Shown here piece by piece: positions 1-64,000 of a DNA stretch of 64,000 nucleotides. Every line of letters starts with the position of its first letter. Positions within the stretch are counted from its first letter, which is position 1. Below the pieces are notes generated by a model. The model made no database searches. It was not told the origin of the DNA and saw only the letters and a list, made by a program, of their open reading frames with translations. The DNA comes from Saccharopolyspora sp. NFXS83 (lineage in GTDB: Bacteria > Actinomycetota > Actinomycetes > Mycobacteriales > Pseudonocardiaceae): NCBI RefSeq assembly GCF_026241095.1, contig NZ_JAPFGB010000031.1:1-64000 (forward strand), read 5' to 3'. Both the position numbers and the translations under genes were made by a program.

Positions 1-36
1 CACCCGCACGGCCGGGCCAAGATCCGCTTCGCGTAA
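1..36 (+). CDS. Possible 3' end of a plus-strand gene (partial)
   Basis: The first 12 codons read HPHGRAKIRFA followed by TAA at 34-36. Codon choice is typical of the genome and the frame would converge on glnB, leaving a 39-bp gap. Only eleven residues are visible, so no family can be named and the frame may be chance. Confidence 0.25.
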   Translation, partial: HPHGRAKIRFA

Positions 37-75
37 CCTGGTCACGTCGTGGACATTTCGGACGAGTCCGCCGCG

Positions 76-1748
<1,673 letters not shown>

Positions 1749-1867
1749 GTTGCCTCCCCGTGCGAACCGTGTCGAGCGCATCCTGGGAAATGTCTGTTTC
1801 AGGCGATCCGTTCGTTCGTTTCCCGGTCGTGAACTGTTCGGGTCTCCGTGTTACGGCGGCGTGCGCC

Positions 1868-1885
1868 GGTCACCGAGGTGTTACG
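1868..1885 (-). promoter_or_regulatory. Candidate GlnR box upstream of amtB
   Basis: On the minus strand GTAAC (1884-1880), six bases, then GTGAC (1873-1869), matching GTnAC-n6-GTnAC and resembling the actinobacterial GlnR pattern gTnAC-n6-GaAAC. A further GTAAC half-site is 30 bp nearer amtB (1854-1850). The box overlaps the TAA stop of the upstream transporter gene. Binding is inferred from pattern and gene function only. Confidence 0.4.
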
Positions 1886-3068
1886 CGCCGACCACGGACG
1901 GCACCGTGCGCGCCCGGCCCGCACCGGCTCCCGCCGCGGCTTCCGCGGCGCAGCACACCACCAGCAGGGCCAGCGGAAGCCCCCAGCCACCGGTGGCGCC
2001 GTGCAGCAACCCGATGGCCAGCGGCCCGAGCGCGGCGATGAGATATCCGGCGCCCTGCGCCATCCCCGACAGCGCCGCGGTGGTCTCGCTGTCCGGCGCG
2101 CGCAACCCGAACAAGGTCAGCGCGAGCCCGAACGACGCGCCCTGCGCCAAGCCCAGCAGCACCGTCGCGCCCCAGATCCCGGCCGCGCCCGGCGCGTGCA
2201 GCACGCCGACGAACCCGACCGCGGTCAGCACGGCGACGCTCATCGCGATCCACCGCTGATCCCGGAACCTCCGGCACAGCAGCGGCACCGTCAGCGATCC
2301 GACGGCCTGCACCGCGGCCTGCACCCCGAGCAGCAGTCCCGCGCTCTCCGCCGACAGGCCGCGGCTCTGCGCCATGGTGGGCAGCCAGCCGAACACGACG
2401 TAGGCCATCAGCGACTGCAACCCCATGAAGACGGTGACCTGCCAGGCCAGCGGGTCGCGCCACAGCCTCCCCGGGCTGATCGCGCGCTGGGTGGTCTTCG
2501 CCCCGCGCAGCGCGAACACGGTCAGCAGCAGCGCCAGCAGCACCGGCACCGCCAGCAGCCCCAGCGGCCACCGCCACTCCGAGCCCAGCGCCCGGCCGAG
2601 CGGGACGACGGTGCTCGCCGCGGTGGCACCGCCGAGCGTCAGGCACATCGTGTAGAGCGCGGTCACGCCCGGCACGCGGCTCGGGAAGTCCCGCTTGATC
2701 AGTCCGGGCAGCGCCACGTTGGCCACCGCGATCCCCGCGCCGACGACGATGGTGCCGCCCAGCAGCGCCTGCACCGATCCGCCCGCGCGCAGCAGGTTGC
2801 CGATCAGCAGCACCACGAGGCAGCCCACCAGCACCCGCTCGTCGCCGAAGCGCTGCCGCAACCGCGGTGCCACGAAAGCGAAAACTCCCAGGCACACCAC
2901 CGGCAACGTGGTGAGCACGCCGCCGAAAGCGGTGGAGAGCCCGAGATCAGCCAAGATCCGGTCCAGCACCGGCGCCACCGCCGTCACCGGCGGTCGCAGC
3001 GCCAACGCCACCAGCACGACCAGCACCAACGTCCCGACGGCGAACCGCTCCGCCCGCTTTCCCGTCAT
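1881..3068 (-). CDS. MFS transporter, CynX/NimT-like
   Basis: Major facilitator superfamily membrane protein of 395 residues with about twelve hydrophobic helices. The opening RPPVTAVAPVLDRI resembles the CynX/NimT (cyanate/2-nitroimidazole) subgroup, where an RP-V motif in the first helix is common. The start is the ATG of MTGKRAERF; no clear ribosome site is visible, and a GTG two codons earlier is possible. It ends in TAA, rare in this GC-rich genome, 132 nt before amtB, and could share the amtB transcript direction but probably has its own promoter. Substrate unknown. Confidence 0.85.
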   Translation of the reverse strand: MTGKRAERFAVGTLVLVVLVALALRPPVTAVAPVLDRILADLGLSTAFGGVLTTLPVVCLGVFAFVAPRLRQRFGDERVLVGCLVVLLIGNLLRAGGSVQALLGGTIVVGAGIAVANVALPGLIKRDFPSRVPGVTALYTMCLTLGGATAASTVVPLGRALGSEWRWPLGLLAVPVLLALLLTVFALRGAKTTQRAISPGRLWRDPLAWQVTVFMGLQSLMAYVVFGWLPTMAQSRGLSAESAGLLLGVQAAVQAVGSLTVPLLCRRFRDQRWIAMSVAVLTAVGFVGVLHAPGAAGIWGATVLLGLAQGASFGLALTLFGLRAPDSETTAALSGMAQGAGYLIAALGPLAIGLLHGATGGWGLPLALLVVCCAAEAAAGAGAGRARTVPSVVGA

Positions 3069-3185
3069 AGCCACGCGGGGAAGTGGAACACAGCCGCCGG
3101 AGGCCGGACAGACCACCGGCCCGACCACGTCTCGGAAGTACCGGTCCGCACGGACGGCCCAGCACCGGCCGGGTCCGCTTGCGGC

Positions 3186-3219
3186 GGATCCGCCGGACCA
3201 GTGGTGGCCCGGCGGATCC
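3186..3219 (-). terminator. Hairpin after the M15 peptidase gene
   Basis: GGATCCGCCGG (3186-3196) and its exact complement CCGGCGGATCC (3209-3219) flank a 12-nt loop, 8 nt beyond the stop of the gene ending at 3227. No U tract follows, as is usual in GC-rich actinobacteria. It likely ends transcription from the minus strand. Confidence 0.65.
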
Positions 3220-3226
3220 GGAGACG

Positions 3227-3979
3227 TCAGACGCTCCAATACCAGGAGGTGGCGCCGTAGTCGTACTCGGCGCGGCTGTCGACGTGGGTGAAGGTGTCGT
3301 AGCGGATGATGCCGGAGAAGCCGGAGGTCTGGGCGTGTCCGATGGTGTCGCCGACGCCTTGGCCGCTGATCACGACGTCCGCGGCGATGCCGTAGGTGTG
3401 CTGGCTGTTGGGGACGCCGCCGACGCTCTCGTTGTGCGCGAGGCTGCGGAACCCGGAGTTGACGGTGATCGCGGCGTCACCGGCCTTGGTGCGAACGGCT
3501 TCGAGCTTGTACATCAATCGGCGCACGTTCTCCTGGACCGTGCTCGCATCGACGTTGCCGCTGCCGAAACCGGTGCCGTCCTTCGATTCGAACTCGGCGA
3601 AGTCGAAGTGGGCGGTGGAGCCGTCGGAGTCCTCCAACACGTTCAGCGCGTCCTGCGTCGCCGAGTCCACGACACCGCTCGCCGACAGCCCGTAGGCGCT
3701 CTGGAAGCGGGACACCGCCGCCTTCGTGCCCGGCCCGAACTGCCCGTCCACGGCCACGTTCGTCTTCGACGCACCGTCGGCCGCCCAGCCCGCCACCCGG
3801 ATCTGGAGCTCCTGCACGTCCTCGCCGCTGTCGCCCTCCTGCAGCTGCCTGGTCCACGAGTAGGCCGCCGCCTCGGGCGCGGACAGCGCGAACGATCCGG
3901 CCACCACCAGCAACGCCACCGCCAGCGCGGAGCACAGCCGCAACGGCGCGGACAGCGCCGATCCGATCCGCTCTCCCAT
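3227..3979 (-). CDS. Secreted peptidoglycan-binding, M15-type D-Ala-D-Ala peptidase-like protein
   Basis: 250 residues. A signal peptide (positively charged start, hydrophobic stretch, AEAAA-type end near 40) is followed by a peptidoglycan-binding domain 1 (about 50-115: GDSGEDVQELQ, GQFGPGTKAAV) and a peptidase M15A C-terminal domain (about 125-250). The zinc and catalytic motifs are visible: SGFRSLAHN, SQHTYGIAADVV and HVDSR near the end. It should trim or remodel murein outside the membrane. The start at MGERIG has AAGGGG 7 nt upstream; a GTG six codons earlier is less likely. It stands alone, closed by a strong hairpin. Confidence 0.9.
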   Translation of the reverse strand: MGERIGSALSAPLRLCSALAVALLVVAGSFALSAPEAAAYSWTRQLQEGDSGEDVQELQIRVAGWAADGASKTNVAVDGQFGPGTKAAVSRFQSAYGLSASGVVDSATQDALNVLEDSDGSTAHFDFAEFESKDGTGFGSGNVDASTVQENVRRLMYKLEAVRTKAGDAAITVNSGFRSLAHNESVGGVPNSQHTYGIAADVVISGQGVGDTIGHAQTSGFSGIIRYDTFTHVDSRAEYDYGATSWYWSV

Positions 3980-4150
3980 GATCTGCCCCTTCAGCACGTG
4001 CCGCGGAACCGGTCCGCGGGCTCGTCAGAACGGGCAGATCATGTCCGGAACCAACCGGACGGAACAGGTATGTCGCAAATTGCTCACCGAGCGCTCGCCG
4101 AACGGTGCCGGCGCCGCACGAGGCACCTCGGAGGCCTGCGCGGCGGAACC

Positions 4151-5653
4151 TCAGCCCAGCAGGGCGTCGACGAACGCGGCGGGCTCGAACGGAGCCAGGT
4201 GGTCCGGGCCCTCCCCAAGGCCGACGAGCTTCACCGGCACGCCCAGCTCGCGCTGCACCTGGAAGACGATGCCGCCCTTCGCGGTGCCGTCGAGCTTCGT
4301 CAGCACGATGCCGGTCACGTCCACCACATCGGAGAACACCCGCGCCTGCACCATGCCGTTCTGGCCGGTGGTGGCGTCGAGCACCAGCAGCACCTCGTCG
4401 ACCTGGGCGCGCTTCTCCACGACGCGCTTGACCTTGCCGAGCTCGTCCATCAGCCCGGACTTGGTGTGCAGCCGGCCCGCGGTGTCCACCAGCACGGCGT
4501 CCACCCCCGCGTCGGTGGCGCGGGAGACCGACTCGAACGCGACGCTCGCCGGGTCCTGGCCCTCGTTGCCGCGCACCACCTCCGCGCCGACCCGCTCACC
4601 CCAGGTGGCGAGCTGTTCGACGGCGGCGGCGCGGAACGTGTCGGCCGCGCCGAGCAGCACCTTGTGACCGTCGGCGACCAGCACCCGCGCCAGCTTGCCG
4701 GTGGTGGTGGTCTTGCCGGTGCCGTTGACGCCGACGACCAGCAGCACCGCGGGCTTGCCGCCGTCGGCGGGGTCGCCGTGCGGCAGCGCGCGCACGGAAC
4801 GCGGCGCTTCGGTGCTCAACGCGTCGATGAGCACCTCGCGCAGCAGCGCCCGCGCGTCCTCCGGGGTGCGCACGCCGCGCGAGGCGATCTCGGTGCGCAG
4901 CCGCGCGACGATCTCCGTGGTGGTGGCCGCACCCAGGTCGGCCATCAGCAGGGTGTCCTCGACCTCTTCCCAGGAGTCCTCGTCCAGGTCACCCGCGCCC
5001 AGCAGGCCCAGCAGGCCCTGGCCGAACGTGGAGCGGGAGCGGGAGAGCCTGCCGCGCAGCCGCTCCAGCCTGCCCGCGGTCGGCTCGATCTCCTCGATCT
5101 CGGTGACCGGCTCGGCCACCGCGGGCGCCGGTTCCGGAGGTGTCGTGGTGCGGTCCTGCTCGGGCACCTCGGCGGGCGGGGCGGTGGTGTCCTCGACCTC
5201 GTCGACGGCCGTCGCGGCGTCGGTCCCGGTCTTCTGGTCCTCGGCGGGTGCGGCGGTGGTGGCCGAATCCTCGGTGCTCGCGGGCTGTTCGCGGGGAGTG
5301 CCCGTCTCCGCCTCGACCTCGGCGTCGGTGGGCAGCGGCACGTCGACGATGCCGCGCTTGGCGCTGTCCCTCGGTTCCGCGGCGTCGTCACCGACTCCGG
5401 GCTGCCCCTCGGTCTCCGGTCGCTGCTCGACCGGGTGTTCCGGCGGCGCCGTCGCGGTCACGCCGCTGGAGAAGCTGAAGCCACCGCCCGCCTGGTAGCC
5501 GCCGCCCTGCACCGCCGGGCGCTCGGCCTCCTGCTCGCGCAGGCTGATGCGGCGCCTCCGGGCCAGCACGATGCCGGTGACCACGGCCAGCACCAGCACC
5601 ACAGCGACGACAACGGCGATCAGGATCAGGTTCGAGGTGGACACGCGCCCCAT
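4151..5653 (-). CDS. ftsY: Signal recognition particle receptor FtsY
   Basis: Membrane-docking GTPase that receives SRP-bound ribosomes. 500 residues: an N-terminal hydrophobic helix (about 8-30) followed by Arg-Arg-Arg-Arg, a long acidic Glu/Pro/Thr-rich linker to about 190, then the NG domain. G motifs visible are GVNGTGKTTTTGK (G1), DTAGRLH (G3) and TKLDGTAKGG (G4/G5). The N-terminal membrane anchor plus extended acidic region is typical of actinobacterial FtsY and longer than the proteobacterial core. It lies downstream of smc in the conserved smc-ftsY-amtB-glnB order, though about 5 kb of other genes separate the two here. Confidence 0.97.
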   Translation of the reverse strand: MGRVSTSNLILIAVVVAVVLVLAVVTGIVLARRRRISLREQEAERPAVQGGGYQAGGGFSFSSGVTATAPPEHPVEQRPETEGQPGVGDDAAEPRDSAKRGIVDVPLPTDAEVEAETGTPREQPASTEDSATTAAPAEDQKTGTDAATAVDEVEDTTAPPAEVPEQDRTTTPPEPAPAVAEPVTEIEEIEPTAGRLERLRGRLSRSRSTFGQGLLGLLGAGDLDEDSWEEVEDTLLMADLGAATTTEIVARLRTEIASRGVRTPEDARALLREVLIDALSTEAPRSVRALPHGDPADGGKPAVLLVVGVNGTGKTTTTGKLARVLVADGHKVLLGAADTFRAAAVEQLATWGERVGAEVVRGNEGQDPASVAFESVSRATDAGVDAVLVDTAGRLHTKSGLMDELGKVKRVVEKRAQVDEVLLVLDATTGQNGMVQARVFSDVVDVTGIVLTKLDGTAKGGIVFQVQRELGVPVKLVGLGEGPDHLAPFEPAAFVDALLG

Positions 5654-5761
5654 CCTCGCACCCGCTTGGAGCAGCGGCGGAGCAACCCCAAGGTGGGCGA
5701 TTCACCAACAATGGCAGAAACGCGCTTGCATCCACCAGCCCGGTGCAATACACCACTGTGC

Positions 5762-6973
5762 ATGTCCTCTTGGCGGGTTCTCGGCCTGATCTCGGGCACG
5801 TCGATGGACGGCATCGACATCGCCGTCGCCGAGCTGAGCGCGACCGGCGGCAGAGCTGCGGAGCTGCGTCCGTGCGGCTCCACCGAGGTCGCCTACCCCG
5901 CCGAACTTCGGCGACGGCTGCTGGCCGCGCTGCCCCCGGCGCAGCTCGACGCGCGGGAGTTCTGCGTGCTCGACACCGAGGTCGGCCGCGCCTTCGCCGA
6001 CGCGGCCCGCCACGGCATCGCCGAGTTCGGCGACGTCGATCTGATCGCCTCGCTCGGGCAGACGCTGTACCACTGGGTCGAGGACGGGCGGGCGCGCGGC
6101 ACCACGCAGCTCGGCCAGCCCGCGTGGATCGCCGAAGCCACCGGCCTCCCGGTGATCGCGGACCTGCGCGCCCGCGACGTCGCAGCAGGCGGGCAGGGCG
6201 CACCGCTGGCCGGGGTGCTCGACGCGCTGTGGCTCGCCGACCGGCCGGGGCCGTCGATCGCGCTGAACATCGGCGGCATCGCCAACATCACCGTCGTCGG
6301 CGGTCCCGAACCCCTCGCCTACGACACCGGGCCGGGCAACGCGCTGCTGGACGCCGCGGCCACCCGGGTGACCGGTGGCGCGACCGCCAGCGACGTCGGC
6401 GGCTTGATCGCCGCCGACGGCCGGGTGCACCGGGAGCTGCTGGCGCGGCTGCTGGCCGACGACTACTACCGGGCGGCCCCGCCGAAGTCGACCGGCAAGG
6501 AGCACTTCAACGCCGACTACCTGGCGTCGGCCGTGCGCGACGTGGACATCGGCGGGCCGGACCTGCTGGCGACGCTGACGGAGCTCACCGCCGCCACCAT
6601 CGCCGACGCCTGCCACCGCCACGGACCCCGCCAGGTCATCGCCTCCGGCGGCGGGGTCCACAACCCGACGCTGATGGCGGCGCTGCGCGAACGCTTGCGG
6701 GGCGGCCGGACCGCGACGGACGTCGAACTCCACGTCAGCGACGACCTCGGCCTGCCCGCGGCGGGCAAGGAAGGCTACCTGACGGCACTGCTGGGCTGGC
6801 TGACCTGGAACGGGCTCCCCGGCAACGTCCCTGGAACCACCGGCGCCGACGGCCCTCGGCTGCTCGGCGCGATCACCCCCGGAACCCGGCCGCTGCGGCT
6901 ACCGGAACCGGCGAGCGAACCCGTGCACCGCCTGCGCATCACCCACCCCACGACTCCCCTGGAGGCCGAATGA
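5762..6973 (+). CDS. anmK: Anhydro-N-acetylmuramic acid kinase
   Basis: Cytoplasmic kinase that opens 1,6-anhydro-MurNAc and phosphorylates it to MurNAc-6-phosphate in cell-wall recycling. 403 residues. The ATP-binding signature GLISGTSMDGID is at 8-19; further family motifs are LNIGGIANIT, DTGPGNALLD and SGGGVHNPTL. The start MSSWRVLGL is chosen because the family begins right before the GxxSGTSMDG motif; an ATG 51 nt upstream (at 5711) would add a non-conserved Cys-containing extension. Neither start has a good ribosome site. The gene is divergent from ftsY and overlaps the following transporter by 4 nt. Confidence 0.94.
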   Translation: MSSWRVLGLISGTSMDGIDIAVAELSATGGRAAELRPCGSTEVAYPAELRRRLLAALPPAQLDAREFCVLDTEVGRAFADAARHGIAEFGDVDLIASLGQTLYHWVEDGRARGTTQLGQPAWIAEATGLPVIADLRARDVAAGGQGAPLAGVLDALWLADRPGPSIALNIGGIANITVVGGPEPLAYDTGPGNALLDAAATRVTGGATASDVGGLIAADGRVHRELLARLLADDYYRAAPPKSTGKEHFNADYLASAVRDVDIGGPDLLATLTELTAATIADACHRHGPRQVIASGGGVHNPTLMAALRERLRGGRTATDVELHVSDDLGLPAAGKEGYLTALLGWLTWNGLPGNVPGTTGADGPRLLGAITPGTRPLRLPEPASEPVHRLRITHPTTPLEAE

Positions 6974-8481
6974 GGTCCATCGATCTCATCGTGATCGGGC
7001 TGTACCTGGTCGCGATGCCGCTGCTGGGCCTGCTGCTCAGCGGTCGGCAGCGCAGCTCGCAGGAGTACTTCGTCGGCAGCCGCACCCTGCCGTGGTGGGC
7101 GGTGTGCTTCTCGGTGGTCGCCACCGAGACCTCCACGCTGACCGTGATCAGCGTGCCGACGGTGGCCTACCTCGGCACGTTCACCTACCTGCAGCTGGCC
7201 ATCGGCTACCTCATCGGTCGCGTCATCGTCGCGTTCGTGCTGCTGCCCAAGTACTACGCCGGGAACCTGGTGAGCGCCTACGAATTCCTCGGGCAGCGCT
7301 TCGGGACCAGGTTGCAGGGCACCGCCTCGGTCACGTTCCTGATCACCCGGCTGCTCGCGGACGGACTGCGGCTGTTCGCCACCGCGATCCCGGTGAAGGT
7401 GATGCTGGAGGTGTTCGGGATCAGCGTCTCCTACTGGCAGATCGTGCTGGCGCTGTCGGTGCTGACCGTGGTCTACACCTACCTCGGCGGGATCAAGGCG
7501 GTCGTGTGGGTCGACGCGATCCAGATGTTCGTCTACGTGGCCGGGGCGATCCTGGCGGCGATCGTGCTCAACGGGCGGCTCTCCGGCGACTGGTTCTCCA
7601 CCGCGCTGCAGGAGGGCAAGTTCCAGGTCCTCGACTTCGGTTCCTCGATCGTCACCGAGCAGTACGCGTTCTTCACCGCGGTCATCGGCGGCGCGGTGTT
7701 CGCGATGGCCTCGCACGGCGCCGACCAGCTGATGGTGCAGCGGCTGCTGTCCTGCCGGAACCTGCGCGACAGCCAGCTCGCGCTGATCGCCAGCGGTGTC
7801 GTGGTGGCGTTGCAGTTCGGGCTGTTCCTGTTCATCGGCACCCAGCTGTGGTCGTTCTACAAGGGAGCGGACCCCTCGGCGCTGGGCATGGGCAGCGATG
7901 ACGAGCTGTTCCCCCGGTTCATCGTGAACGAGCTGCCGGTGGGCGTGTCCGGGCTGCTGATCGCGGGCATCCTGGCGGCGGCGATGAGCACCTTGTCCTC
8001 CTCGCTGAACTCGCTGTCCACCTCCACCGTCAGCGACCTGTACCGGCGCATCGGCAAGCACGACGTGGACGACGCGAGCGTGCTGCGGCTCGGCAAGGTC
8101 TGGACGTTGATCTGGGCGCTGGTGTTCGTGGTGTTCGCGTCGCTGTTCAGCAGCACTGACAACCCGGTGGTGGAGATCGGGCTGAGCATCGCCAGCTACA
8201 CCTACGGCGCGCTGCTCGGGGCGTTCCTGCTGGGGCTGCTGGTGCGGCGCGCCCGACAGAGCGACGCGATCATCGCGTTCGTCGCGACGCTCGTGGTGGT
8301 GCTCGTGCTGGCGTTCGGGGTGACGTTCCCGGACGGCGAGGGCGGCGAGGCGTCGCTGGCGTTCCCGTGGTTCACGCCGGTCGGCGTGCTCGTCACGCTG
8401 ATCGTCGGCGGCCTGCTGTCGTTGCGCCACCCCGCGCCCCCGGCGGCGGAGAAGACCGCGGAGACCGCCGAGTCCGCTTGA
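6970..8481 (+). CDS. Sodium:solute symporter (SSS family)
   Basis: 503-residue membrane protein with about 13 hydrophobic helices. SSS-family features are the N-terminal SSQEYFVGSRTLPWWAV, YLGGIKAVVWVDAIQ and AAAMSTLSSSLNSLSTST, which carries sodium-site serine and threonine residues. The ATG overlaps the anmK stop by 4 nt (ATGA), so the two are co-translated. The coupling suggests that the solute may be an anhydro-amino sugar or related murein fragment phosphorylated by AnmK; this is inference, since SSS members carry sugars, sialic acid, amino acids and vitamins. A strong hairpin follows. Confidence 0.9.
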   Translation: MRSIDLIVIGLYLVAMPLLGLLLSGRQRSSQEYFVGSRTLPWWAVCFSVVATETSTLTVISVPTVAYLGTFTYLQLAIGYLIGRVIVAFVLLPKYYAGNLVSAYEFLGQRFGTRLQGTASVTFLITRLLADGLRLFATAIPVKVMLEVFGISVSYWQIVLALSVLTVVYTYLGGIKAVVWVDAIQMFVYVAGAILAAIVLNGRLSGDWFSTALQEGKFQVLDFGSSIVTEQYAFFTAVIGGAVFAMASHGADQLMVQRLLSCRNLRDSQLALIASGVVVALQFGLFLFIGTQLWSFYKGADPSALGMGSDDELFPRFIVNELPVGVSGLLIAGILAAAMSTLSSSLNSLSTSTVSDLYRRIGKHDVDDASVLRLGKVWTLIWALVFVVFASLFSSTDNPVVEIGLSIASYTYGALLGAFLLGLLVRRARQSDAIIAFVATLVVVLVLAFGVTFPDGEGGEASLAFPWFTPVGVLVTLIVGGLLSLRHPAPPAAEKTAETAESA

Positions 8482-8487
8482 GCCGGT

Positions 8488-8534
8488 GCGGCTCGCGGAC
8501 CGCGCCCTGCCTGGGCGAACGGTCCGCGAGCCGC
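8488..8534 (+). terminator. Hairpin terminator of anmK-symporter operon
   Basis: Perfect 14-bp stem: GCGGCTCGCGGACC (8488-8501) pairs with GGTCCGCGAGCCGC (8521-8534) across a 19-nt loop, starting 7 nt after the symporter stop. It may also insulate the convergent gene ending at 8596. Confidence 0.8.
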
Positions 8535-8595
8535 TCCCTTGATCACGCCTGGCTGTTATTAGCCGCTGCCGCGCTCCGATGTGATCATCGAACCG

Positions 8596-9540
8596 TCAGG
8601 AGAGCATCATCGGCAGCGAGAAGATCAGCAGGCAGAGCACGAACCACGCCACCAAGAGACCCACGACCAGGCCGACGTTCGGCGTCGACTGCGGGACCGG
8701 GCCGATCGCGCCGGCACCGAAGGCCACCATCGGGGACCGGTAGTAGGCCTCGACCTGCTGGCCCGCGTTCACCGGGATCACCGCGGTGGCCGAGCCGAAC
8801 TTCCACAGGTAGTTGACGTGCACCTCGATCTGGTGCTGTCCCGGCGGCAGGTCGATCACCGTGCGGCCCCAGACCGCGGGCGGACCCGGCTGGCCGTTGA
8901 TCGTCACGCCCGGCTTGAACAACGCCAGCATGAACGCCATCGGCGTGTACGAGGAGTCCAGCACCACCCGTCCCATCCCGGCGGGCGGCGGGCCGAGCGG
9001 CTGCTGCTGCGGCATGCCGGGAGCCTGCTGCGGCGGACCGGGCTGCGGGTACCCCTGCGGCATCGGCTGGCCGGGCTGCGCGGGATGTCCGGGCTGCGGG
9101 TACGGCTGCTGCGGCATCGGACCGGATCCGGGGTACGGCTGCTGCGGCATGGGACCGGAACCGGGGTACGGCTGCTGCGGCATGGGACCGGAACCCGGGT
9201 AGGGCTGCTGCATCGGGCCCGATCCCGCGTACGGCTGCGGCATCGGACCGGAACCCGGATACGGCTGCGGCATCGGACCGGAACCCGGATACGGCTGCGG
9301 CATCGGGCCGGAACCCGGATACGGCTGCTGGGCAACGGGTTCCGGGGCCGGGTAGCTCGGCTGCGGCAGTCCCGATCCCTGGTAGGGCTGCGGCGGTGGC
9401 GCCGAGTACGGCTGCGGGAACGGGCCGGAGGCGGGGTTCTGCTGCGCACCGGCCTGCGCCCCGGACCAATCGGGAGGCGACACCGGTTGCCCGGCCTGGG
9501 GGTGCGGCTGACCCGGTTGCGGGCCGTATGGCTGAGACAT
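8596..9540 (-). CDS. Pro/Gln-rich repeat protein with C-terminal membrane helix
   Basis: 314 residues. The first two-thirds are low-complexity, built from about eight PYPGSGPMPQ-like units within a Pro/Gln/Tyr-rich region. A conserved globular part of about 110 residues follows (from MGRVVLDSSYTPM; contains DLPPGQHQIEVHVNY), and the protein ends in one hydrophobic segment (LVVGLLVAWFVLCLLIFSL). The start is supported by AGGAGGCCACC before the ATG. The repeats should be cytoplasmic or extracellular and disordered. Similar Pro-rich tails occur in actinobacterial membrane proteins of unknown role. It is convergent with the symporter gene. Confidence 0.8.
   Translation of the reverse strand: MSQPYGPQPGQPHPQAGQPVSPPDWSGAQAGAQQNPASGPFPQPYSAPPPQPYQGSGLPQPSYPAPEPVAQQPYPGSGPMPQPYPGSGPMPQPYPGSGPMPQPYAGSGPMQQPYPGSGPMPQQPYPGSGPMPQQPYPGSGPMPQQPYPQPGHPAQPGQPMPQGYPQPGPPQQAPGMPQQQPLGPPPAGMGRVVLDSSYTPMAFMLALFKPGVTINGQPGPPAVWGRTVIDLPPGQHQIEVHVNYLWKFGSATAVIPVNAGQQVEAYYRSPMVAFGAGAIGPVPQSTPNVGLVVGLLVAWFVLCLLIFSLPMMLS
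9087..9345 (-). repeat. Tandem coding repeats, about 30-33 bp units
   Basis: Near-identical copies of CGGGTACGGCTGC(TGCGG)CATCGG-type units repeat about eight times inside the Pro-rich gene, encoding PYPGSGPMPQ or PYPGSGPMPQQ. The last three upstream copies are almost identical in DNA, which suggests recent slippage or unequal exchange. Confidence 0.75.
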
Positions 9541-9915
9541 GGTGGCCTCCTGAGGGGCACGAAGAACGCGACGCACACCGTAATGCCCGCGTCCGTTCCG
9601 CCCAGTCCCGCCCCGAGAGCGACCGTTCCCATCACCCGATGCGGCTGTGGACGACTCCGCCCGCTGCGGAGAACTCGCGGAATTCCGCGAGGAATCGCCA
9701 GCCCGCCCGAACACCGCACCACCACCGCGAATGACCAGCGGTTCCTCTTCCCCGTCCGCGCCGCTTCGCGGTCACGGCCGATTCACCTTCGCGAGAAAGC
9801 GCGGGGCATCCCTTCGAATGCGGGATCCCGGGGCTCATTCCCGGCTTCGCGAAAGCGCGTCGAACCGGCAGCCCGGGGTGCGGATCGTGCTGCCGGGAAC
9901 CGGAGCGCGGACGGA
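9541..9915. other. Intergenic region, no gene seen
   Basis: 375 bp between the start of the Pro-rich gene and the end of the broken dioxygenase. It has a short direct repeat, TTCGCGAGAAAGCGCG (9787-9802) and TTCGCGAAAGCGCG (from 9846), but no convincing reading frame. The promoter of the Pro-rich gene should lie near 9560-9640. Confidence 0.4.
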
Positions 9916-10588
9916 TCAGGCGCCGTCCTGGTCGGAGTCTGCGGAGAGCACGGTCGAAGCGAGGTGGCCGTCGCCGTCGGGGACGACCTTGAGCAGCATG
10001 GTGTCCTCGAAGATCGTGTCGCCGTCGTCGAAGGTGTCCCGCCCGGTGTGCGCGGCGTAGGGCTGCCGGGCGAACACCGCCGAGTTGGTCCTGATCACCC
10101 CCACCGGGCTGTCCGCCGGGAGGCTGGTCGCCGCCGCCCGGCGGCGGTCCGGGCGGGGTGCCGCCGCCACCGGAGGACTGGTCCTCGGCGCCGGAGTACG
10201 GCCCGGCCGCGTCGCAGTGCCAGATCTCCACGACGGCGTTGGGAAGCGCCGCGCACGTCTCGCTGTCCTGCACCTTCAGCGCGAGTCGCAGCCGCGCTCC
10301 CTGCCGGTCCTCGCGGATGTCGCTGCGGACCTTGTCCGCGTCGAAGTAGTACGGGCCTTGCGTGGTGTCGGGGGTGAGCGCGCAGGTGCTGGTCCCGGCG
10401 AACAGGTCCGCGGCGTCGGCGGCGGTCTGCGGCGTGACCGAGGCGCTCTCCCCGGTGGAAGTGGTGACGGTGGTGCTGCCGCCCGCCTGCGATCCGCACG
10501 CGGCGAGCAACGTGCCCGACCCGACGGAACCGACGCCGGCGAACACCGAGCGCCGGCTCACTCGCTGACCTTCGTGGTGGTCTGACAT
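9916..10588 (-). pseudogene. Broken intradiol ring-cleavage dioxygenase-like lipoprotein
   Basis: The 5' part encodes a twin-arginine, lipobox export signal (SRRSVFAGV, then LLAACGS) and the start of an intradiol dioxygenase-like domain (TPDTTQGPYYFDADKVR, NAVVEIWHCDAAGPYSG). The 3' part of the family (FARQPYAAHTGRDTFDDGD, then DTMLLKVVPDGDGHL) is in a different frame, ending at 9916. Between them the 50-60 residues with the iron-ligand motif (typically GWYRGRTVHIH) are absent. The junction falls in a GC-rich Gly/Pro repeat near 10120-10170. Deletion plus frameshift is the simplest reading; an assembly error in that tract is possible. As it stands the enzyme cannot bind iron. Confidence 0.75.
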
Positions 10589-10694
10589 GCCGCCCTCTCC
10601 CGCAGTCTCGTTCTGGGAACGGGACCGAAGTGAGAGCCGCAACGTGCGAGGAACCTGAACGCCCGCTGCGAGATCCGCGTGCGCGGGCCGCCGA

Positions 10695-13600
10695 TCACGC
10701 GGTGGCGGGACCGTCCGGCACGTCGTCGGACGAGGTCTCCTCGACCGGAGCGTCGGCCACCGGGACCGCGGGAGCCGGCTCCTCCTGGGCCGAGGTCGCC
10801 GCCGCGTCCGCGGGAACCTCGCCGTCGACGACCGCTTCCGGTGCGGGGCCTTCCCCGGAGGGCTTGCCCTTCGACCCGCGCAGCCGCTGCGAGATGACCG
10901 TGGTGATGCCGTCGCCGCGCATGCTCACGCCGTAGAGCGCGTCGGCGATCTCCATCGTCGGCTTCTGGTGCGTGATGATCAACAGCTGCGAGGTGCTGCG
11001 CAGCTGGTCGAGCAGGATGATCAGCCGCCGCAGGTTGGTGTCGTCGAGCGCGGCCTCCACCTCGTCGAGCACGTAGAACGGCGACGGCCGCGCCCGGAAG
11101 ATCGACACGAGCATGGCGACGGCGGTCAGCGACTTCTCCCCGCCGGACAGCAGCGACAGGCGCTTGACCTTCTTGCCGGGCGGTCGCGCCTCCACCTCGA
11201 TGCCGGTGGTGAGCATGTCGTCCGGGTCGGTGAGCACCAGGCGGCCGTCACCGCCGGGGAACAGGACCGAGAAGACCTTCTCGAATTCGGCGGCCACGTC
11301 GTGGAAAGCGGACTGGAAGACCTCCAGGATCTTCTCGTCGACCTCCTTCACGACGTCCAGCAGGTCGCGCCGGGTGGACTTGATGTCCTCCAGCTGCGTG
11401 GACAGGAACCGGTAGCGCTCCTCCAGCGCCGCGTACTCCTCCAGCGCCAGCGGGTTGACCTTGCCCAGCAGCGACAGGTCCTTCTCGGCGCGCTTGGCGC
11501 GGCGTTCCTGGGTGCCGCGGTCGTAGGGCACCGAGGGCGGCGTGGTGACGTCCTCGCCGCGTTCCTTCGCAGCCTCGTACTCGGCGACTTCGGCGGGGCT
11601 CGGCGGGACGGGCACGGTCGGGCCGTACTCCTCGGCGAGGTCGTCGAGGCCGATCCCGAAATCTTCGATGATCTTCGATTCGAGCTGTTCGATGCGCAGC
11701 CGCTGCTCGGCGCGCACCACTTCGTCCCGGTGCACCGCGTCGGTGAGCTTCTCCAGCTCGCCGCTGAGTTCCCGCACCCGCGCGCGCACGGCGCCGAGCG
11801 CCTGCTCGTGCTCGCTCTGCAGCGCCTGGGCGGTGTCGCGTTCCTCGGTGGCCGCGCGCAGCGAGGTCGCGATCCGCTCCAGGGCGGTCTCGGCGCCGTC
11901 GATCACGGCTTTCGCGACGCGCGCGCCGCGTTCCCTGGCCTGGCGGGCCGCTTCCGCGCGGGCGCGGGCCTCGCGTTCCTGGCGGGCGGCGCGGCGCAGC
12001 TGGTCGGCGCGGCCCTGCACGGCTCGGGCGCGTTCCTCGGCGGTGCGCTGGCCGAGGCGGGCGTCCATCTCCTCCTGGCGCAGCGTGCCGAGTTCGCCGC
12101 CGAGCCGGTCGCGCAGCTCGGTGTCCGGTTCGGCCTGCTCCTCTTGCTCGGTCTTGACGGCGGCGAGCCGCTCCTCCAGTTCCGCCAGCGAGGACAGCGC
12201 CTGCTCGCGGGACTGCTCGACCTTCGCGCGCTGCTGGCGCACCCGCTCCACTTCGGCGGTCGCCGACTGGGCGGCTTTGCGCAGGCTGGAGACTCGTTCG
12301 GAGCTGCGGGCCGCGGCGACCTTGGCCTCGTTGATCTGCTCCTGCACGACGCGGACCTCGTCGCGGCGGGCCTGTTCCTCGGCGCGGGCTCCTTCGAGCG
12401 CGGCGGAGTGCTGTTCCAGGCGGCGTCCGGCGGCTGCGTGCTCCTGCTCGGCTTCGGCGACCGCGGCCTGCACCTCGATGACGCTCTGGCCGTCGTCGGA
12501 GCCCCCGGTCGCCCAGTTCCCGCCGAGCACGTCGCCGTCGCGCGTCACGGCCCGCACCTCGGGGTGCGCGCGCACGACCGCGCGGGCGGCGGGGAGGTCG
12601 TCGACGACCGCCATCCGGTCCAGCGCGGTGGTCACCGCGGCCCGCAGCCCGTCCGGCGCGCGCACCAGGTCGGCAGCCCAGCGCGCCCCGTCCGGCAGCG
12701 ACGGCCAGCTCGACCGGTCCGCTTGCGCGGTGCCGCCGACCAGCACCCCGGCTTTGCCCGCCGCGTCGGTCTTGAGCAGTTCCAGCGCGCTGACCGCGTC
12801 GTCGACACCGGTGACCGCCACCGCGTCGGCGACGGCACCGAGCGCCGCGGCCAGCGCGGCCTCCGCCCCGGCGTCCACGGTCAGCAGCGCGGCGACCGAT
12901 CCGAGCAGCCCCGGCACCTTGTCGCCCGCGGCCAGCAGCGCACCGGCGCCGTCCTTGCGGTTGAGGCCCATGGACAGCGCTTCGACGCGAGCCTGCCAGG
13001 ACGCGATCTCGCGTTCCGCGGTCCGCTCGGCCTTGACCAGCTCCTCGACTCGGGAGCGGGCGGCGTCCCTGGCCGCGGCGGCGTTGGCCTGGCGGTCGTG
13101 CAGGCCGGCGTCGTCGGATTCCTGCCCGCCGCTTTCCGCTTCGGCGTCGGCGAACGCGGATTCGGCGACCTCGGCGCGCTCCTGCGATTCGGCCAGCGAC
13201 GCCGACAGCCGCTCCAGCTCGTCGGACGTGGCGCCCGCCTTGCTGCGCATCGACTCGACCTGGCCGGACAGCCGTGCGACGCCCTCGCGCCGGTCGGCGA
13301 TGGCGCGGACCGCGGCCATGTGCTCGCGTTCGGCCTCTTTGAGCTGCGACTCCAGCTCAGAACGCCGCCGCACCACGTCGCCGAGGGTCTCGCGGGCGCG
13401 TTCGACCTCTTCGCGCAGCTCGATCTCCTGCTCGGCGGCCTCTTCCGCTTCGGCGTCGAGCTGCTCGGGGTCGCGCCCGCTGCGCTGCTCGATGTTCTGC
13501 GCGGTGAGGTGCTTGTGCCGCTCGGCGGCGAGTCGCAGCGTGCCGTGCAGCCGTTCTTCCAACGCGGACAGGCGGTACCAGGTGTCCTGCGCGCGGTTGA

Positions 13601-14447
13601 GGCGCGGCGCGTCGGCGGCGACCTTCTCCTCCAGCCCCTTCTCCTCGGACTGGGCGAACTGCAGGCCGCGCTCGACCTCGGCGCGCTTGGTCTTGGCCTC
13701 TTCCTGGTCGGCCTGGTCGCGGGCCAGTTCGGCGCGGGAGGACAGCAGGTCGTCGGCGATCAGCCGCAGCCGCGCGTCCCGCAGGTCGGCCTGCACCGTC
13801 TGCGCCTTGCGCGCGATCTCGGCCTGCTTGCCGAGCGGCTTGAGCTGGCGGCGCAGTTCGCCGGTGAGGTCGGTCAACCGGGTCAGGTTGGCCTGCATCG
13901 CGTCGAGCTTGCGCAGCGCCTTTTCCTTGCGCTTGCGGTGCTTGAGCACGCCCGCGGCCTCTTCGACGAGCCTGCGGTGCTCGTCGGGTTTGGCCTGCAG
14001 GATCGACGCGAGCTGGCCCTGGCCGACGATGACGTGCATCTCGCGGCCGATGCCGGAGTCCGACAGCAGTTCCTGCACGTCCATCAGGCGGCAGCCGTTG
14101 CCGTTGATCTCGTACTCGCTGGCGCCGTCGCGGTACATCCGGCGGGTGATCGAGACTTCGGTGTACTCGATGGGCAGCGCGCCGTCGGCGTTGTCGATGG
14201 TGAGCGTGACCTCGGCGCGGCCCAGCGGGGCGCGGCCGGAGGTGCCGGCGAAGATGACGTCCTCCATCTTGCCGCCGCGCAGGTCCTTGGCCCCCTGCTC
14301 ACCCATCACCCAGCGCAGCGCGTCGAGCACGTTGGACTTGCCGGAGCCGTTGGGCCCGACCACGCAGGTGATGCCGGGTTCGAAGCGCAGCGTGGTGGCC
14401 GAGGCGAAGGATTTGAACCCTTTGAGCGTCAGGCTCTTCAAGTGCAC
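10695..14447 (-). CDS. smc: Chromosome segregation protein SMC
   Basis: Condensin core ATPase that compacts and segregates the chromosome with ScpA/ScpB. 1250 residues: N-terminal Walker A GPNGSGKSN (31-39), long coiled coil, hinge around 500-650, second coiled coil, and C-terminal ABC signature LLSGGEKSL with Walker B YVLDEVEAALDD. A disordered acidic/Ala-rich tail of about 70 residues (PSGEGPAPEAVVDGEVP...) extends beyond the usual end. The start is GTG with GGAAAGG upstream. It is followed upstream by acyP and preceded downstream by ftsY, the standard actinobacterial order. Confidence 0.97.
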   Translation of the reverse strand: MHLKSLTLKGFKSFASATTLRFEPGITCVVGPNGSGKSNVLDALRWVMGEQGAKDLRGGKMEDVIFAGTSGRAPLGRAEVTLTIDNADGALPIEYTEVSITRRMYRDGASEYEINGNGCRLMDVQELLSDSGIGREMHVIVGQGQLASILQAKPDEHRRLVEEAAGVLKHRKRKEKALRKLDAMQANLTRLTDLTGELRRQLKPLGKQAEIARKAQTVQADLRDARLRLIADDLLSSRAELARDQADQEEAKTKRAEVERGLQFAQSEEKGLEEKVAADAPRLNRAQDTWYRLSALEERLHGTLRLAAERHKHLTAQNIEQRSGRDPEQLDAEAEEAAEQEIELREEVERARETLGDVVRRRSELESQLKEAEREHMAAVRAIADRREGVARLSGQVESMRSKAGATSDELERLSASLAESQERAEVAESAFADAEAESGGQESDDAGLHDRQANAAAARDAARSRVEELVKAERTAEREIASWQARVEALSMGLNRKDGAGALLAAGDKVPGLLGSVAALLTVDAGAEAALAAALGAVADAVAVTGVDDAVSALELLKTDAAGKAGVLVGGTAQADRSSWPSLPDGARWAADLVRAPDGLRAAVTTALDRMAVVDDLPAARAVVRAHPEVRAVTRDGDVLGGNWATGGSDDGQSVIEVQAAVAEAEQEHAAAGRRLEQHSAALEGARAEEQARRDEVRVVQEQINEAKVAAARSSERVSSLRKAAQSATAEVERVRQQRAKVEQSREQALSSLAELEERLAAVKTEQEEQAEPDTELRDRLGGELGTLRQEEMDARLGQRTAEERARAVQGRADQLRRAARQEREARARAEAARQARERGARVAKAVIDGAETALERIATSLRAATEERDTAQALQSEHEQALGAVRARVRELSGELEKLTDAVHRDEVVRAEQRLRIEQLESKIIEDFGIGLDDLAEEYGPTVPVPPSPAEVAEYEAAKERGEDVTTPPSVPYDRGTQERRAKRAEKDLSLLGKVNPLALEEYAALEERYRFLSTQLEDIKSTRRDLLDVVKEVDEKILEVFQSAFHDVAAEFEKVFSVLFPGGDGRLVLTDPDDMLTTGIEVEARPPGKKVKRLSLLSGGEKSLTAVAMLVSIFRARPSPFYVLDEVEAALDDTNLRRLIILLDQLRSTSQLLIITHQKPTMEIADALYGVSMRGDGITTVISQRLRGSKGKPSGEGPAPEAVVDGEVPADAAATSAQEEPAPAVPVADAPVEETSSDDVPDGPATA

Positions 14448-14561
14448 GGCTGCGATCGACCTTTCCGCGAGTGCTGCCTGCGTGCGGCGTTCGGCAGAGC
14501 GTACCCGCCGCGATGTTCACCACCTCGCAGAACCGCGCCGGGATCGTTCCCGCGGGCCCGC

Positions 14562-14906
14562 TCAGCGCTCGACGAAACCCGTGCGGTCGCCTTTGGGGGC
14601 CGACCACTGCTCGGCGACGTGATCGACCTGGCCGGGGGTGTCGGTGGAGCGAAGCGCGGCGAGGAGCCGTTCGCAGGCGGCGCGGGGACCTTCGGCGACG
14701 ACTTCGACGCGGCGGGCGGGCAGGTTCGTGGCGCTGCCGACCAGGCCGAGTTCCAAAGCGCGCGCCCGGGTCCACCAGCGGAAACCGACGCCCTGCACTT
14801 GCCCGTGCACCCAGGCGGTCAGGCGGGTCTGCTCGGTGTTCGCGGAGTCGGCCGGGTTCGCGGAGTCGGCGGGGCCGGTGTCGTCGGTGTCGCTCACACC
14901 TCGCAT
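14562..14906 (-). CDS. acyP: Acylphosphatase
   Basis: Small cytoplasmic hydrolase of acyl phosphates. The core (about 27-114) has the catalytic arginine and asparagine: HGQVQGVGFRWW and LGLVGSATNLP (family has GxVxNxxDG; here the segment reads VGSATNLPARRVEV). The N-terminal 26 residues are a non-conserved acidic extension containing a doubled ADSAN word. An alternative GTG start is three codons in. It lies directly upstream of smc, as in mycobacteria. Confidence 0.9.
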   Translation of the reverse strand: MRGVSDTDDTGPADSANPADSANTEQTRLTAWVHGQVQGVGFRWWTRARALELGLVGSATNLPARRVEVVAEGPRAACERLLAALRSTDTPGQVDHVAEQWSAPKGDRTGFVER

Positions 14907-15196
14907 GATGCCCGCCGACGGGCCCGCGTTCGCGACGCACCCCGCACGCTCCGCGACCGCACATCACTCGAAGGTGTCTGAACCGGAGGCTTTCCCGGGG
15001 AATCACCAGCGCACGCAGTGGATCACCGCCGCGGAGCGCGGCACCCGGGCCGAACGGGCCTTGCCAGAGCGGCTACCGTGTCGCGAGATCCACGCGCTAC
15101 GTCCGGAACGTCGACTTCGGTCCGAACCGGGCGCCGCCGGTATCAGCGGAACGGGTTCGCCGGCCCGTTCCGTCGGGACTGAACGAGTGGGACACG

Positions 15197-15880
15197 ATGG
15201 ACCCTTTAGCACCTGAACCTGCTGCGGAGTCCGGGGATTCGCCCGGAACGCGGCCACGCCGACTGGCCCTATGGGCGACCACCGGAGTGGTCGTGGCGAC
15301 GGGATTCGCCGCTTCGGCGGCGGTCATCGTCGGTGACCAGCAGCGCCACGACTCGGCCGAGGAGTACCCCGCGGTCTCGCCGAGCGCGACCACGCTGATG
15401 ACGACGACGGGCTATCCGGGGGTGCCGCGGCCGGTCGGGCCGCCGCAGCTGCTGCCGCCTCCCCCGCCGCCGGGCACGACATCACCGGTGGACATCGCCT
15501 CGACCGAACCGGACGAGACCAGCGACTCCGTCGTGCTCCCGCCGCCGGGCGACGATTCGTCGGCACCGGCACCGCCGCGTCCGACCGGGCCGCCGGACAC
15601 CGGAACTCCCGCTCCGCCGCCACCTCCGCCGCCACCGCCGACGACGGAGCCGCCGACGAGCCCGCCGACCACGAGCCCGCCGGAGCCCACCACCCCGCCG
15701 GACACGACGTCACCGCCTCCGACGGAGACGACGTCGGGCGGTTCCGGCTCGCCGTCCGCCTCGCGCACGGACGAGTCGGCGCCGCCGCAGCGCTCCAGCG
15801 CGGAGTCCACCACCGCGTCGGCGACGTCGGCCCCCTCGTCGGAGGCGTCCGAGCCGCCGAGTTCGTCCGGAACGCGCTGA
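15197..15880 (+). CDS. Membrane-anchored Pro/Thr/Ser-rich protein
   Basis: 227 residues. A short cytoplasmic start with RPRR is followed by one hydrophobic helix (about 23-46, ALWATTGVVVATGFAASAAV) and then about 180 residues of Pro, Thr and Ser including a run of ten prolines. There is no globular domain. The layout (inside-out single-pass anchor with a long extended tail) suits a spacer crossing the peptidoglycan layer. No family recognised. Ribosome site weak. It stands alone at the left edge of the accessory block. Confidence 0.7.
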   Translation: MDPLAPEPAAESGDSPGTRPRRLALWATTGVVVATGFAASAAVIVGDQQRHDSAEEYPAVSPSATTLMTTTGYPGVPRPVGPPQLLPPPPPPGTTSPVDIASTEPDETSDSVVLPPPGDDSSAPAPPRPTGPPDTGTPAPPPPPPPPPTTEPPTSPPTTSPPEPTTPPDTTSPPPTETTSGGSGSPSASRTDESAPPQRSSAESTTASATSAPSSEASEPPSSSGTR

Positions 15881-16004
15881 TCGTCACGGTCCGCATCCGT
15901 TCGGACCGCGACGATGCACCGATCGCCCACTGCAGGTGATCAAACGGCGCATTCCCGCATCCGGCGGCGGAAGTCACCCGCGGCGCCGTGCTAATACAAG
16001 TCCC

Positions 16005-16100
16005 ATGTCCCCGAGCACGCCGTACCCGAGGAGCCCGTTGCGCCGCCTGCCGAGTTCGGCGGTGCGCACGCACGATCTGACCTTGAGGCACGAACGATGA
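16005..16100 (+). CDS. Possible 31-residue leader ORF
   Basis: ATG at 16005 opens a 31-codon frame, beginning MSPSTPYPRSP, whose TGA overlaps the ATG of the next gene by 4 nt. TAATAC at 15992-15997 would be a -10-like element 7 nt before the ATG, so the ORF could be translated from a leaderless transcript and couple translation to the downstream gene. Composition is basic and uninformative. Confidence 0.35.
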   Translation: MSPSTPYPRSPLRRLPSSAVRTHDLTLRHER

Positions 16101-17008
16101 GCGAATCAGAGGTGAGCCCCGCGGGCGGTGGCAAGCGGGGCCGCAAGCAGTCGCGGCCCGACCCGGCCGACGGCCCGGTCGCCGCGTTCGCCTATCGGCT
16201 GTGCGAGCTCAAGGAATCCGCGGGCGATCCGTCCTACGACCGGATGCGCGGCGACTTCGGCGCCGCCGCCTCGAAGTCGGCGCTGTCCTCGGCCGCGCGC
16301 GGCCAGGACCTGCCGTCGTGGGAGACGTCCTGGGAGTTCGTGCGGAGCCTGGCGGTGGGGGTGCTCGCCCAGGACCTCGAGACGGTCCGCCGGGAGTGGT
16401 TGCGGCGGTGGGAGCACGCCCGAGCGGCGGCCGAGCAGCCGCCCGCCCCCGCCCCGGAGGAGACCCCGGAGCAGCCCGAGGTGACGGTTCCCCCGGTGCG
16501 GCCGAGCGAGGAGCCCGATCCGGAGTCCGGCCCGGCCGGCGCGCGCCGCCGGGGCTGGATCCTGGCGGGCACCGGTCTCGCCGTCGTGCTGGTGGCGGTC
16601 GCGCTGAGCGCGTACCTGCTGTCCGGCCCGGAACGACCGATCCCCGGCGACGCGTCGCTGATGGTCCGCGAGACGGTGGTGGACGGCACCCCGATCCCCA
16701 CCGGGACGAGCTTCGTGAAGTCCTGGGACATCATGAACGTGGGCCGCGTCCCGTGGACCGGCCGCTACCTGGAGCAGACCGGCGAGCGGATCGGCGACGC
16801 CGAATGCACCGCACCGCAACGCGTGTGGATTCGCGACACCCCGCCGGGCGAACGGGTTCGAGTCACCGTTCCGGTGCTGGCGGGGGACAAGACCGGACAA
16901 TGCAAGATCGCGTGGAAGATGGTGGACGAGAACGGTGATCTGTTCTTCCCGGATCAGGCGTTGCGGCCCGTTTTCTTCGACATCGCGGTGACTCCGGCGT
17001 CGAACTGA
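16097..17008 (+). CDS. HTH-like N-terminus, membrane helix and extracellular NBR1-type Ig domain
   Basis: 303 residues. About 28-110 resembles the helical N-terminal domain of actinobacterial XRE-like membrane proteins (FAYRLCELKESAGDPSYDR...ALSSAARGQDLPSWE). A Pro/Glu-rich linker and one hydrophobic helix (about 155-175) follow. The outer part (about 185-303) matches the Ig-like 'next to BRCA1' central domain: TPIPTGTSFVKSWDIMN, VPWTGRYL, ERVRVTVPVLAG, CKIAWKMVDENGDLFFPDQ. Two cysteines in that part may form a disulfide. The function is unknown; the design suggests an envelope sensor or scaffold. It is followed by a strong terminator. Confidence 0.75.
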   Translation: MSESEVSPAGGGKRGRKQSRPDPADGPVAAFAYRLCELKESAGDPSYDRMRGDFGAAASKSALSSAARGQDLPSWETSWEFVRSLAVGVLAQDLETVRREWLRRWEHARAAAEQPPAPAPEETPEQPEVTVPPVRPSEEPDPESGPAGARRRGWILAGTGLAVVLVAVALSAYLLSGPERPIPGDASLMVRETVVDGTPIPTGTSFVKSWDIMNVGRVPWTGRYLEQTGERIGDAECTAPQRVWIRDTPPGERVRVTVPVLAGDKTGQCKIAWKMVDENGDLFFPDQALRPVFFDIAVTPASN

Positions 17009-17024
17009 TCGCGCAGTTCGGAGG

Positions 17025-17061
17025 GGGTGCCTTCGTTCACCTGTCGCGAACGAAGGCACCC
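17025..17061 (+). terminator. Hairpin terminator
   Basis: Perfect 13-bp stem GGGTGCCTTCGTT (17025-17037) and AACGAAGGCACCC (17049-17061) with an 11-nt loop, 16 nt after the stop of the NBR1-like gene. Confidence 0.85.
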
Positions 17062-17303
17062 GCCGTCCCTCTTCCCCAGGGGTTGATCTCCACGCCGACC
17101 CCCAGATCGGCATCGACTTCCCCTTCCCCGTGGTTCGAGTGATCGCCGCAGACATGCCAGGCGGACCTGACCCCCAGTGCGGCGATCGCTCCGGCACCTG
17201 CTGAGCGGCCCCCCAGTAGACCGCCCGCCGCTGCCGTGACGACTACGTTTCCAGGACTCGGCGGGCCCGCCAAGCGATCATTGGCTGGACCCGCCGATTT
17301 CAA
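17037..17303 (-). CDS. Doubtful small ORF
   Basis: An 88-codon minus-strand frame (TTG start) has a hydrophobic Gly/Ala stretch and then a Gly/His/Asp-rich tail ending INPWGRGTAGAFVRDR. Third-position GC is moderately high, but its end lies inside the terminator hairpin of the opposite gene and no family is recognised. The 17062-17346 interval otherwise holds nothing visible. Confidence 0.2.
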   Translation of the reverse strand: MKSAGPANDRLAGPPSPGNVVVTAAAGGLLGGRSAGAGAIAALGVRSAWHVCGDHSNHGEGEVDADLGVGVEINPWGRGTAGAFVRDR

Positions 17304-17346
17304 TGTCCACGCAGGTCAGCGAATTGACCAGGAGTCAAAGCAGGCC

Positions 17347-17967
17347 TCAAGCCGGGTCGCCGCGCACCAGCAGGTCGGCATGCGCGCGGGTGGGCGCGAC
17401 GACCTCCGCGTTGCGCTCGTCGCTGCGCAGCACCCACCGCCTCGCCTCGTCCCGCGAACGGCCGTACCGCTCGTGCCGCGCGATGAGCCGGGACAGGCGT
17501 TCGTCGTCGTCCGGCGCGAGGAACCACGATTCGTCGAGCAGTTCCCGGACCTGGTTCCACGGCGGCACGTCGAGCAGCAGATAATTGCCTTCGGTGATCA
17601 CCAGCGGCGTTTCCGGGTCGATCGCGATGGAGCCGGAATAGGATTCTTCGACTTCGCGGTGGAATTCGGGCGCGTACACCGTCTCCGAATCTTGTTCCCG
17701 GAGGCGCCGCAGCAGCGCCACGTATCCGGCCGCGTCGAAGGTGTCCGGCGCCCCTTTCCGGTCCCGGCGGCCGAGCCGCCGCAATTCGGCTTCGGCGAGG
17801 TGGAATCCGTCCATCGGCACCAGCACGGCCGCCGAGCCCAGTTCGGCGAGCAGCGCGTCGGCGACGGTGCCCTTGCCCGCGCCGGGCGCTCCGGTGATGC
17901 CGAGGATGCGCCGCGACCCGCCCTCGGCGAGGGCGCGGGCGCGGCGGACGAGTTCGTCGATGCTCAC
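17347..17967 (-). CDS. Nucleoside/sugar kinase of the PRK-uridine kinase family
   Basis: 206-residue cytoplasmic P-loop kinase. Walker A GAPGAGKGT is at about 26-34; then come MDGFHLAEAEL, DTFDAAGYV, PEFHREVEESYSG and the Walker B-like VITEGNYLLL. This pattern fits the phosphoribulokinase/uridine kinase superfamily, in particular the FrcK/YggC-type members linked with sugar uptake. GTG start overlapping the TGA of the sugar porter by 4 nt (GTGA), so the two form an operon. It probably phosphorylates the imported sugar, polyol or nucleoside; the substrate cannot be read from sequence. Confidence 0.85.
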   Translation of the reverse strand: MSIDELVRRARALAEGGSRRILGITGAPGAGKGTVADALLAELGSAAVLVPMDGFHLAEAELRRLGRRDRKGAPDTFDAAGYVALLRRLREQDSETVYAPEFHREVEESYSGSIAIDPETPLVITEGNYLLLDVPPWNQVRELLDESWFLAPDDDERLSRLIARHERYGRSRDEARRWVLRSDERNAEVVAPTRAHADLLVRGDPA

Positions 17968-19328
17968 GCGCTCTTCCCCCCGCGCAGGGACGCTTCGATG
18001 TCCTCCAGGCTGCGGCCCTTCGTCTCCGGCAGCTTCCGGTACAGGTAGCTGAGGCCGATGGCCCCGAGCACGCCGTAGATCCAGAACAGCCCGGTCGCGG
18101 TGAACGCGTTGATCAGGGTGAGCACCGAGATGGAGATGAGGAAGTCCAGGCCCCAGTGCGTGACGGTGCCGACGCTGGAGGCCTTGCCGCGCACCGCTGT
18201 CGGGAACACCTCGCTGTTGATCAGCCAGATGGCGAGGCCGAGGCTCGCCGCGAACGCCGCTTCGTAGAGCATCAGTCCCACCGTGAGCAGCGTTCCGAGC
18301 CCTTGCACGCTGGGCAGCAGGTACAGCGCACCGAGCCCGAACAGCACGATGATCACGACGCTCGTCCCGCCGATGAGCAGCGGTCGCCTGCCCACCCGGT
18401 CGATGAGCAGCAGGGCGATCGCGGTGAACACCATGTTCGTGGCGCCGATGCCCACCGAGGACAGGATCGCCGCGGAGTCGCCGAGCCCGGCCTGCTTGAG
18501 GATGGTGGGCGCGTAGTAGATGACGGCGTTGACGCCGACGAGCTGGTTGGTGGCGGCGACGGCGACGCCGAGCAGCACGGCCGGGCGCAGCCGGGGCCGG
18601 AACAGGTCGCGGTAGGAGAACTTGCTCTCCTCGCGCATCGACTCGGTGATCTCGGCGAGCTCCGCTTCGGCCTCGTCCGGGGTGCGGGTGCGCAGCAGCG
18701 CGGTGCGGGCCTGCTCGGTGCGACCGCGCGCGAGCAGCCAGCGGGGGCTCTCGTTGAGGCCGAACAGCCCGGCGAGCATCAGCAGCGACGGCACGGCGGC
18801 GAGCCCGAGCATCCACCGCCAGCCCCCGCTTTCGGCGAAGGCGTAGCCGACCAGGTAGGACACGAAGATCCCGATGGTGATCATGAGCTGGTTCATGGAC
18901 ACCAGCCGGCCGCGCAGCGCGGGGGGCGCGATCTCGGCGATGTAGGTGGGCACGACCAGCGAGCTCGCCCCGATGGCGACGCCGAGCACGACGCGGGCCG
19001 CGATCAGCACGGTCACGTTCATCGCCAGCGCCGAGAGCAGCGCGCCGACGGTGAACACCAGCGACACCAGCAGCAGGGTCCGCTTGCGCCCGAGCCCGTC
19101 GACGACCCGTCCGCCGCCGACGGCTCCGGCGATGGCGCCGAGCAGCAGCGAGGCCACGACGAATTGCTGCATCCCGTCGTCCAGCCCGAACGCGGGCGCG
19201 ATGTAGAGCAGGGCGGCGGAGATGACTCCGGTGTCGTAGCCGAACAGCAGCCCGCCGAGCGCGGCGATGGTGGAGGCGCCGACGACGGCGCCGCGCCCTC
19301 GACGTGGGGTGGGTGGTGCGGAGCTCAT
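17964..19328 (-). CDS. Sugar porter (MFS) family transporter
   Basis: 454-residue, twelve-helix proton-linked sugar transporter. Signatures of the sugar porter family are present: GGLLFGYDTGVISAAL near the start, DGLGRKRTLL between helices 2 and 3, PTYIAEIAPPALRGRL, NESPRWLLARGR, QLVGVNAVIYYAPTI, DRVGRRPLL and PETKGRSLEDIE at the end. The ATG has GAGGAGG upstream. The pair with a PRK-type kinase suggests uptake followed by phosphorylation. Confidence 0.93.
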   Translation of the reverse strand: MSSAPPTPRRGRGAVVGASTIAALGGLLFGYDTGVISAALLYIAPAFGLDDGMQQFVVASLLLGAIAGAVGGGRVVDGLGRKRTLLLVSLVFTVGALLSALAMNVTVLIAARVVLGVAIGASSLVVPTYIAEIAPPALRGRLVSMNQLMITIGIFVSYLVGYAFAESGGWRWMLGLAAVPSLLMLAGLFGLNESPRWLLARGRTEQARTALLRTRTPDEAEAELAEITESMREESKFSYRDLFRPRLRPAVLLGVAVAATNQLVGVNAVIYYAPTILKQAGLGDSAAILSSVGIGATNMVFTAIALLLIDRVGRRPLLIGGTSVVIIVLFGLGALYLLPSVQGLGTLLTVGLMLYEAAFAASLGLAIWLINSEVFPTAVRGKASSVGTVTHWGLDFLISISVLTLINAFTATGLFWIYGVLGAIGLSYLYRKLPETKGRSLEDIEASLRGGKSA

Positions 19329-19554
19329 GGGCTGTGCGTCCTCCTCGACGTTTCCCGTGCGGAACGGCGTTCCGGCGTTCGGCCGACGAGACGCTAGAGG
19401 ACCGCCGCCGCCGTGACCAGCATTGCCACGGAATCGATGCGGAGCAACCGATTGCCCGCCCGAAACGCCCGGATGATCACCTCGAGATGACGAAGCCATG
19501 CCACGGGAAACGAAGCCACGCCCACCCCGCGACCAAAGACCACGCAGTCACGCG
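19329..19554. other. Intergenic region
   Basis: Contains the upstream region of the sugar porter; no gene seen. The remaining 19555-19780 is occupied by the composite repeat described separately. Confidence 0.4.
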
Positions 19555-19784
19555 GCGAAGTCCGCGAAGGGCAAGCGAAGCAAAGCCTGCCTGGCGGCCG
19601 AAGGCCGTGCCTGTATTCGCGCAGCGAATAGCCCACCTACGCAGGCCGCTCACCGGCGGGTTCTCAGTTGGTCTCTCGCGAGGACAGCTTTTTCCCTCGT
19701 GGCGGAGCCACTCGGGAAAAAGATCCCGCAGCGAGAGACCAACTGAGGTTCCGCTACCCGGACACCCAAGCAGAACGAGATCAG
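19555..19784 (-). repeat. Modular 3' repeat, copy A (with hairpin and palindromic tail)
   Basis: Read on the minus strand it begins CTGATCT at the stop codon of the EspG-like gene, then CTCGTTCTGCTT and GTCCGGGTAGCGGAACCTCAG. A nested hairpin follows: a perfect 17-bp stem (19663-19679 with 19731-19747), an inner 8-bp stem (19689-19696 with 19714-19721) and a 5-bp tip (19699-19703 with 19707-19711). Beyond it is a GC-rich tail (19637-19555) containing a 20-mer palindromic core (19594-19613) shared exactly with the asnB copy. Copies B, C and D lie at 51700-51889, 55314-55489 and 38845-39020. Confidence 0.85.
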
Positions 19785-20584
19785 TCTTCGACAGTCTCGG
19801 TGATGAGTTCGCGAAGGTATTCGGCGAGCCGCCGGTTGTCGCAGGGCGCGACGGTGCTCCACTGCCGCCCGTCGCCGCTGGCGCGCACGGAGTGCAGGTA
19901 GCGCCCGTCCGGCGTGTCGTGGAAGCCGACGACGCGGTCGGAGCGCAGCGGTTTCGCCGAGCGGGTCGGGGTGTGCTCGACGCCGAACTGCCCGCGCATG
20001 CCCATGCCTTCGGCCATCCGGGACAGCATCTCCGCGTCGTCCGGTTCCACGCCGAGCCCGCGGAGTTCGTCGGCGAACGCGCGCATGTCCTGCCCGGCGC
20101 GCGCGCCGGCGTCCATCAGCACGTCGTGCGGCACGCTCACCGGACGTCCCCCGCCGGCCGGGCCGTCGCCGGCGACGGAGACGACGGCCTCGGCCAGCGA
20201 ACTACCCCGCACCGGCGCGAGTTCGACGACATCACCGTCCACGATGGTCACGAGCCCGGCGTTGCCGTTGGCGGACCCGAGCGCCCGGATGGAGCGGTCC
20301 GGCGCCCATATCCGCAGGTCGACGGCGAGCTGCGGCCGGTCCAGCAGCACCAGCAGGTCGGCGAAGTCCTCGTCGAGCCGGTCCTCGGCGGGCTCGGCGA
20401 GCGCACGCGCCCGCAGCTGCGGCCACACCTGCGCGACGATGTCGGCCCGCTCGGTGTGCGTGGCGCCCGGGCTGGGCACGGTGAGCACGATGTGCCTGCG
20501 CTCGGTGAGCCCTTCCGATTCGCACGCCACGTCGAACTCCACCGCCGACAGCACGATGGGTTCGGCGTCTGCTCCAGGACGCAC
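19781..20584 (-). CDS. EspG-like ESX secretion-associated protein
   Basis: 267 residues matching the EspG family of cytoplasmic chaperones that bind PPE proteins for type VII secretion. The family opening is clear: LSAVEFDVACESEGL then HIVLTVPSPGATHTERA. It starts with GTG two nucleotides after the PPE-like gene's stop, so the two are co-translated, and the adjacent PPE-like protein is the natural client. EspG members are diverse, so client specificity is inferred from position. The modular 3' repeat begins at its stop codon. Confidence 0.85.
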   Translation of the reverse strand: MRPGADAEPIVLSAVEFDVACESEGLTERRHIVLTVPSPGATHTERADIVAQVWPQLRARALAEPAEDRLDEDFADLLVLLDRPQLAVDLRIWAPDRSIRALGSANGNAGLVTIVDGDVVELAPVRGSSLAEAVVSVAGDGPAGGGRPVSVPHDVLMDAGARAGQDMRAFADELRGLGVEPDDAEMLSRMAEGMGMRGQFGVEHTPTRSAKPLRSDRVVGFHDTPDGRYLHSVRASGDGRQWSTVAPCDNRRLAEYLRELITETVED

Positions 20585-20586
20585 CG

Positions 20587-21849
20587 TCAGCCCTTCTTCG
20601 GTTCGTCGTCGTCACCGGGCTCGCGGTCCGCGCCGAACACCGGCGGGGCCACGAGGCGGTTGTCGTCGAACGGCGTTTCCTCTTCGTAGTACTTGTTCTC
20701 GTGCTCGCTGTCCTCGCCGGAACCGCCCTGACCTCGGGTGGCGGCGGGGCCCATCGCGGAGCCGGGAGCGGGTTTGCTGGTGGCGGAACCGCTCGCGGTG
20801 CGCCCGGCCGTGGTGTCGCCCGGACCGCCGCCGACCCCGGAGGAGCCGCCGCGCAACGTCCCGGCCTTGCCCTTGTCGGCACCCGCGGAGCCGCCGCGCA
20901 CGCTGCTTTCGGGCGTTCCGGCCTTGCCGCCGAGCATCTTGCTCGCGGCGACCGCGCCGAGCCCCGCGACCGCGGCGCCGCCCGCGCCGATGCCGATGAC
21001 GCCGCCGAGCCCGATCCCGCCTTGCTTCGGGTCGTCGTGCGGGTTTGAGTCCGCGTCGCCGCCGGTCCCGCGCCCGGGCTCGTCCTTGCTGCCGCTGCGC
21101 CCGCCGCCGACCGAGCCGTCGCCACTCCCACCGGGAGCACCGGCGCGACCACCACTGGAACGGCCACCGCCCGCGCCGATCCCGCCGACACCACCGGCGA
21201 ATCCGCCCGCGCCACCGGCACCGCCACCGGGCGAGGCGAACGCCCCGATCCCGGACCCCGCGCCCCCGCCGGGCGCCGCAGCGGCAGCGGTGACGGCGGC
21301 GGGCTGCATCTCCGGCATGGGCTGGAAGCTCTCGGCCTGCGCGACCGTGGTGTCCCGGTACGAGTTGAGGGCCTGCTGCGCGACCTGCTTGCGGCCGTCG
21401 ATCTTCTTGGCCTCTTCGTCGTAGTCGCTGGTGTAGCCGAAGACGCCCGCGCCCTTCTCGAAGATGTTCTCGGACTCGGCGTTCTGCATCTCGCTCTGGT
21501 TCGGCAGCGTGTTCTTCGCCGACTCGAACCCGCGCCCTTGCGCTTCCACGCTGGTCGCCGAGGTCGCCAGCGGATCCTGCGACTGCTGCATCACCGCCGA
21601 CTGCTTGGCGGTGGCCTCCTGCGCGATGGCCCCGGCGTTGCCGGTCCACTCGATCTGCAGCTTGCCGAGCTCGGTGCGGAGGGTGTCGTCGAGCTCCGTG
21701 ACGATCTGCGCGCACTGCTGCAGCGCGGTCGCGGCCTGGTCCATCGACTCCGTGCCGCGCCCCTCCTTGATCTTGCCGATCCAGTTCAGCAGCTCCGGGA
21801 TGTCGAAGCCCTGGAACCGGAGGTTCCGGATCGGATTCAAATCCTCCAC
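20587..21849 (-). CDS. PPE-like T7SS substrate with Gly-rich tail
   Basis: 420 residues. The first 170 are helical with a WxG turn (IEWTGNAGA, about 68-76) and Gln/Ala-rich helices typical of WXG100/PPE proteins. A YRDTTVAQAESF segment (about 164) precedes a long low-complexity Gly/Ala/Ser region and an acidic end (EDSEHENKYYEEETPFDD). No canonical Pro-Pro-Glu start is present, so this is PPE-like rather than a mycobacterial PPE. It is expected to be exported as a heterodimer with the small partner encoded upstream, with EspG as chaperone. Confidence 0.75.
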   Translation of the reverse strand: MEDLNPIRNLRFQGFDIPELLNWIGKIKEGRGTESMDQAATALQQCAQIVTELDDTLRTELGKLQIEWTGNAGAIAQEATAKQSAVMQQSQDPLATSATSVEAQGRGFESAKNTLPNQSEMQNAESENIFEKGAGVFGYTSDYDEEAKKIDGRKQVAQQALNSYRDTTVAQAESFQPMPEMQPAAVTAAAAAPGGGAGSGIGAFASPGGGAGGAGGFAGGVGGIGAGGGRSSGGRAGAPGGSGDGSVGGGRSGSKDEPGRGTGGDADSNPHDDPKQGGIGLGGVIGIGAGGAAVAGLGAVAASKMLGGKAGTPESSVRGGSAGADKGKAGTLRGGSSGVGGGPGDTTAGRTASGSATSKPAPGSAMGPAATRGQGGSGEDSEHENKYYEEETPFDDNRLVAPPVFGADREPGDDDEPKKG

Positions 21850-21868
21850 GCCAGCCCCCTCAGCTCGT

Positions 21869-22474
21869 TCAACCCTGCGCCTGCAGGTTGGTCACCGCGA
21901 ACTCCGCCGCCTGCTTCGCCTTGGCGCACATGTCCTGATTCGCGACGGATCCCGCGATGGTCGGCGTGTAGAACACCTCGAGGGTTTGCCCGTCGGCGAC
22001 GTCGACGTCCACCCGGCACCCCATCCCCTCGAGCCCAGCGCCGTTCTGGCCTTGCTGCGCCGGAAAACCTTGCACGGTGTAAGTCGCTGCCGTTTCGGGG
22101 AAAGGATCCCCGGAACGTTCGACGGCTTGCGCGAGCTCCATCGGCAACGACTGGATTTGAACGCCGACATCAGGATTAGCGCCGGGGAGGCTCAACCACC
22201 CGCACCCGACGTCCTGACCCGTCAGCGGACTGGATCGCCCCACTCCGACGGCTGCCTGCTGGTCGGCGGACAGCAAGGTGCAGAGCTCCGCGCTCGGCTT
22301 ACCGGCGAGCGCCAATTCCCGTGGACGCTCGGGAGCAGGCTGCGGCGCAGGTGACGTCGAGTCCGGGGGAGGCTGATCCGATCCCTCGCCACCGTTCAAC
22401 GCGCACCCTGTACCGAGCAACCCGACCATCGAGAGCACGGCAGCCCAGCGACTCATAGTTGGAAGCACTTGCAC
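21869..22474 (-). CDS. DUF3558 lipoprotein
   Basis: 201 residues. The lipoprotein signal ends at LGTGC (Cys about 24). A Pro-rich spacer is followed by a DUF3558 domain (from ELCTLLSADQQAAVG; CGWLSLPGANPDVGV; two further cysteines). The start is uncertain: a GTG at 22474 has AGGGGG only 2 nt away, and an ATG at 22456 has no site; both give a usable signal. DUF3558 lipoproteins recur beside PPE/EspG-like genes in Pseudonocardiales, and their role is unknown. It sits 19 nt upstream of the PPE-like gene. Confidence 0.85.
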   Translation of the reverse strand: MQVLPTMSRWAAVLSMVGLLGTGCALNGGEGSDQPPPDSTSPAPQPAPERPRELALAGKPSAELCTLLSADQQAAVGVGRSSPLTGQDVGCGWLSLPGANPDVGVQIQSLPMELAQAVERSGDPFPETAATYTVQGFPAQQGQNGAGLEGMGCRVDVDVADGQTLEVFYTPTIAGSVANQDMCAKAKQAAEFAVTNLQAQG

Positions 22475-22480
22475 GTCCCC

Positions 22481-22846
22481 CTAGAACCGAGCGTCGCTCG
22501 ACTTGAACGAGGCCGCGATCTCCTCGTCGGTGAAGCCATACGCCTTTGCGGATTCTTCCAGCTGGTTCGCCAGCTCCTCGACGCCTTCGACGTACGAGTG
22601 CAGCCGTTCGAAATGCGATTCGGGGCCGACCAGCAAGTTGCGGTTCCAGACAGCTGCCGCAGTGGTGCTGATCTCGTCACGGGCCGACGCTTGCACCATC
22701 AACTTCGTGCGAAGGTTCTGCAGCTTGAATTTCGCGTCCTCCGCCGCCTCGCCGATCACTCGGCGTGCCGCCAGGACGTTCTCCGGCGTGACGGTGATGG
22801 TCTGGCCCGGCCCGCCCGGAGCGGGGGGCGGTGCTGGTGCGGTCAT
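22481..22846 (-). CDS. PE-like / WXG-like small helical protein with YxxxD motif
   Basis: 121 residues: a Pro-rich start, then two long helices separated by a WNRNLL turn (about 67-72), ending in KAYGFTDEEIAASF. Tyr-Gly-Phe-Thr-Asp fits the YxxxD/E general export motif of mycobacterial T7SS partners. It is the first gene of the DUF3558/PPE-like/EspG run, 6 nt upstream of the lipoprotein gene. I infer that it pairs with the PPE-like protein. No direct family match is claimed. Confidence 0.6.
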   Translation of the reverse strand: MTAPAPPPAPGGPGQTITVTPENVLAARRVIGEAAEDAKFKLQNLRTKLMVQASARDEISTTAAAVWNRNLLVGPESHFERLHSYVEGVEELANQLEESAKAYGFTDEEIAASFKSSDARF

Positions 22847-23187
22847 CGCGGGGAACCCCCAAGTCGCGGCTGCTGATCACCAGTGCGACGCAGACAGTAG
22901 CAGCGCCGGTTCCACCCCCGGCCGGACTTCCGCGAACTTCACACGGAACGCACAGCCGCCACCCGATCGGTCTTCCTCGGCTACGCACAGCCCCGCATCC
23001 AACCGCCGAACGGGGTATCCGCTACGAACGACGATCCGCATCAACCTCCGCGCGGGGTGTCTTTCGCCCCGTAGCCTTTGGGGCCGTCCCACCTCGAACG
23101 CCAGATCTCCTGGCTTATCAGGTGGAACTCGTCTTCATCGACAGATCAAGAGTTCCGCCTGTTAGGCCTACTGGTTCCGTCTCGGCA
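22847..23187. other. Intergenic region, no gene seen
   Basis: 341 bp separating the PPE/EspG-like run from the upstream effector operon. Base composition is lower in GC near 23085-23170 (CTTATCAGGTGG, CATCGACAGATCAAG), which may mark transcription signals, but no clear promoter or hairpin is found. Confidence 0.35.
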
Positions 23188-24276
23188 TCAACTTCCGGAT
23201 CCCGTACCGCCGACTCCCGACGACTTTTCCTGGTTCTTCTCTTCTCGGAGCTTGCGCTTGAATTCCGTCCACGTCAGCCGCCCAGGTGGCGTGGTGCCCG
23301 CCCACTCGTGGTGCCACGCCGTCTGCTCGCCCACCGGCGACCAGTGCGCATCTTGCAGCCGTCCCGGCGGGGTCCCCAGTACGTCGAGTTGTTCCGGAAG
23401 GGGCGGGCCGGTGAGGCTGGGGTAGATCCGGACATGCGCGATACCGCACGGATGCTGCGGAGTTCCGCCCCACGCGCCGAAGAGGGCAGCGTTGACCAGA
23501 ACAGCCCACCCCTCCTGCAACATCGCCCGGCGAACCTGCTGCAACGGGGTGAACAGATCGGGGCCTTGCTCGTCGAACTGGCCGAAGGGGCCCCGCAGCC
23601 GCAAGTGCACGCCGCCTCCTGCGCGACGTCCCCACTCTGCGACGGCTTCCTGAACTTGCCGCCGCTGCGGGTCCTCAGGTGACTTCCCGAGCACAAGAAC
23701 CGGCTCAGTGTTGGTGAGCTCCGGAACCTGGGCGGCGGCTTCGGCGGCTTCCCGCTTCAACTCCGCTCTGATCTTCCGCATCGAGCGGTCGTACTCGGTC
23801 CAGTTCATCTTGCCGGGCTTCACCAAGCCGGCCCATTCCTCCCGCCACAGCATCTGCTCGGTGACGAGCGTTCCGCGGTCGCCCACATCCGTGAAAACGT
23901 CCAGCGCATCGACCGGTTCCGGGGCCGGAGGCCCCGCCAAGTCAGGGAAGAGCCGCACTTGGTCCACATCGCAGGGGTGCTGTTCGGTCGGCCCCCACGC
24001 ATCGCATCGAGCCGCGTTCACCAGCAGCTGCCACCTCGAATTCTCCAGCTCGGCGCGCAGGAAGAGCAGGGCTGTGAACACATCACTCTCGACGGCAACA
24101 TGCTCACCGAACGGGCCGCACAATGCGAGGTTGATCCGACCATCATCGGTGCGGGACCATGTGACCACAGCGGGCTGGAAATCCGTCCGTCCGGGATCGC
24201 CCTCAAGCGGACCGAACACGTGCACTTCGCGCACCGATTTTTCCTCGTTGGCCAACGAGCCACTTCCCACTGTCAT
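23188..24276 (-). CDS. Unknown protein with two tandem copies of one domain
   Basis: 362 residues built from an internal duplication. Half one has DVFTALLFLRAELENSRWQ, LVNAARCDAWGPTEQHPC, VRLFPDLAGPPAPEP and WREEWAGLVKPGKMNWTEY. Half two has DLFTPLQQVRRAMLQEGWA, LVNAALFGAWGGTPQHPC, VRIYPSLTGPPLPEQ and WHHEWAGTTPPGRLTWTEF. No signal peptide is present, so it is cytoplasmic. ATG overlaps the T7SS effector stop by 4 nt. The position directly after an effector gene suggests an immunity or accessory role, but no family is recognised. Confidence 0.75.
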   Translation of the reverse strand: MTVGSGSLANEEKSVREVHVFGPLEGDPGRTDFQPAVVTWSRTDDGRINLALCGPFGEHVAVESDVFTALLFLRAELENSRWQLLVNAARCDAWGPTEQHPCDVDQVRLFPDLAGPPAPEPVDALDVFTDVGDRGTLVTEQMLWREEWAGLVKPGKMNWTEYDRSMRKIRAELKREAAEAAAQVPELTNTEPVLVLGKSPEDPQRRQVQEAVAEWGRRAGGGVHLRLRGPFGQFDEQGPDLFTPLQQVRRAMLQEGWAVLVNAALFGAWGGTPQHPCGIAHVRIYPSLTGPPLPEQLDVLGTPPGRLQDAHWSPVGEQTAWHHEWAGTTPPGRLTWTEFKRKLREEKNQEKSSGVGGTGSGS

Positions 24277-25661
24277 CTCGACACCACTGCTTCCAGTTCG
24301 GCCTTCCTTGCTCTCAGCTCGGCAATGCTTGCCCGGTGCGCTGGAAGGTCCGGGGAATCCATCCGCTCCAGGCTTTCCTTGGTCTGAAGCGCATCATCAA
24401 GGTTGGCCTGAACCCTGCCCAGCTCTTCGGCCGGATTGCCGTGCGGACCAGAGGGGGAAGCCGCACGCGGCGCTTCGGGGACATCGTTGTAGATGGCGTC
24501 GGACTCGGCCCAAGAATGCGGATCTGACGGGTCGAGCTCGAAATCCTGGGTCCAATCACGACGGCCCCGGGGTTGGCGGTCTTCGTCCGAAGGTCCGTGG
24601 TCGGCCGGTTCCGGCTCGGGTTCCGGCTGGCTGCGGTTCCACCTCGGGCCGGGCTCGTCGTAGCCGAAGGGCGGGTCGAAGGGGCTGCTCTTCTGCGCCG
24701 GCGGCGTCCAGTCGAAGGGGCTTCCCGACGGGGGTTCGTCCGGGGCGAGTTTGCCGACTCTGCCCGCTTTGCCGCCGAGGCCGGCCGCTTTCGCGCCCGC
24801 GCCCGCGCCGCCGCCCGCGACTGTGGTGCCGATGTTGGTGGCGGCTTTGCCGAGGGCGGCGGCCGGGTCCTTCTTCCACTCGTCGAGGGAGCCGATGGTC
24901 TGGCCCCAGCCCTCCTTCGTGGTGACCATGTGCACGATTCCGGCGCCTGCCGAGAACCCGGCCGAGATCGTGGCCGCCGGGTCGGTCATCAGGTGCAAGG
25001 GTTTCGCGGCCATCCCGAGCACGCCCATGCCCATCTCGCCCACCGCGCCGAGCGCTCCGCCGGTGAAGCTCTTGTACGCCTCGAAGTAGGTGCCGCCGGT
25101 CGCGCGGGCCATGTCCGCGAGGCGTTCCAGCACGGACGGGTCGGGGGCGCTCTCGGCGGCCTGCTTCAGGGCGGCGCGGGTAGCGGCGCTCGCCGAGCGG
25201 AATTCGCTGCGCGCCTGGTCGAGGATCGCCTGCGCTTCGGCCGTCTTGGCCGCGCCGGGATCCTGAAAGGGCGCGACCCGGTCGCCGGGCCCGGCCGCTT
25301 TCACCTGCGCCGCATGGGCTTTCTCGGCGCGGGCGCCGTCCTGCTCGCCCTGGCGGTGCAGTTCGATCGCGCGGGCCGCCTTGTCCTGCGCGGAGCGCAG
25401 CGCGTTGCCGTGGTCGGTGAGCGCCGTGGCCGCCTTGCCGAACGCGGCGGCGGCGACGTCCCAGCGCTGCTGCTCGTCGCGCACCGTTTTGCGGTAGGCG
25501 TCGGCGGCCGGGCCGGTCCAGGCGTGTTCGGAGTCGATGCGCCGCACCGCGCCGAGCCCGTCGGCGATCCGGCGGAGGGTTTCGGCCTTGTCGCTGGTAC
25601 CCGCCACATCACCGGGCACGAGGTCGGTGGGGTCGTCGGTGTCGCCCAGTTGCGCCGCCAT
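24273..25661 (-). CDS. Putative T7SS-secreted effector (WXG-type N-terminus)
   Basis: 462 residues. N-terminal T7SS-signal region: LRRIADGLGAVRRIDSEH, AWTGPAADAYRKTVRDEQQRW (WTG turn near 48), then long Ala-rich helices to about 185. A central Gly/Ala segment (MGMGVLGMAAKPLHLM) and a Pro/Glu-rich linker follow. The end (about 365-462) is acidic and helical without a recognisable toxin motif. The start is ATG 25661; its A overlaps the preceding TGA by one base. It resembles the scaffold of polymorphic toxins, but the toxic domain is either novel or absent. Confidence 0.7.
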   Translation of the reverse strand: MAAQLGDTDDPTDLVPGDVAGTSDKAETLRRIADGLGAVRRIDSEHAWTGPAADAYRKTVRDEQQRWDVAAAAFGKAATALTDHGNALRSAQDKAARAIELHRQGEQDGARAEKAHAAQVKAAGPGDRVAPFQDPGAAKTAEAQAILDQARSEFRSASAATRAALKQAAESAPDPSVLERLADMARATGGTYFEAYKSFTGGALGAVGEMGMGVLGMAAKPLHLMTDPAATISAGFSAGAGIVHMVTTKEGWGQTIGSLDEWKKDPAAALGKAATNIGTTVAGGGAGAGAKAAGLGGKAGRVGKLAPDEPPSGSPFDWTPPAQKSSPFDPPFGYDEPGPRWNRSQPEPEPEPADHGPSDEDRQPRGRRDWTQDFELDPSDPHSWAESDAIYNDVPEAPRAASPSGPHGNPAEELGRVQANLDDALQTKESLERMDSPDLPAHRASIAELRARKAELEAVVSR

Positions 25662-26218
25662 CAACGATCATCCCTCAGGTGCAGGGCCGGGTTCATGACT
25701 TCGGCGCCGGCCTGCCCCGCCGTCCACACGTCTTCACCTGCTTGGCCGAGCGACTCGCCGACTTCGCCGAACTCCTCGCCCCAGCCGCCGTGATCGGGCC
25801 TGGAAGCCTGCCCCAGTTCGCTCCAGCTCATGTCGCGGGCACCGGCGACCTTCTGCTGGTCCGGCGAGGCGACGGTCATGAAGATCTCCTTGAACAGCCC
25901 CGAGACCTCGTCGTCCTGACCGCGGTACTCCCGCACGACCTCGGTGAGCTGATCGGCCATCTCCTGCCCGGTGCGCAGCAGGCTGCCCAAGCCGTGCTCC
26001 CACTGGAGGCAGAACAGCGCGAGCGAGCCCTGCACCTCGGAATCCTCACCGAGGTCACCTGCGCTGAGCGCCAAGACCTGCAAACCGGCGGCCGAACCCG
26101 CGTCGGCGACGTACCCGCCGCCGGGGATCAGGTCGGACAGCGCCTGCACCGTCTGCTCGTGTCCCGCGATCACCGCGTCCAGCGCGGCCGGGTCGATCCC
26201 GAAGTTCCCCTCAGGCAT
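25661..26218 (-). CDS. WXG100-like ESX protein
   Basis: 185 residues, mostly helical. LQWEHGLGSLLRTGQEMADQ is a WxxG-type turn (about 70) and EYRGQDDEV gives Tyr-x-x-x-Asp, the T7SS export motif, near 95. The C-terminal third is Gly/Trp/Glu-rich. ATG with GGAGGTGCGCG upstream; it overlaps the sseB-like gene by 8 nt. The likely role is as a secreted partner or chaperone of the effector encoded next. Confidence 0.7.
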   Translation of the reverse strand: MPEGNFGIDPAALDAVIAGHEQTVQALSDLIPGGGYVADAGSAAGLQVLALSAGDLGEDSEVQGSLALFCLQWEHGLGSLLRTGQEMADQLTEVVREYRGQDDEVSGLFKEIFMTVASPDQQKVAGARDMSWSELGQASRPDHGGWGEEFGEVGESLGQAGEDVWTAGQAGAEVMNPALHLRDDR

Positions 26219-26648
26219 CGCGCACCTCCTGCGCCGCCAGCACCAGCTGGTGCTCCTCGCCGGAGTCGACGACGACGCCCACGCTCGGCGGCAGGTAGTG
26301 CTCGAACAGCCGTTTCGCGGGCAGCGCCACGACGTCCACCGAGCCGTCCGCGTCCGCGAGGTCGGCCGCACCGGCGTAGTCGGCGACCCGCTGCCGCGTC
26401 GAGAAGACCGGCAACCACTCGCGACCGCCGAGCAGCACCGTGGCGGCCTCGGCGTGCAGGTGCAGCGTCGCGTTGCGCAGGGACGCGAGCAGCAACGTCG
26501 GGTCCGGGCGTTCCTCCGCCGCCTGCCAGCTGCGTGCCGCCAGCACCAGCACCGGTTCGGGTTCCGGCGGAGGTGCCGATTCCTGCTCCAGGGGAGGCTC
26601 CAGAGCAGGTGAGAGGAGATCCCCGGACAGCGTCAGCACCTCACGCAT
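26211..26648 (-). CDS. SseB-family N-terminal domain protein
   Basis: 145 residues. The SseB N-terminal fold is suggested by LHAEAATVLLGGREWLPVF, STRQRVADYAGAADL, VALPAKRLFEHYLPPSVG and VVVDSGEEHQLVL. In actinobacteria this domain appears beside WXG100/T7SS genes, and its function is unsettled. First gene of a four-gene overlapping operon. The N-terminal 35 residues are Pro/Glu-rich and variable. Confidence 0.75.
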   Translation of the reverse strand: MREVLTLSGDLLSPALEPPLEQESAPPPEPEPVLVLAARSWQAAEERPDPTLLLASLRNATLHLHAEAATVLLGGREWLPVFSTRQRVADYAGAADLADADGSVDVVALPAKRLFEHYLPPSVGVVVDSGEEHQLVLAAQEVRDA

Positions 26649-26805
26649 CCAGCACCGCCAACATCCTGACCAGCACGTTCATCCGCGTTTTCCCTTCCGC
26701 ACCGCCCATTCCCGGCGCCGGCGACCGCCTCCCCCATGAGATGATCTCCAGCGCCCGGAGGACGCTAACAGCGCGGATTCACACGCGTGGCCACTTCGGA
26801 GAACG

Positions 26806-27057
26806 TCACACGGAACCCGTACCGCGCACCGCCGAGAGAAAGTCCGCCCACCGCCGAGCGGAAACGACGAGCACCCCGGTCTCCGGCGACTTGGAGTCGC
26901 GAACCCCGACGAAGCCCCCACCAGGAGCCACCTCGACGCAGTTGGCACTGCTGTTGCTATAGCTGGACTTTTGCCAGTTCAACGCCACCTCTACACAGTT
27001 GGCAGTGGTTGCGCTGCGGCTGGACTTTCGCCAGACGACGGCGGGCTGTTCGGTCAT
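26806..27057 (-). CDS. DUF397 protein, two motif copies
   Basis: 83 residues: two consecutive WRKSS-type motifs (WRKSSRSATTANCVEVA and WQKSSYSNSSANCVEVA) and the usual DUF397 tail (GVRDSKSPETGVLVVSARRW). ATG overlaps the stop of the upstream DUF397 gene by 4 nt. DUF397 proteins are encoded next to DUF5753 XRE regulators across actinobacteria and are thought to work with them; the mechanism is not settled. Confidence 0.88.
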   Translation of the reverse strand: MTEQPAVVWRKSSRSATTANCVEVALNWQKSSYSNSSANCVEVAPGGGFVGVRDSKSPETGVLVVSARRWADFLSAVRGTGSV

Positions 27058-27359
27058 CCCTCTTCCCTGCTGACGAAGGCGACGAAGTCCAGCCATCGCC
27101 GAGCAGGAACGACCAGCACGCCGTCATCCGGCGACTTGGAGTCGCGAACACCGACGGAGTCACGCTCGTGAGCCACCTCAACACAGTTCGCGGCGCTGAT
27201 ACTCCTGCTGGACTTGCGCCAGCGCAGAGGGATCTCGACGCAGTTGGCGGTGCTGTTGCTGTAGCTGGACTTCTTCCAGTTGAACGCCACTTCAACGCAG
27301 TTGGCGCTACTCGCGCTATGGCCGGACTTGCGCCAGCGGACCGCTGGGCGGTCGCTCAC
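27054..27359 (-). CDS. DUF397 protein, three motif copies
   Basis: 101 residues with three motifs in a row (WRKSGHSASSANCVEVA, WKKSSYSNSTANCVEIP, WRKSSRSISAANCVEVA), then GVRDSKSPDDGVLVVPARRW. GTG start overlapping the single-motif gene's TGA (GTGA). The triple arrangement is longer than the usual 60-80 residues and must come from internal duplication of the WRKSS unit. Confidence 0.88.
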   Translation of the reverse strand: MSDRPAVRWRKSGHSASSANCVEVAFNWKKSSYSNSTANCVEIPLRWRKSSRSISAANCVEVAHERDSVGVRDSKSPDDGVLVVPARRWLDFVAFVSREEG

Positions 27360-27553
27360 GAGTCTTCGCCGCCGACGAACCCGACGAAGTCCAACCACCG
27401 CCGAGCCGAGAAGATCAGCACACCGTCGTCGGACGACTTGGAGTCGCGAACACCGACGGAGTCGTGATCAATGGCAACTTCGACGCAGTTGGCGGTGTCC
27501 GCGCTGCGAGACGACTTGCGCCACTGCGACTCGCTGAACTGAAAGTCGTTCAT
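27356..27553 (-). CDS. DUF397 protein, one motif copy
   Basis: 65 residues, the standard family length: one WRKSSRSADTANCVEVA motif and GVRDSKSSDDGVLIFSARRW. ATG overlaps the XRE gene's stop by 4 nt. This is the direct partner position for the regulator; the two downstream DUF397 genes appear to be expanded copies. Confidence 0.9.
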   Translation of the reverse strand: MNDFQFSESQWRKSSRSADTANCVEVAIDHDSVGVRDSKSSDDGVLIFSARRWLDFVGFVGGEDS

Positions 27554-28425
27554 GTCACTAGCGTGCCACTTTCCTCGCCTGCAAGAACAGCCATGTGGCG
27601 CAACCTGTCAAGCGTTTGCTCCGGGGTGAGCGCCGCCTCCGTCAAGCTTCGCCAAGTGGCTTGATACGTCTCAATGTGCTCGTCCTCTTCGAGGAACAGG
27701 CTGGACACGAGCTGCTCCAACCAGATGAGGCTTGGCTCCTCGTCGTAAGCGAGCAGGATGAAGGCACCGGCCATTCCCGCATGCAGACCCACGTTGGAGG
27801 GAAGGATCTGCAGGGTGATGTTGCCCCGGCCCGCTTCGTCCTCCAAATGACGAAGCTGCCGCACATGACACGCCACGTCACCAGGTCGTCTTGTGAGCGC
27901 GGATTCCTCCAGAATCACATGGAGCTGGATCGGTTGTGGCCGCGAAAGCAAGTCACGCCGAGCCATCCGGTTCGCGACGAGGTCATCGATCTCCCGCTCT
28001 GGCATGGCGTCGCTGGTAGCCGAAATGACTGCCCGCGCGTACTCCGGAGTCTGCAACAGGCCAGGGATCACCAACGGCGAGTAATGCCGCAACCCCGTCG
28101 CTTCGTCCTCGAAGTCGCTCCAGGTCTGCCAGTCCGCGGGGAAATGCGCGTTGCGCGTGCGCAGCCAGCTGCGCTGCTCCGCGTGGCGGGCGATGTCGAG
28201 CAGTTCGACGCGGCGCTGCTGCGTCACCTGGTAGGAGTCCAGCAGCTTCTCCAGGTCGTCCAGGTAGATCCCGATCTCGCAGGCCTCGATCCGGTTGATC
28301 TTGCTACCGGACATGCCGAGTTTCTTGCCGACTTCGGCGGCGCTGGCGCCCTTCTCGGCGCGAATCCTGCGCAAGGTCCGCGCGAGCCGACGCGATCGTG
28401 CGGACGGTCCAGGACGGCGGGGCAT
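27550..28425 (-). CDS. XRE-family regulator with DUF5753 domain
   Basis: 291 residues. The N-terminal helix-turn-helix is at about 10-65 (LARTLRRIRAEKGASAAEV, KLGMSGSKINRIE). A C-terminal DUF5753 domain follows (LRHYSPLVIPGLLQTPEYAR, ANRMARRDLLSRPQP, HVILEESAL, ILPSNVGLHAGM). AGGAGATCGTTG precedes the ATG. It heads an overlapping operon with three DUF397 genes, the WhiJ-like arrangement known from Streptomyces. Inverted repeats in the divergent promoter region are candidate autoregulatory operators. Confidence 0.93.
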   Translation of the reverse strand: MPRRPGPSARSRRLARTLRRIRAEKGASAAEVGKKLGMSGSKINRIEACEIGIYLDDLEKLLDSYQVTQQRRVELLDIARHAEQRSWLRTRNAHFPADWQTWSDFEDEATGLRHYSPLVIPGLLQTPEYARAVISATSDAMPEREIDDLVANRMARRDLLSRPQPIQLHVILEESALTRRPGDVACHVRQLRHLEDEAGRGNITLQILPSNVGLHAGMAGAFILLAYDEEPSLIWLEQLVSSLFLEEDEHIETYQATWRSLTEAALTPEQTLDRLRHMAVLAGEESGTLVT

Positions 28426-28484
28426 CAACGATCTCCTGTCGTTGCGGGGAATGTGCTTCCAGCCTGACAGGAATAATCAGCGCT

Positions 28485-28533
28485 CGCGATCACTCGATCG
28501 CGTAATTGCGAGCCCTCTTGCGTTCACGCAATT
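28485..28533. promoter_or_regulatory. Inverted repeats between XRE regulator and divergent gene
   Basis: Two palindromes with 4-nt spacers: CGCGATC-actc-GATCGCG (28485-28502) and TTGCG-ttca-CGCAA (28518-28531), plus an outer AATTGCG (28504-28510) facing CGCAATT (28527-28533). They lie in the 144-bp region between the XRE gene and the divergent gene at 28570 and could be operators. Confidence 0.45.
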
Positions 28534-28569
28534 CTTGAAAGCATGATCCACCCACCTCAGGAGGCAGTG

Positions 28570-28851
28570 ATGGACGACAAGATCGCACGGCTGGTGGCCG
28601 GAGAGCCGCAGCGGGAGTGGTTGTGCCGGTGCAGCGACGACGACGAGGAGATGGCCGTCTGCACCGTCGGGGTCGCCTCCGGCGATGTCGAGGTGTTCGG
28701 GCCGGAGTACCGGGGCTACTTCCGGTTGCGGTCCAGCGAGATCGCCGTCTTCCGGCGGGCGCTGGACGAGGCGATCACCCTCGCCGAGGAAGACCTCGCG
28801 CGGAAAGCGGCCCGCCCGGCCGAATCCGCGCCTCAGAGTTCGAAGCGGTAG
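28570..28851 (+). CDS. Small conserved-looking protein, function unknown
   Basis: 93 residues, acidic and soluble: MDDKIARLVAGEPQREW, a CRCSDDDEEMAVC cysteine-rich turn, VEVFGPEYRGYFRLRSSEI, then one helix (FRRALDEAITLAEEDLARK). The start is the ATG with AGGAGG upstream rather than an ATG nine codons earlier. It is divergent from the XRE/DUF397 operon and may be under its control. It overlaps the 3' end of kdpE by 19 nt, tail to tail. No family recognised. Confidence 0.7.
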   Translation: MDDKIARLVAGEPQREWLCRCSDDDEEMAVCTVGVASGDVEVFGPEYRGYFRLRSSEIAVFRRALDEAITLAEEDLARKAARPAESAPQSSKR

Positions 28852-29513
28852 CCCATGCCCGGCTCGGTGATCAGGTGGCGGGGGCGGCTCGGGTCGGCTT
28901 CGAGCTTGCGGCGCAGCTGCGCCACGTACACCCGCAGGTAGTGGAACTCGTCCGCGTAAGCCGGCCCCCACACCTCCTGCAGCAGCTGCCGCTGCGCGAC
29001 GAGCCTGCCCCGGTGGCGCACCAGGACTTCCAGCATTCCCCACTCGGTCGGCGTCAGGTGCACCTCCGCGCCCTCGCGGTGCACCTTCTTCGCCGCCAGG
29101 TCCACCTGGAACGACTCGGTCCGCACCACCGGTTCGTCCTCGGCACCCGAGACGTGCGAGCGGCGCACCGCCGCGCGCAGCCGCGCCAGGAGTTCGTCCA
29201 TGCCGAAGGGTTTCGTGACGTAGTCGTCGGCGCCGGCGTCGAGGGCGTGCACCTTGTCGGTCGACTCGGTGCGCGCGGACAGCACGATGATCGGCAGCGT
29301 GGTCCAGCCGCGCAGGCCCGCGATGACCTCGACGCCGTCCAAGTCCGGCAGGCCGAGGTCGAGCACCACCACGTCCGGTTTCGCGTCCGCCGCGACGCGC
29401 AGCGCCGTCATCCCGTCGGGGGCGACCGCCACCTCGTAGCCGTGCGCGGTGAGGTTGATGCGCAAGGCCCGCAGCAGCTGCGGCTCGTCGTCGACCACCA
29501 GGACCTTCTTCAT
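28833..29513 (-). CDS. kdpE: KdpE response regulator
   Basis: 226-residue OmpR-class regulator of the potassium operon. Receiver domain with acidic pocket VVDDEP, phospho-acceptor Asp in VVVLDLGLPD (about 52) and Lys in YVTKPFG; C-terminal winged helix with LTPTEWGML and YLRVYVAQLRRKLE. It overlaps kdpD by 4 nt. Phosphorylated by KdpD under potassium limitation, it should activate the kdp promoter upstream of 36615. Confidence 0.95.
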   Translation of the reverse strand: MKKVLVVDDEPQLLRALRINLTAHGYEVAVAPDGMTALRVAADAKPDVVVLDLGLPDLDGVEVIAGLRGWTTLPIIVLSARTESTDKVHALDAGADDYVTKPFGMDELLARLRAAVRRSHVSGAEDEPVVRTESFQVDLAAKKVHREGAEVHLTPTEWGMLEVLVRHRGRLVAQRQLLQEVWGPAYADEFHYLRVYVAQLRRKLEADPSRPRHLITEPGMGYRFEL

Positions 29514-32011
29514 CGCCCCTCCGTCGCCACCGGCAGCGCCAACACCATCGTGAGACCGCCGCCGGGCGTGTCCTCCGCGCGGATCGTGCCGTGCATGGCC
29601 TGCATGAAACCCTGCGCCACGCTCAACCCCAAGCCGACACCGGGTGGGCCGGTGTCCGCGTGGCCGCCGAGGCGCTCGAACGGGGCGAACACGGCTTCCG
29701 CGGCGTCCTCGGGCAGGCCGGGGCCGTGGTCGACGATGCGCAGCTCCACCCACCGGGCGTGCTCGCTGGCCCGCACGCTCACCCGGTCGCCGCCGTACTT
29801 CACCGCGTTCTGCACGACGTTCGCGATGACGCGCTCCAGCAGGCCGACGTCGGCGAGCACGGCGGGCAGCGACTCCTCGGTGTCGACCTCGACGCGTTCC
29901 CGGCCGTCCAAGCCCGCGAGCGCTCCCGCGACGGCCTGGTCGTAGCCCACCGGGCGCAGCTGCGGGACGATCGCGCCCGTCGCCAAGCGGGACGAGTCCA
30001 ACAGGTTGTCGACCAGATCCGTCAGCCGATCAGTGGATTCCTCCACGCCCGCCAGCAGCTCCGCCGTGTCCTGTTCGGACAGCCGCAGGCCGGGGATGCG
30101 GAGGCTGCTCACCGACGCTTTGATCGACGCCAGCGGAGTGCGCAGGTCGTGCCCCACCGCCGAGAGCAGCGCCGTGCGCAGGCGGTTCGCGTCGGCTTGG
30201 CGCTGCGCCTCCGCCGTCTCCGCCGCCATGCGCTGTTGGCGCAGCGCGACCAGCGCCTGCCCGGCCGCCGCCTCCAGCACCGTGCGGTCGTCCGCGGGCA
30301 GCGGCCTGCCGTCCGGGCGGCGCAGCGCCAAGTGCACGTCCCCGGTCACTTCGATGTCCACATCGGACTGATCTGGCCGGGTGCACGGACGGCTGCCGAT
30401 GGACGCGGCGATGTTCCAGCCGTCGTCACCGCGTTCCAGCAGCGCCGCCGACGAGAGCCCGAAGTTCTCCACCAGCTTCTCCAGCAGCCGCGGCAGCGGA
30501 TCCGGATGGGTCAGCACCGTCCGCGCGTACGAGGCGAGCAGCGCGGCCTCCGTGCGGGCGCGGGCGGCGCGCTCGGCCAACCGGGCGGCGCGGTCCACCA
30601 CGACCGCCACCATCAGGCCCGCGCCGATCATCGCGAACACCGTCACCAGCGTGCCCGGATGGCTCACCGCCAGCGAATGCCGCGGCTCGGTGAGGAAGAA
30701 GTTCAACAGCCCGCCCGCCAGCAGCGCCGTCACCACCGACGGGGCGACGCCACCGACCAGCGCCACCACCACCGTCGCCAGGAAGTAGCCGACCACGTCG
30801 GTGGAGAGCTCGAAGTTCCCCAGCAGCGCGCTGAGCACCGTCACCAGCGCCGGCAGCACGAACGCCAGCACCCAGCCCCAGACGCGACGCGTGCGGGACA
30901 GCGGATTCCGCAGGGGACGGCGGGACGGGCGCGCACCGGCCTGGCCGTGCGTGACCATGTGCACGTCGATCTTGCCGGAGCGCTGCACGACAGTGGAGCC
31001 GATGCCCTCCGCCGTCACCCTCGCCCACCGCGAGCGCCGCGACGTGCCCACCACCAGCTGCGTCGCGTCCACACCGCGGGCGAACTCCAGCAACGCCTCC
31101 GGGACGTCGTCGCCCACGACCGTGTGGAAGCTCGCGCCCACGTCGTCGGCGACCCGCCGCGCCCGAGCCAGGTTCGCCGGTGAGGCCCCGGCCAGCCCGT
31201 CGCCGCGCAGCACGTGCACCACCTGCAGCTCGGCGCCCGCGCGGGCGGCGATGCGGCGGGCGCGGCGGATCAGCGTCTCGCTCTCCGCTCCCCCGGTGAT
31301 CGCCGCGACGACCCGCTCCCTGGCCTCCCACGTGTCGGTGATCTGGCGTTCCGCGCGGTAGCGGCGCAGGGCCACGTCGACCTGGTCGGCCAGCCACAGC
31401 AGCGCCAGCTCCCGCAGCGCGGTGAGGTTGCCGGTGCGGAAGTAGTTGCCCAGCGCGGCGTCGACCTTGTCGGCGGCGTAGACGTTCCCGTGCGCCAAGC
31501 GGCGCCGCAGGGCCTGCGGCGTGATGTCGGCGAGTTCGATCTGCTCGGCGCGGCGCACCACCTCGTCGGGCACCGTTTCCTGCTGGCGCACGCCGGTGAT
31601 CGACTCGACGACGTCGTTGAGGCTCTCCAGGTGTTGCACGTTCACCGTGGACAGCACGGTGATGCCCGCTTCCAGCAGCTCCTCGACGTCCTCCCAGCGC
31701 TTCTCGTTGCGGGAACCGGGGACGTTGGTGTGCGCGAGCTCGTCGACCACCGCCACCTGGGGTTTCCGCGCCAAGACCGCGTCGAGGTCCAGCTCGGTCA
31801 CGGGCACGCCGCGGTGGGTCGTGGTGCGGCGCGGCACCTCTTCCATGCCGTCGAGCAGCCGCCGCGTCTCCTCCCGGCCGTGCGTCTCCACCAGGCCGAT
31901 CACCACGTCGGTGCCGCGCGCGCCGCGCCGCCGCGCCTCGCCGAGCATCGCGTAGGTCTTGCCCACGCCCGGCGCGGCGCCGAGGTAGATCCGCAGCTCG
32001 CCCCGCTTCAT
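29510..32011 (-). CDS. kdpD: KdpD sensor histidine kinase
   Basis: 833 residues. The KdpD N-terminal domain carries a P-loop (YLGAAPGVGKTYAMLGEARRR, 9-29) and DELAHTNVPGS. A UspA-like domain follows at about 230-360, then four hydrophobic helices (about 390-490, DUF4118), a GAF-like region, and HisKA with VGHDLRTPLAS followed by HATPase (NVVQNAVKYGG, PGVGLGLSV). AGGAAGGAACCCG precedes the ATG. It senses low potassium or turgor and phosphorylates KdpE. It lies 56 nt after kdpC. Confidence 0.95.
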   Translation of the reverse strand: MKRGELRIYLGAAPGVGKTYAMLGEARRRGARGTDVVIGLVETHGREETRRLLDGMEEVPRRTTTHRGVPVTELDLDAVLARKPQVAVVDELAHTNVPGSRNEKRWEDVEELLEAGITVLSTVNVQHLESLNDVVESITGVRQQETVPDEVVRRAEQIELADITPQALRRRLAHGNVYAADKVDAALGNYFRTGNLTALRELALLWLADQVDVALRRYRAERQITDTWEARERVVAAITGGAESETLIRRARRIAARAGAELQVVHVLRGDGLAGASPANLARARRVADDVGASFHTVVGDDVPEALLEFARGVDATQLVVGTSRRSRWARVTAEGIGSTVVQRSGKIDVHMVTHGQAGARPSRRPLRNPLSRTRRVWGWVLAFVLPALVTVLSALLGNFELSTDVVGYFLATVVVALVGGVAPSVVTALLAGGLLNFFLTEPRHSLAVSHPGTLVTVFAMIGAGLMVAVVVDRAARLAERAARARTEAALLASYARTVLTHPDPLPRLLEKLVENFGLSSAALLERGDDGWNIAASIGSRPCTRPDQSDVDIEVTGDVHLALRRPDGRPLPADDRTVLEAAAGQALVALRQQRMAAETAEAQRQADANRLRTALLSAVGHDLRTPLASIKASVSSLRIPGLRLSEQDTAELLAGVEESTDRLTDLVDNLLDSSRLATGAIVPQLRPVGYDQAVAGALAGLDGRERVEVDTEESLPAVLADVGLLERVIANVVQNAVKYGGDRVSVRASEHARWVELRIVDHGPGLPEDAAEAVFAPFERLGGHADTGPPGVGLGLSVAQGFMQAMHGTIRAEDTPGGGLTMVLALPVATEGR

Positions 32012-32067
32012 CGGGTTCCTTCCTGACGTGAACGGCCACCACCGATCCTGCCGCTCCGGCCGACCGC

Positions 32068-32682
32068 TCACCCGGTGTGGGCCGGTGCGCCGGCGATGGC
32101 GGCGTTGAGGGCGGGCACGGCGACGGTGCGTTCGGCGACCACGCCGCCCGAGGTGGCCTCCGCGATGAGGCGGTGCACCTCCGGCAGCGGCAGGCCCGTC
32201 ACGCGGGCGACCCGCGGCGCCTGCAACTCCGCGTAGGCGGGGCTGATGCCCGGATCGACTCCGCTGGCCGACGCGGTGACCGCGTCCGCGGGGACCGCTG
32301 CGGGAACCACCGCCTCCCGGACGGCGATGGCGGCTCGGCGCTCCTGCACGGCGGCGAGCAGTTCGGCGTTGTCCGCGCTCAGGTTGGAACCTCCGGACGT
32401 CGCCGGATCACCCGGGCCGAGGTTCCCGTCCGCCGACGCCGACGGCCGGGTGTGGAAGAACGGGTCCTGAGCCGGGTTCGCGGGCACCGGATCCACCCCG
32501 ATCAGCTCGGAGCCGACGACCCGGCCGTCCACCACCAGCGGCGAACCTTCCGCGTGGTCGTGCAACCCCGGCACCCGGCTCACTCCCCACACGGCCAGCG
32601 GATACCCGATGCCCAGCAGCACCGTCGCCACCAGCAGCACCCGCAACCCGGTCCCGGCCTGCCGCAGCACCGTCATGAACAT
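32068..32682 (-). CDS. kdpC: KdpC subunit of potassium-transporting ATPase
   Basis: 204 residues: one N-terminal membrane helix (about 12-34) and a periplasmic-side domain with FFHTRPSASADG, SGGSNLSADN and VTASASGVDPGISPAYAE, all diagnostic. KdpC raises the ATP affinity of KdpB in the KdpFABC complex. AGGGGAAATC precedes the ATG; it lies 36 nt after kdpB. Confidence 0.95.
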   Translation of the reverse strand: MFMTVLRQAGTGLRVLLVATVLLGIGYPLAVWGVSRVPGLHDHAEGSPLVVDGRVVGSELIGVDPVPANPAQDPFFHTRPSASADGNLGPGDPATSGGSNLSADNAELLAAVQERRAAIAVREAVVPAAVPADAVTASASGVDPGISPAYAELQAPRVARVTGLPLPEVHRLIAEATSGGVVAERTVAVPALNAAIAGAPAHTG

Positions 32683-32718
32683 GATTTCCCCTCGCCTTCC
32701 GGAATGTCGTCCACCGAG

Positions 32719-34782
32719 TCAGCCCAGCCCTGGGAGGTGGCGGACGACGAGGTCGATGAGCCAAATGCCGAGGAACGGGGTGATGACGCCGCCCACGCCG
32801 AACAGCAGCAGGTTGCGGCGCAGCAACGACGCCGCGCTCGCCGGGCGGTAGCGGACACCGCGCAGCGCCAGCGGGATCAGCGCCACGATGATCAGCGCGT
32901 TGAAGATCACCGCCGAGACGATCGCCGAGGACGGCGTCGCCAGCTGCATCACGTTCAACCGGCCCAGCTGCGGGTGGATCGCCACGAACAGCGCGGGCAG
33001 GATGGCGAAGTACTTCGCCAAGTCGTTGGCGATGCTGAACGTCGTCAACGCCCCGCGCGTGATGAGCAGCTGCTTGCCGATCTCCACGACCTCGATGAGC
33101 TTCGTCGGGTCGGAGTCGAGGTCCACCATGTTCCCGGCCTCCTTCGCGGCGGCCGTACCGGTGTTCATCGCGACCCCGACGTCGGCCTGCGCGAGGGCGG
33201 GCGCGTCGTTGGTGCCGTCGCCGGTCATCGCGACCAGCCGCCCGCCTTCCTGCTCCCGGCGGATCAGCTCCATCTTGTCCTCGGGCTTCGCCTCGGCGAG
33301 GTGGTCGTCCACCCCCGCGTCCCGCGCGATGGCGGCGGCGGTGAGCGGGTTGTCGCCGGTGACCATGACGGTGCGGATGCCCATCGCCCGCAGCTGCGCG
33401 AACCGCTGCGCCATGCCGGGTTTGACGACGTCGGAGAGCCGGACCACGCCGAGCACCCGCACGACCTCGCCGCGCTTCTCCGCGACGGCCAGCGGCGTTC
33501 CGCCGTCCCGCCCGATGCCGTCGGCCACTTCGTCCACTTCGGACTCGACCGTGCCGCCGCCGGCGCGCACCCACTCGCCCACCGCGCTCACCGCGCCCTT
33601 GCGGATCTGCCTGCCGGGCAGGTCGACGCCGCTCATCCGGGTCTGCGCGGTGAACTCGACCGCCTCGCCCGATTCCGCGGGCAGGTCGCCGAAGCGCTCG
33701 CGGCAGAACTCGACGACGCTGACGCCTTCGGGTGTGGGGTCGGCGAGGCTGGACAGGCTCGCCACCTCCGCCAGCTCCCGCTCGGAGACCTCCCCGACCG
33801 GCACCAGCTCGGTGGCCCGCCGGTTGCCGAAGGTGATGGTGCCCGTCTTGTCCAGCAGCAGCGTGTCCACGTCCCCGGCGGCCTCCACCGCGCGCCCGGA
33901 CTTGGCGAGCACGTTGCGCTGCACCAGCCGGTCCATGCCCGCGATGCCGATCGCCGAGAGCAGCGCGCCGATCGTGGTCGGGATCAGGCAGACCAGCAGC
34001 GCCGTCAGCGTCACCACCGACAGCAGCGAACCCGAGTAGCCCGCCATCGGCTGCAACGCGGTGACCGCGAGCAGGAAGACGATCGTGAGCGTGGACAGCA
34101 GGATCGTCAGCGCGATCTCGTTCGGCGTCTTCTGCCGCCGCGCGCCCTCGACGAGCGCGATCATCCGGTCCACGAAGGTCTCGCCGGGCGCGGTGCCGAT
34201 CCGCACCACGATCCGGTCCGAGAGCACCGTGGTGCCCGCCGTGACGGAACTGCGGTCGCCGCCGGATTCCCGGATCACCGGCGCGGATTCGCCGGTGATG
34301 GCGGATTCGTCGACGGTGGCGATGCCGTCGACGACGTCGCCGTCGCCGGGGATCACCTCGCCCGCCTCGACGACCACCCGGTCGCCGACGCGCAACGCGG
34401 TGCCCGCGACGGATTCCTCGCCGTGCTCCCCGATCCGGCGCGCGACCGCCTCGGATTTGGCGCGGCGCAAGGAATCGGCCTGCGCCCGGCCGCGACCTTC
34501 GGCGACCGCTTCGGCCAGGTTCGCGAACAGCACGGTGAACCACAGCCACGCCGCGACGACGACGCTGAACACGCCGGGTTCGGCGACGGTCAGCACGGTC
34601 ACCAGCACCGATCCGACCCAGACCACGAACATGACGGGGTTGGCGAGCTGGTGGCGCGGGTGCAGCTTGCGCAGCGCCCGAGGCAGCGCGGCGAGCAGTT
34701 GGCGCGGGCTGAACGCCCCGGCGGCCACGGTCCGTTCTCGGTGCGGTGCCTGCTCTTGCGGTGGGGTCAGGACGGTGGTCAT
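32719..34782 (-). CDS. kdpB: KdpB catalytic ATPase subunit
   Basis: 687-residue P-type ATPase, the energising subunit. Phosphorylation motif DKTGTIT, actuator TGES ([10 protein letters not shown]), nucleotide-binding KGA, and hinge [10 protein letters not shown] are all present, with seven membrane helices. The start overlaps kdpA by 4 nt. The N-terminal 30 residues ([15 protein letters not shown]) are variable and probably cytoplasmic. Length is standard for the family. Confidence 0.97.
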
Positions 34783-36440
34783 GCCAATGCCTCCGCGATC
34801 GGGCCGAGCGCCAGCGCGGGCAGGAACGTCAGCGCGGCCACGAGGACGACGGTGCCGGTGAGCAGGCCCGCGAACAGCGGACCCGTGGTCGGCAGGGTTC
34901 CGGCGGTGGCCGGGACGCGCCGCTGCCGGGCGAGGGCGCCCGCGAGCATCAGCACGGCCATGATCGGCACGAACCGGCCGAACAGCATGGCCAGCGCCAA
35001 CGTCACCTGGAAGAAGTCGCCGGTGGCGGTGAGCCCGGCGAACGCGCTGCCGTTGTTGTTGGCCGCGGAGGCGTACGCGTAGAGGACCTCGGACAGGCCG
35101 TGCGCGCCGGAGTTCCCCATCGCCGCCGACGTCGCGGGCAGCGCGATCGCGGTTCCGGCACCGAGCAGCACCAGCGTCGGCATCACCAGGATCGACAGCG
35201 CGGCGGCGGTGATCTCGCGGCGGCCGAGCTTCTTGCCCAGGTACTCCGGCGTCCGCCCGACCATCAACCCGGCCAGGAACACCGCGATCACGGCCAGCAC
35301 CAGGATCCCGTACAGCCCGGCGCCCGCCCCGCCCGGCGCGACCTCGCCGAGCAGCATGTTCAGCAGCGCGGCACCACCGCCGAGCCCGCTGAGGCTGTCG
35401 TGCGCCGAGTTCACCGCGCCCGTCGAGGTACCGGTGGTGACCACGGCGAACAGACCGGAGAGGTACGTCCCGAACCGGGCCTCCTTGCCTTCCATCGACG
35501 CACCGGCGGCCAGCGCGGCAGGACCGTTCGGGTGTGCCTCGGCCCACCACGCGATCGCGAGCATCGCCGCGAGCAGCCCACCCATCACCGACAGCAGCGC
35601 CCGGCCCTGCCGACGGTCGCCGACCATCGTGCCGAAGGTGCGGGTCAGGCAGACCGGGATCAGCAGGATCAGGAAGACCTGCAGCAGGTTGCTGAGTCCG
35701 CCGGGGTTCGAGAACGGGTGCGCCGAGTTCGCGTTGAGCACCCCGCCTCCGTTGGTGCCGAGCACCTTGATGGCCTCCTGGCTCGCGACCGGCGCCGTGG
35801 CGATCGCGTGCGGCTGCCCGTCGAGGCCCACCGCCTGCAGGCCCGGCGCGAAGCTCATCACCGCGCCCAGCGCGACCAGCAGCACCGCCGCCACGGCCGC
35901 GACGGGCAGGAGGATCCGCACCACTCCCCTGGTCAGGTCCACCCAGAAGTTCCCGATCCGGTCGGTGCCGGAACCGCTGAACCCGCGCACCAGCGCGACG
36001 GCGACGGCCATGCCGACCGCCGCGGACAGGAAGTTCTGCACGGTGAGCCCGGCGACCTGCACGGCGTGGCCGAGGACCTGCTCGGGCACGTAGGACTGCC
36101 AGTTGGTGTTGGTCACGAAGCTGACGGCGGTGTTGAACGCCATCGCGGGTTCGACTGCGCTGCGCCCGAAGTTCAACGGCAGCAACGCTTGCAGCCGCTG
36201 CAGCAGGTAGAGCAGCGCGACCGAGACGAACGAGAAGCCGAGCACCGCGGCGGCGTAGGTGCTCCAGCGCTGGCCGGAGTCGCCGTCCACCCGCAGCAGG
36301 CGGTAGAGCCACCGCTCCACCCGCCAATGCCGGTCGTCGGTGTAGGCGCGCGCCATGTGGTCGCCGAAGGGGCGGTGGACCACCGCGAGCGCGAGGACGA
36401 GGAGGCCGACCTGGACCAGGCCGACCGCGAAGGTGGACAT
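34779..36440 (-). CDS. kdpA: KdpA potassium channel-like subunit
   Basis: 553 residues, ten membrane helices, with four selectivity-filter-like loops visible as [39 protein letters not shown] and [13 protein letters not shown]. It takes up potassium with nanomolar affinity and passes it to KdpB. It overlaps kdpB (ATGA) and its ATG overlaps the end of kdpF by one base. Confidence 0.97.
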
Positions 36441-36535
36441 CAGAACTTCTCCGGCCTGATCAGGGCGACGAACAGGAAGATGACGAGCAGCAGCGCGAGC
36501 ACGCCGCCCGCGAGGTTGGCCACGAGCGCGATCAC
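36440..36535 (-). CDS. kdpF: KdpF small membrane subunit
   Basis: 31 residues, one hydrophobic helix: [18 protein letters not shown], then a short RPEKF end typical of KdpF. GTG start with GGAGCGG upstream. It stabilises the KdpABC complex in the membrane. It overlaps both neighbours: the upstream 27-codon ORF by 4 nt (GTGA) and kdpA by 1 nt. Confidence 0.9.
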
Positions 36536-36615
36536 AACCGCTCCAGACCGCGCAAGGACAGCGCCAGCACGAGGAATCCGCCGATCAGCAGCACGGCGCA
36601 GGCCAGGTCGGCCAT
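36532..36615 (-). CDS. 27-residue membrane ORF upstream of kdpF
   Basis: ATG-initiated 27-codon frame reading MADLACAVLLIGGFLVLALS, then LRGLERL and TGA. AAGGGG stands 8 nt before the ATG, and the TGA overlaps the kdpF GTG. It is one hydrophobic helix with a basic end. It would be the first gene of the kdp operon. Its good ribosome site and stop-start coupling argue that it is translated; its role (extra subunit, leader peptide or coupling device) is unknown. Confidence 0.7.
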   Translation of the reverse strand: MADLACAVLLIGGFLVLALSLRGLERL

Positions 36616-37012
36616 CGCTGCGCCCCTTTCTCCGGTGCACCGGGCGCCCCGGTGGCGCCCTCCGCCCACCACTCAAGTCCTGCCGCGACGGCTCGAACAG
36701 GTCCCTGACACCGGTTTGACGCGACCGCCCGCGGTCTTGACGCGTCCCTTACGGAACTCCGGCGGGGCGGTTCGGGTTCACCCGTACGAGGGAGGCAGTG
36801 GCGTCTTTCACCCCCTCGGCGGCGACGACCGCGTTACGACCGCGTTACCTGCCCAGATGGCCGCGCCGAACACGCACAGCTACGGATTTTCGACCGTTTT
36901 GGCTGGTCTGGGCGTTGTGTCGCCGAAAATCCACGCCCCGAAACTGGTTTCGTCGATGCAACAAAGTAGTTACCTTGCCTAAGTAAGAACCTTCGCGAAG
37001 GGAGCTACGCCC
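36616..37012. promoter_or_regulatory. Divergent kdp/asnB control region
   Basis: 397 bp with no gene. Besides the TTGACGCG pair it holds a tandem 11-bp repeat GACCGCGTTAC (36827-36837 and 36838-36848), giving GTTAC-n6-GTTAC, a GlnR-like box about 165-180 bp before asnB. The region just before asnB is AT-richer (CAAAGTAGTTACCTTGCC), a likely promoter, and GAAGGGAGC is the ribosome site. Confidence 0.55.
36716..36744 (-). promoter_or_regulatory. Direct repeats upstream of kdp, possible KdpE sites
   Basis: TTGACGCG occurs at 36716-36723 and 36737-36744, 21 bp apart (two helical turns), about 100-130 bp upstream of the first kdp ORF. OmpR-class regulators commonly bind direct repeats with 10-11 bp phasing. 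Binding by KdpE is inference. Confidence 0.35.
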
Positions 37013-38848
37013 ATGTGCGGCATCTCCGGCTGGATCGACTTCCGCCGAGACCTCACCCGTGAACAGCCCGTCATCGACGCCATGTGCGACACCATGGCCT
37101 GCCGCGGGCCGGACGGAGCCGGGACCTGGGTCCAGCCGCACGCAGCGCTCGGCCACCGCAGGCTCGCGATCATCGACCTGCCCGGCGGCGCGCAGCCCAT
37201 GGAGGTCGACACCCCCGACGGCAAGGTCGGCATGGTCTACAGCGGTGAGGCCTACAACTTCACCGAGCTGCGCGACGAACTGCGCCGCCGCGGCCACTCC
37301 TTCGACACCGACAGCGACACCGAGGTCGTGCTGCACGGCTACCTCGAGTGGGGCGCCGGCGTCGCCGAGAAGCTCAACGGCATGTACGCGTTCGCCGTGT
37401 GGGACACCCGCACCGAACAGCTGCTGCTGATCCGGGACCGGATGGGCATCAAGCCGCTGTACTACCAGGAGACCGGCAACGGGATCCTGTTCGGCTCCGA
37501 GCCGAAGGCCATCCTCGCCAACCCCGAGGTCGAGAAGGTCGTCGACGCCGACGGGCTGCGCGAACTGTTCTCCGTGACCAAGTCGCCCGGCAAGGCCATC
37601 TGGCAGCACATGCGCGAAGTCGTGCCCGGCACCGTGGTCACCTTCGACCGCAACGGCCTGCGCGAGCACACCTACTGGAGCCTCGACGTCGCCGAGCACA
37701 CCGACGACCAGGAGGCCAGCGTCGCGCACGTGCGCGAGCTGCTCGACGACATCGTGCGCCGCCAGCTCGTCGCCGACGTGCCCCGCTGCCTGCTGCTGTC
37801 CGGTGGTCTCGACTCCAGCGCGCTGACCGCGCTGTCGGCCCAGCAGCTCGCCGAGCAGGGCGAGAAGGTCCGCAGCTTCGCGGTGGACTTCGTCGGGCAG
37901 ACCGAGAACTTCAAGCCCGACGAGATGCGCGCGACCCCCGACGGCCCGTACGTGCAGGACGTGCACAAGCACGTCGGCTCGCAGCACCAGGACATCGTGC
38001 TCGACCCGCAGGCGCTCGCCGACCCGGCGGTGCGGCGCGCGGCGGTGCAGTCCCGCGACTTCCCGATGGGCCTCGGGGACATGGACAACTCGCTGTACCT
38101 GCTGTTCAAGGCGATCCGCGGCCACTCGACGGTGGCGCTGTCCGGCGAATCCGCCGACGAGGTCTTCGGCGGCTACAAGTGGTTCCACGACCCGAAGGTG
38201 CAGCAGGCCCGCACCTTCCCGTGGCTGGCCGCGTTCGACACCCAGCAGGCCGAGGGCACCCAGATCCTCGACCCGTCGATCTCCGCCACGCTGGACATCC
38301 CCGGCTACATCGCCTCGGAGTACGAGCAGGCCGTCGGCTCCATGCCGAAGCTGGACTCGGACAGCCCGTTCGAAGCGAAGATGCGCGAGATCAGCTACCT
38401 GCACCTCACCCGGTTCGTGCGGATGCTGCTGGACCGCAAGGACCGGATGAGCATGGCCGTCGGCCTGGAGGTCCGGGTTCCGTTCTGCGACCACCGGCTC
38501 GTCGAGTACGTGTTCAACGCGCCGTGGTCGCTGAAGACCTTCGACGGCCGGGAGAAGAGCCTGCTGCGCGGCGCTTCCGCCGACGTGCTGCCGAAGTCGG
38601 TGGTGGAGCGGGTCAAGAGCCCGTACCCGTCCACCCAGGACCCGGCCTACGCCGCCGAGCTGCAGAAGCAGGTCAAGGAGCTCATCTCGAACGGCGACCG
38701 CGCCCTCGAACTGCTCAACGCGGACTGGGTGCGCAAGGCCGCGAACCTCGACCCGTCCGAAGTGGACACCCCCACCCGGAACGTGTTCGAGCGCGCCCTG
38801 GACGTCTCCGTCTGGTTCGACCTCCACAACCCGACGGTGAAGGTCTGA
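37013..38848 (+). CDS. asnB: Glutamine-hydrolysing asparagine synthetase
   Basis: 611 residues making asparagine from aspartate, glutamine and ATP. The N-terminal class II glutaminase domain has nucleophile Cys2 (MCGISGW), RGPDGAG and SGEAYNF. The C-terminal synthetase domain has the PPi-loop SGGLDSS (263-269) and ESADEVFGGY. GAAGGGAGC precedes the ATG. It stands alone, divergent from kdp; a GlnR-like box upstream suggests nitrogen control. Some actinobacterial homologues amidate cell-wall or natural-product intermediates, but nothing here points that way. Confidence 0.93.
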   Translation: MCGISGWIDFRRDLTREQPVIDAMCDTMACRGPDGAGTWVQPHAALGHRRLAIIDLPGGAQPMEVDTPDGKVGMVYSGEAYNFTELRDELRRRGHSFDTDSDTEVVLHGYLEWGAGVAEKLNGMYAFAVWDTRTEQLLLIRDRMGIKPLYYQETGNGILFGSEPKAILANPEVEKVVDADGLRELFSVTKSPGKAIWQHMREVVPGTVVTFDRNGLREHTYWSLDVAEHTDDQEASVAHVRELLDDIVRRQLVADVPRCLLLSGGLDSSALTALSAQQLAEQGEKVRSFAVDFVGQTENFKPDEMRATPDGPYVQDVHKHVGSQHQDIVLDPQALADPAVRRAAVQSRDFPMGLGDMDNSLYLLFKAIRGHSTVALSGESADEVFGGYKWFHDPKVQQARTFPWLAAFDTQQAEGTQILDPSISATLDIPGYIASEYEQAVGSMPKLDSDSPFEAKMREISYLHLTRFVRMLLDRKDRMSMAVGLEVRVPFCDHRLVEYVFNAPWSLKTFDGREKSLLRGASADVLPKSVVERVKSPYPSTQDPAYAAELQKQVKELISNGDRALELLNADWVRKAANLDPSEVDTPTRNVFERALDVSVWFDLHNPTVKV

Positions 38849-39020
38849 TCCTTTCGCTGCCACGGCTCGTTCTGCTTTGTGGTCCGGTGGCGGGTGACCG
38901 AGTTTTCGACGTGGGCTATGCGCTTCGCGCATCCAGGCACGGCCTTCGGCCGCGAGGCAAGCATCGCTTCGCTCGCCCAAAGCACGGCTTCGCCGCTAGG
39001 CACGGCTTCGGCCGCAGGGA
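38845..39020 (+). repeat. Modular 3' repeat, copy D (without the large hairpin)
   Basis: CTGATC spans the asnB stop (38845-38850). CTCGTTCTGCTT follows (38866-38877), then GTCCGG and a GC-rich palindromic tail from GTGGGCTATGCGC (38911). The exact 20-mer CAGGCACGGCCTTCGGCCGC (38934-38953) is shared with copy A. GCACGGCTTCGGCCGC-type units recur to about 39017. The 17-bp stem of copies A-C is missing. Confidence 0.75.
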
Positions 39021-39060
39021 TCCGGCTTCGTCGTTGAGCTCATTCCGTGCGGCACTCGGT

Positions 39061-39111
39061 GAGTGAACGGACCGGTCGTCCGATCTCGTTGGACGAACGG
39101 TCCGTTCACTC
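39061..39111. terminator. Bidirectional hairpin between asnB and kinase gene
   Basis: 21-bp arms 39061-39081 and 39091-39111 (GAGTGAACGGACCGGTCGTC and partner) with one mismatch and a 9-nt loop, lying between two convergent genes. It probably stops transcription from both sides. Confidence 0.85.
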
Positions 39112-39125
39112 GCATCCGGTGCCGG

Positions 39126-40568
39126 TCAGCTCAGCGGGATGAGGAGGCGGAAGGTGGATCCGGCCGGGTTCGTGGTGAGTTCCACGCGGCCGTAGTGGGC
39201 TTCGGCGATGGCGGCGGTGATCGCCAAGCCCAGGCCGGTGCCGCCCTCGGAGCGTTCCCGGCCGTCGTCGACCCGGTAGAAGCGGTCGAAGATCCGGCGC
39301 GCGTGCGCGGGCGGGATGCCCGGACCGCCGTCGCTGATGGAGACCACGCCCATCGGCGGGCCCGGTTCGACCGCGGCACCCGCCGCGAACACGTCGTCGC
39401 GCGCCGCCCCGTGCCCCACCTCGATCCGCACCGGCGCGCCCGGGGTCGTGTGCACCAGCGCGTTCGTCATCAGGTTCGTGAGCACCTGCCGCAGCCGCGG
39501 CCCGTCGCCGAGCACCCGCACCGACCGCTGCGGCGCCACCAGCTCGATCTCGCGGCCGGTGTCGCGCACCCGCGCGTCCCCGGCGACGTCCCGCGCCAGC
39601 GGGACCAGGTCCAGGTCCACCAGGTCGATCGTGCGCTCCCGATCCAGCCGGGCGAGCAGCAGCAGGTCTTCCACCAGGTCGCCCATCCGGACCGCTTCGC
39701 TCTCGATGCGCGACATCATCAGCCGCACGTCCTGCTCTCCCGGCGACTCGCTGCGCCGGTACAGCTCAGCGAAACCCCGGATCGAGGTCAGCGGGGTCCG
39801 CAGCTCGTGCGAAGCGTCCGCGACGAACCGGCGCAACCGGTGCTCGGACTGCTCGCTCTGCTGCAACGCCGCCACCAGCCTGCCCAGCATGGTGTTCAGC
39901 GCCGCGCCGAGCCTGCCGGTCTCGGTGCTCGGGTCCTGGTCGGCGATGCGGCGGTCCAGCTCGCCCGTGGCGATGGCGTGCGCGGTGTGCTCGATGCGGG
40001 TCAACGGCCGCAGCCCCAGCCGCACCGTCACCATCGACACCACCGCCAGCACCGCCACGACGATCGCGCCGACCACCAGCTCGATGATCATCAACCACTG
40101 CAGCGTCAGGTCCACGTCACCGGTCGACAGCGCCAACGAGACGCTCTCCCCGTCGGACCTGGTCTCGGTGAGCACGCGCCAATCGGCGCCGCCGGAGCCG
40201 TCGGGCACCGTGATGACCCGGCCCTCCGGGCCCGGGTGGCGCAGCATCGGCTTGCCCGGATCGGTTTCCGTCGGCCCGATCACCTTCCACAGCTCGCCGT
40301 CCGCGGTGAAGAACAACGCCCGGAAGTCCGTGGGCAGGTTCGGGCCGCGTCCCGGCTTCTCGTCGGGCACCGGCGGTGGATGCCGGTCGTCCACCCACGG
40401 CCGGGACATCTCGTGCAACCGCCCGTCTAGCTTGTCCATCAGCGAATCGCGCAGCAGCAGCTGGCTCGCGAAGCCCATCGCCACCAGCCCCGCCACGGTG
40501 GCGCCGATCAGCACCAGCAGCAGCCTGCCGCGCAACGTGCGGGCGAACCGCCGCATCCCGTTCAGCAT
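39126..40568 (-). CDS. Sensor histidine kinase
   Basis: 480 residues. Two membrane helices (about 17-37 and 150-175) flank an extracellular sensor region rich in Pro/Asp. A HAMP linker follows (LRPLTRIEHTAHAIATGELD), then HisKA with phospho-acceptor His in FVADASHELRTPLTSIRG, and HATPase with NLMTNALVHT, DGGPGIP, GTGLGLAI. ATG with GGAGGAGCGG upstream; 7-nt overlap with the regulator gene. Typical of MprB/TcrY-like kinases of actinobacteria. Signal unknown; the neighbouring glycosyltransferases hint at an envelope stimulus. Confidence 0.92.
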   Translation of the reverse strand: MLNGMRRFARTLRGRLLLVLIGATVAGLVAMGFASQLLLRDSLMDKLDGRLHEMSRPWVDDRHPPPVPDEKPGRGPNLPTDFRALFFTADGELWKVIGPTETDPGKPMLRHPGPEGRVITVPDGSGGADWRVLTETRSDGESVSLALSTGDVDLTLQWLMIIELVVGAIVVAVLAVVSMVTVRLGLRPLTRIEHTAHAIATGELDRRIADQDPSTETGRLGAALNTMLGRLVAALQQSEQSEHRLRRFVADASHELRTPLTSIRGFAELYRRSESPGEQDVRLMMSRIESEAVRMGDLVEDLLLLARLDRERTIDLVDLDLVPLARDVAGDARVRDTGREIELVAPQRSVRVLGDGPRLRQVLTNLMTNALVHTTPGAPVRIEVGHGAARDDVFAAGAAVEPGPPMGVVSISDGGPGIPPAHARRIFDRFYRVDDGRERSEGGTGLGLAITAAIAEAHYGRVELTTNPAGSTFRLLIPLS

Positions 40569-41305
40569 CGCGCCCGCTCCTCCGGCGGGATGCGCAGCAC
40601 GTAGCCGACGCCGCGAATGGTGTGGATCAACGCGGGCCGCACGAAGTCGACCTTGCGGCGCAGGTAGCTGATGTAGGACTCGACGATGCGGCTGTCGCCG
40701 CCGAACTCGTAGTTCCACACCCGGTCGAGGATCTGGCCCTTGCTGACCACCTTCTCGGCGTTGATCAGCAAGTAGCGCAGCAGCTTGAACTCCGTCGGCG
40801 ACAGGTTCACCAGCTGCCCGTCCCGGCGCACCTCGTAGGTCTCTTCGTCGAGCTCCAGATCCTGGTAGCGCAGCCGCGAATCCGGCTCGGCGACCTGCGC
40901 GGGCTGGGCGCGGCGCAGGATCGCGCGCAGCCGCAGCACCACCTCGTCCAGGCTGAACGGTTTCGTCACGTAGTCGTCACCGCCCGCGGTGAGCCCGGCG
41001 ATGCGGTCCTCCACCGCGTCGCGCGCGGTCAGGAACAGCACCGGCACGGCGTCACCGCCCTCGCGCAGCCGCCGGGCCACGGTGAACCCGTCCTGGTCCG
41101 GCAGCATCACGTCCAGCACGACGATGTGCGGGCGGAAGTCGCCCGCCGCGCGCAACGCCTCGGCCCCGCTCGCGGCTCCCCGCACCTCGAAACCGCTCAG
41201 CCGCAGCGCGGCGGTGAGCAGTTCCAGGATGTTGGGCTCGTCATCGACGACCAGTACCCGCGCCGACGGCGCCTTCGCATCAACCACCGGACCAGGATCT
41301 CCCAC
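40562..41305 (-). CDS. OmpR-family response regulator
   Basis: 247 residues. Receiver domain: VVDDEPNI, phospho-acceptor Asp in VVLDVMLPDQDG, VTKPFSLDE. C-terminal winged helix: LSPTEFKLLRYLL and RIVESYISYLRRKVD. GTG start with a short variable N-terminal extension (GDPGPVVDAKAPSA). It is co-translated with the kinase and likely regulates the divergently oriented or adjacent glycosyltransferase genes, which is inference from position. Confidence 0.93.
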   Translation of the reverse strand: MGDPGPVVDAKAPSARVLVVDDEPNILELLTAALRLSGFEVRGAASGAEALRAAGDFRPHIVVLDVMLPDQDGFTVARRLREGGDAVPVLFLTARDAVEDRIAGLTAGGDDYVTKPFSLDEVVLRLRAILRRAQPAQVAEPDSRLRYQDLELDEETYEVRRDGQLVNLSPTEFKLLRYLLINAEKVVSKGQILDRVWNYEFGGDSRIVESYISYLRRKVDFVRPALIHTIRGVGYVLRIPPEERARC

Positions 41306-41411
41306 TCATCTGGGGACTCGCTGAACAGATGCTGGGAACCCGGTGGGGACCTGGGAACGCCGAGCGCCCCGGTCACCGCTCGGCGCCGAGCGGTGACCGG
41401 GGCAGCGGGCA

Positions 41412-43601
41412 TCAGGCTCGGCAGTCGTAGAGGCCCTCCGATGCCTGGTCCGCGCCTTGCTCGGAGGTCTCGCCCCCGTAGGCGGCCGGGTCCACCAGGG
41501 TGCAGTTCCGCCGCACCCATTCCTGCCGCTCGCTCGCGGCGCCGCCCTGGTCGCCGGGCATCCCGCCCTGCGACCGGCCATCCCGCACCTGATCACCTCG
41601 GGCCTGGTCGCCTCCGGCCTGACCGCCGGGAGCCTGATCGCTCTGCCCCGGGCCGCCCCCGCCGGGACCGCCCCGGCCGCCGAGCTGCACGAAGCCGAGT
41701 TCCCCCTGCTGCTTCCACTCGGTCAGCAGCGCCACCGACGGGGCGTCGTCGCTGCCCATGAAGCCGCCCATGCCGACCACCCGGAGGTCGCTGTTGATGA
41801 TGTAGGTGCCCGCGCCCATCGCACCGCCCTCGACCGCCAGCGGGATCTCCCGGTCACCGGCGTTGTCCGCGACGTAGGCCAGCAACGACTTCTGCTCGTC
41901 GCTGAGCGAATCCCCGCCCATGCCGCCGGGCATCCCGCCCTGCGGCAGGCCGCGGCCGTCCTGACCGGTTTGGCCCTGCTGACCTGGCTGGTCCTGACCG
42001 GGCCGCCCCTGCTGACCGGGCTCGCCATCACCGCCCTGGCCGGGCATTCCGCCCGGACCACCGCGGCCACCGGGACCGCCCATGCCGGTGGACGGACCCG
42101 CCGTCGGGTTCGCACCGCCCATGCCGCCGCCGCTGTCCCCGGCGAACGCCGTGGCCGCCGACCACGCGCTCGGCACCGCCAGCACCGCGGCCAGCGACAA
42201 CGTCAGCGCGACCTCGCCCAGCCCTGCCTTCCAGCGACCCAGCACCAGCGCGAGCACCGCGAGCACGCCCAAGCCGATCGCGAGGTACCCGGCCCACCCG
42301 TTCCAGTCCGGGTCGCGGAACACCAGCACGGCCGCCCACGCCACGGTGATCACCACTCCGATCGGCAGCAGCACCCAGGCGCCGCCCTCCGGCCGCCGGT
42401 AGGCCGCCCAGAACCGGACCAGCCCGGCACCGGCCACCGCGCCGACCGCCGGGGCCAGCATCGTCGTGTAGTACGGGTGCATCGTGCCTTGGGCGAAGCT
42501 GAACATGAAGCCGATGAACAGCAGCCAGCCGCCCCACAGCACCCAGCCCGCCGCGCGGAACCGATCGCCCGGCTCGCCCGCGCGCCGCCGCAGCACCGCG
42601 CCCCCGGCGACCGCTACCAGGACCAGCAGGCACAGCGGCAGCAACCAGCTGATCTGGCCCGCGAGCTGCTCGTTGGCGAAGCGCAGCACGCCGGACTCGC
42701 CGGAGAACCCACCGCCACCACCAGGGCCACCGCCGCCGGGACCGCCACCGCCACCGTTGCCCTCACCGCCGAGGATTCGTCCGAACCCGTTGTAACCGAA
42801 GATCAGGTCCCAGGCAGAACCGTCCTCACTACCGCCGATGTAGGGCTTCGGCGACGGCCACAGCATCGTCACCGCGACCCACCAGAACGACGCGACCAGC
42901 ACCGTCACCGCCGCCACGGCCAGATCGACCGCCCTGCGGCCCCAGGACGCCTCGCGCCCCACCAGGTACACCGCGATGAACACCGGCAGCAGCATCCACG
43001 CCTGCAGCATCTTCGTGAGGAAGCCGCAGCCGATCAGCGCCGCCGCTCCCACCAGCCACCACGTCGCCCGCGAAGCGCGCTGCGCGGAGAGCGCGCGGGT
43101 CAGCGCGTACGCGGCGGCCACCACCAGCAGCACCAGCAGCGTGTCCGGGTTGTTGTCCCGATTGATCGCCACCGTGATCGGCGTCAGCGCCAGCACCAGC
43201 GCCGCCAGCAGCGCCGCGTGCTCCCCCGCCCACCGGCGAACCGCGCGGTGCAGCAGGAACACCGCCGCTGCACCCATCACCACCTGCGGGAACAGCACGG
43301 CGAACTTGCCGTGGCCGAACACCTGCGCGGAGACGACCTGGACCCACAGCGCCATCGGCGGCTTGTCCACCGTGACGACGCCCGCCGGGTCGAACGAGCC
43401 GAACAGGAAGTTCTCGAAGCTCTGCGACATCGACTTGACCGCCGCCGAGTAGTACGTGTTGCCCCAGGAGTCCCCGATACCCCACGCGTAGAGCACGGCG
43501 GAGAGCAGGCAGATCGCCGCGAGCGCGAGCGGTTGCCACCGGCTCCGGCTGGGTGCGTCGACGGCGTCCGATCTGGGCGCGCCGAGGGCGACCGTGGTCA
43601 T
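41412..43601 (-). CDS. GT39/ArnT-type membrane glycosyltransferase
   Basis: 729 residues, about 11-12 membrane helices. The first extracellular loop carries the acidic catalytic pattern (YAWGIGDSWGNTYYSAAVKS, GVVTVDKPPMALW) and RDNNPDTLLVL. A Gly-rich loop at about 275-300 and a Gly/Pro/Gln-rich segment at about 490-560 precede an extracellular C-terminal domain ending CTLVDPAAYGG...LYDC. It transfers a polyprenyl-linked sugar to an envelope acceptor; the donor is probably made by the overlapping GT2 gene. Divergent paralogue at 45205. Confidence 0.88.
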   Translation of the reverse strand: MTTVALGAPRSDAVDAPSRSRWQPLALAAICLLSAVLYAWGIGDSWGNTYYSAAVKSMSQSFENFLFGSFDPAGVVTVDKPPMALWVQVVSAQVFGHGKFAVLFPQVVMGAAAVFLLHRAVRRWAGEHAALLAALVLALTPITVAINRDNNPDTLLVLLVVAAAYALTRALSAQRASRATWWLVGAAALIGCGFLTKMLQAWMLLPVFIAVYLVGREASWGRRAVDLAVAAVTVLVASFWWVAVTMLWPSPKPYIGGSEDGSAWDLIFGYNGFGRILGGEGNGGGGGPGGGGPGGGGGFSGESGVLRFANEQLAGQISWLLPLCLLVLVAVAGGAVLRRRAGEPGDRFRAAGWVLWGGWLLFIGFMFSFAQGTMHPYYTTMLAPAVGAVAGAGLVRFWAAYRRPEGGAWVLLPIGVVITVAWAAVLVFRDPDWNGWAGYLAIGLGVLAVLALVLGRWKAGLGEVALTLSLAAVLAVPSAWSAATAFAGDSGGGMGGANPTAGPSTGMGGPGGRGGPGGMPGQGGDGEPGQQGRPGQDQPGQQGQTGQDGRGLPQGGMPGGMGGDSLSDEQKSLLAYVADNAGDREIPLAVEGGAMGAGTYIINSDLRVVGMGGFMGSDDAPSVALLTEWKQQGELGFVQLGGRGGPGGGGPGQSDQAPGGQAGGDQARGDQVRDGRSQGGMPGDQGGAASERQEWVRRNCTLVDPAAYGGETSEQGADQASEGLYDCRA

Positions 43602-44866
43602 GCGGATTCCTTTTCAGAGGTGGAGGGAACGGGAGCGGGCCGGAAGACCCAGGACCGCAGCAGCACGAACCGCAGTGCGGTACCGACGACCGACGACGTC
43701 ACCAGCACGAGGACTTCGAGCCAGCGCGAGGCGTCCGGGACGGCAGCGTCCAGCGCGAGCAGCGCGCCCGAGGTCACGACGTAGTACAGGGCGAACACCA
43801 CGAGCCCCTGCACGTGCGCCCGGCCGGAGGCCGCGGACCGGCCGACGAAGGTGAACCGCCGGTTCGCCTCGGTGTTCCACAGCGTCGTCACCGTGAGCGC
43901 CACCAGGTTCGCCAGCAGCGGTGGCCACCACGTCCGCAGCAGCGCGTACAGCACTGAAGTGACCACAGTGGACAAGATGCCGATCAGCCCGAACGAGAAC
44001 AGCTGCCACAGCAACCCGTTCTCCCGCTCGGCCAGCACCGCCTGCGGGTGCGCGGCGCGCGGTTCCGGGCGCCGCGGCAATCCCGGCACCGTCGCCGCGC
44101 CGGTCACCTTCGCCCGCGCCACCCGCAGCAGCCCGGCGAGGTCGTCGGTGGCGGTCTTGGTGACGTTGACGCGGGTGTCGACGTCCTCGACCCAGTCCAC
44201 CGGGACCTCGTGCACCCGCAGGCCGTTGTGCTCGGCCAGCAGCAGCAGCTCGGTGTCGAAGAACCAGGCGTCGTCCTGCACGTGCCGCAGCAGCGGTTTC
44301 ACCACGTCGGTGCGGGCCGCCTTGAAACCGCACTGCGCGTCGGAGAACCGCGCGCCGTGCGTCCAGCGGACGACCTTGTTGTAGGCGCGGGAGATCATCT
44401 CCCGCTTGGCGCCCCGGATCGTGCGCGAACCCGGCGCCAGCCGAGAACCGATCGCCAGGTCCGAATGCCCGTTGACCAGCGGCGCGACCAGCGGCAGCAG
44501 CGCGTCCAGGCCCGTCGAGAGGTCCACGTCCATGTAGACCACGACATCGGCGTCGCTGTAGCCCCACGCGGTGCGCAGCGCCAGGCCGCGTCCCTTGCGG
44601 TCCAGGTGCAGCACCCGCACGTTCGGAATCGCCTCGGACATCTCGTTCGCGACCCGCAGCGTGCCGTCGGTGCTGGCGTTGTCCACGACCGTGATCGACC
44701 AGTGGAACGGGAAATCGTGCTCCAAGTGCTCCCGGAGCACCTGCAGGCAGCCGGGCAGCGACCGCTCCTCGTTGTAGACCGGGATCACCAGATCGACCGT
44801 CGCCGTCTCGCGCGCCGTCGCCTCCCGGTGCGCGACCTCGACACTTCCTCGCGGCATCACGTTCAT
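43598..44866 (-). CDS. GT2 polyprenyl-phosphate glycosyltransferase fused to GtrA-like domain
   Basis: 422 residues. The N-terminal DPM1-like GT2 domain (about 20-260) has VDLVIPVYNEERSLPG, DNASTDG, DVVVYMDVDLSTG (DxD) and SRLAPGSRTIRGAKRE. The C-terminal part (about 290-415) has four membrane helices of the GtrA family (LFSFGLIGILSTVVTS, WNTEANRRFTF). It likely charges polyprenyl phosphate with a sugar and helps flip it. ATG at 44866 is preceded by GGGGAAGGG; a second ATG three codons in is possible. The stop overlaps the GT39 start by 4 nt. Confidence 0.88.
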   Translation of the reverse strand: MNVMPRGSVEVAHREATARETATVDLVIPVYNEERSLPGCLQVLREHLEHDFPFHWSITVVDNASTDGTLRVANEMSEAIPNVRVLHLDRKGRGLALRTAWGYSDADVVVYMDVDLSTGLDALLPLVAPLVNGHSDLAIGSRLAPGSRTIRGAKREMISRAYNKVVRWTHGARFSDAQCGFKAARTDVVKPLLRHVQDDAWFFDTELLLLAEHNGLRVHEVPVDWVEDVDTRVNVTKTATDDLAGLLRVARAKVTGAATVPGLPRRPEPRAAHPQAVLAERENGLLWQLFSFGLIGILSTVVTSVLYALLRTWWPPLLANLVALTVTTLWNTEANRRFTFVGRSAASGRAHVQGLVVFALYYVVTSGALLALDAAVPDASRWLEVLVLVTSSVVGTALRFVLLRSWVFRPAPVPSTSEKESA

Positions 44867-45204
44867 CCCTTCCCCACGTTCTCCCGCTCCTGACATCACG
44901 GCCGGCAGCGGCGGCGACCTGGTTTCCATGAAGCACCGCCGGGTTTTCAAGCGGCTAGGCGCGAGGTGGGAGTTCGCTGGGAATCACGGCCGCCGGACCG
45001 TCCCCGCGACACCGGAAACCCCGGAGGCCGCGCGGGGTGCTCGTTCGATCCCGTCCGGCCGGCGGCGAAACCGCTGAAGTCGCGGCTGCGCAGACCATTC
45101 CGGAGGACTCCCGGATCGGCCGGAGACCTCGCAGCGGACGTCCAGCCGATTCCCAGGTTCGCCGTCCACCGTCGGGGGCCGACGGCGAGCAGAGGAGAAA
45201 CGCG
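44867..45204. promoter_or_regulatory. Divergent promoter region of the two glycosyltransferase units
   Basis: 338 bp between the GT2 gene and the second GT39 gene. No gene is accepted here; plus-strand frames run into the GT39 gene without codon-start support before 45205. It must contain both promoters, but no clear -10/-35 pair was recognised. Confidence 0.4.
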
Positions 45205-47343
45205 GTGCGCAAGCTCGAACGGTCCCGAGCCGCCCGGCTGGTGCTGGGCGGCAGCGCCGATCCGCCGTGGGCGCGGCCGGCGCTGATCGGGGTGCTCGCG
45301 GTGGCGGCGGTGCTCGACACCTGGGCGTTGTCGATCAACGAGTGGGCGAACACGTACTACTCGGCGACCGTGCTCGGCATGACGCGCAGCTGGGAGGCGT
45401 TCTTCTACGGCTCGCTGGACGCGGCCTCGTTCATCACCGTCGACAAGCCGCCGCTGGCGCTGTGGGTGCAGGCGCTCTCGGCGCGGGCGTTCGGCTTCAA
45501 CTCCTGGAGCCTGCTGGTCCCGCAGGCCGTGTTCGCGGTGCTCACCGTGCTCGTGCTGCACCACTTGGTGCGCCGGAGCTTCGGGCACGCGGCGGGCCTG
45601 CTCGCCGCGCTGGTGCTGGCGGTGACGCCGATCGCGGTGGCGATGGCGCGGCACAACAACCCGGACGCGCTGCTGGTGCTGCTCACGGTGCTCGCGCTGT
45701 GGGCCGCGTCCAACGCGATCCGCTCCGGCAAAGCGCTACCGCTGGTGTGGTGCGCGGTGGCGATCGGGCTCGCGTTCAACGTGAAGATGCTGCAGGCGTA
45801 CTTCGTGCTGCCGGTCATCGCCGTCGCGTACCTCGTCGCCGCCCGGCCGCGGTGGCCGCGCAAGCTGCTGCACCTCGGTACCGCGACCGCCGTGCTGGCC
45901 GTGGTGAGCGCGTCGTGGATGGTCGCCGTGGACGCCGTCCCGGCCGACTCGCGGCCGTACATCGGCGGCAGCACCGACAACACGGTGCTCGATCTGCTGC
46001 TGGGCTACAACGGCCTCGGCCGGGTCTTCGGCCAGGACCACATCGCCTCCCCCGGCATGATGGGCGGCGGTCCGGGCGGCGGCCCTCAGGGCGGCATGCC
46101 GGGACAACTGCCGCCCGGCGGACCCGGCGGAGGCGGTCCCGGTGGCGATGACGGCGGGCTCACGCGGTTGATCGGCGACCAGGTCGCCGGGCAGATCTCG
46201 TGGCTGTTCCCGCTGGCGCTGTGCGGCATGATCGCGGCGCTCGTCCACCTGCGGCGCCGTCCCCGCCACAACGCCCAGCGCGCGGATTTCCTGCTGTGGG
46301 CGGGAACCCTGCTGGTCACGGCCGCGGTCTTCAGCTTCGCCTCCGGCATCTGGCACCCGTACTACACGGTGGCGCTGGCGCCGCCGCTCGCCGCCGTCGT
46401 CGGCATCGGCGTGGTGTGCATGGTCCGGCTGTTCCGCGTCTCGACCGGCTGGGGCGCGCTGCTGCCGACGTCCATCGCGGCTACGGGGGCTTGGGCGTAC
46501 CACTTGCTCGACGACGACTTCGCGGCGTGGCTGCCGCCGCTGATCGCGGTGCTCACCGCGGTCTCGGTGCTGGTGCTGGCGCTCCTGCTCGCGTTCCCCC
46601 GGCAACGCCGGATGCGCCGGGCCAGGCCGGGGCTCGCGGCAGTGCTCGCCGGGCTCGTGGCGATGCTGTCCGGGCCGACGGCGTACTCGCTGACTCCGCT
46701 GAGCACACCCATCCAGGCGACCTTCCCGTCGGCTGGCCCGTCCGGACAAGACGGGCCCGGTACGGGACCGGGCGGAGGAGGACCCGGCGGGCGCGGTGGC
46801 CCCGGAGGCCAGGGAGGGCAGCGGGCACCGGCGCCGCAGAACCAGAACTCCGCGCCGGACGGCCGGGCGAACGCTCCGGACGGCCAGGAGCCCGGCGGCC
46901 GAGCCGACGGCAGCATTCGAGGCGGACCGGGCGGGGGGAGCACCGAGGTCAACGACCAGGTGGTGCGCTACCTGACCGCGCACCACCGCGACGAGACCTG
47001 GCTGGTCGCCGTCGTCGGCGCCATGGTCGCCGCGCCGATCATCCTCGACACCGGGCAGCCCGTGATGGCCGTCGGCGGCTACAACGGCAACGACCCGGCG
47101 CCGACCGCGGACGCGTTGCAGAGCTACGTGCGGGAAGGGACGTTGCGCTACGTGTGGACCGACGGCACTTCGGGAGTGCGGAGCATGGGAAGCGAAGTCG
47201 ACACCCGCGTGGTCGACGAGTCGATGGCCTGGGTCGCCCAGCACTGCACGGCCGTCGACCCCACCGCCTACGGCGGCACCGAGGCGGCCACCGGCACCAC
47301 CGAGGCGCAGACCCGGCTCTACGACTGCAAGGCTCCGCACTGA
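45205..47343 (+). CDS. GT39/ArnT-type membrane glycosyltransferase (second paralogue)
   Basis: 712 residues. The same architecture as the divergent gene: NEWANTYYSATVLGM, ASFITVDKPPLALW, ARHNNPDALLVLL, a Gly-rich loop (about 275-320), a second Gly/Pro/Gln-rich insert (about 510-590) and an extracellular end with CTAVDPTAYGG...LYDC. GTG start with AGAGGAGAAACGCG upstream. It is followed by an alpha-galactosidase overlapping by one base. Expected substrate: polyprenyl-phosphate sugar; acceptor unknown. Confidence 0.88.
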   Translation: MRKLERSRAARLVLGGSADPPWARPALIGVLAVAAVLDTWALSINEWANTYYSATVLGMTRSWEAFFYGSLDAASFITVDKPPLALWVQALSARAFGFNSWSLLVPQAVFAVLTVLVLHHLVRRSFGHAAGLLAALVLAVTPIAVAMARHNNPDALLVLLTVLALWAASNAIRSGKALPLVWCAVAIGLAFNVKMLQAYFVLPVIAVAYLVAARPRWPRKLLHLGTATAVLAVVSASWMVAVDAVPADSRPYIGGSTDNTVLDLLLGYNGLGRVFGQDHIASPGMMGGGPGGGPQGGMPGQLPPGGPGGGGPGGDDGGLTRLIGDQVAGQISWLFPLALCGMIAALVHLRRRPRHNAQRADFLLWAGTLLVTAAVFSFASGIWHPYYTVALAPPLAAVVGIGVVCMVRLFRVSTGWGALLPTSIAATGAWAYHLLDDDFAAWLPPLIAVLTAVSVLVLALLLAFPRQRRMRRARPGLAAVLAGLVAMLSGPTAYSLTPLSTPIQATFPSAGPSGQDGPGTGPGGGGPGGRGGPGGQGGQRAPAPQNQNSAPDGRANAPDGQEPGGRADGSIRGGPGGGSTEVNDQVVRYLTAHHRDETWLVAVVGAMVAAPIILDTGQPVMAVGGYNGNDPAPTADALQSYVREGTLRYVWTDGTSGVRSMGSEVDTRVVDESMAWVAQHCTAVDPTAYGGTEAATGTTEAQTRLYDCKAPH

Positions 47344-48608
47344 TGCCGTCACCCCGCCGGGCGGCACCGCGCCTCGGCATCGCGCTGCTCGCGGTTCTGT
47401 GCACGACGAGCACCGCGACCGCGCCGAGGGAAACCGTTGCGGCGCAACCACTTCCGGTGCCGCCCGCCGCTACCCCGCCGATGGGCTGGAACAGCTGGAA
47501 CACCTTCGGCTGCGACATCGACGAGGCCAAGATCCGCGGCGTCGCCGACGCGATGGTGCGCTCGGGCATGCGCGACGCCGGCTACCGCTACGTCGTCGTC
47601 GACGACTGCTGGTACGAACCGGAACGCGACGCCGCCGGGAACCTGCGGGCCGACCGCGCCCGCTTCCCCGGCGGCATGGCCGCGCTCGGCGACCACCTGC
47701 ACGCGCGCGGCCTGCTGTTCGGCCTCTACATGTCGCCGAACGTCGAGACCTGCGCCCAGCGCACCGGCGCTTACCCGGGACTGACCGGCAGCGGGGACCG
47801 CGAGGTGCGGGACGCCCGCACCTTCGCGTCCTGGGGCGTGGACTACCTGAAGTACGACTGGTGCCGCGGAGCCGGTTCTCCGCGCACCCAGCGGGCGGCG
47901 TTCACCGCGATGCGCGACGCGCTGGCCGCGACCGGCAGGCGCATCGTCTACAGCATCAACCCGAACAGCAACTTCCCCGGCGCACCGGGCGAATCCGAGA
48001 GCTGGTGCGGCGTCGCGCACCTGTCCCGCACGACCGAGGACATCCAGCCGGTCTGGAGCACGGGCCACCGCAACGAACATCCGATGGGCGTGCGCGACAT
48101 CATAGAAGTCCACAGTGGAGTGAGCGGTCGCCCGGAGCCCGGCTGCTGGAACGACCCCGACATGCTCGAAGTCGGCGTGCACGACGTCAACGGCTACGCG
48201 GGCCTCACCCCGCAGGAGCAGCGAACGCACCTGAGCATGTGGGCGATGTTCGCCGCACCCCTCATCGCGGGCAACGACCCGAGGACCACGACCGAGCCCG
48301 TCCTGGACCTGCTCACCGACCCCGGGATCCTCGCCATCGACCAAGACCCGCTCGGCACCGCCGCCACCCGCAAGACCGGCGGCGACCACCAGGTCTGGGT
48401 CAAACCGCTGCACGACGGCACCGCCGTGGCGCTCTACAACCGCGGCGACGCGCCCGCCCGGATCAGCACCGACCTGGCCGAGATCGGGCTCAGCGCGGGC
48501 GACCACCGCGTCCGCGACCTGCGCGACGGCCGCATCACCGAGACCACCGACCGCATCACCGCCGACGTCCCCGCCCACGGCACCGCGCTGCTGCGGCTCG
48601 ATCAGTAG
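47343..48608 (+). CDS. Secreted GH27 alpha-galactosidase
   Basis: 421 residues. Signal peptide (about 1-35), then a GH27 barrel starting [16 protein letters not shown]. The nucleophile Asp lies in YLKYDWC and the acid/base Asp in [23 protein letters not shown] and [13 protein letters not shown] are further GH27 marks. A C-terminal beta domain (about 335-421) completes the enzyme. It removes terminal alpha-galactosyl (or related) residues outside the cell. It shares one base with the GT39 stop (TGATG), so both are one transcription unit; it ends overlapping mutM tail to tail by 7 nt. Confidence 0.92.
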
Positions 48609-49516
48609 TGCGCGTTGCGCGGCTTCGGCTGGCACACCGGGCAGCTGTAGGACGAGCGGTTCATGAACGCGTCCCGGCGCACCGCGGCTCCGCAGCGCGG
48701 GCACGGGCGGTCGGCCTGGCCGTACACCGCGAGCGACCTGTCGAAGTACCCGGATTCGCCGTTGACGTTCACGTACAACGCGTCGAACGAGGTGCCACCG
48801 GCCTCCAGCGCGGTGGACATCACCTCGGTGACCGCCGCCAGCAGCGTGCGCACCTCCGGCCGCGTCAACGTCTCCGTCGGACGAGCCCAGTGCAGCTTCG
48901 CCCGCCACAACGCCTCATCGGCGTAGATGTTGCCGACGCCCGAAACCAGGCTCTGGTCCAGCAGTGCCCGCTTGACCCCGGTGCGCCGCGATCGCAGCTT
49001 CGCCACCACCGCTTCGAGGTCGAAGACCTCCTCCAGCGGATCCGGGGCGATGTGCGCCACCGGTGTCGGCAGCAGCACGCCACCCACCTCCACCTGATCG
49101 GCCAGGCTCAGCCCGCCGAACGTGCGCTGGTCGACGAAACGCAGCTCCGGGCCGCCGTCGGCGAATCCGAACCGCACCCGCAGGTGCTTCTCATCCGGAG
49201 TCCCCACCGGCTGCACCAGCAGCTGACCGCTCATGCCGAGGTGGGTCAGCACCGCCTCGCCCAGCGCTTGCGCGGTACCGACGAACTCGGTGGCCTGCGG
49301 CGCCGCGTCCTCGGCGAGCTCCAGCCACAGGTACTTGCCGCGCCGCCGCGCCGCGGACACCGCGCGCCCGGCCAGCCGGGCCTGGAAGTCCTCCGGCCCC
49401 GGCACGTGCCTGCGCACCGCACGCGGATGCAGAACCTCCACAGTGGACAGGATGCGACCGGTGACGTGCTCGGCGACACCGCGCCGAACGACCTCCACCT
49501 CAGGCAACTCCGGCAC
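48602..49516 (-). CDS. mutM: Formamidopyrimidine-DNA glycosylase
   Basis: 304-residue base-excision repair enzyme removing oxidised purines. Catalytic N-terminus [12 protein letters not shown] after Met removal (Pro and Glu), Lys in GKYLWLEL, helix-two-turn-helix [12 protein letters not shown], and C-terminal zinc finger CPRCG...CPVCQ. GTG start chosen because Pro must be residue 2. It lies with rnc, rpmF and DUF177 as in mycobacteria. Confidence 0.96.
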
Positions 49517-49671
49517 GAGCCCACCTTCCACCACGCCCGGACCACCAGCGGCCGAGGCGACCAGTTGATCTTGAAGGCCGCGAAAAGGCCGGTCAAGCAG
49601 AGGATTCCGCGGCGGGTGCCGCCGGAGAGTCCACCGCTCAACCGGCCTCGAAACGGCTCACAGCCAGGCGA

Positions 49672-50499
49672 TCACGCTGAATCGCCGGCGCGAGCAGAGC
49701 CGTCGACGGGCTCCGCGGCGGATTGCTCCGTCGCGGCGTCTCCGCCACCGCCCTGCCCGGCTTCGCCCTGAGCGGCCTGTTCCTCCCGCTCGGACAACGA
49801 ACGCCACGCCGCCTCAGCGGCCTTCTGCTCGGCTTCCTTCTTGGTCCGGCCATCACCCTCGCCGAGGGTGTCACCGGCCACGGACACGAACGCGCTGAAC
49901 TCCTTGCGGTGATCAGGCCCGCGCTCCTGCACCCGGTACTCCGGCACGCCCTGACCGGTGGCCGCCGTGAGCTCCTGCAGGCTGGTCTTCCAATCCAGCC
50001 CGGCACCGCGCTGCGGCGCCTCGGTCAGCAACGACCCGAACAGGCGGTAGATCATGTCCCTGGCCACGTCGATGCCGTGTTCCAGGTACACCGCGCCGAG
50101 CACGGCCTCCAAGCTGTCCGCGAGGATGCTCGCCTTGTCCCGGCCGCCGGTGAGCTCCTCACCGCGGCCCAGCAACAAGTACTGGCCGAGCCCGCCCTCG
50201 CTGAGGGAACGGGCCACCCCTGCCAGCGCGTGCATGTTCACCAGACTCGCGCGCAACTTCGCCAGCTGACCTTCCGGCAGGTCCGGGTGTTCCCGGTACA
50301 GCCGGTCGGTGATCACCAGGCCGAGCACGGAGTCCCCGAGGAACTCCAAGCGCTCGTTCGGCGGCAGGCCACCGTTCTCGTACGCGTAGGAGCGGTGCGT
50401 CAGGGCAAGCGTGAGCAGCTCGGCGTCGAGTTCGACGCCGAGCGCTGACATCAACGGGGCCCGGTCCGTCAAGCGGTTCCGGGACTGCTTTCCCCCCAC
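49672..50499 (-). CDS. rnc: Ribonuclease III
   Basis: 275 residues. RNase III domain with [14 protein letters not shown] (catalytic Glu/Asp) and [15 protein letters not shown]. The dsRNA-binding domain (about 160-230) has [28 protein letters not shown] low-complexity Gln/Gly/Glu tail of about 40 residues follows. Start taken as GTG 50499 ([10 protein letters not shown]), 17 nt after rpmF; an ATG at 50451 would still include the catalytic domain. It processes rRNA and regulatory RNAs. Confidence 0.95.
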
Positions 50500-50516
50500 T
50501 CCGCGATCCGCGGGCG

Positions 50517-50699
50517 TCAGGCGGGCTGGACGACCTGGCGGCCGTCGTACTGGCCGCAGGCGGGGCAGACGACGTGCGGCAGCTTCTGCTCCCGGCAGGC
50601 CCGGTTCGAGCACTGCACCAGGGTCGGCGCGGTGGCCTTCCACTGGGACCGGCGGTGCCGGGTGTTGGAGCGGGACATCTTGCGCTTGGGGACGGCCAC
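50517..50699 (-). CDS. rpmF: 50S ribosomal protein L32
   Basis: 60 residues, full length: [20 protein letters not shown], then a four-cysteine zinc-ribbon pattern (CSNRAC and CPACG), so this is the zinc-binding form. GTG start two nucleotides after the DUF177 stop. In the conserved DUF177-rpmF-rnc order. Confidence 0.97.
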
Positions 50700-50701
50700 G
50701 A

Positions 50702-51280
50702 CTAGTTCTCCTCTTCGTTTCCGCCGAACCGCTCACGCAGCGCGGCCCAGCGAGGGTCCATCGTCTCATGGGTGTGCTCGGGATCGAGCTCGGCCCACTT
50801 CACCCCGCACCCGGTGCACAGGCCCTGGCAGTCCTCACTGCACACCGGGGACGTGGGCATCGTCAGCAGCATGGCGTCCCGCACCGCGGGCTCCAGGTCG
50901 ATCAGGTCGTCGACGACGCGGCTGACCTCGTCCTCGTCGGTGGTGGCGTCGGTCGTGCTGTCCGGGTAGGCGAACAGCTCGCGCAGCTCGATCTCGATCT
51001 CCTCGGAGAACTTGTCGAGGCAACGCGCGCACTCACCCGTGAACTCCGCCGTAGCGGTGCCCGAGATCAGCACTCCTTCCACCACGTTCTCCGCCAGCAC
51101 GTCGAGCCGGACCGGATCGCCCTCGGGCACTCCGATCATGTCCAGGCCGAAACCGGCAGGCGCCGGCGCACTGCGGGTAAAGCTGCGGCTGCTGCCCGCG
51201 CGGTTGCCGAGCTCGCGGGTGTCGATCACCCACGGGCCGACCTGCGGGGCGGCGCTTGCTGCATCACGGTTCTGGGACAT
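50702..51280 (-). CDS. DUF177 (YceD-like) protein
   Basis: 192 residues. DUF177 marks are [20 protein letters not shown] and [15 protein letters not shown], a cysteine cluster likely to bind zinc, plus [11 protein letters not shown] at the end. Homologues always precede rpmF and are linked with 23S rRNA accumulation in E. coli and plants. ATG at MSQNRD; an upstream in-frame extension lacks support. Confidence 0.92.
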
Positions 51281-51699
51281 CACGGATCTCGTCGAAGCGA
51301 AGGGGCGGGTCAGGTGTGCCAGCCGAAGGCTGAACGACCGTCCCGGGCCGGTGCTGCTTGGTCCAGGTGCGGTACCGATGGCGTGAACGGCCGGGACCGT
51401 CCAGCACGCGCGAAGCACCCGGCCGGGCCGACCACCAGGTCCGGCCCACCGCCCGGCCCGCACGGAGCAAGAACTCCGGAAAGCGGGATCAACGAGCATC
51501 CGTGGGACCGGCCAGGCGACCGGAACGCATCCGGACGGACCTCACGCGGCCATCGGAGCCAGGGTACGCCACGCCTCCGACCACCGGAAATCACCCCGGC
51601 CCGAAGCGCGTACCTGGAGTTGACCCCGCATCGCGCCCGCTCTAGGACCTGTCTTTGATCTTGCCCGGCCCAGGTGGGCCAGCGCCCCCTGAGCCTTGT
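51281..51699. other. Intergenic region upstream of DUF177-rpmF-rnc
   Basis: About 420 bp without a gene, followed by copy B of the modular repeat. It should hold the operon promoter. GGACCTGTCTTTGATC near 51645-51660 recalls ends of some actinobacterial IS elements, but no transposase or partner end is present. Confidence 0.35.
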
Positions 51700-51889
51700 C
51701 AGCGGCGGAGCCGCTGCGCAGTGACCGGGCTTGAGCAAGTCGACCGACCGGCGGGTTCTCAGCGGCTTCCTCGCGAGGACGGCCATTTCGCCGTGCACGC
51801 GTGCAGGAGAAATGGATCCCGCAGCGAGGAAACCGCTGAGGTTCCGCTACACGCAGGCCGCGCCGAGAGGACGCCTCGGGAGATCAGTT
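51700..51889 (-). repeat. Modular 3' repeat, copy B
   Basis: On the minus strand CTGATCT begins at the sepIVA stop codon, then GTAGCGGAACCTCAG. The 17-nt arms are 51759-51775 and 51825-51841 (16 of 17 paired), the inner stem is CCATTTC/GAAATGG (51784-51790 with 51810-51816), and the tip is the palindrome TGCACGCGTGCA. Beyond is a small hairpin CAGCGGC-gga-GCCGCTG (51700-51716), also found in copy C. Confidence 0.85.
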
Positions 51890-52621
51890 CTCCTCGTAGA
51901 CGTTCGCCCCGGCGCGCGAGTCCTCGTAGTCGAACGGCACGCCGACCGGGCTGCGCAGCTGCTGGCGCCCCTTGCCGACGGTGCGCAGCGTGCGGCTGAG
52001 CAGGTCCTCGAAGTCCGCCAGCCGCGAGTCCACGTAGGCGTCGCACTCGGTGCGCAGCCGTTCCGCGTCCTCGTTGGCGGCCTCGACGATGCGCCGCGAC
52101 TCGCTGTGCGCCGCCTGCGCGACCTCGGTGTCGGCGACCAGGCGGGCCTGCTCGGACCGGCCCTCGTGCACCGACTGCTCGTAGGCCGCCCGGCCCGCCT
52201 GCACCATGCGGTCCGCCTCGGACTGGGCGCGGCCCACGTAGTCCTCGTACTCGCGGCGACCGGCGGTCACCGACTCCTCCGCGCGAGCGCGAGCGTCGGC
52301 GATGAGCTGGTCGGCCTGTTCCTGGGCGTCGGCGATCAGCTGCTCGGCCTCGGCGCGCGCCGAGGAGACGGTGCGGTCCGCCTCCGACCGGGCGTCCCCT
52401 ATGGCCTTGCCGGACTGCGCCTCCGCCTTGGACACCACGTCATCGCGGTGGTCGAGCACGTCCTGGGCGTCGTCGAGCTCCTGCGGGATCGCGTCCCGCA
52501 CGTCGTCGAGCAGCTCCAGCACATCGCCACGGGGAACGACGCAACCCGAGGTCATCGGTACCCCGCGCGCCTCCTCCACGATCGTGACGAGCTCGTCCAG
52601 CGCCTCGAAAACCCGGTACAC
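51884..52621 (-). CDS. sepIVA: SepIVA-like DivIVA-domain septation protein
   Basis: 245 residues. VYRVFEALDELVTIVEEARG and PRGDVLELLDDVRDAIPQEL at the start are shared with mycobacterial SepIVA (Rv2927c); a continuous coiled coil of Glu/Ala/Arg heptads runs from about 60 to 220. The GTG start has AGGGAG 6 nt upstream and gives the mycobacterial length; an ATG 42 nt further up adds MLAAPDGYDGREIE without homology. SepIVA is needed for septation and early envelope assembly in mycobacteria. Its place beyond DUF177 is also conserved. Confidence 0.88.
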   Translation of the reverse strand: MYRVFEALDELVTIVEEARGVPMTSGCVVPRGDVLELLDDVRDAIPQELDDAQDVLDHRDDVVSKAEAQSGKAIGDARSEADRTVSSARAEAEQLIADAQEQADQLIADARARAEESVTAGRREYEDYVGRAQSEADRMVQAGRAAYEQSVHEGRSEQARLVADTEVAQAAHSESRRIVEAANEDAERLRTECDAYVDSRLADFEDLLSRTLRTVGKGRQQLRSPVGVPFDYEDSRAGANVYEEN

Positions 52622-52967
52622 CTCGATCTCCCTGCCGTCGTAGCCGTCCGGAGCGGCAAGCATGACACCAGACTCCGGCCCCGGGGATCACGGGTCGGCC
52701 GATCACCAGTGTGCCGCCGCAGGCCACGCGAGGTGTGGACCCTCGCCGCGCGTGTCCCGATTCCCGCCGAGCGCCACGAACGCGCCGAGCCCCGCTCCCG
52801 CGACGACGAACGGGTCGCCCGCCCCGCGTGGGGCGGGCGACCGGACGATCTTGGCGCCGACGCGATCTCCTTCTCGAGCGAGCGGAGCCCGCGGAGTTCG
52901 ATCCCGCGGCGCGACGGCCGCCGAACTCCCGCCCATCCGCTGCGCGGAGCAGGCCGGGGAGAACCGA
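52622..52967. other. Intergenic region, no gene seen
   Basis: 346 bp between sepIVA and the RNase gene. A near-repeat of GCCCCGCGTGGGGC (about 52821-52834, self-complementary) may form a hairpin. No barstar-like inhibitor frame is present. Confidence 0.35.
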
Positions 52968-53402
52968 TCAGGCTCCGATGTTCGTGATGGAGAAGCTCTC
53001 GTAGTGGTCGTCGGTGTAGAAGAACTCCTTGCCCCCACCGACGACGAAGCGGCGGGCGCCGCGGTCGTCGCTACCGGGGGTCTCTACCGTGTACTCCTTG
53101 TAGTAGCCGTCCTCGCAGTCCGGCAGGATGCCCTCGCGGTTGGAGAAGGTCTGGTCGTCCTGCGGGTACGGGTACGGGCCGCCGGCCTTGATCAGCTCCA
53201 CGGTGTCGGTGGCCTCGGGGGGCAGCGCCGAGAGGTTCACCGGGGGGAACTCGGCGGTGTCACCGCACACGGCGGCGGCGATCTGCTCGGTCTGGGCGGT
53301 GGCCGGACCGGCGGCCACCGCAGCGGCGGAGACCCCGAACAGGCCCGCGACGGCGAGCAGCCCGGCCAGCAGGACGTTCATGGCTTTCGACGAGATCTTC
53401 AT
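52968..53402 (-). CDS. Secreted guanyl-specific ribonuclease (RNase Sa/T1 family)
   Basis: 144 residues. Signal peptide (about 1-31, ending VAAG), then the microbial RNase fold close to Streptomyces RNase Sa: LPPEATDTVELIKAGGPYPY, NREGILP, YYKEYTVETPG, RGARRF, TDDHYESFSI. The catalytic Glu (about 103), Arg (118) and His (133) equivalents of RNase Sa are all present, as are two cysteines (46, 96) in place of the usual disulfide pair. It cleaves RNA after guanosine outside the cell. No inhibitor gene lies beside it. Confidence 0.93.
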   Translation of the reverse strand: MKISSKAMNVLLAGLLAVAGLFGVSAAAVAAGPATAQTEQIAAAVCGDTAEFPPVNLSALPPEATDTVELIKAGGPYPYPQDDQTFSNREGILPDCEDGYYKEYTVETPGSDDRGARRFVVGGGKEFFYTDDHYESFSITNIGA

Positions 53403-53504
53403 GCCGCGGACGCTAACTCCCGGTCATGATCACCTGGCGCGTTGTCGTGAACACGAAGCCGAACGCGAGCACAGTTCACCCGGGCGTGGCCCTATTGTCG
53501 ATCC

Positions 53505-53960
53505 GTGACATCTCCCGTTCTCCGGCGAGCCGCCGAAACCGACCTGGACGCCATCGTCGACCTGCTCGCCGACGATCCGCTCGGGCGCACCAGGGAACGC
53601 CCCGGTGACCCCGCGTACGCCGCCGCTTTCGCCGCGATCGACGCCGACCCGAACCAGCTGCTCGCCGTCGCGGACCTCGACGGGGCGGTCGTGGGAACGC
53701 TGCAGCTGACCTTCATCCCGGGGCTGTCCCACGCGGGCGCCACCCGCGCGCAGCTGGAGGCGGTGCGGGTGCGGCCGGACCGGCGCGGCGACGGGCTCGG
53801 CCGGGAACTGGTGCAGTGGGCGATCGAGCAGGCCCGGCAGCGGGGCGCGGCGATCGTGCAGCTCACCAGCAACGCCTCCCGCGAGCGGGCGCACCGGTTC
53901 TACGAGCGGCTCGGGTTCGAGCACAGCCACGTCGGCATGAAGCTCGACCTGCGCGGCTGA
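53505..53960 (+). CDS. GNAT-family acetyltransferase
   Basis: 151 residues. Acetyl-CoA-binding motif A is VRVRPDRRGDGLGRELVQWA (about 88-107), followed by LTSNASRERAHRFYERLGF, a pattern common in aminoglycoside/peptide N-acetyltransferase-like proteins. The GTG start has no ribosome site; TATTGT lies 6 nt before it, so the transcript may be leaderless. Substrate unknown. Convergent with coaD, 8 nt apart. Confidence 0.88.
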   Translation: MTSPVLRRAAETDLDAIVDLLADDPLGRTRERPGDPAYAAAFAAIDADPNQLLAVADLDGAVVGTLQLTFIPGLSHAGATRAQLEAVRVRPDRRGDGLGRELVQWAIEQARQRGAAIVQLTSNASRERAHRFYERLGFEHSHVGMKLDLRG

Positions 53961-53968
53961 GCGGGGGC

Positions 53969-54463
53969 TCAGGAACCTTCGGCGTTGCGCTCCTCGACGC
54001 GCTGCACCAACCGCTGCTCGATCTTCGGCGGTACCAGGCTGGCCACGTCACCACCGTAGGTGGCGACCTCCTTGACCAGGGAGCTCGCCAGGAAGCTGTA
54101 GAGCGGGTTGGTCGACATGAACAGCGTTTCGACCCCGGACAGCCGCTGGTTCATCTGCGCCATCTGCAGCTCGTAGTCGAAGTCGCTGACCGCGCGCAGG
54201 CCCTTGACGATCGCGGCGATCCCGTTGGTCTGGCAGTAGTCCACCAGCAGGCCGTGCCAGGAGTCGATCCGCACGTTCGGCCACGGCGCGGTGACCTCTC
54301 GCAGCATCTCCAGCCGTTCCTCGACGGAGAACAAGCTGCGCTTGCTCTTGTTCACCAGGACCGCGACGACCACCTCGTCGAACAGGCCCGCGGACCGCTC
54401 GATGATGTCGAGATGACCGTTGGTGGCAGGGTCGTAGGAGCCTGGGCACACGGCACGCCTCAT
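53969..54463 (-). CDS. coaD: Phosphopantetheine adenylyltransferase
   Basis: 164 residues, full length. It forms dephospho-CoA from 4'-phosphopantetheine and ATP. The nucleotidyltransferase signature is [15 protein letters not shown] (with T/HxGH as TNGH); [16 protein letters not shown] and [15 protein letters not shown] are further family motifs. The start MRRAVCPGS is standard, with the TTG/ATG extension upstream not conserved. It lies downstream of rsmD as in mycobacteria, with 159 nt between. Confidence 0.96.
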
Positions 54464-54622
54464 GAGGCGGGACGTTAGCACCGGCGGACACCGCCCTCAG
54501 GCCGGACGTGTCGGGGGTCACCGCCACCGGGGCCGGTCGGATCCGCCCCTCGTCCCACTCCTCCTTCGCGGCTTCGACAGCGGCGTCCTGCGCGGATCGC
54601 CCGCCGGGTCGCGTGGCCGGGG

Positions 54623-55207
54623 CTACCGGGTTTCGGCGTCGGATTCCGCGTCGTCGTCGAGGCAGGCCCAGTGCACGGCGGTGTCGCCGTAGCGGCGGGT
54701 GCGCTCCCGGGTGAGCGGCGCGGGCCACGCCGGGTCGCCGCTGCGGGTCGACTGCTCCAGGACGACGAGGCCGCCGGAAGCGGTCCAGCCGCCGGTGGCC
54801 AGCGCGTCCAGGACCTGGGCCAGCCGAGCGGGGTCGAGGTCGTAGGGCGGGTCGGCGAGCACCAGGTCGTAGGGTTCGGCGGGCGGGGTCGCCAGCGCGG
54901 TCTCGGCCTTGGCCTGTTCGACGGCGACGTCGCGGAATCCGAGCGTGGTGGCGTTGCGGCGGATGATCTGCGCGGCCCGCCGATCGGCCTCGACGAAGGT
55001 GGCGTGCCCGGCCCCGCGCGAGAGCGCTTCGAGACCGAGCGCGCCGGAGCCGCCGTAGAGGTCGAGCACCCGAGCACCGTCGAGGTCCACGGCCGCTTCG
55101 AGGGCGCTGAACACGGCTTCCCGGACCCGGTCCGAGGTGGGGCGGGTCCCGCGCGGCGGGACCTCGATCCGTCGGCCTCCCGCACTGCCTGCCACGATCC
55201 GCGTCAC
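54623..55207 (-). CDS. rsmD: 16S rRNA (guanine966-N2)-methyltransferase
   Basis: 194 residues. RsmD marks: RIVAGSAGGRRIEVPP, RPTSDRVREAVFSAL, SAM-binding LDLYGGSGALGLEALSRG, and catalytic motif LADPPYDLD. GTG start. It methylates helix 31 of 16S rRNA in the 30S subunit. The acidic tail (DDDAESDAETR) is variable. Confidence 0.94.
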   Translation of the reverse strand: MTRIVAGSAGGRRIEVPPRGTRPTSDRVREAVFSALEAAVDLDGARVLDLYGGSGALGLEALSRGAGHATFVEADRRAAQIIRRNATTLGFRDVAVEQAKAETALATPPAEPYDLVLADPPYDLDPARLAQVLDALATGGWTASGGLVVLEQSTRSGDPAWPAPLTRERTRRYGDTAVHWACLDDDAESDAETR

Positions 55208-55313
55208 CGGGACAGTTTCGCACCGGCCGCGGACTCGGCGGTCGCGGGTGCGAGGCCTGGTTCTGATCTCGGGCGGTTCCGCGTGCGCCGGGCTCGTCGA
55301 GTCGTCGCCCTGC
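55208..55313. other. Upstream region of rsmD
   Basis: Short region without a gene, holding the rsmD promoter, next to repeat copy C. Confidence 0.35.
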
Positions 55314-55489
55314 CAGCGGCGAAGCCGCTGAGCGGTGACCACCTGGGACACCGGACCACCGGCGGTTTCTCAGCGGCCTTCTCGCGAGGACGGCCGTTCC
55401 GCCGAGCGAAGGAGCTGCTCGGGAAAGGGGTCCCGCAGTGAGAAGGCCGCTGAGGTTCCGCTACCCGGACACCCGCGCGAAAAGATCAG
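55314..55489 (-). repeat. Modular 3' repeat, copy C
   Basis: On the minus strand CTGATCT (55489-55483) lies 21 nt after the L,D-transpeptidase stop, then GGGTGTCCGGGTAGCGGAAC and CTCAG. The 17-nt arms are 55369-55385 and 55438-55454 (16 of 17 paired); the inner stem near CCGTTCC/GGAAAGG has one mismatch. The small hairpin CAGCGGC-gaa-GCCGCTG is at 55314-55330, as in copy B. Confidence 0.85.
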
Positions 55490-55510
55490 ACCAGGTTCGG
55501 ACGACGCCGC

Positions 55511-55966
55511 TCACTGGACGACTTGGACCTCGTCGCCGGGGTTGAGCGTGTCGAAGAACTTCTTCGACGCGGTGGTCGACAGGTGGATGCAGCCGTTGGA
55601 CTCCTGCTCGAGGCTGCCCTCGTGGAAGGCGACCCCGGTCTTGGTGAAGAACACCGAGTTCGGCATGGGCGCGTTGTTGAACTCGGTGCTGCGGTGGTCC
55701 GCGTCCTTCCAGAGGACCTTGTGCGTCCCGACCGGTGTTTCCGAGCCCACCTTGCCGGACGTCAGCGGCACCGGGCCGTAGAAGCCCGTGCCGTTCTCCT
55801 GCAACCAGGCCTGCTTGGACGACAGGTCCACGCAGGCCTTCGCGGTCGCCTGGCACGGCGTCACGTCGCCGGCGTCCGCGTAGGCAGCGGCGCCGGTGAG
55901 CGCACCCCCGGCGACCAGGGCGGCCACGGTGGCCACTCTGCCGAGACGCTTGTTCACGTTGCGCAT
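55511..55966 (-). CDS. Secreted L,D-transpeptidase (YkuD family)
   Basis: 151 residues. Signal peptide (RLGRVATVAALVAGGALTG, cleavage near AYADA), then a single YkuD domain: VDLSSKQAWLQENGT, SGKVGSETPVGTHKVLWKD, VFFTKTGVAFHEG and the catalytic SNGCIHLS (Cys about 127). It makes 3-3 cross-links in peptidoglycan or attaches proteins. ATG has AGGAAGG upstream; an in-frame GTG three codons earlier is possible. No LysM or Ig-like domain, so it is a short form. Confidence 0.9.
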   Translation of the reverse strand: MRNVNKRLGRVATVAALVAGGALTGAAAYADAGDVTPCQATAKACVDLSSKQAWLQENGTGFYGPVPLTSGKVGSETPVGTHKVLWKDADHRSTEFNNAPMPNSVFFTKTGVAFHEGSLEQESNGCIHLSTTASKKFFDTLNPGDEVQVVQ

Positions 55967-56268
55967 GGGCTTCACGTCCTTCCTGCCTTCGCAGTTCACT
56001 CCACAGTGCCACAGGCACAAGGGTTCGAACACACTGCGTTCCCGGAATTGCGCTCAACCCCAACACTTTCATCCCATCGGACCCACAAACGCTGGTCATC
56101 CTGGGGTTTCCGATCACCCGAGATCGAATTCACCTTGCCCCGCAACGCATTTCCGCCCGCGGGCACGTGATCGCGCACGTTCCGGCGCCGACCCGAGGCG
56201 GTGTTCGAGCAGGGCGGCGGGAGAGGCCCGCCACGACGACCGCGCGGTGACCTCGCCGAGGGCCGGGT
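55967..56268. other. Intergenic region, no gene seen
   Basis: 302 bp with locally lower GC (56000-56160), probably the promoter of the L,D-transpeptidase gene. No gene, clear hairpin or repeat was found. Confidence 0.35.
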
Positions 56269-57069
56269 TCAGCCGCGCGGAGTCGCCACGGCGGCGTAGC
56301 AGGCGGCGCGGGACGGGTCGTGACCCGCCGCCGGTGGTCCGTCCGGGCGCCAGTCCGCCGGGTACACCAGACCGGGCTCGACGAACTCGAAGTCGGCCAG
56401 CAGCCCGGTGATCTCCTCGCGGGACCGCAGCACCATCCGCTCCGAGCTGCCCGCGTTGAACGTCTCCACGGTGCGGTGCACCTCGGGGTAGTCGTCGGCC
56501 GTCATGTGCGAGAACACCAGGAACGAGCCGGGCCGCATCACCTCCCGGTACGCGGCGAGCGCGGCGGCCGGGTCGTCCTCCTTGGTGAGGTAGTGCGTCA
56601 TGGCCACCATCAGCACCGCGACCGGCTCGTCGAAGTCGAGCAGCTCCAGCGCGTCGGGATCGGCGAGGATCGACTCCGGTTCGCGCATGTCGGCGTGCAG
56701 CACGCGGGTGTTCGGGTCCTCTTCGAGCAGCGATCGGCTGTAGGCGACGGCGACGGAGTCGATGTCCACGTAGACGACGCGCGCACCCCGATCACCGCGC
56801 TGCGCGATCTCGTGCACGTTGCCGACGGTCGGCATGCCGGAACCGAGGTCGAGGAACTGCCGGATCCCGGCCTGCTGGCAGTACCGCACGGCACGGCCGA
56901 GGAAGGCGCGGTTGTCCCGCGCGGGCTGCGGTGTCGCCGGGAAGATCTTCTTGATCTCGTCGAGGACCCTGCGGTCGACCGCGAAGTTGTGCGAGCCGCC
57001 GAGGCCGTAGTCGTAGATCCGGGACGCGCTCGACTTGCTGATGTCGGCACCTCGGGGCAGCTCCACCAC
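56269..57069 (-). CDS. SAM-dependent methyltransferase, DUF574 family
   Basis: 266 residues. Actinobacterial DUF574 pattern: SKSSASRIYDYGLGGSHNF at the start, RDNRAFLGRAVRY, SAM-binding QFLDLGSGMPTVGNVHEIA, VVYVDIDSVAV and DFDEPVAVLMVAMTHYL. GTG start (VVELPRG) with GGAGGAAACC upstream. Members are numerous in actinomycetes, and substrates are mostly unknown. It stands alone between the L,D-transpeptidase and pyc. Confidence 0.9.
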   Translation of the reverse strand: MVELPRGADISKSSASRIYDYGLGGSHNFAVDRRVLDEIKKIFPATPQPARDNRAFLGRAVRYCQQAGIRQFLDLGSGMPTVGNVHEIAQRGDRGARVVYVDIDSVAVAYSRSLLEEDPNTRVLHADMREPESILADPDALELLDFDEPVAVLMVAMTHYLTKEDDPAAALAAYREVMRPGSFLVFSHMTADDYPEVHRTVETFNAGSSERMVLRSREEITGLLADFEFVEPGLVYPADWRPDGPPAAGHDPSRAACYAAVATPRG

Positions 57070-57265
57070 GGTTTCCTCCGTCGCTTCGCGCCCGGCGGCG
57101 AGTCTCACCGGGCACGCGGTCCCCGCCCGCCTCGCGGGTCCCGCAACGATGCAAACGGTACCTGCAAGATTCCGCAACACTCCCCGGTCGCCGCTCACGA
57201 CCCCGGAAACGCCGGTGGCGCAGGTGCCCGGAGCACCTGCGCCACCAGCGCGGACGAGAAGGCCG

Positions 57266-60200
57266 TCAGCCGATCTCGATGATCAGGTCGCCGCCTTCCA
57301 CCTGCTGCACCTGGCCGATGGCCAGCCGCTTGACCCGTCCCGCCTGCGGAGCGGTGATCGCGGCCTCCATCTTCATCGCCTCGATGGTCGCGACGGTCTG
57401 CCCGGAGCTCACCTCGTCGCCCTCGGCCACCGCGAGCGTGACGACACCGGCGAACGGCGAGGGCACGTGGCCAGGGCTGCCGCGGTCGGCCTTCTCCGCC
57501 ACCGGCAGGTCCGTGGCCACCGACCGGTCGCGCACCTGGATCGGACGCAGCTGCCCGTTCAGGATCGCCATCACCGTGCGCATGCCCCGCTCGTCGGCCT
57601 CGCTGATCGCCTCCAGGCCGATGAGCAGCCGCACGCCCTGATCGAGGTCCACGGAGTACTCCTCCCCCGGGCGCAGCCCGTAGAAGAAGTCCTTGCTGCG
57701 CAGCAGCGACGTGTCCCCGTAGGTCTCGCGGTGCTCGGTGAACTCCTTGGTCGGCTTGGCGAACAGCAGCCGGTTGAGGGTGGCGCGCCGGTCCTCCACG
57801 AGTCCGGTGCGGTCCTCCGCGGTGAGTTCGGCGAGCTTGCGCTCCCCGGTGCGCCCTTCCAGCGCCCTGGTGCGGAACGGCTCCGGCCAGCCGGCCGGCG
57901 GTTCGCCGAGTTCGCCCTGCAGGAAGCCGATGACCGAGTCGGGGATGTCGAACCGGTGCGGCTCCGCCTCGAAGTCGGCGGGGTCGACCCCGGCCCCGAC
58001 CAGGTGCAGCGCCAGGTCACCGACGACCTTGGAGGACGGGGTGACCTTCACCAGCCTGCCGAGGATGCGGTCCGCGGCCTCGTACATGGCCTCGATCTCT
58101 TCGAACTTGTCGCCGAGGCCGAGCGCGACGGCCTGGGTGCGCAGGTTCGACAGCTGACCGCCGGGGATCTCGTGCCGGTACACGCGGCCCGTCGGCGCGG
58201 CCAGGCCCGCCTCGAACGGCTGGTAGATCTTGCGCACCGACTCCCAGTACGGCTCCAGGTCGCACACCGCGCGCAGGTCCAGTCCGGTGGCGCGGTCGGT
58301 GTGGTCGGTGGCGGCGACCACCGACGACAGCGCCGGCTGCGAAGTGGTGCCCGCCAGCGAGGCCGAGGCCCCGTCGACGGCGTCCACTCCGGACTGCACG
58401 GCGGCCAGGTAGGTCGCCAGCTGCCCGCCCGGAGTGTCGTGGGTGTGCAGGTGCACCGGCAGGTCGAACTCCCTGCGCAGCGCGGTGACCAGCTCCGCGG
58501 CGGCCGGAGCGCGCAGCAACCCGGCCATGTCCTTGATCGCCAGCACGTGCGCGCCCGCGTCGACGATCTGCTCGGCCAGCCGCAGGTAGTAGTCCAGCGT
58601 GTAGATCTTCTCGGCCGGGTCCAGCAGGTCGCCGGTGTAGCACAGCGCCACCTCGGCCACGGACTTCCCGGTGTCGCGCACGGCCCGGATCGCCGGGCGC
58701 ATCTGCTCGATGTCGTTGAGCGCGTCGAAGATCCGGAAGATGTCGATGCCGGTGTCGGTGGCCTCCTGCACGAAGTGCTCGGTCACCTCGGTGGGGTACG
58801 GCGTGTAGCCGACGGTGTTGCGCCCGCGCAGCAGCATCTGCAGGCAGATGTTCGGCACCGCCTCGCGCAGCTTCGCCAGCCGCTCCCACGGGTCCTCGGC
58901 GAGGAACCGCAACGCCACGTCGTAGGTGGCGCCGCCCCAGCACTCCAGCGACAGCAGCTCCGGCGTCATCCGCGCCACGTGCGGTGCCACGGCCAGCAGG
59001 TCCTTGCTGCGCACCCGCGTCGCCAGCAGCGACTGGTGGGCGTCGCGGAAGGTCGTGTCGGTGACGCCCACGGCGTCGGATTCCCGCATCCAGCGCGCGA
59101 AGCCCTCGGGCCCGAGTTCGGTGAGCCGCTGCTTGGAGCCTTGCCGCGCCGGTGCCGTCAAGTCGATGTCGGGCAGCTTGAACACCGGATCCGGAACGGT
59201 CGGACGCGACCCGTTGGGCTGGTTCACGGTGACGTCGGCCAGGTAGTTCAGCAACCGGGTGCCGCGGTCCGCGGAGTGGCGTGCCGTGAGCAGGTGCGGG
59301 CGTTCCTCGATGAACGAGGTCGTGACGCGCCCCGCGGCGAAGTCGTCGTTGTCCAGCACAGCCTGCAGGAACGGGATGTTCGTGGCGACGCCGCGGATGC
59401 GGAACTCGGCTAGGGCGCGCCGGGCGCGGGCCACCGCGGTCGGGAAGTTCCGCCCGCGGCAGGACAGCTTCACCAGCATCGAGTCGAAGTGCGCGCTGAT
59501 GCTGGTCCCCGCGAACGCGGTGCCGCCGTCGAGCCGGATCCCCGCACCGCCCGGCGAGCGGTAGGCGCTGATCATGCCGGTGTCCGGGCGGAATCCGTTG
59601 GTGGGGTCCTCGGTGGTGATGCGGCACTGCAGCGCGGCGCCGCGCAGCCGCACCTCGTCCTGCGTCATGCCGAGGTCGGCGAGCGTCTCACCGGCGGCGA
59701 TGCGCAGCTGCGACTGCACGAGGTCCGCGTCGGTGACCTCTTCGGTGACGGTGTGCTCGACCTGGATGCGCGGGTTCATCTCGATGAACACGTGCCTGCC
59801 CTGCTCGTCGACGAGGAACTCGACGGTGCCCGCGTTGACGTAGCCGATCTTGCGGGCGAAGGCGACCGCGTCGGCGCAGATGCGTTCGCGCAGCTCGGGG
59901 TCCAGGTTCGGGGCGGGCGCGATCTCGATGACCTTCTGGTGCCGCCGCTGCACCGAGCAGTCCCGCTCGTACAGGTGGATCACGTTGCCGGCCTGGTCGG
60001 CGAGGATCTGCACCTCGATGTGCCGCGGGTTCACCACGGCCTGCTCCAGGATCACCGTCGGGTCGCCGAAGGCGGACTCCGCTTCGCGCATGGCGGCTTC
60101 GAGCGCTTCGCGCAGTGCGCCGAACTCGCCGACGCGGCGCATGCCGCGCCCGCCGCCCCCGGCGACGGCCTTGACGAACACGGGGAACTGGAGGGATTCG

Positions 60201-60643
60201 CCGACGGACATGAGCTCGTCGATGTCCGCGGACGGCGCCGAGGAGTCCAGCACCGGCACGCCCGCCTCGCGGGCGGCGGCCACTGCGGTGGCCTTGTTCC
60301 CGGTCATCTCGAGGATGTCGTGGCTCGGCCCGACGAAGGTGATGCCCGCGTCGTGGCACGCCTTGGCCAGGTCCGGGTTCTCCGACAGGAAGCCGTAACC
60401 CGGGTAGATCGCGTCGGCGCCCGCGGTCTGCGCCGCTTTGATGATCTCGTCGACCGACAGGTAGGCGCGGACGGGATGTCCGGGCTCGCCGATCTCGTAG
60501 GACTCGTCGGCTTTCAAGCGGTGCAACGAGTTGCGGTCTTCGTGCGGGAACACCGCGACGGTGCCCGCGCCGAGCTCATAGCTCGCGCGGAAGGCTCGAA
60601 TCGCGATTTCGCCACGGTTGGCGACGAGGACCTTGCGAAACAT
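57266..60643 (-). CDS. pyc: Pyruvate carboxylase
   Basis: 1125-residue biotin enzyme making oxaloacetate from pyruvate and bicarbonate. The biotin carboxylase domain is at about 1-450 (FRKVLVANRGEIAIRAFR, GGGGRGMRRV, EMNPRIQVEHTVTE). The carboxyltransferase domain is at about 535-800 (DTTFRDAHQSLLATRVR, HLHTHDTPGG). The biotin carboxyl carrier end has EAMKMEA. AGGAGGTAGCC precedes the ATG. The pyc-recG-DAK2 order follows mycobacteria. Confidence 0.97.
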   Translation of the reverse strand: MFRKVLVANRGEIAIRAFRASYELGAGTVAVFPHEDRNSLHRLKADESYEIGEPGHPVRAYLSVDEIIKAAQTAGADAIYPGYGFLSENPDLAKACHDAGITFVGPSHDILEMTGNKATAVAAAREAGVPVLDSSAPSADIDELMSVGESLQFPVFVKAVAGGGGRGMRRVGEFGALREALEAAMREAESAFGDPTVILEQAVVNPRHIEVQILADQAGNVIHLYERDCSVQRRHQKVIEIAPAPNLDPELRERICADAVAFARKIGYVNAGTVEFLVDEQGRHVFIEMNPRIQVEHTVTEEVTDADLVQSQLRIAAGETLADLGMTQDEVRLRGAALQCRITTEDPTNGFRPDTGMISAYRSPGGAGIRLDGGTAFAGTSISAHFDSMLVKLSCRGRNFPTAVARARRALAEFRIRGVATNIPFLQAVLDNDDFAAGRVTTSFIEERPHLLTARHSADRGTRLLNYLADVTVNQPNGSRPTVPDPVFKLPDIDLTAPARQGSKQRLTELGPEGFARWMRESDAVGVTDTTFRDAHQSLLATRVRSKDLLAVAPHVARMTPELLSLECWGGATYDVALRFLAEDPWERLAKLREAVPNICLQMLLRGRNTVGYTPYPTEVTEHFVQEATDTGIDIFRIFDALNDIEQMRPAIRAVRDTGKSVAEVALCYTGDLLDPAEKIYTLDYYLRLAEQIVDAGAHVLAIKDMAGLLRAPAAAELVTALRREFDLPVHLHTHDTPGGQLATYLAAVQSGVDAVDGASASLAGTTSQPALSSVVAATDHTDRATGLDLRAVCDLEPYWESVRKIYQPFEAGLAAPTGRVYRHEIPGGQLSNLRTQAVALGLGDKFEEIEAMYEAADRILGRLVKVTPSSKVVGDLALHLVGAGVDPADFEAEPHRFDIPDSVIGFLQGELGEPPAGWPEPFRTRALEGRTGERKLAELTAEDRTGLVEDRRATLNRLLFAKPTKEFTEHRETYGDTSLLRSKDFFYGLRPGEEYSVDLDQGVRLLIGLEAISEADERGMRTVMAILNGQLRPIQVRDRSVATDLPVAEKADRGSPGHVPSPFAGVVTLAVAEGDEVSSGQTVATIEAMKMEAAITAPQAGRVKRLAIGQVQQVEGGDLIIEIG

Positions 60644-60933
60644 GCCGGCTACCTCCTGGACAGGTGTCGGACGGTCCCGAAACCGTACCGCGAAAATTCC
60701 GCCTGCCGAGAGGATCAGCGCGTGACCCACATCATTCGGTTATGTTGACCTGCGATTACAGCGACCCCGCACAAGGCCCTGCGAAAAGAAAATCCGCGAT
60801 TCTTCCGTTTCCGGAACGATCCGGCCCGAGATCCACCCGCCGCCCGGAGGGCGCTGTTCACCTCCGGGCGATCCCGCCACGGAAACGCGCCCGGCCCCGC
60901 CCGGTTGCGGTCGCGGTTCCACGAACCCCGGCG

Positions 60934-63165
60934 TCAGCTCTTCTCCAAGTAGCCCGCGCGGTCCTCGTCGACGACCTCCGCGACCATGCGCGCCAGGCCC
61001 GGATGCCGCCGCAATCCCGGATCGTCGGCGACGTAGCGCTGCGCCTCGTCCCGCGCTTCGGCGATGACGTCCTCGTCGCGCAGCAGCGACAGCATCTTCA
61101 GTCCCGACCGGCGCCCGGACTGTGCCTCGCCCAGCACGTCCCCTTCCCGCCGCAGCTCCAGGTCGAGCCGGGCCAGTTCGAAACCGTCCGTCGTGGAGGC
61201 CACCGCGTCCAGCCGCTCCCTGGTGGAGGTACCGCCCATGGCCTCGCTCACCAGCAGGCACAACCCCGGAGCCGAACCGCGCCCGACGCGCCCGCGCAGC
61301 TGGTGCAGCTGGCTCACCCCGAACCGGTCCGCGTCCATGATCACCATCACGGTCGCGTTCGGCACGTTCACGCCGACCTCGACCACGGTCGTGGCCACCA
61401 GCACGTCCAGCTTCCCGTCGGCGAAGCCGCGCATCACCGCGTCCTTGTCGTCGGCGGCCAGCCTGCCGTGCAGCACGCCGATCCGCAGCCGCTCCAACGG
61501 TCCCTGGCGCAGCCGCTCCGCCACGTCGAGCACGGCCAGCGGCGGGCGGCGCTCGTCGGAACCCGCGCCCGCGTCCTCCGGTTCCTCGACGCCGTCGTCG
61601 GTGCGCGGCTTCTTCCCGCCCTTCTTCGGCGGGTTCTGCTCGTCGTCGCCGATGCGCGGGCACACCACGTACACCTGGTGCCCGGCGGCGACCTCCTCCC
61701 GGACGCGTTCCCACGCGCGGTCCAGCCACGACGGCTTCTCCGCCACCGGCACCACGCTGGTGCTGATCGGCGAACGCCCGCTGGGCAGCTCGCGCAGCGC
61801 GGAGGTCTCCAGGTCGCCGTACACGGTCATCGCCACGGTCCGCGGGATCGGCGTCGCCGTCATCACGAGCACGTGCGGCGCGGATTCCGCCCCGCCGCGG
61901 GCCCGCAGCGCGTCCCGCTGCTCCACGCCGAACCGGTGCTGCTCGTCGACGACGACGAGGCCGAGGTCGGCGAACGACACCCGGTCCTGGATCAGCGCGT
62001 GGGTGCCGACGACGATGCCCGCCTCCCCCGAAGCCGCCTCCAGCAGCGCCTTCTTGCGCGCCGCGGCGGGCAGCGAACCGGTGAGCAGGGTGATCTTGGT
62101 GGACTGCTCCGCCGCGCCGAGCTGCCCCGCCGCGCCCAGATCGCCGAGCAGTTCCGCCAGCGAACGGGCGTGCTGGGACGCCAGCACCTCGGTAGGCGCC
62201 AGCATCGCGGCCTGCCTGCCCGCGTCCACCACCTGCAACATGCCGCGCAACGCCACGACGGTCTTGCCGGAGCCGACCTCGCCCTGCACCAGCCGGTTCA
62301 TCGGCTGCTCGGCGGCCAGGTCGGCGGCGATCTCGGTGCCGATCTCGGTCTGCCCCGCGGTGAGCTGGAACGGCAGCCTGCGGTCGAACTCCGCGAGCAG
62401 CCCGTCCTCGCGGCGCGGGCAGGACGGCGCCGGGTGTTCGTGCACCGTCTCGCGCAGCCGTGCGAGCACCAGTTGCACCGCCAGCGCCTCGTCCCACTTG
62501 AGCCGGTTCTGCGCGGCGGCGACCTCGCTCTGGTCCTGCGGCCGGTGGATCTTGCGCAGCGCCGTTTCCAGCCCCAGCAGATGATGTTCGGCGCGCAACG
62601 CCTCCGGCAGCGGATCGTCCGCGCCGTCCCAGGTGTCGAGGACCTGGCGCACGCAGCGGGAGATCGACCAGGACGGAAGTCCTTGCGCCGACGGGTAGAC
62701 CGGGATCAGCGCCGCCGCGAACTCCTCCGCCACCGAACCGGCCTGCTCCGCGTCCTCGCCGTCGAAGAGCTGGTACTCGGGGTGGGCGAGCTGGAACGAG
62801 CCCCGGTAGGCGGTGACCTTGCCTGCGAACATGCCCTGCCGTCCGGGCAGCAACTCCCGCTCCCGCCACGCCTGGTTGAAGAACGTGCAGGTCAGCGAGC
62901 GGTGCCCGTCGGTGATGCGGGCCTCGACGATGGTGCCGCGGCGGGATTTCATGGTCCGCTTCGAGACCCGTTCGACCTTCGCCAGCACCGTCACGTGCTC
63001 GTCGAGTTCCAGCCCGGCGATGGCGGTCAGCTCACCGCGTTCGGCGTAGCGGCGCGGATAATGGCGCAGCAGATCACCCACAGTGGACAGTCCGAGGGCC
63101 GATTCGAGCGCCTGCCCGGTCTTCGCGCCCAGCACCCGGTCGAGCCCCGTATCCGAAGTGGTCAT
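60934..63165 (-). CDS. recG: ATP-dependent DNA helicase RecG
   Basis: 743 residues. N-terminal wedge/OB domain (about 1-165), then helicase motifs: QGEVGSGKTVVA (I), APTEVLASQHA (Ia), VVDEQHRFGV (II, DEQH), VMTATPIPRT (III), and C-terminal VGVNVPNATVMVI and QLHQLRGRVGRG (VI). An acidic/basic insertion (PPKKGGKKPRTDDGVEEPED) at about 500-530 is not in short forms. It rescues stalled forks and processes Holliday junctions. Confidence 0.97.
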   Translation of the reverse strand: MTTSDTGLDRVLGAKTGQALESALGLSTVGDLLRHYPRRYAERGELTAIAGLELDEHVTVLAKVERVSKRTMKSRRGTIVEARITDGHRSLTCTFFNQAWRERELLPGRQGMFAGKVTAYRGSFQLAHPEYQLFDGEDAEQAGSVAEEFAAALIPVYPSAQGLPSWSISRCVRQVLDTWDGADDPLPEALRAEHHLLGLETALRKIHRPQDQSEVAAAQNRLKWDEALAVQLVLARLRETVHEHPAPSCPRREDGLLAEFDRRLPFQLTAGQTEIGTEIAADLAAEQPMNRLVQGEVGSGKTVVALRGMLQVVDAGRQAAMLAPTEVLASQHARSLAELLGDLGAAGQLGAAEQSTKITLLTGSLPAAARKKALLEAASGEAGIVVGTHALIQDRVSFADLGLVVVDEQHRFGVEQRDALRARGGAESAPHVLVMTATPIPRTVAMTVYGDLETSALRELPSGRSPISTSVVPVAEKPSWLDRAWERVREEVAAGHQVYVVCPRIGDDEQNPPKKGGKKPRTDDGVEEPEDAGAGSDERRPPLAVLDVAERLRQGPLERLRIGVLHGRLAADDKDAVMRGFADGKLDVLVATTVVEVGVNVPNATVMVIMDADRFGVSQLHQLRGRVGRGSAPGLCLLVSEAMGGTSTRERLDAVASTTDGFELARLDLELRREGDVLGEAQSGRRSGLKMLSLLRDEDVIAEARDEAQRYVADDPGLRRHPGLARMVAEVVDEDRAGYLEKS

Positions 63166-63284
63166 CCCGCCCTGCCCGTGTCGCCTGCTGTGCCGGTACC
63201 CGACTCGAAGTTATCGGACGAACGCGCCCCGCGGTCGGACCGGTTCACCGAATCGGCGCCGCGCCGGTGGTGCGAGTTCGCGCG

Positions 63285-64000
63285 CTACTCGACGCCCAGC
63301 AGCAATGCCGACGGCGAGCCGCCGGCCGGATAGCTGACGCACTCCACCTCCGGGCGGTGCTTCGCCAAGTACTCGACCAGCTCCGCCGACACCGGTTCCG
63401 GAGCGCCGTCGCCCGCCAGGACCGTCACCAGCTCGCCGCCCGCCGCGAGCATCCGGTCCACCAGATCCCGCGCCACCGCGAGGAAATCCCGCCCCATCAG
63501 CACGACCTCGCCGTCCACCAGCCCCAGCACGTCGCCGGGCACGCAGCGACCGGCCCACGTCAACGCCTCCGACTCGGCGATGCGCAGTTCGCCGCGCCGG
63601 GTCGCCGCCGCGGCCTCCGCCATCACCACCGCGTCGTCCGAGCTGCGGCGCGACGGGTCGTGCACGGCCAGCGCCGCCAAGCCCTGAGCCGGGGACGCGG
63701 TGGGAACGACGACGACGTCGCGGCCGTCCCGGACGGCGCGCTTCGCCGCCAGCTCGGCGAGTTCGGCGATCGCCTCGCCGTTGGGCAGCAGCACGACGTG
63801 CGCCGCGCGAGTCCGCTCGATCGCCGCGACCAGCTCCGCCACCGCGGGGTCCGCCGCGACCAGCTCGAACACCTCGGCACCCTCCGCGCGGAACAGCTCG
63901 GCGAGCTCGGCACCCGCGACGCAGGCCAGGATCGCGTGCCCCACCGGGTGCGCGGCGGTCTGGTCGGCGAACCGCTGCACCCGGATGCGGCTGGGCCTGC
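63285..64000 (-). CDS. DAK2/FakA-like kinase-domain protein, C-terminal part
   Basis: At least 238 residues, open at the right edge, so the N-terminal DhaL-type ATP-binding domain lies outside the window. The visible part matches the middle and C-terminal domains of DAK2/FakA-like proteins: GHAILACVAGAELAELFRAEGA, VVLLPNGEAIAELAELAA, VVVPTASPAQGLAAL and PGDVLGLVDGEVV. Homologues phosphorylate fatty acids with FakB partners in firmicutes; the substrate in actinobacteria is less clear. Location just upstream of recG is conserved. Confidence 0.88.
   Translation of the reverse strand, partial: RPSRIRVQRFADQTAAHPVGHAILACVAGAELAELFRAEGAEVFELVAADPAVAELVAAIERTRAAHVVLLPNGEAIAELAELAAKRAVRDGRDVVVVPTASPAQGLAALAVHDPSRRSSDDAVVMAEAAAATRRGELRIAESEALTWAGRCVPGDVLGLVDGEVVLMGRDFLAVARDLVDRMLAAGGELVTVLAGDGAPEPVSAELVEYLAKHRPEVECVSYPAGGSPSALLLGVE

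What the first reader, a model, noticed from the sequence alone, without database searches (positions are those of the whole stretch)
19651..19784. Covarying nested hairpin in a modular repeat (copy A, compared with B and C)
Three dispersed copies (here, 51747-51889, 55358-55489) keep fixed words (CTGATCT, GTAGCGGAACCTCAG, CTCGC, ATCCCGC) but differ inside the stem: arm cores are TTGGTCT, CGGCTTC and CGGCCTT, and each opposite arm changes to match. The inner stem also changes in step: TTTTTCCC/GGGAAAAA here, CCATTTC/GAAATGG in B. Compensatory change across copies means selection on base pairing, in RNA or cruciform DNA, rather than on sequence. It could be a processed 3' UTR element, a terminator family, or a non-autonomous mobile palindrome.
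Basis: seen in the sequence. Interest (0 to 1): 0.8.

Follow-up and report, generated by a model that had tools for sequence, protein, structure and literature searches.

The report
Shuffled palindromic repeat after stop codons
Copies of a roughly 100-base hairpin repeat sit just after the stop codons of many genes in this bacterium and its relatives, and although the two arms of the hairpin are rewritten between species at the same spot, they mostly still match each other, which makes it a good natural system for studying how bacterial repeat DNA spreads and stays folded.

Summary
Copies A, B and C belong to a family with at least 149 covariance-model matches in this genome (a floor); its 15-nt word occurs in 6 of 6 genomes of the genus and 77 of 390 of the family. 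Outer and inner stems covary strongly. In 81 of 100 own-genome copies and 84 of 105 copies from other genomes the element follows a gene in the gene's orientation, median 32 and 39 nt after the stop. At 9 orthologous addresses (15 genome pairs) the 8-bp arm cores differ at 45.8% of positions, against 8.2% in upstream DNA and 2.9% in the fixed words; ortholog arms are no more alike than random copies, and 5' module and tail behave likewise. So whole units appear to be re-drawn at fixed addresses. No RAYT or reverse transcriptase tracks copy number. Arm mismatches show no preference for RNA wobble on the mRNA strand, which weakens the simple 3'-UTR-RNA reading. Best filing: a REP/BIME-like family, a new variant, for which I found no description in the papers I could search; a gene-end hairpin role is plausible but untested.

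The parts
19652..19757 (-). copy A, core element (covariance-model span)
   Evidence: 125.9 bits, E 3e-27; fold
19743..19757 (-). fixed word GTAGCGGAACCTCAG of copy A
19731..19747 (-). copy A outer stem, 5' arm on the minus strand (17 bp, perfect)
19663..19679 (-). copy A outer stem, 3' arm on the minus strand
19714..19722 (-). copy A inner stem, 5' arm on the minus strand (CTTTTTCCC)
19688..19696 (-). copy A inner stem, 3' arm on the minus strand (GGGAAAAAG)
19758..19780 (-). copy A 5' module between stop codon and hairpin
   Evidence: homology to many other copies ends at 19778-19779
19781..19783 (-). TGA stop codon of the upstream gene (part of the word CTGATCT)
19491..19651 (-). copy A tail: small-hairpin array, shared in part with other copies
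19784..20584 (-). gene upstream of copy A: EspG family (PF14011)
51747..51850 (-). copy B, core element
   Evidence: 101.0 bits; fold
51884..51886 (-). TGA stop codon upstream of copy B, 33 nt from the element
51700..51716 (-). copy B second small hairpin in the tail
   Evidence: read by eye
51887..52663 (-). gene upstream of copy B: best Pfam match V-ATPase_G_2 (30.9 bits), with a DivIVA match below cut-off (19.9 of 28 bits)
55358..55464 (-). copy C, core element
   Evidence: 101.3 bits; fold
55511..55513 (-). TGA stop codon upstream of copy C, 46 nt from the element
55314..55330 (-). copy C second small hairpin in the tail
   Evidence: read by eye
55514..56032 (-). gene upstream of copy C: L,D-transpeptidase (YkuD, PF03734)

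Best explanation
A REP/BIME-like family of composite extragenic palindromic repeats of Saccharopolyspora and relatives. Each unit is a short 5' module, one long hairpin of about 100 bases with fixed words at its foot and inner loop and freely varying but mostly matched arms, and in most own-genome copies a tail of one or more small hairpins. Units sit just behind stop codons, mostly in the orientation of the gene. Shown: the family, its structure, its address, and that at shared addresses the units differ between species about as much as random copies do. Inferred: units are copied between addresses, by ectopic gene conversion and/or by insertion with an unidentified enzyme; matched arms are inherited together, and new arm types arise by one-arm mutation followed by restoration of pairing, through selection or copying of one arm onto the other. 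Also inferred: the hairpin is kept because it can serve as the gene's 3'-end hairpin (termination or decay barrier), as suggested by site C, where relatives without the element have an ordinary strong GC-rich hairpin.
For: At least 149 matches at E<=0.01 in this genome, 6 of them partial; a floor, because only 150 candidates were scored. The 15-nt word with up to 1 mismatch 140 times against 1 for the reversed control. Address: sense after a gene in 81 of 100 own and 84 of 105 other-genome copies, with 70 of 81 and 61 of 84 at 15-50 nt from the stop; on contig C34 (347 kb) 12 element-bearing junctions, 0 of 57 divergent ones. Pairing: 88 unique own rows, outer stem 95.9% Watson-Crick against 81.0% shuffled (maximum of 200: 82.9%); 67 rows from other genomes 90.8% against 72.1%. 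Unit replacement: 15 pairs at 9 addresses, arm core 110 of 240 positions different, inner 47 of 762, fixed words 15 of 525, upstream 367 of 4464; arm, 5' module and tail identity of orthologs not above class-matched random pairs, while the flank at -45..-25 is (0.560 against 0.365, 0 of 300 simulations). Recombination scars: copies with left and right arms of different types, one copy with inverted interior (L102), one collapsed copy (L011). At site C, G003, G004 and G005 lack the element and fold a GC-rich hairpin of about 14-17 bp there.
Against: No transcript or 3'-end data were available. No T-run follows the main hairpin; terminator-like matches in copy A (2 found, mean 0.4 in shuffles) lie inside its 5' half, and none falls in copies B or C. 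No gene-conversion tract was followed directly, and no enzyme identified. Frame and inner segments of orthologs are slightly more alike than random copies (fractions of simulations as high 0.067 and 0.043), so some vertical inheritance may persist. Tail class (array or second hairpin) agrees in 14 of 15 ortholog pairs, so replacement is not blind to class. Addresses are not always kept: of 14 intact G003 copies that map to G000, 8 are intact there. The hairpin swap was folded at one site only.
Confidence: 0.6

Rival explanations
1. Single-stranded-DNA hairpin, read on the strand complementary to the gene, is the substrate of an unidentified recombinase or transposase. The position after stop codons reflects target choice (for example native terminator hairpins), and pairing is kept because the enzyme needs the hairpin.
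For: In other genomes imperfect outer-stem pairs favour wobble on the complementary strand: 101 A.C to 13 G.U on the gene strand over 83 distinct arm pairs; 21 to 5 as clustered events without position 9, p 0.0025. The complementary strand folds better by more than 1 kcal/mol in 110 of 115 copies from other genomes (gene strand better in 3) and 67 of 99 own ones (18). The AAC/AAC loop becomes GUU/GUU on that strand. A unit of 314 bp lies directly behind a stop codon in G004 where G003 has two bases between convergent stops. Site C seems, by eye, to split a small native hairpin.
Against: No Y1 transposase match in G000, G003, G004, G005, G350, G357 or G367, all rich in copies, though the copy-rich G353, G363, G368 and G369 have some. 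No match on phages, viral contigs or plasmids. No consistent strand bias by replichore (24 of 30 leading in G002, a hand count; 30 of 79 in G003, GTAG copies only). No target duplication seen in the alignments I read (the latter cut). The own genome shows no clear bias of wobble (14 A.C to 12 G.U events).
Confidence: 0.3
2. A structured 3'-UTR RNA element (terminator, RNase III site or stabiliser) kept by selection on its mRNA-strand fold at each site: the first reader's main reading.
For: Sense orientation and tight stop-to-hairpin distance in two sets of genomes; strong covariation; the inner GGGAU/GUCCU helix has two G.U pairs on the mRNA strand.
Against: No G.U excess over A.C on the mRNA strand in the outer stem nor in the inner stem (G.U 23 to A.C 36 own, 16 to 23 others). 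Turnover at shared addresses looks whole-unit, so covariation is between family types rather than site by site.
Confidence: 0.25
3. No function: pairing is kept mechanically, since long palindromes copy one arm onto the other during replication or repair, and ectopic gene conversion spreads units; gene ends are where such repeats are tolerated.
For: G.U and A.C about equal among own-genome outer-stem mismatches; chimeric, inverted and collapsed copies; eroded copies at several orthologous sites.
Against: Strong sense-orientation bias and the same fixed words across genera are hard to get without function or an enzyme.
Confidence: 0.15
4. Classical RAYT-mobilised GTAG REP.
For: GTAG or GTGG at the palindrome foot; extragenic position.
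Against: Y1 transposase family not found in G000; most exact copies there read GTGG; unit much longer than 20-40 bp.
Confidence: 0.04

Closest known systems
GTAG/CGTC-tagged REPs and BIMEs (PMC3733652 and RepRanger paper PMC12306157: abstract starts and passages seen)
   Same: High-copy extragenic palindromes close downstream of coding regions; proposed roles in termination and mRNA stability; in E. coli many lie near stop codons, and GTAG termini often provide a stop codon to flanking ORFs. Mosaic arrays of BIMEs are recalled.
   Different: Core of about 106 bases, composite units to about 300; GTRG rather than strict GTAG; no RAYT found in this genome. PMC3733652 names Proteobacteria, Cyanobacteria, Chloroflexi and PVC for GTAG repeats and has no 'actinobacter' or 'Saccharo' in its text; PMC12306157 tabulates REP predictions for three Actinomycetota genomes, none of this family. 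Arms re-drawn at fixed addresses and strong sense orientation are the new traits.
ERIC/IRU, NEMIS/Correia and BOX elements (recalled, not tested)
   Same: About 100-150 bp structured repeats, intergenic, often co-transcribed in 3' regions.
   Different: No sequence test was made; internal fixed words with matched variable arms and a single stop-proximal orientation are not, to my recollection, their hallmarks.
Integron attC sites (recalled, not tested)
   Same: Lie behind stop codons in fixed orientation; structure conserved over sequence; complementary strand folds.
   Different: Recalled R-box consensus not recognised by eye in the fixed words; copies are dispersed over the genome, not in one cassette array.
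Intrinsic terminators of high-GC actinobacteria (recalled as a class)
   Same: Strong GC-rich hairpin soon after the stop codon; at site C three relatives without the element have such a hairpin.
   Different: No terminal T-run after the main hairpin; it is a repeat family with conserved words.

Membership tests
REP (GTAG class) | 20-40 bp palindrome (size as given in the abstract of PMC3733652) | tested here: not met
   model of 106 positions; 143 of 149 own-genome matches span all of it
REP (GTAG class) | GTAG tetranucleotide at one end | tested here: inconclusive
   40 exact GTAG words of 125 exact GTRG words in G000, the rest GTGG; the last G is paired in the consensus fold
REP (GTAG class) | RAYT (IS200/IS605-like Y1 transposase) in the genome | tested here: not met
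   0 matches in G000. Over 30 chosen genomes 11 have one: the three richest in copies (G003, G004, G357) have none, G353, G363, G368 and G369 have some
REP (GTAG class) | extragenic, downstream of genes | tested here: met
   (1 of 100 own and 16 of 105 other copies overlap a predicted frame of the ad hoc gene finder); 0 of 57 divergent junctions
MITE | terminal inverted repeats and target-site duplication | tested here: inconclusive
   outer inverted words seen by eye in a few copies (window C, L005); no duplication seen in the alignments read
MITE | related autonomous transposon | not tested
   only the Y1 and RT protein families were searched
Intrinsic terminator | hairpin soon after the stop codon | tested here: met
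Intrinsic terminator | U-tract directly after the hairpin | tested here: not met
   main stem is followed by AACCCGC or close variants; scans gave no match at the 3' foot of A, B or C
Any Rfam 15 family | covariance model above gathering score | tested here: not met
   0 matches in the window
Integron attC | recombination by IntI | not testable with these tools
   no IntI search or assay was made

The most novel reading that the evidence does not exclude
The hairpin is a barcode-like recognition element on the strand opposite the mRNA. A host or mobile enzyme reads the fixed foot and inner-loop words, tolerates any matched arm, and keeps replacing the units parked behind stop codons with fresh copies, so that gene ends act as standing addresses for a shuffled repeat that doubles as the gene's transcription-end hairpin. 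It would be a mobile system without RAYT, with integron-like logic (structure over sequence, behind stop codons, complementary strand) but genome-wide.
Probability: 0.15. Interest if true: 0.85.

Novelty: new variant of a known kind. Interest (0 to 1): 0.56.

Why it matters
It shows, in natural genomes about 8% diverged in the DNA just upstream, a repeat whose paired arms are rewritten at fixed addresses while flanks and fixed words change little. That separates three things usually confounded: covariation by selection, by mechanical arm copying, and by whole-unit replacement. It also warns that covariation between dispersed copies of a repeat is not by itself proof of selection on each copy. 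If the units end transcription, many genes of these actinomycetes share one interchangeable 3'-end module.

Tried and rejected
RAYT origin: PF01797 not found in G000. Over 30 genomes chosen by me to include copy-rich and copy-free ones, 11 have a match and it does not track copy number: none in G003, G004 and G357 (274, 202, 197 exact words), some in G368 and G369 (162, 167) and in G055 and G023 (0 words). Reverse-transcriptase origin: PF00078 in 11 of 30; one match in G000; none in G003, G004, G350, G357 or G367; some in G353, G368 and G369. Replichore bias: no consistent sign (origin taken at dnaA, terminus taken as opposite; GTAG copies only for G003). Vectors: no match on plasmids, phages or viral contigs. 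A shared gene upstream of nine copies: it turned out to be an extra repeat module. Printed description: searches. Of the S. erythraea RNA-seq paper PMC3610266 I saw abstract, outline, found passages and two sections; none mentions the repeat. Of REP papers PMC3733652 and PMC12306157 and stem-loop survey PMC2267715 I saw abstract starts and passages; none holds the word-start 'Saccharo'. The repeat's word itself was found only in one unrelated paper (listing). Subscription papers, including the S. erythraea genome paper (recalled), were not searchable.

Caveats on counts: anchor-based extraction misses decayed copies (C34: 9 intact by anchors, 12 by model). One search used 113 own and 130 other copies; one search then skipped 13 and 25 (more than 5 arm mismatches, or no neighbouring gene in reach); searches dropped likewise. 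In one search, 12 of 102 and 38 of 105 aligned rows were dropped as the complement of a better row, and only 61 of the 110 loci had been given. G004 copies were chosen from BLAST hits to copy A, so their arms lean to copy A's type in the random pools. The 15 ortholog pairs come from 9 addresses and are not independent. The gene finder was an ad hoc hexamer model; hairpin z-scores used single-base shuffles. Outputs were cut.

Full report
What is there. A covariance model built from 15 own-genome copies finds these three full copies in the window; all three fold far better than shuffles. Each lies behind a TGA stop of a minus-strand gene: EspG family (A), a protein with weak V-ATPase-G and sub-threshold DivIVA matches (B), an L,D-transpeptidase (C), at 23, 33 and 46 nt. 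The 'fixed word' CTGATCT contains that stop codon in A and B and lies about 20 nt past it in C; it occurs upstream of 5 of 101 copies.

How many, and where. The own genome has at least 149 model matches, 6 of them partial (only 150 candidates are scored), and 140 words with up to one mismatch against 1 for the reversed control. All 6 genomes of the genus have the exact word, from 30 to 274 times, control 0. In the family 77 of 390 genomes and 17 of 46 genera have it, patchily (some single hits may be chance, since the reversed control also hits singly). No match for the window in Rfam, nor for single copies or the pattern in plasmids, phages or viral contigs.

Address. With an ad hoc gene finder, 81 of 100 own copies and 84 of 105 copies from other genomes follow a gene in the same orientation; 70 of 81 and 61 of 84 lie 15-50 nt after the stop (medians 32 and 39 over all sense cases). 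Of the rest, 17 of 19 own and 16 of 21 others have the next gene converging on them, that is, they lie antisense beyond its 3' end. One own and 16 other copies overlap a predicted frame. On a 347-kb contig 12 junctions carry the element: 4 of 56 convergent, 8 of 191 co-directional, 0 of 57 divergent. There, 26 of 144 gene ends without the element have a strong hairpin (z below -3) in the first 80 nt, against 0 of 62 coding controls, so this is a slot where hairpins are used. At site C, G003, G004 and G005 lack the element and fold a GC-rich hairpin of about 14-17 bp instead.

Structure. In 88 unique own rows the outer stem is 95.9% Watson-Crick against 81.0% in shuffles (maximum of 200: 82.9%) and 15-35% when slid; inner stem 83.4% against 74.9%. 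In 67 rows from other genomes 90.8% against 72.1% (outer) and 67.6% against 53.1% (inner). These alignments were fitted to the model, so per-cent paired leans towards it; the 15-copy MAFFT alignment gives the same answer.

Which strand. Selection on an RNA fold should leave G.U and remove A.C on the transcribed-gene strand. In the own genome clustered events in the 8-bp arm core are 14 A.C to 12 G.U (10 to 9 without position 9). In other genomes they are 39 to 5, or 21 to 5 without position 9 (p 0.0025). In the inner stem A.C also exceeds G.U, 36 to 23 own and 23 to 16 others (not clustered). Position 9 is an A.C-type pair in 53 of 83 distinct arm pairs of other genomes, a wobble on the complementary strand. 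The complementary strand folds better in 110 of 115 and 67 of 99 copies, the gene strand in 3 and 18. Against this, the inner GGGAU/GUCCU helix has its G.U pairs on the gene strand. The strand question is open, but the mRNA-strand reading is not favoured.

Turnover at shared addresses. On a 347-kb contig and its counterparts in G003 and G004, 9 intact G000 copies were found by anchors; 8 could be mapped to G003, and all 8 have an intact copy there. The other way round, of 19 intact G003 copies in 400 kb 14 could be mapped to G000 and 8 of these are intact there. Over 15 genome pairs at 9 addresses the arm cores differ at 110 of 240 positions (45.8%), the inner part at 47 of 762 (6.2%), the fixed words at 15 of 525 (2.9%) and 300 nt of upstream DNA at 367 of 4464 (8.2%). 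Of the 21 distinct copies in these pairs 18 have perfectly matched arm cores; G000 101998, G003 366933 and G004 12316 do not. Mean left-arm difference is 3.67 of 8 for orthologs and 3.63 (sd 0.47) for random cross-genome pairs. With class-matched random pairs, arm, 5' module and first 30 nt of tail of orthologs are no more alike than random; frame and inner part are marginally more alike (0.067, 0.043); the flank at -45..-25 is clearly more alike (0 of 300). Tail class agrees in 14 of 15 pairs. So the unit looks re-drawn as a whole, within its class, while the address stays. Site A shows the same: shared with G003, with other arms.

Gains, losses and scars. In G004 314 bp with a unit lie between a stop codon and the next gene's stop, where G003 has two bases and G000 a short stretch. 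G003 has copies at places where the anchored gap in G000 is 111 or 90 bp. Eroded copies occur at several orthologous places. One copy has its interior inverted (L102), one is collapsed (L011), and some have left and right arms of different types.

What it most likely is. A REP/BIME-like family, larger than classical REPs and without their usual transposase in this genome, spread and re-drawn as units and able to serve as the 3'-end hairpin of genes. That orthologous units are as different as random copies is shown; gene conversion or re-insertion as the cause is inferred; the 3'-end role is inferred from place, orientation and the hairpin swap at site C. I found no printed description in the library searched, which lacks most subscription papers.

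Noticed in passing
G000 contig ends: C13:39-53, C14:60-74, C15:2-16, C19:65-79, C24:13-27, C30:149-163, C32:30-44: Copies of the repeat lie at the very ends of draft contigs, so the repeat probably breaks the assembly.
   Followed up: no
L012, L015, L016, L021, L022, L027, L028, L029, L082: Nine own-genome copies carry a further 5' module in front of the usual one (aligned 55-131 nt to the L012 copy); it looks non-coding.
   Followed up: partly
L102 (copy at 2001-2106): The part inside the outer stem is inverted relative to the flanks, as if by recombination across the inverted arms.
   Followed up: partly
window 51649-51663; also L005 and L118: Outer motif like CAAGATCAAAGACAGG at the far end of some copies, in some with an inverted partner near the stop codon; may be an outer terminal repeat (the search in the window itself is no better than chance, 33 of 100 shuffles).
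   Followed up: partly
window 26840-27526: Clustered direct repeats, among them six copies of 53 nt (D2-D4); they look like a repeated DUF397-type domain (recalled, not tested).
   Followed up: no
window 9108-9445: Overlapping direct repeats with spacings that are multiples of three, mostly 30-33 nt (D1); presumably a repetitive protein stretch (not tested).
   Followed up: no
window 19722-19740, minus strand: Inside copy A's 5' half a short hairpin is followed by TTTTT, a terminator-like match; the T-run varies between copies and is mostly missing in the other genomes' copies seen (cut).
   Followed up: partly
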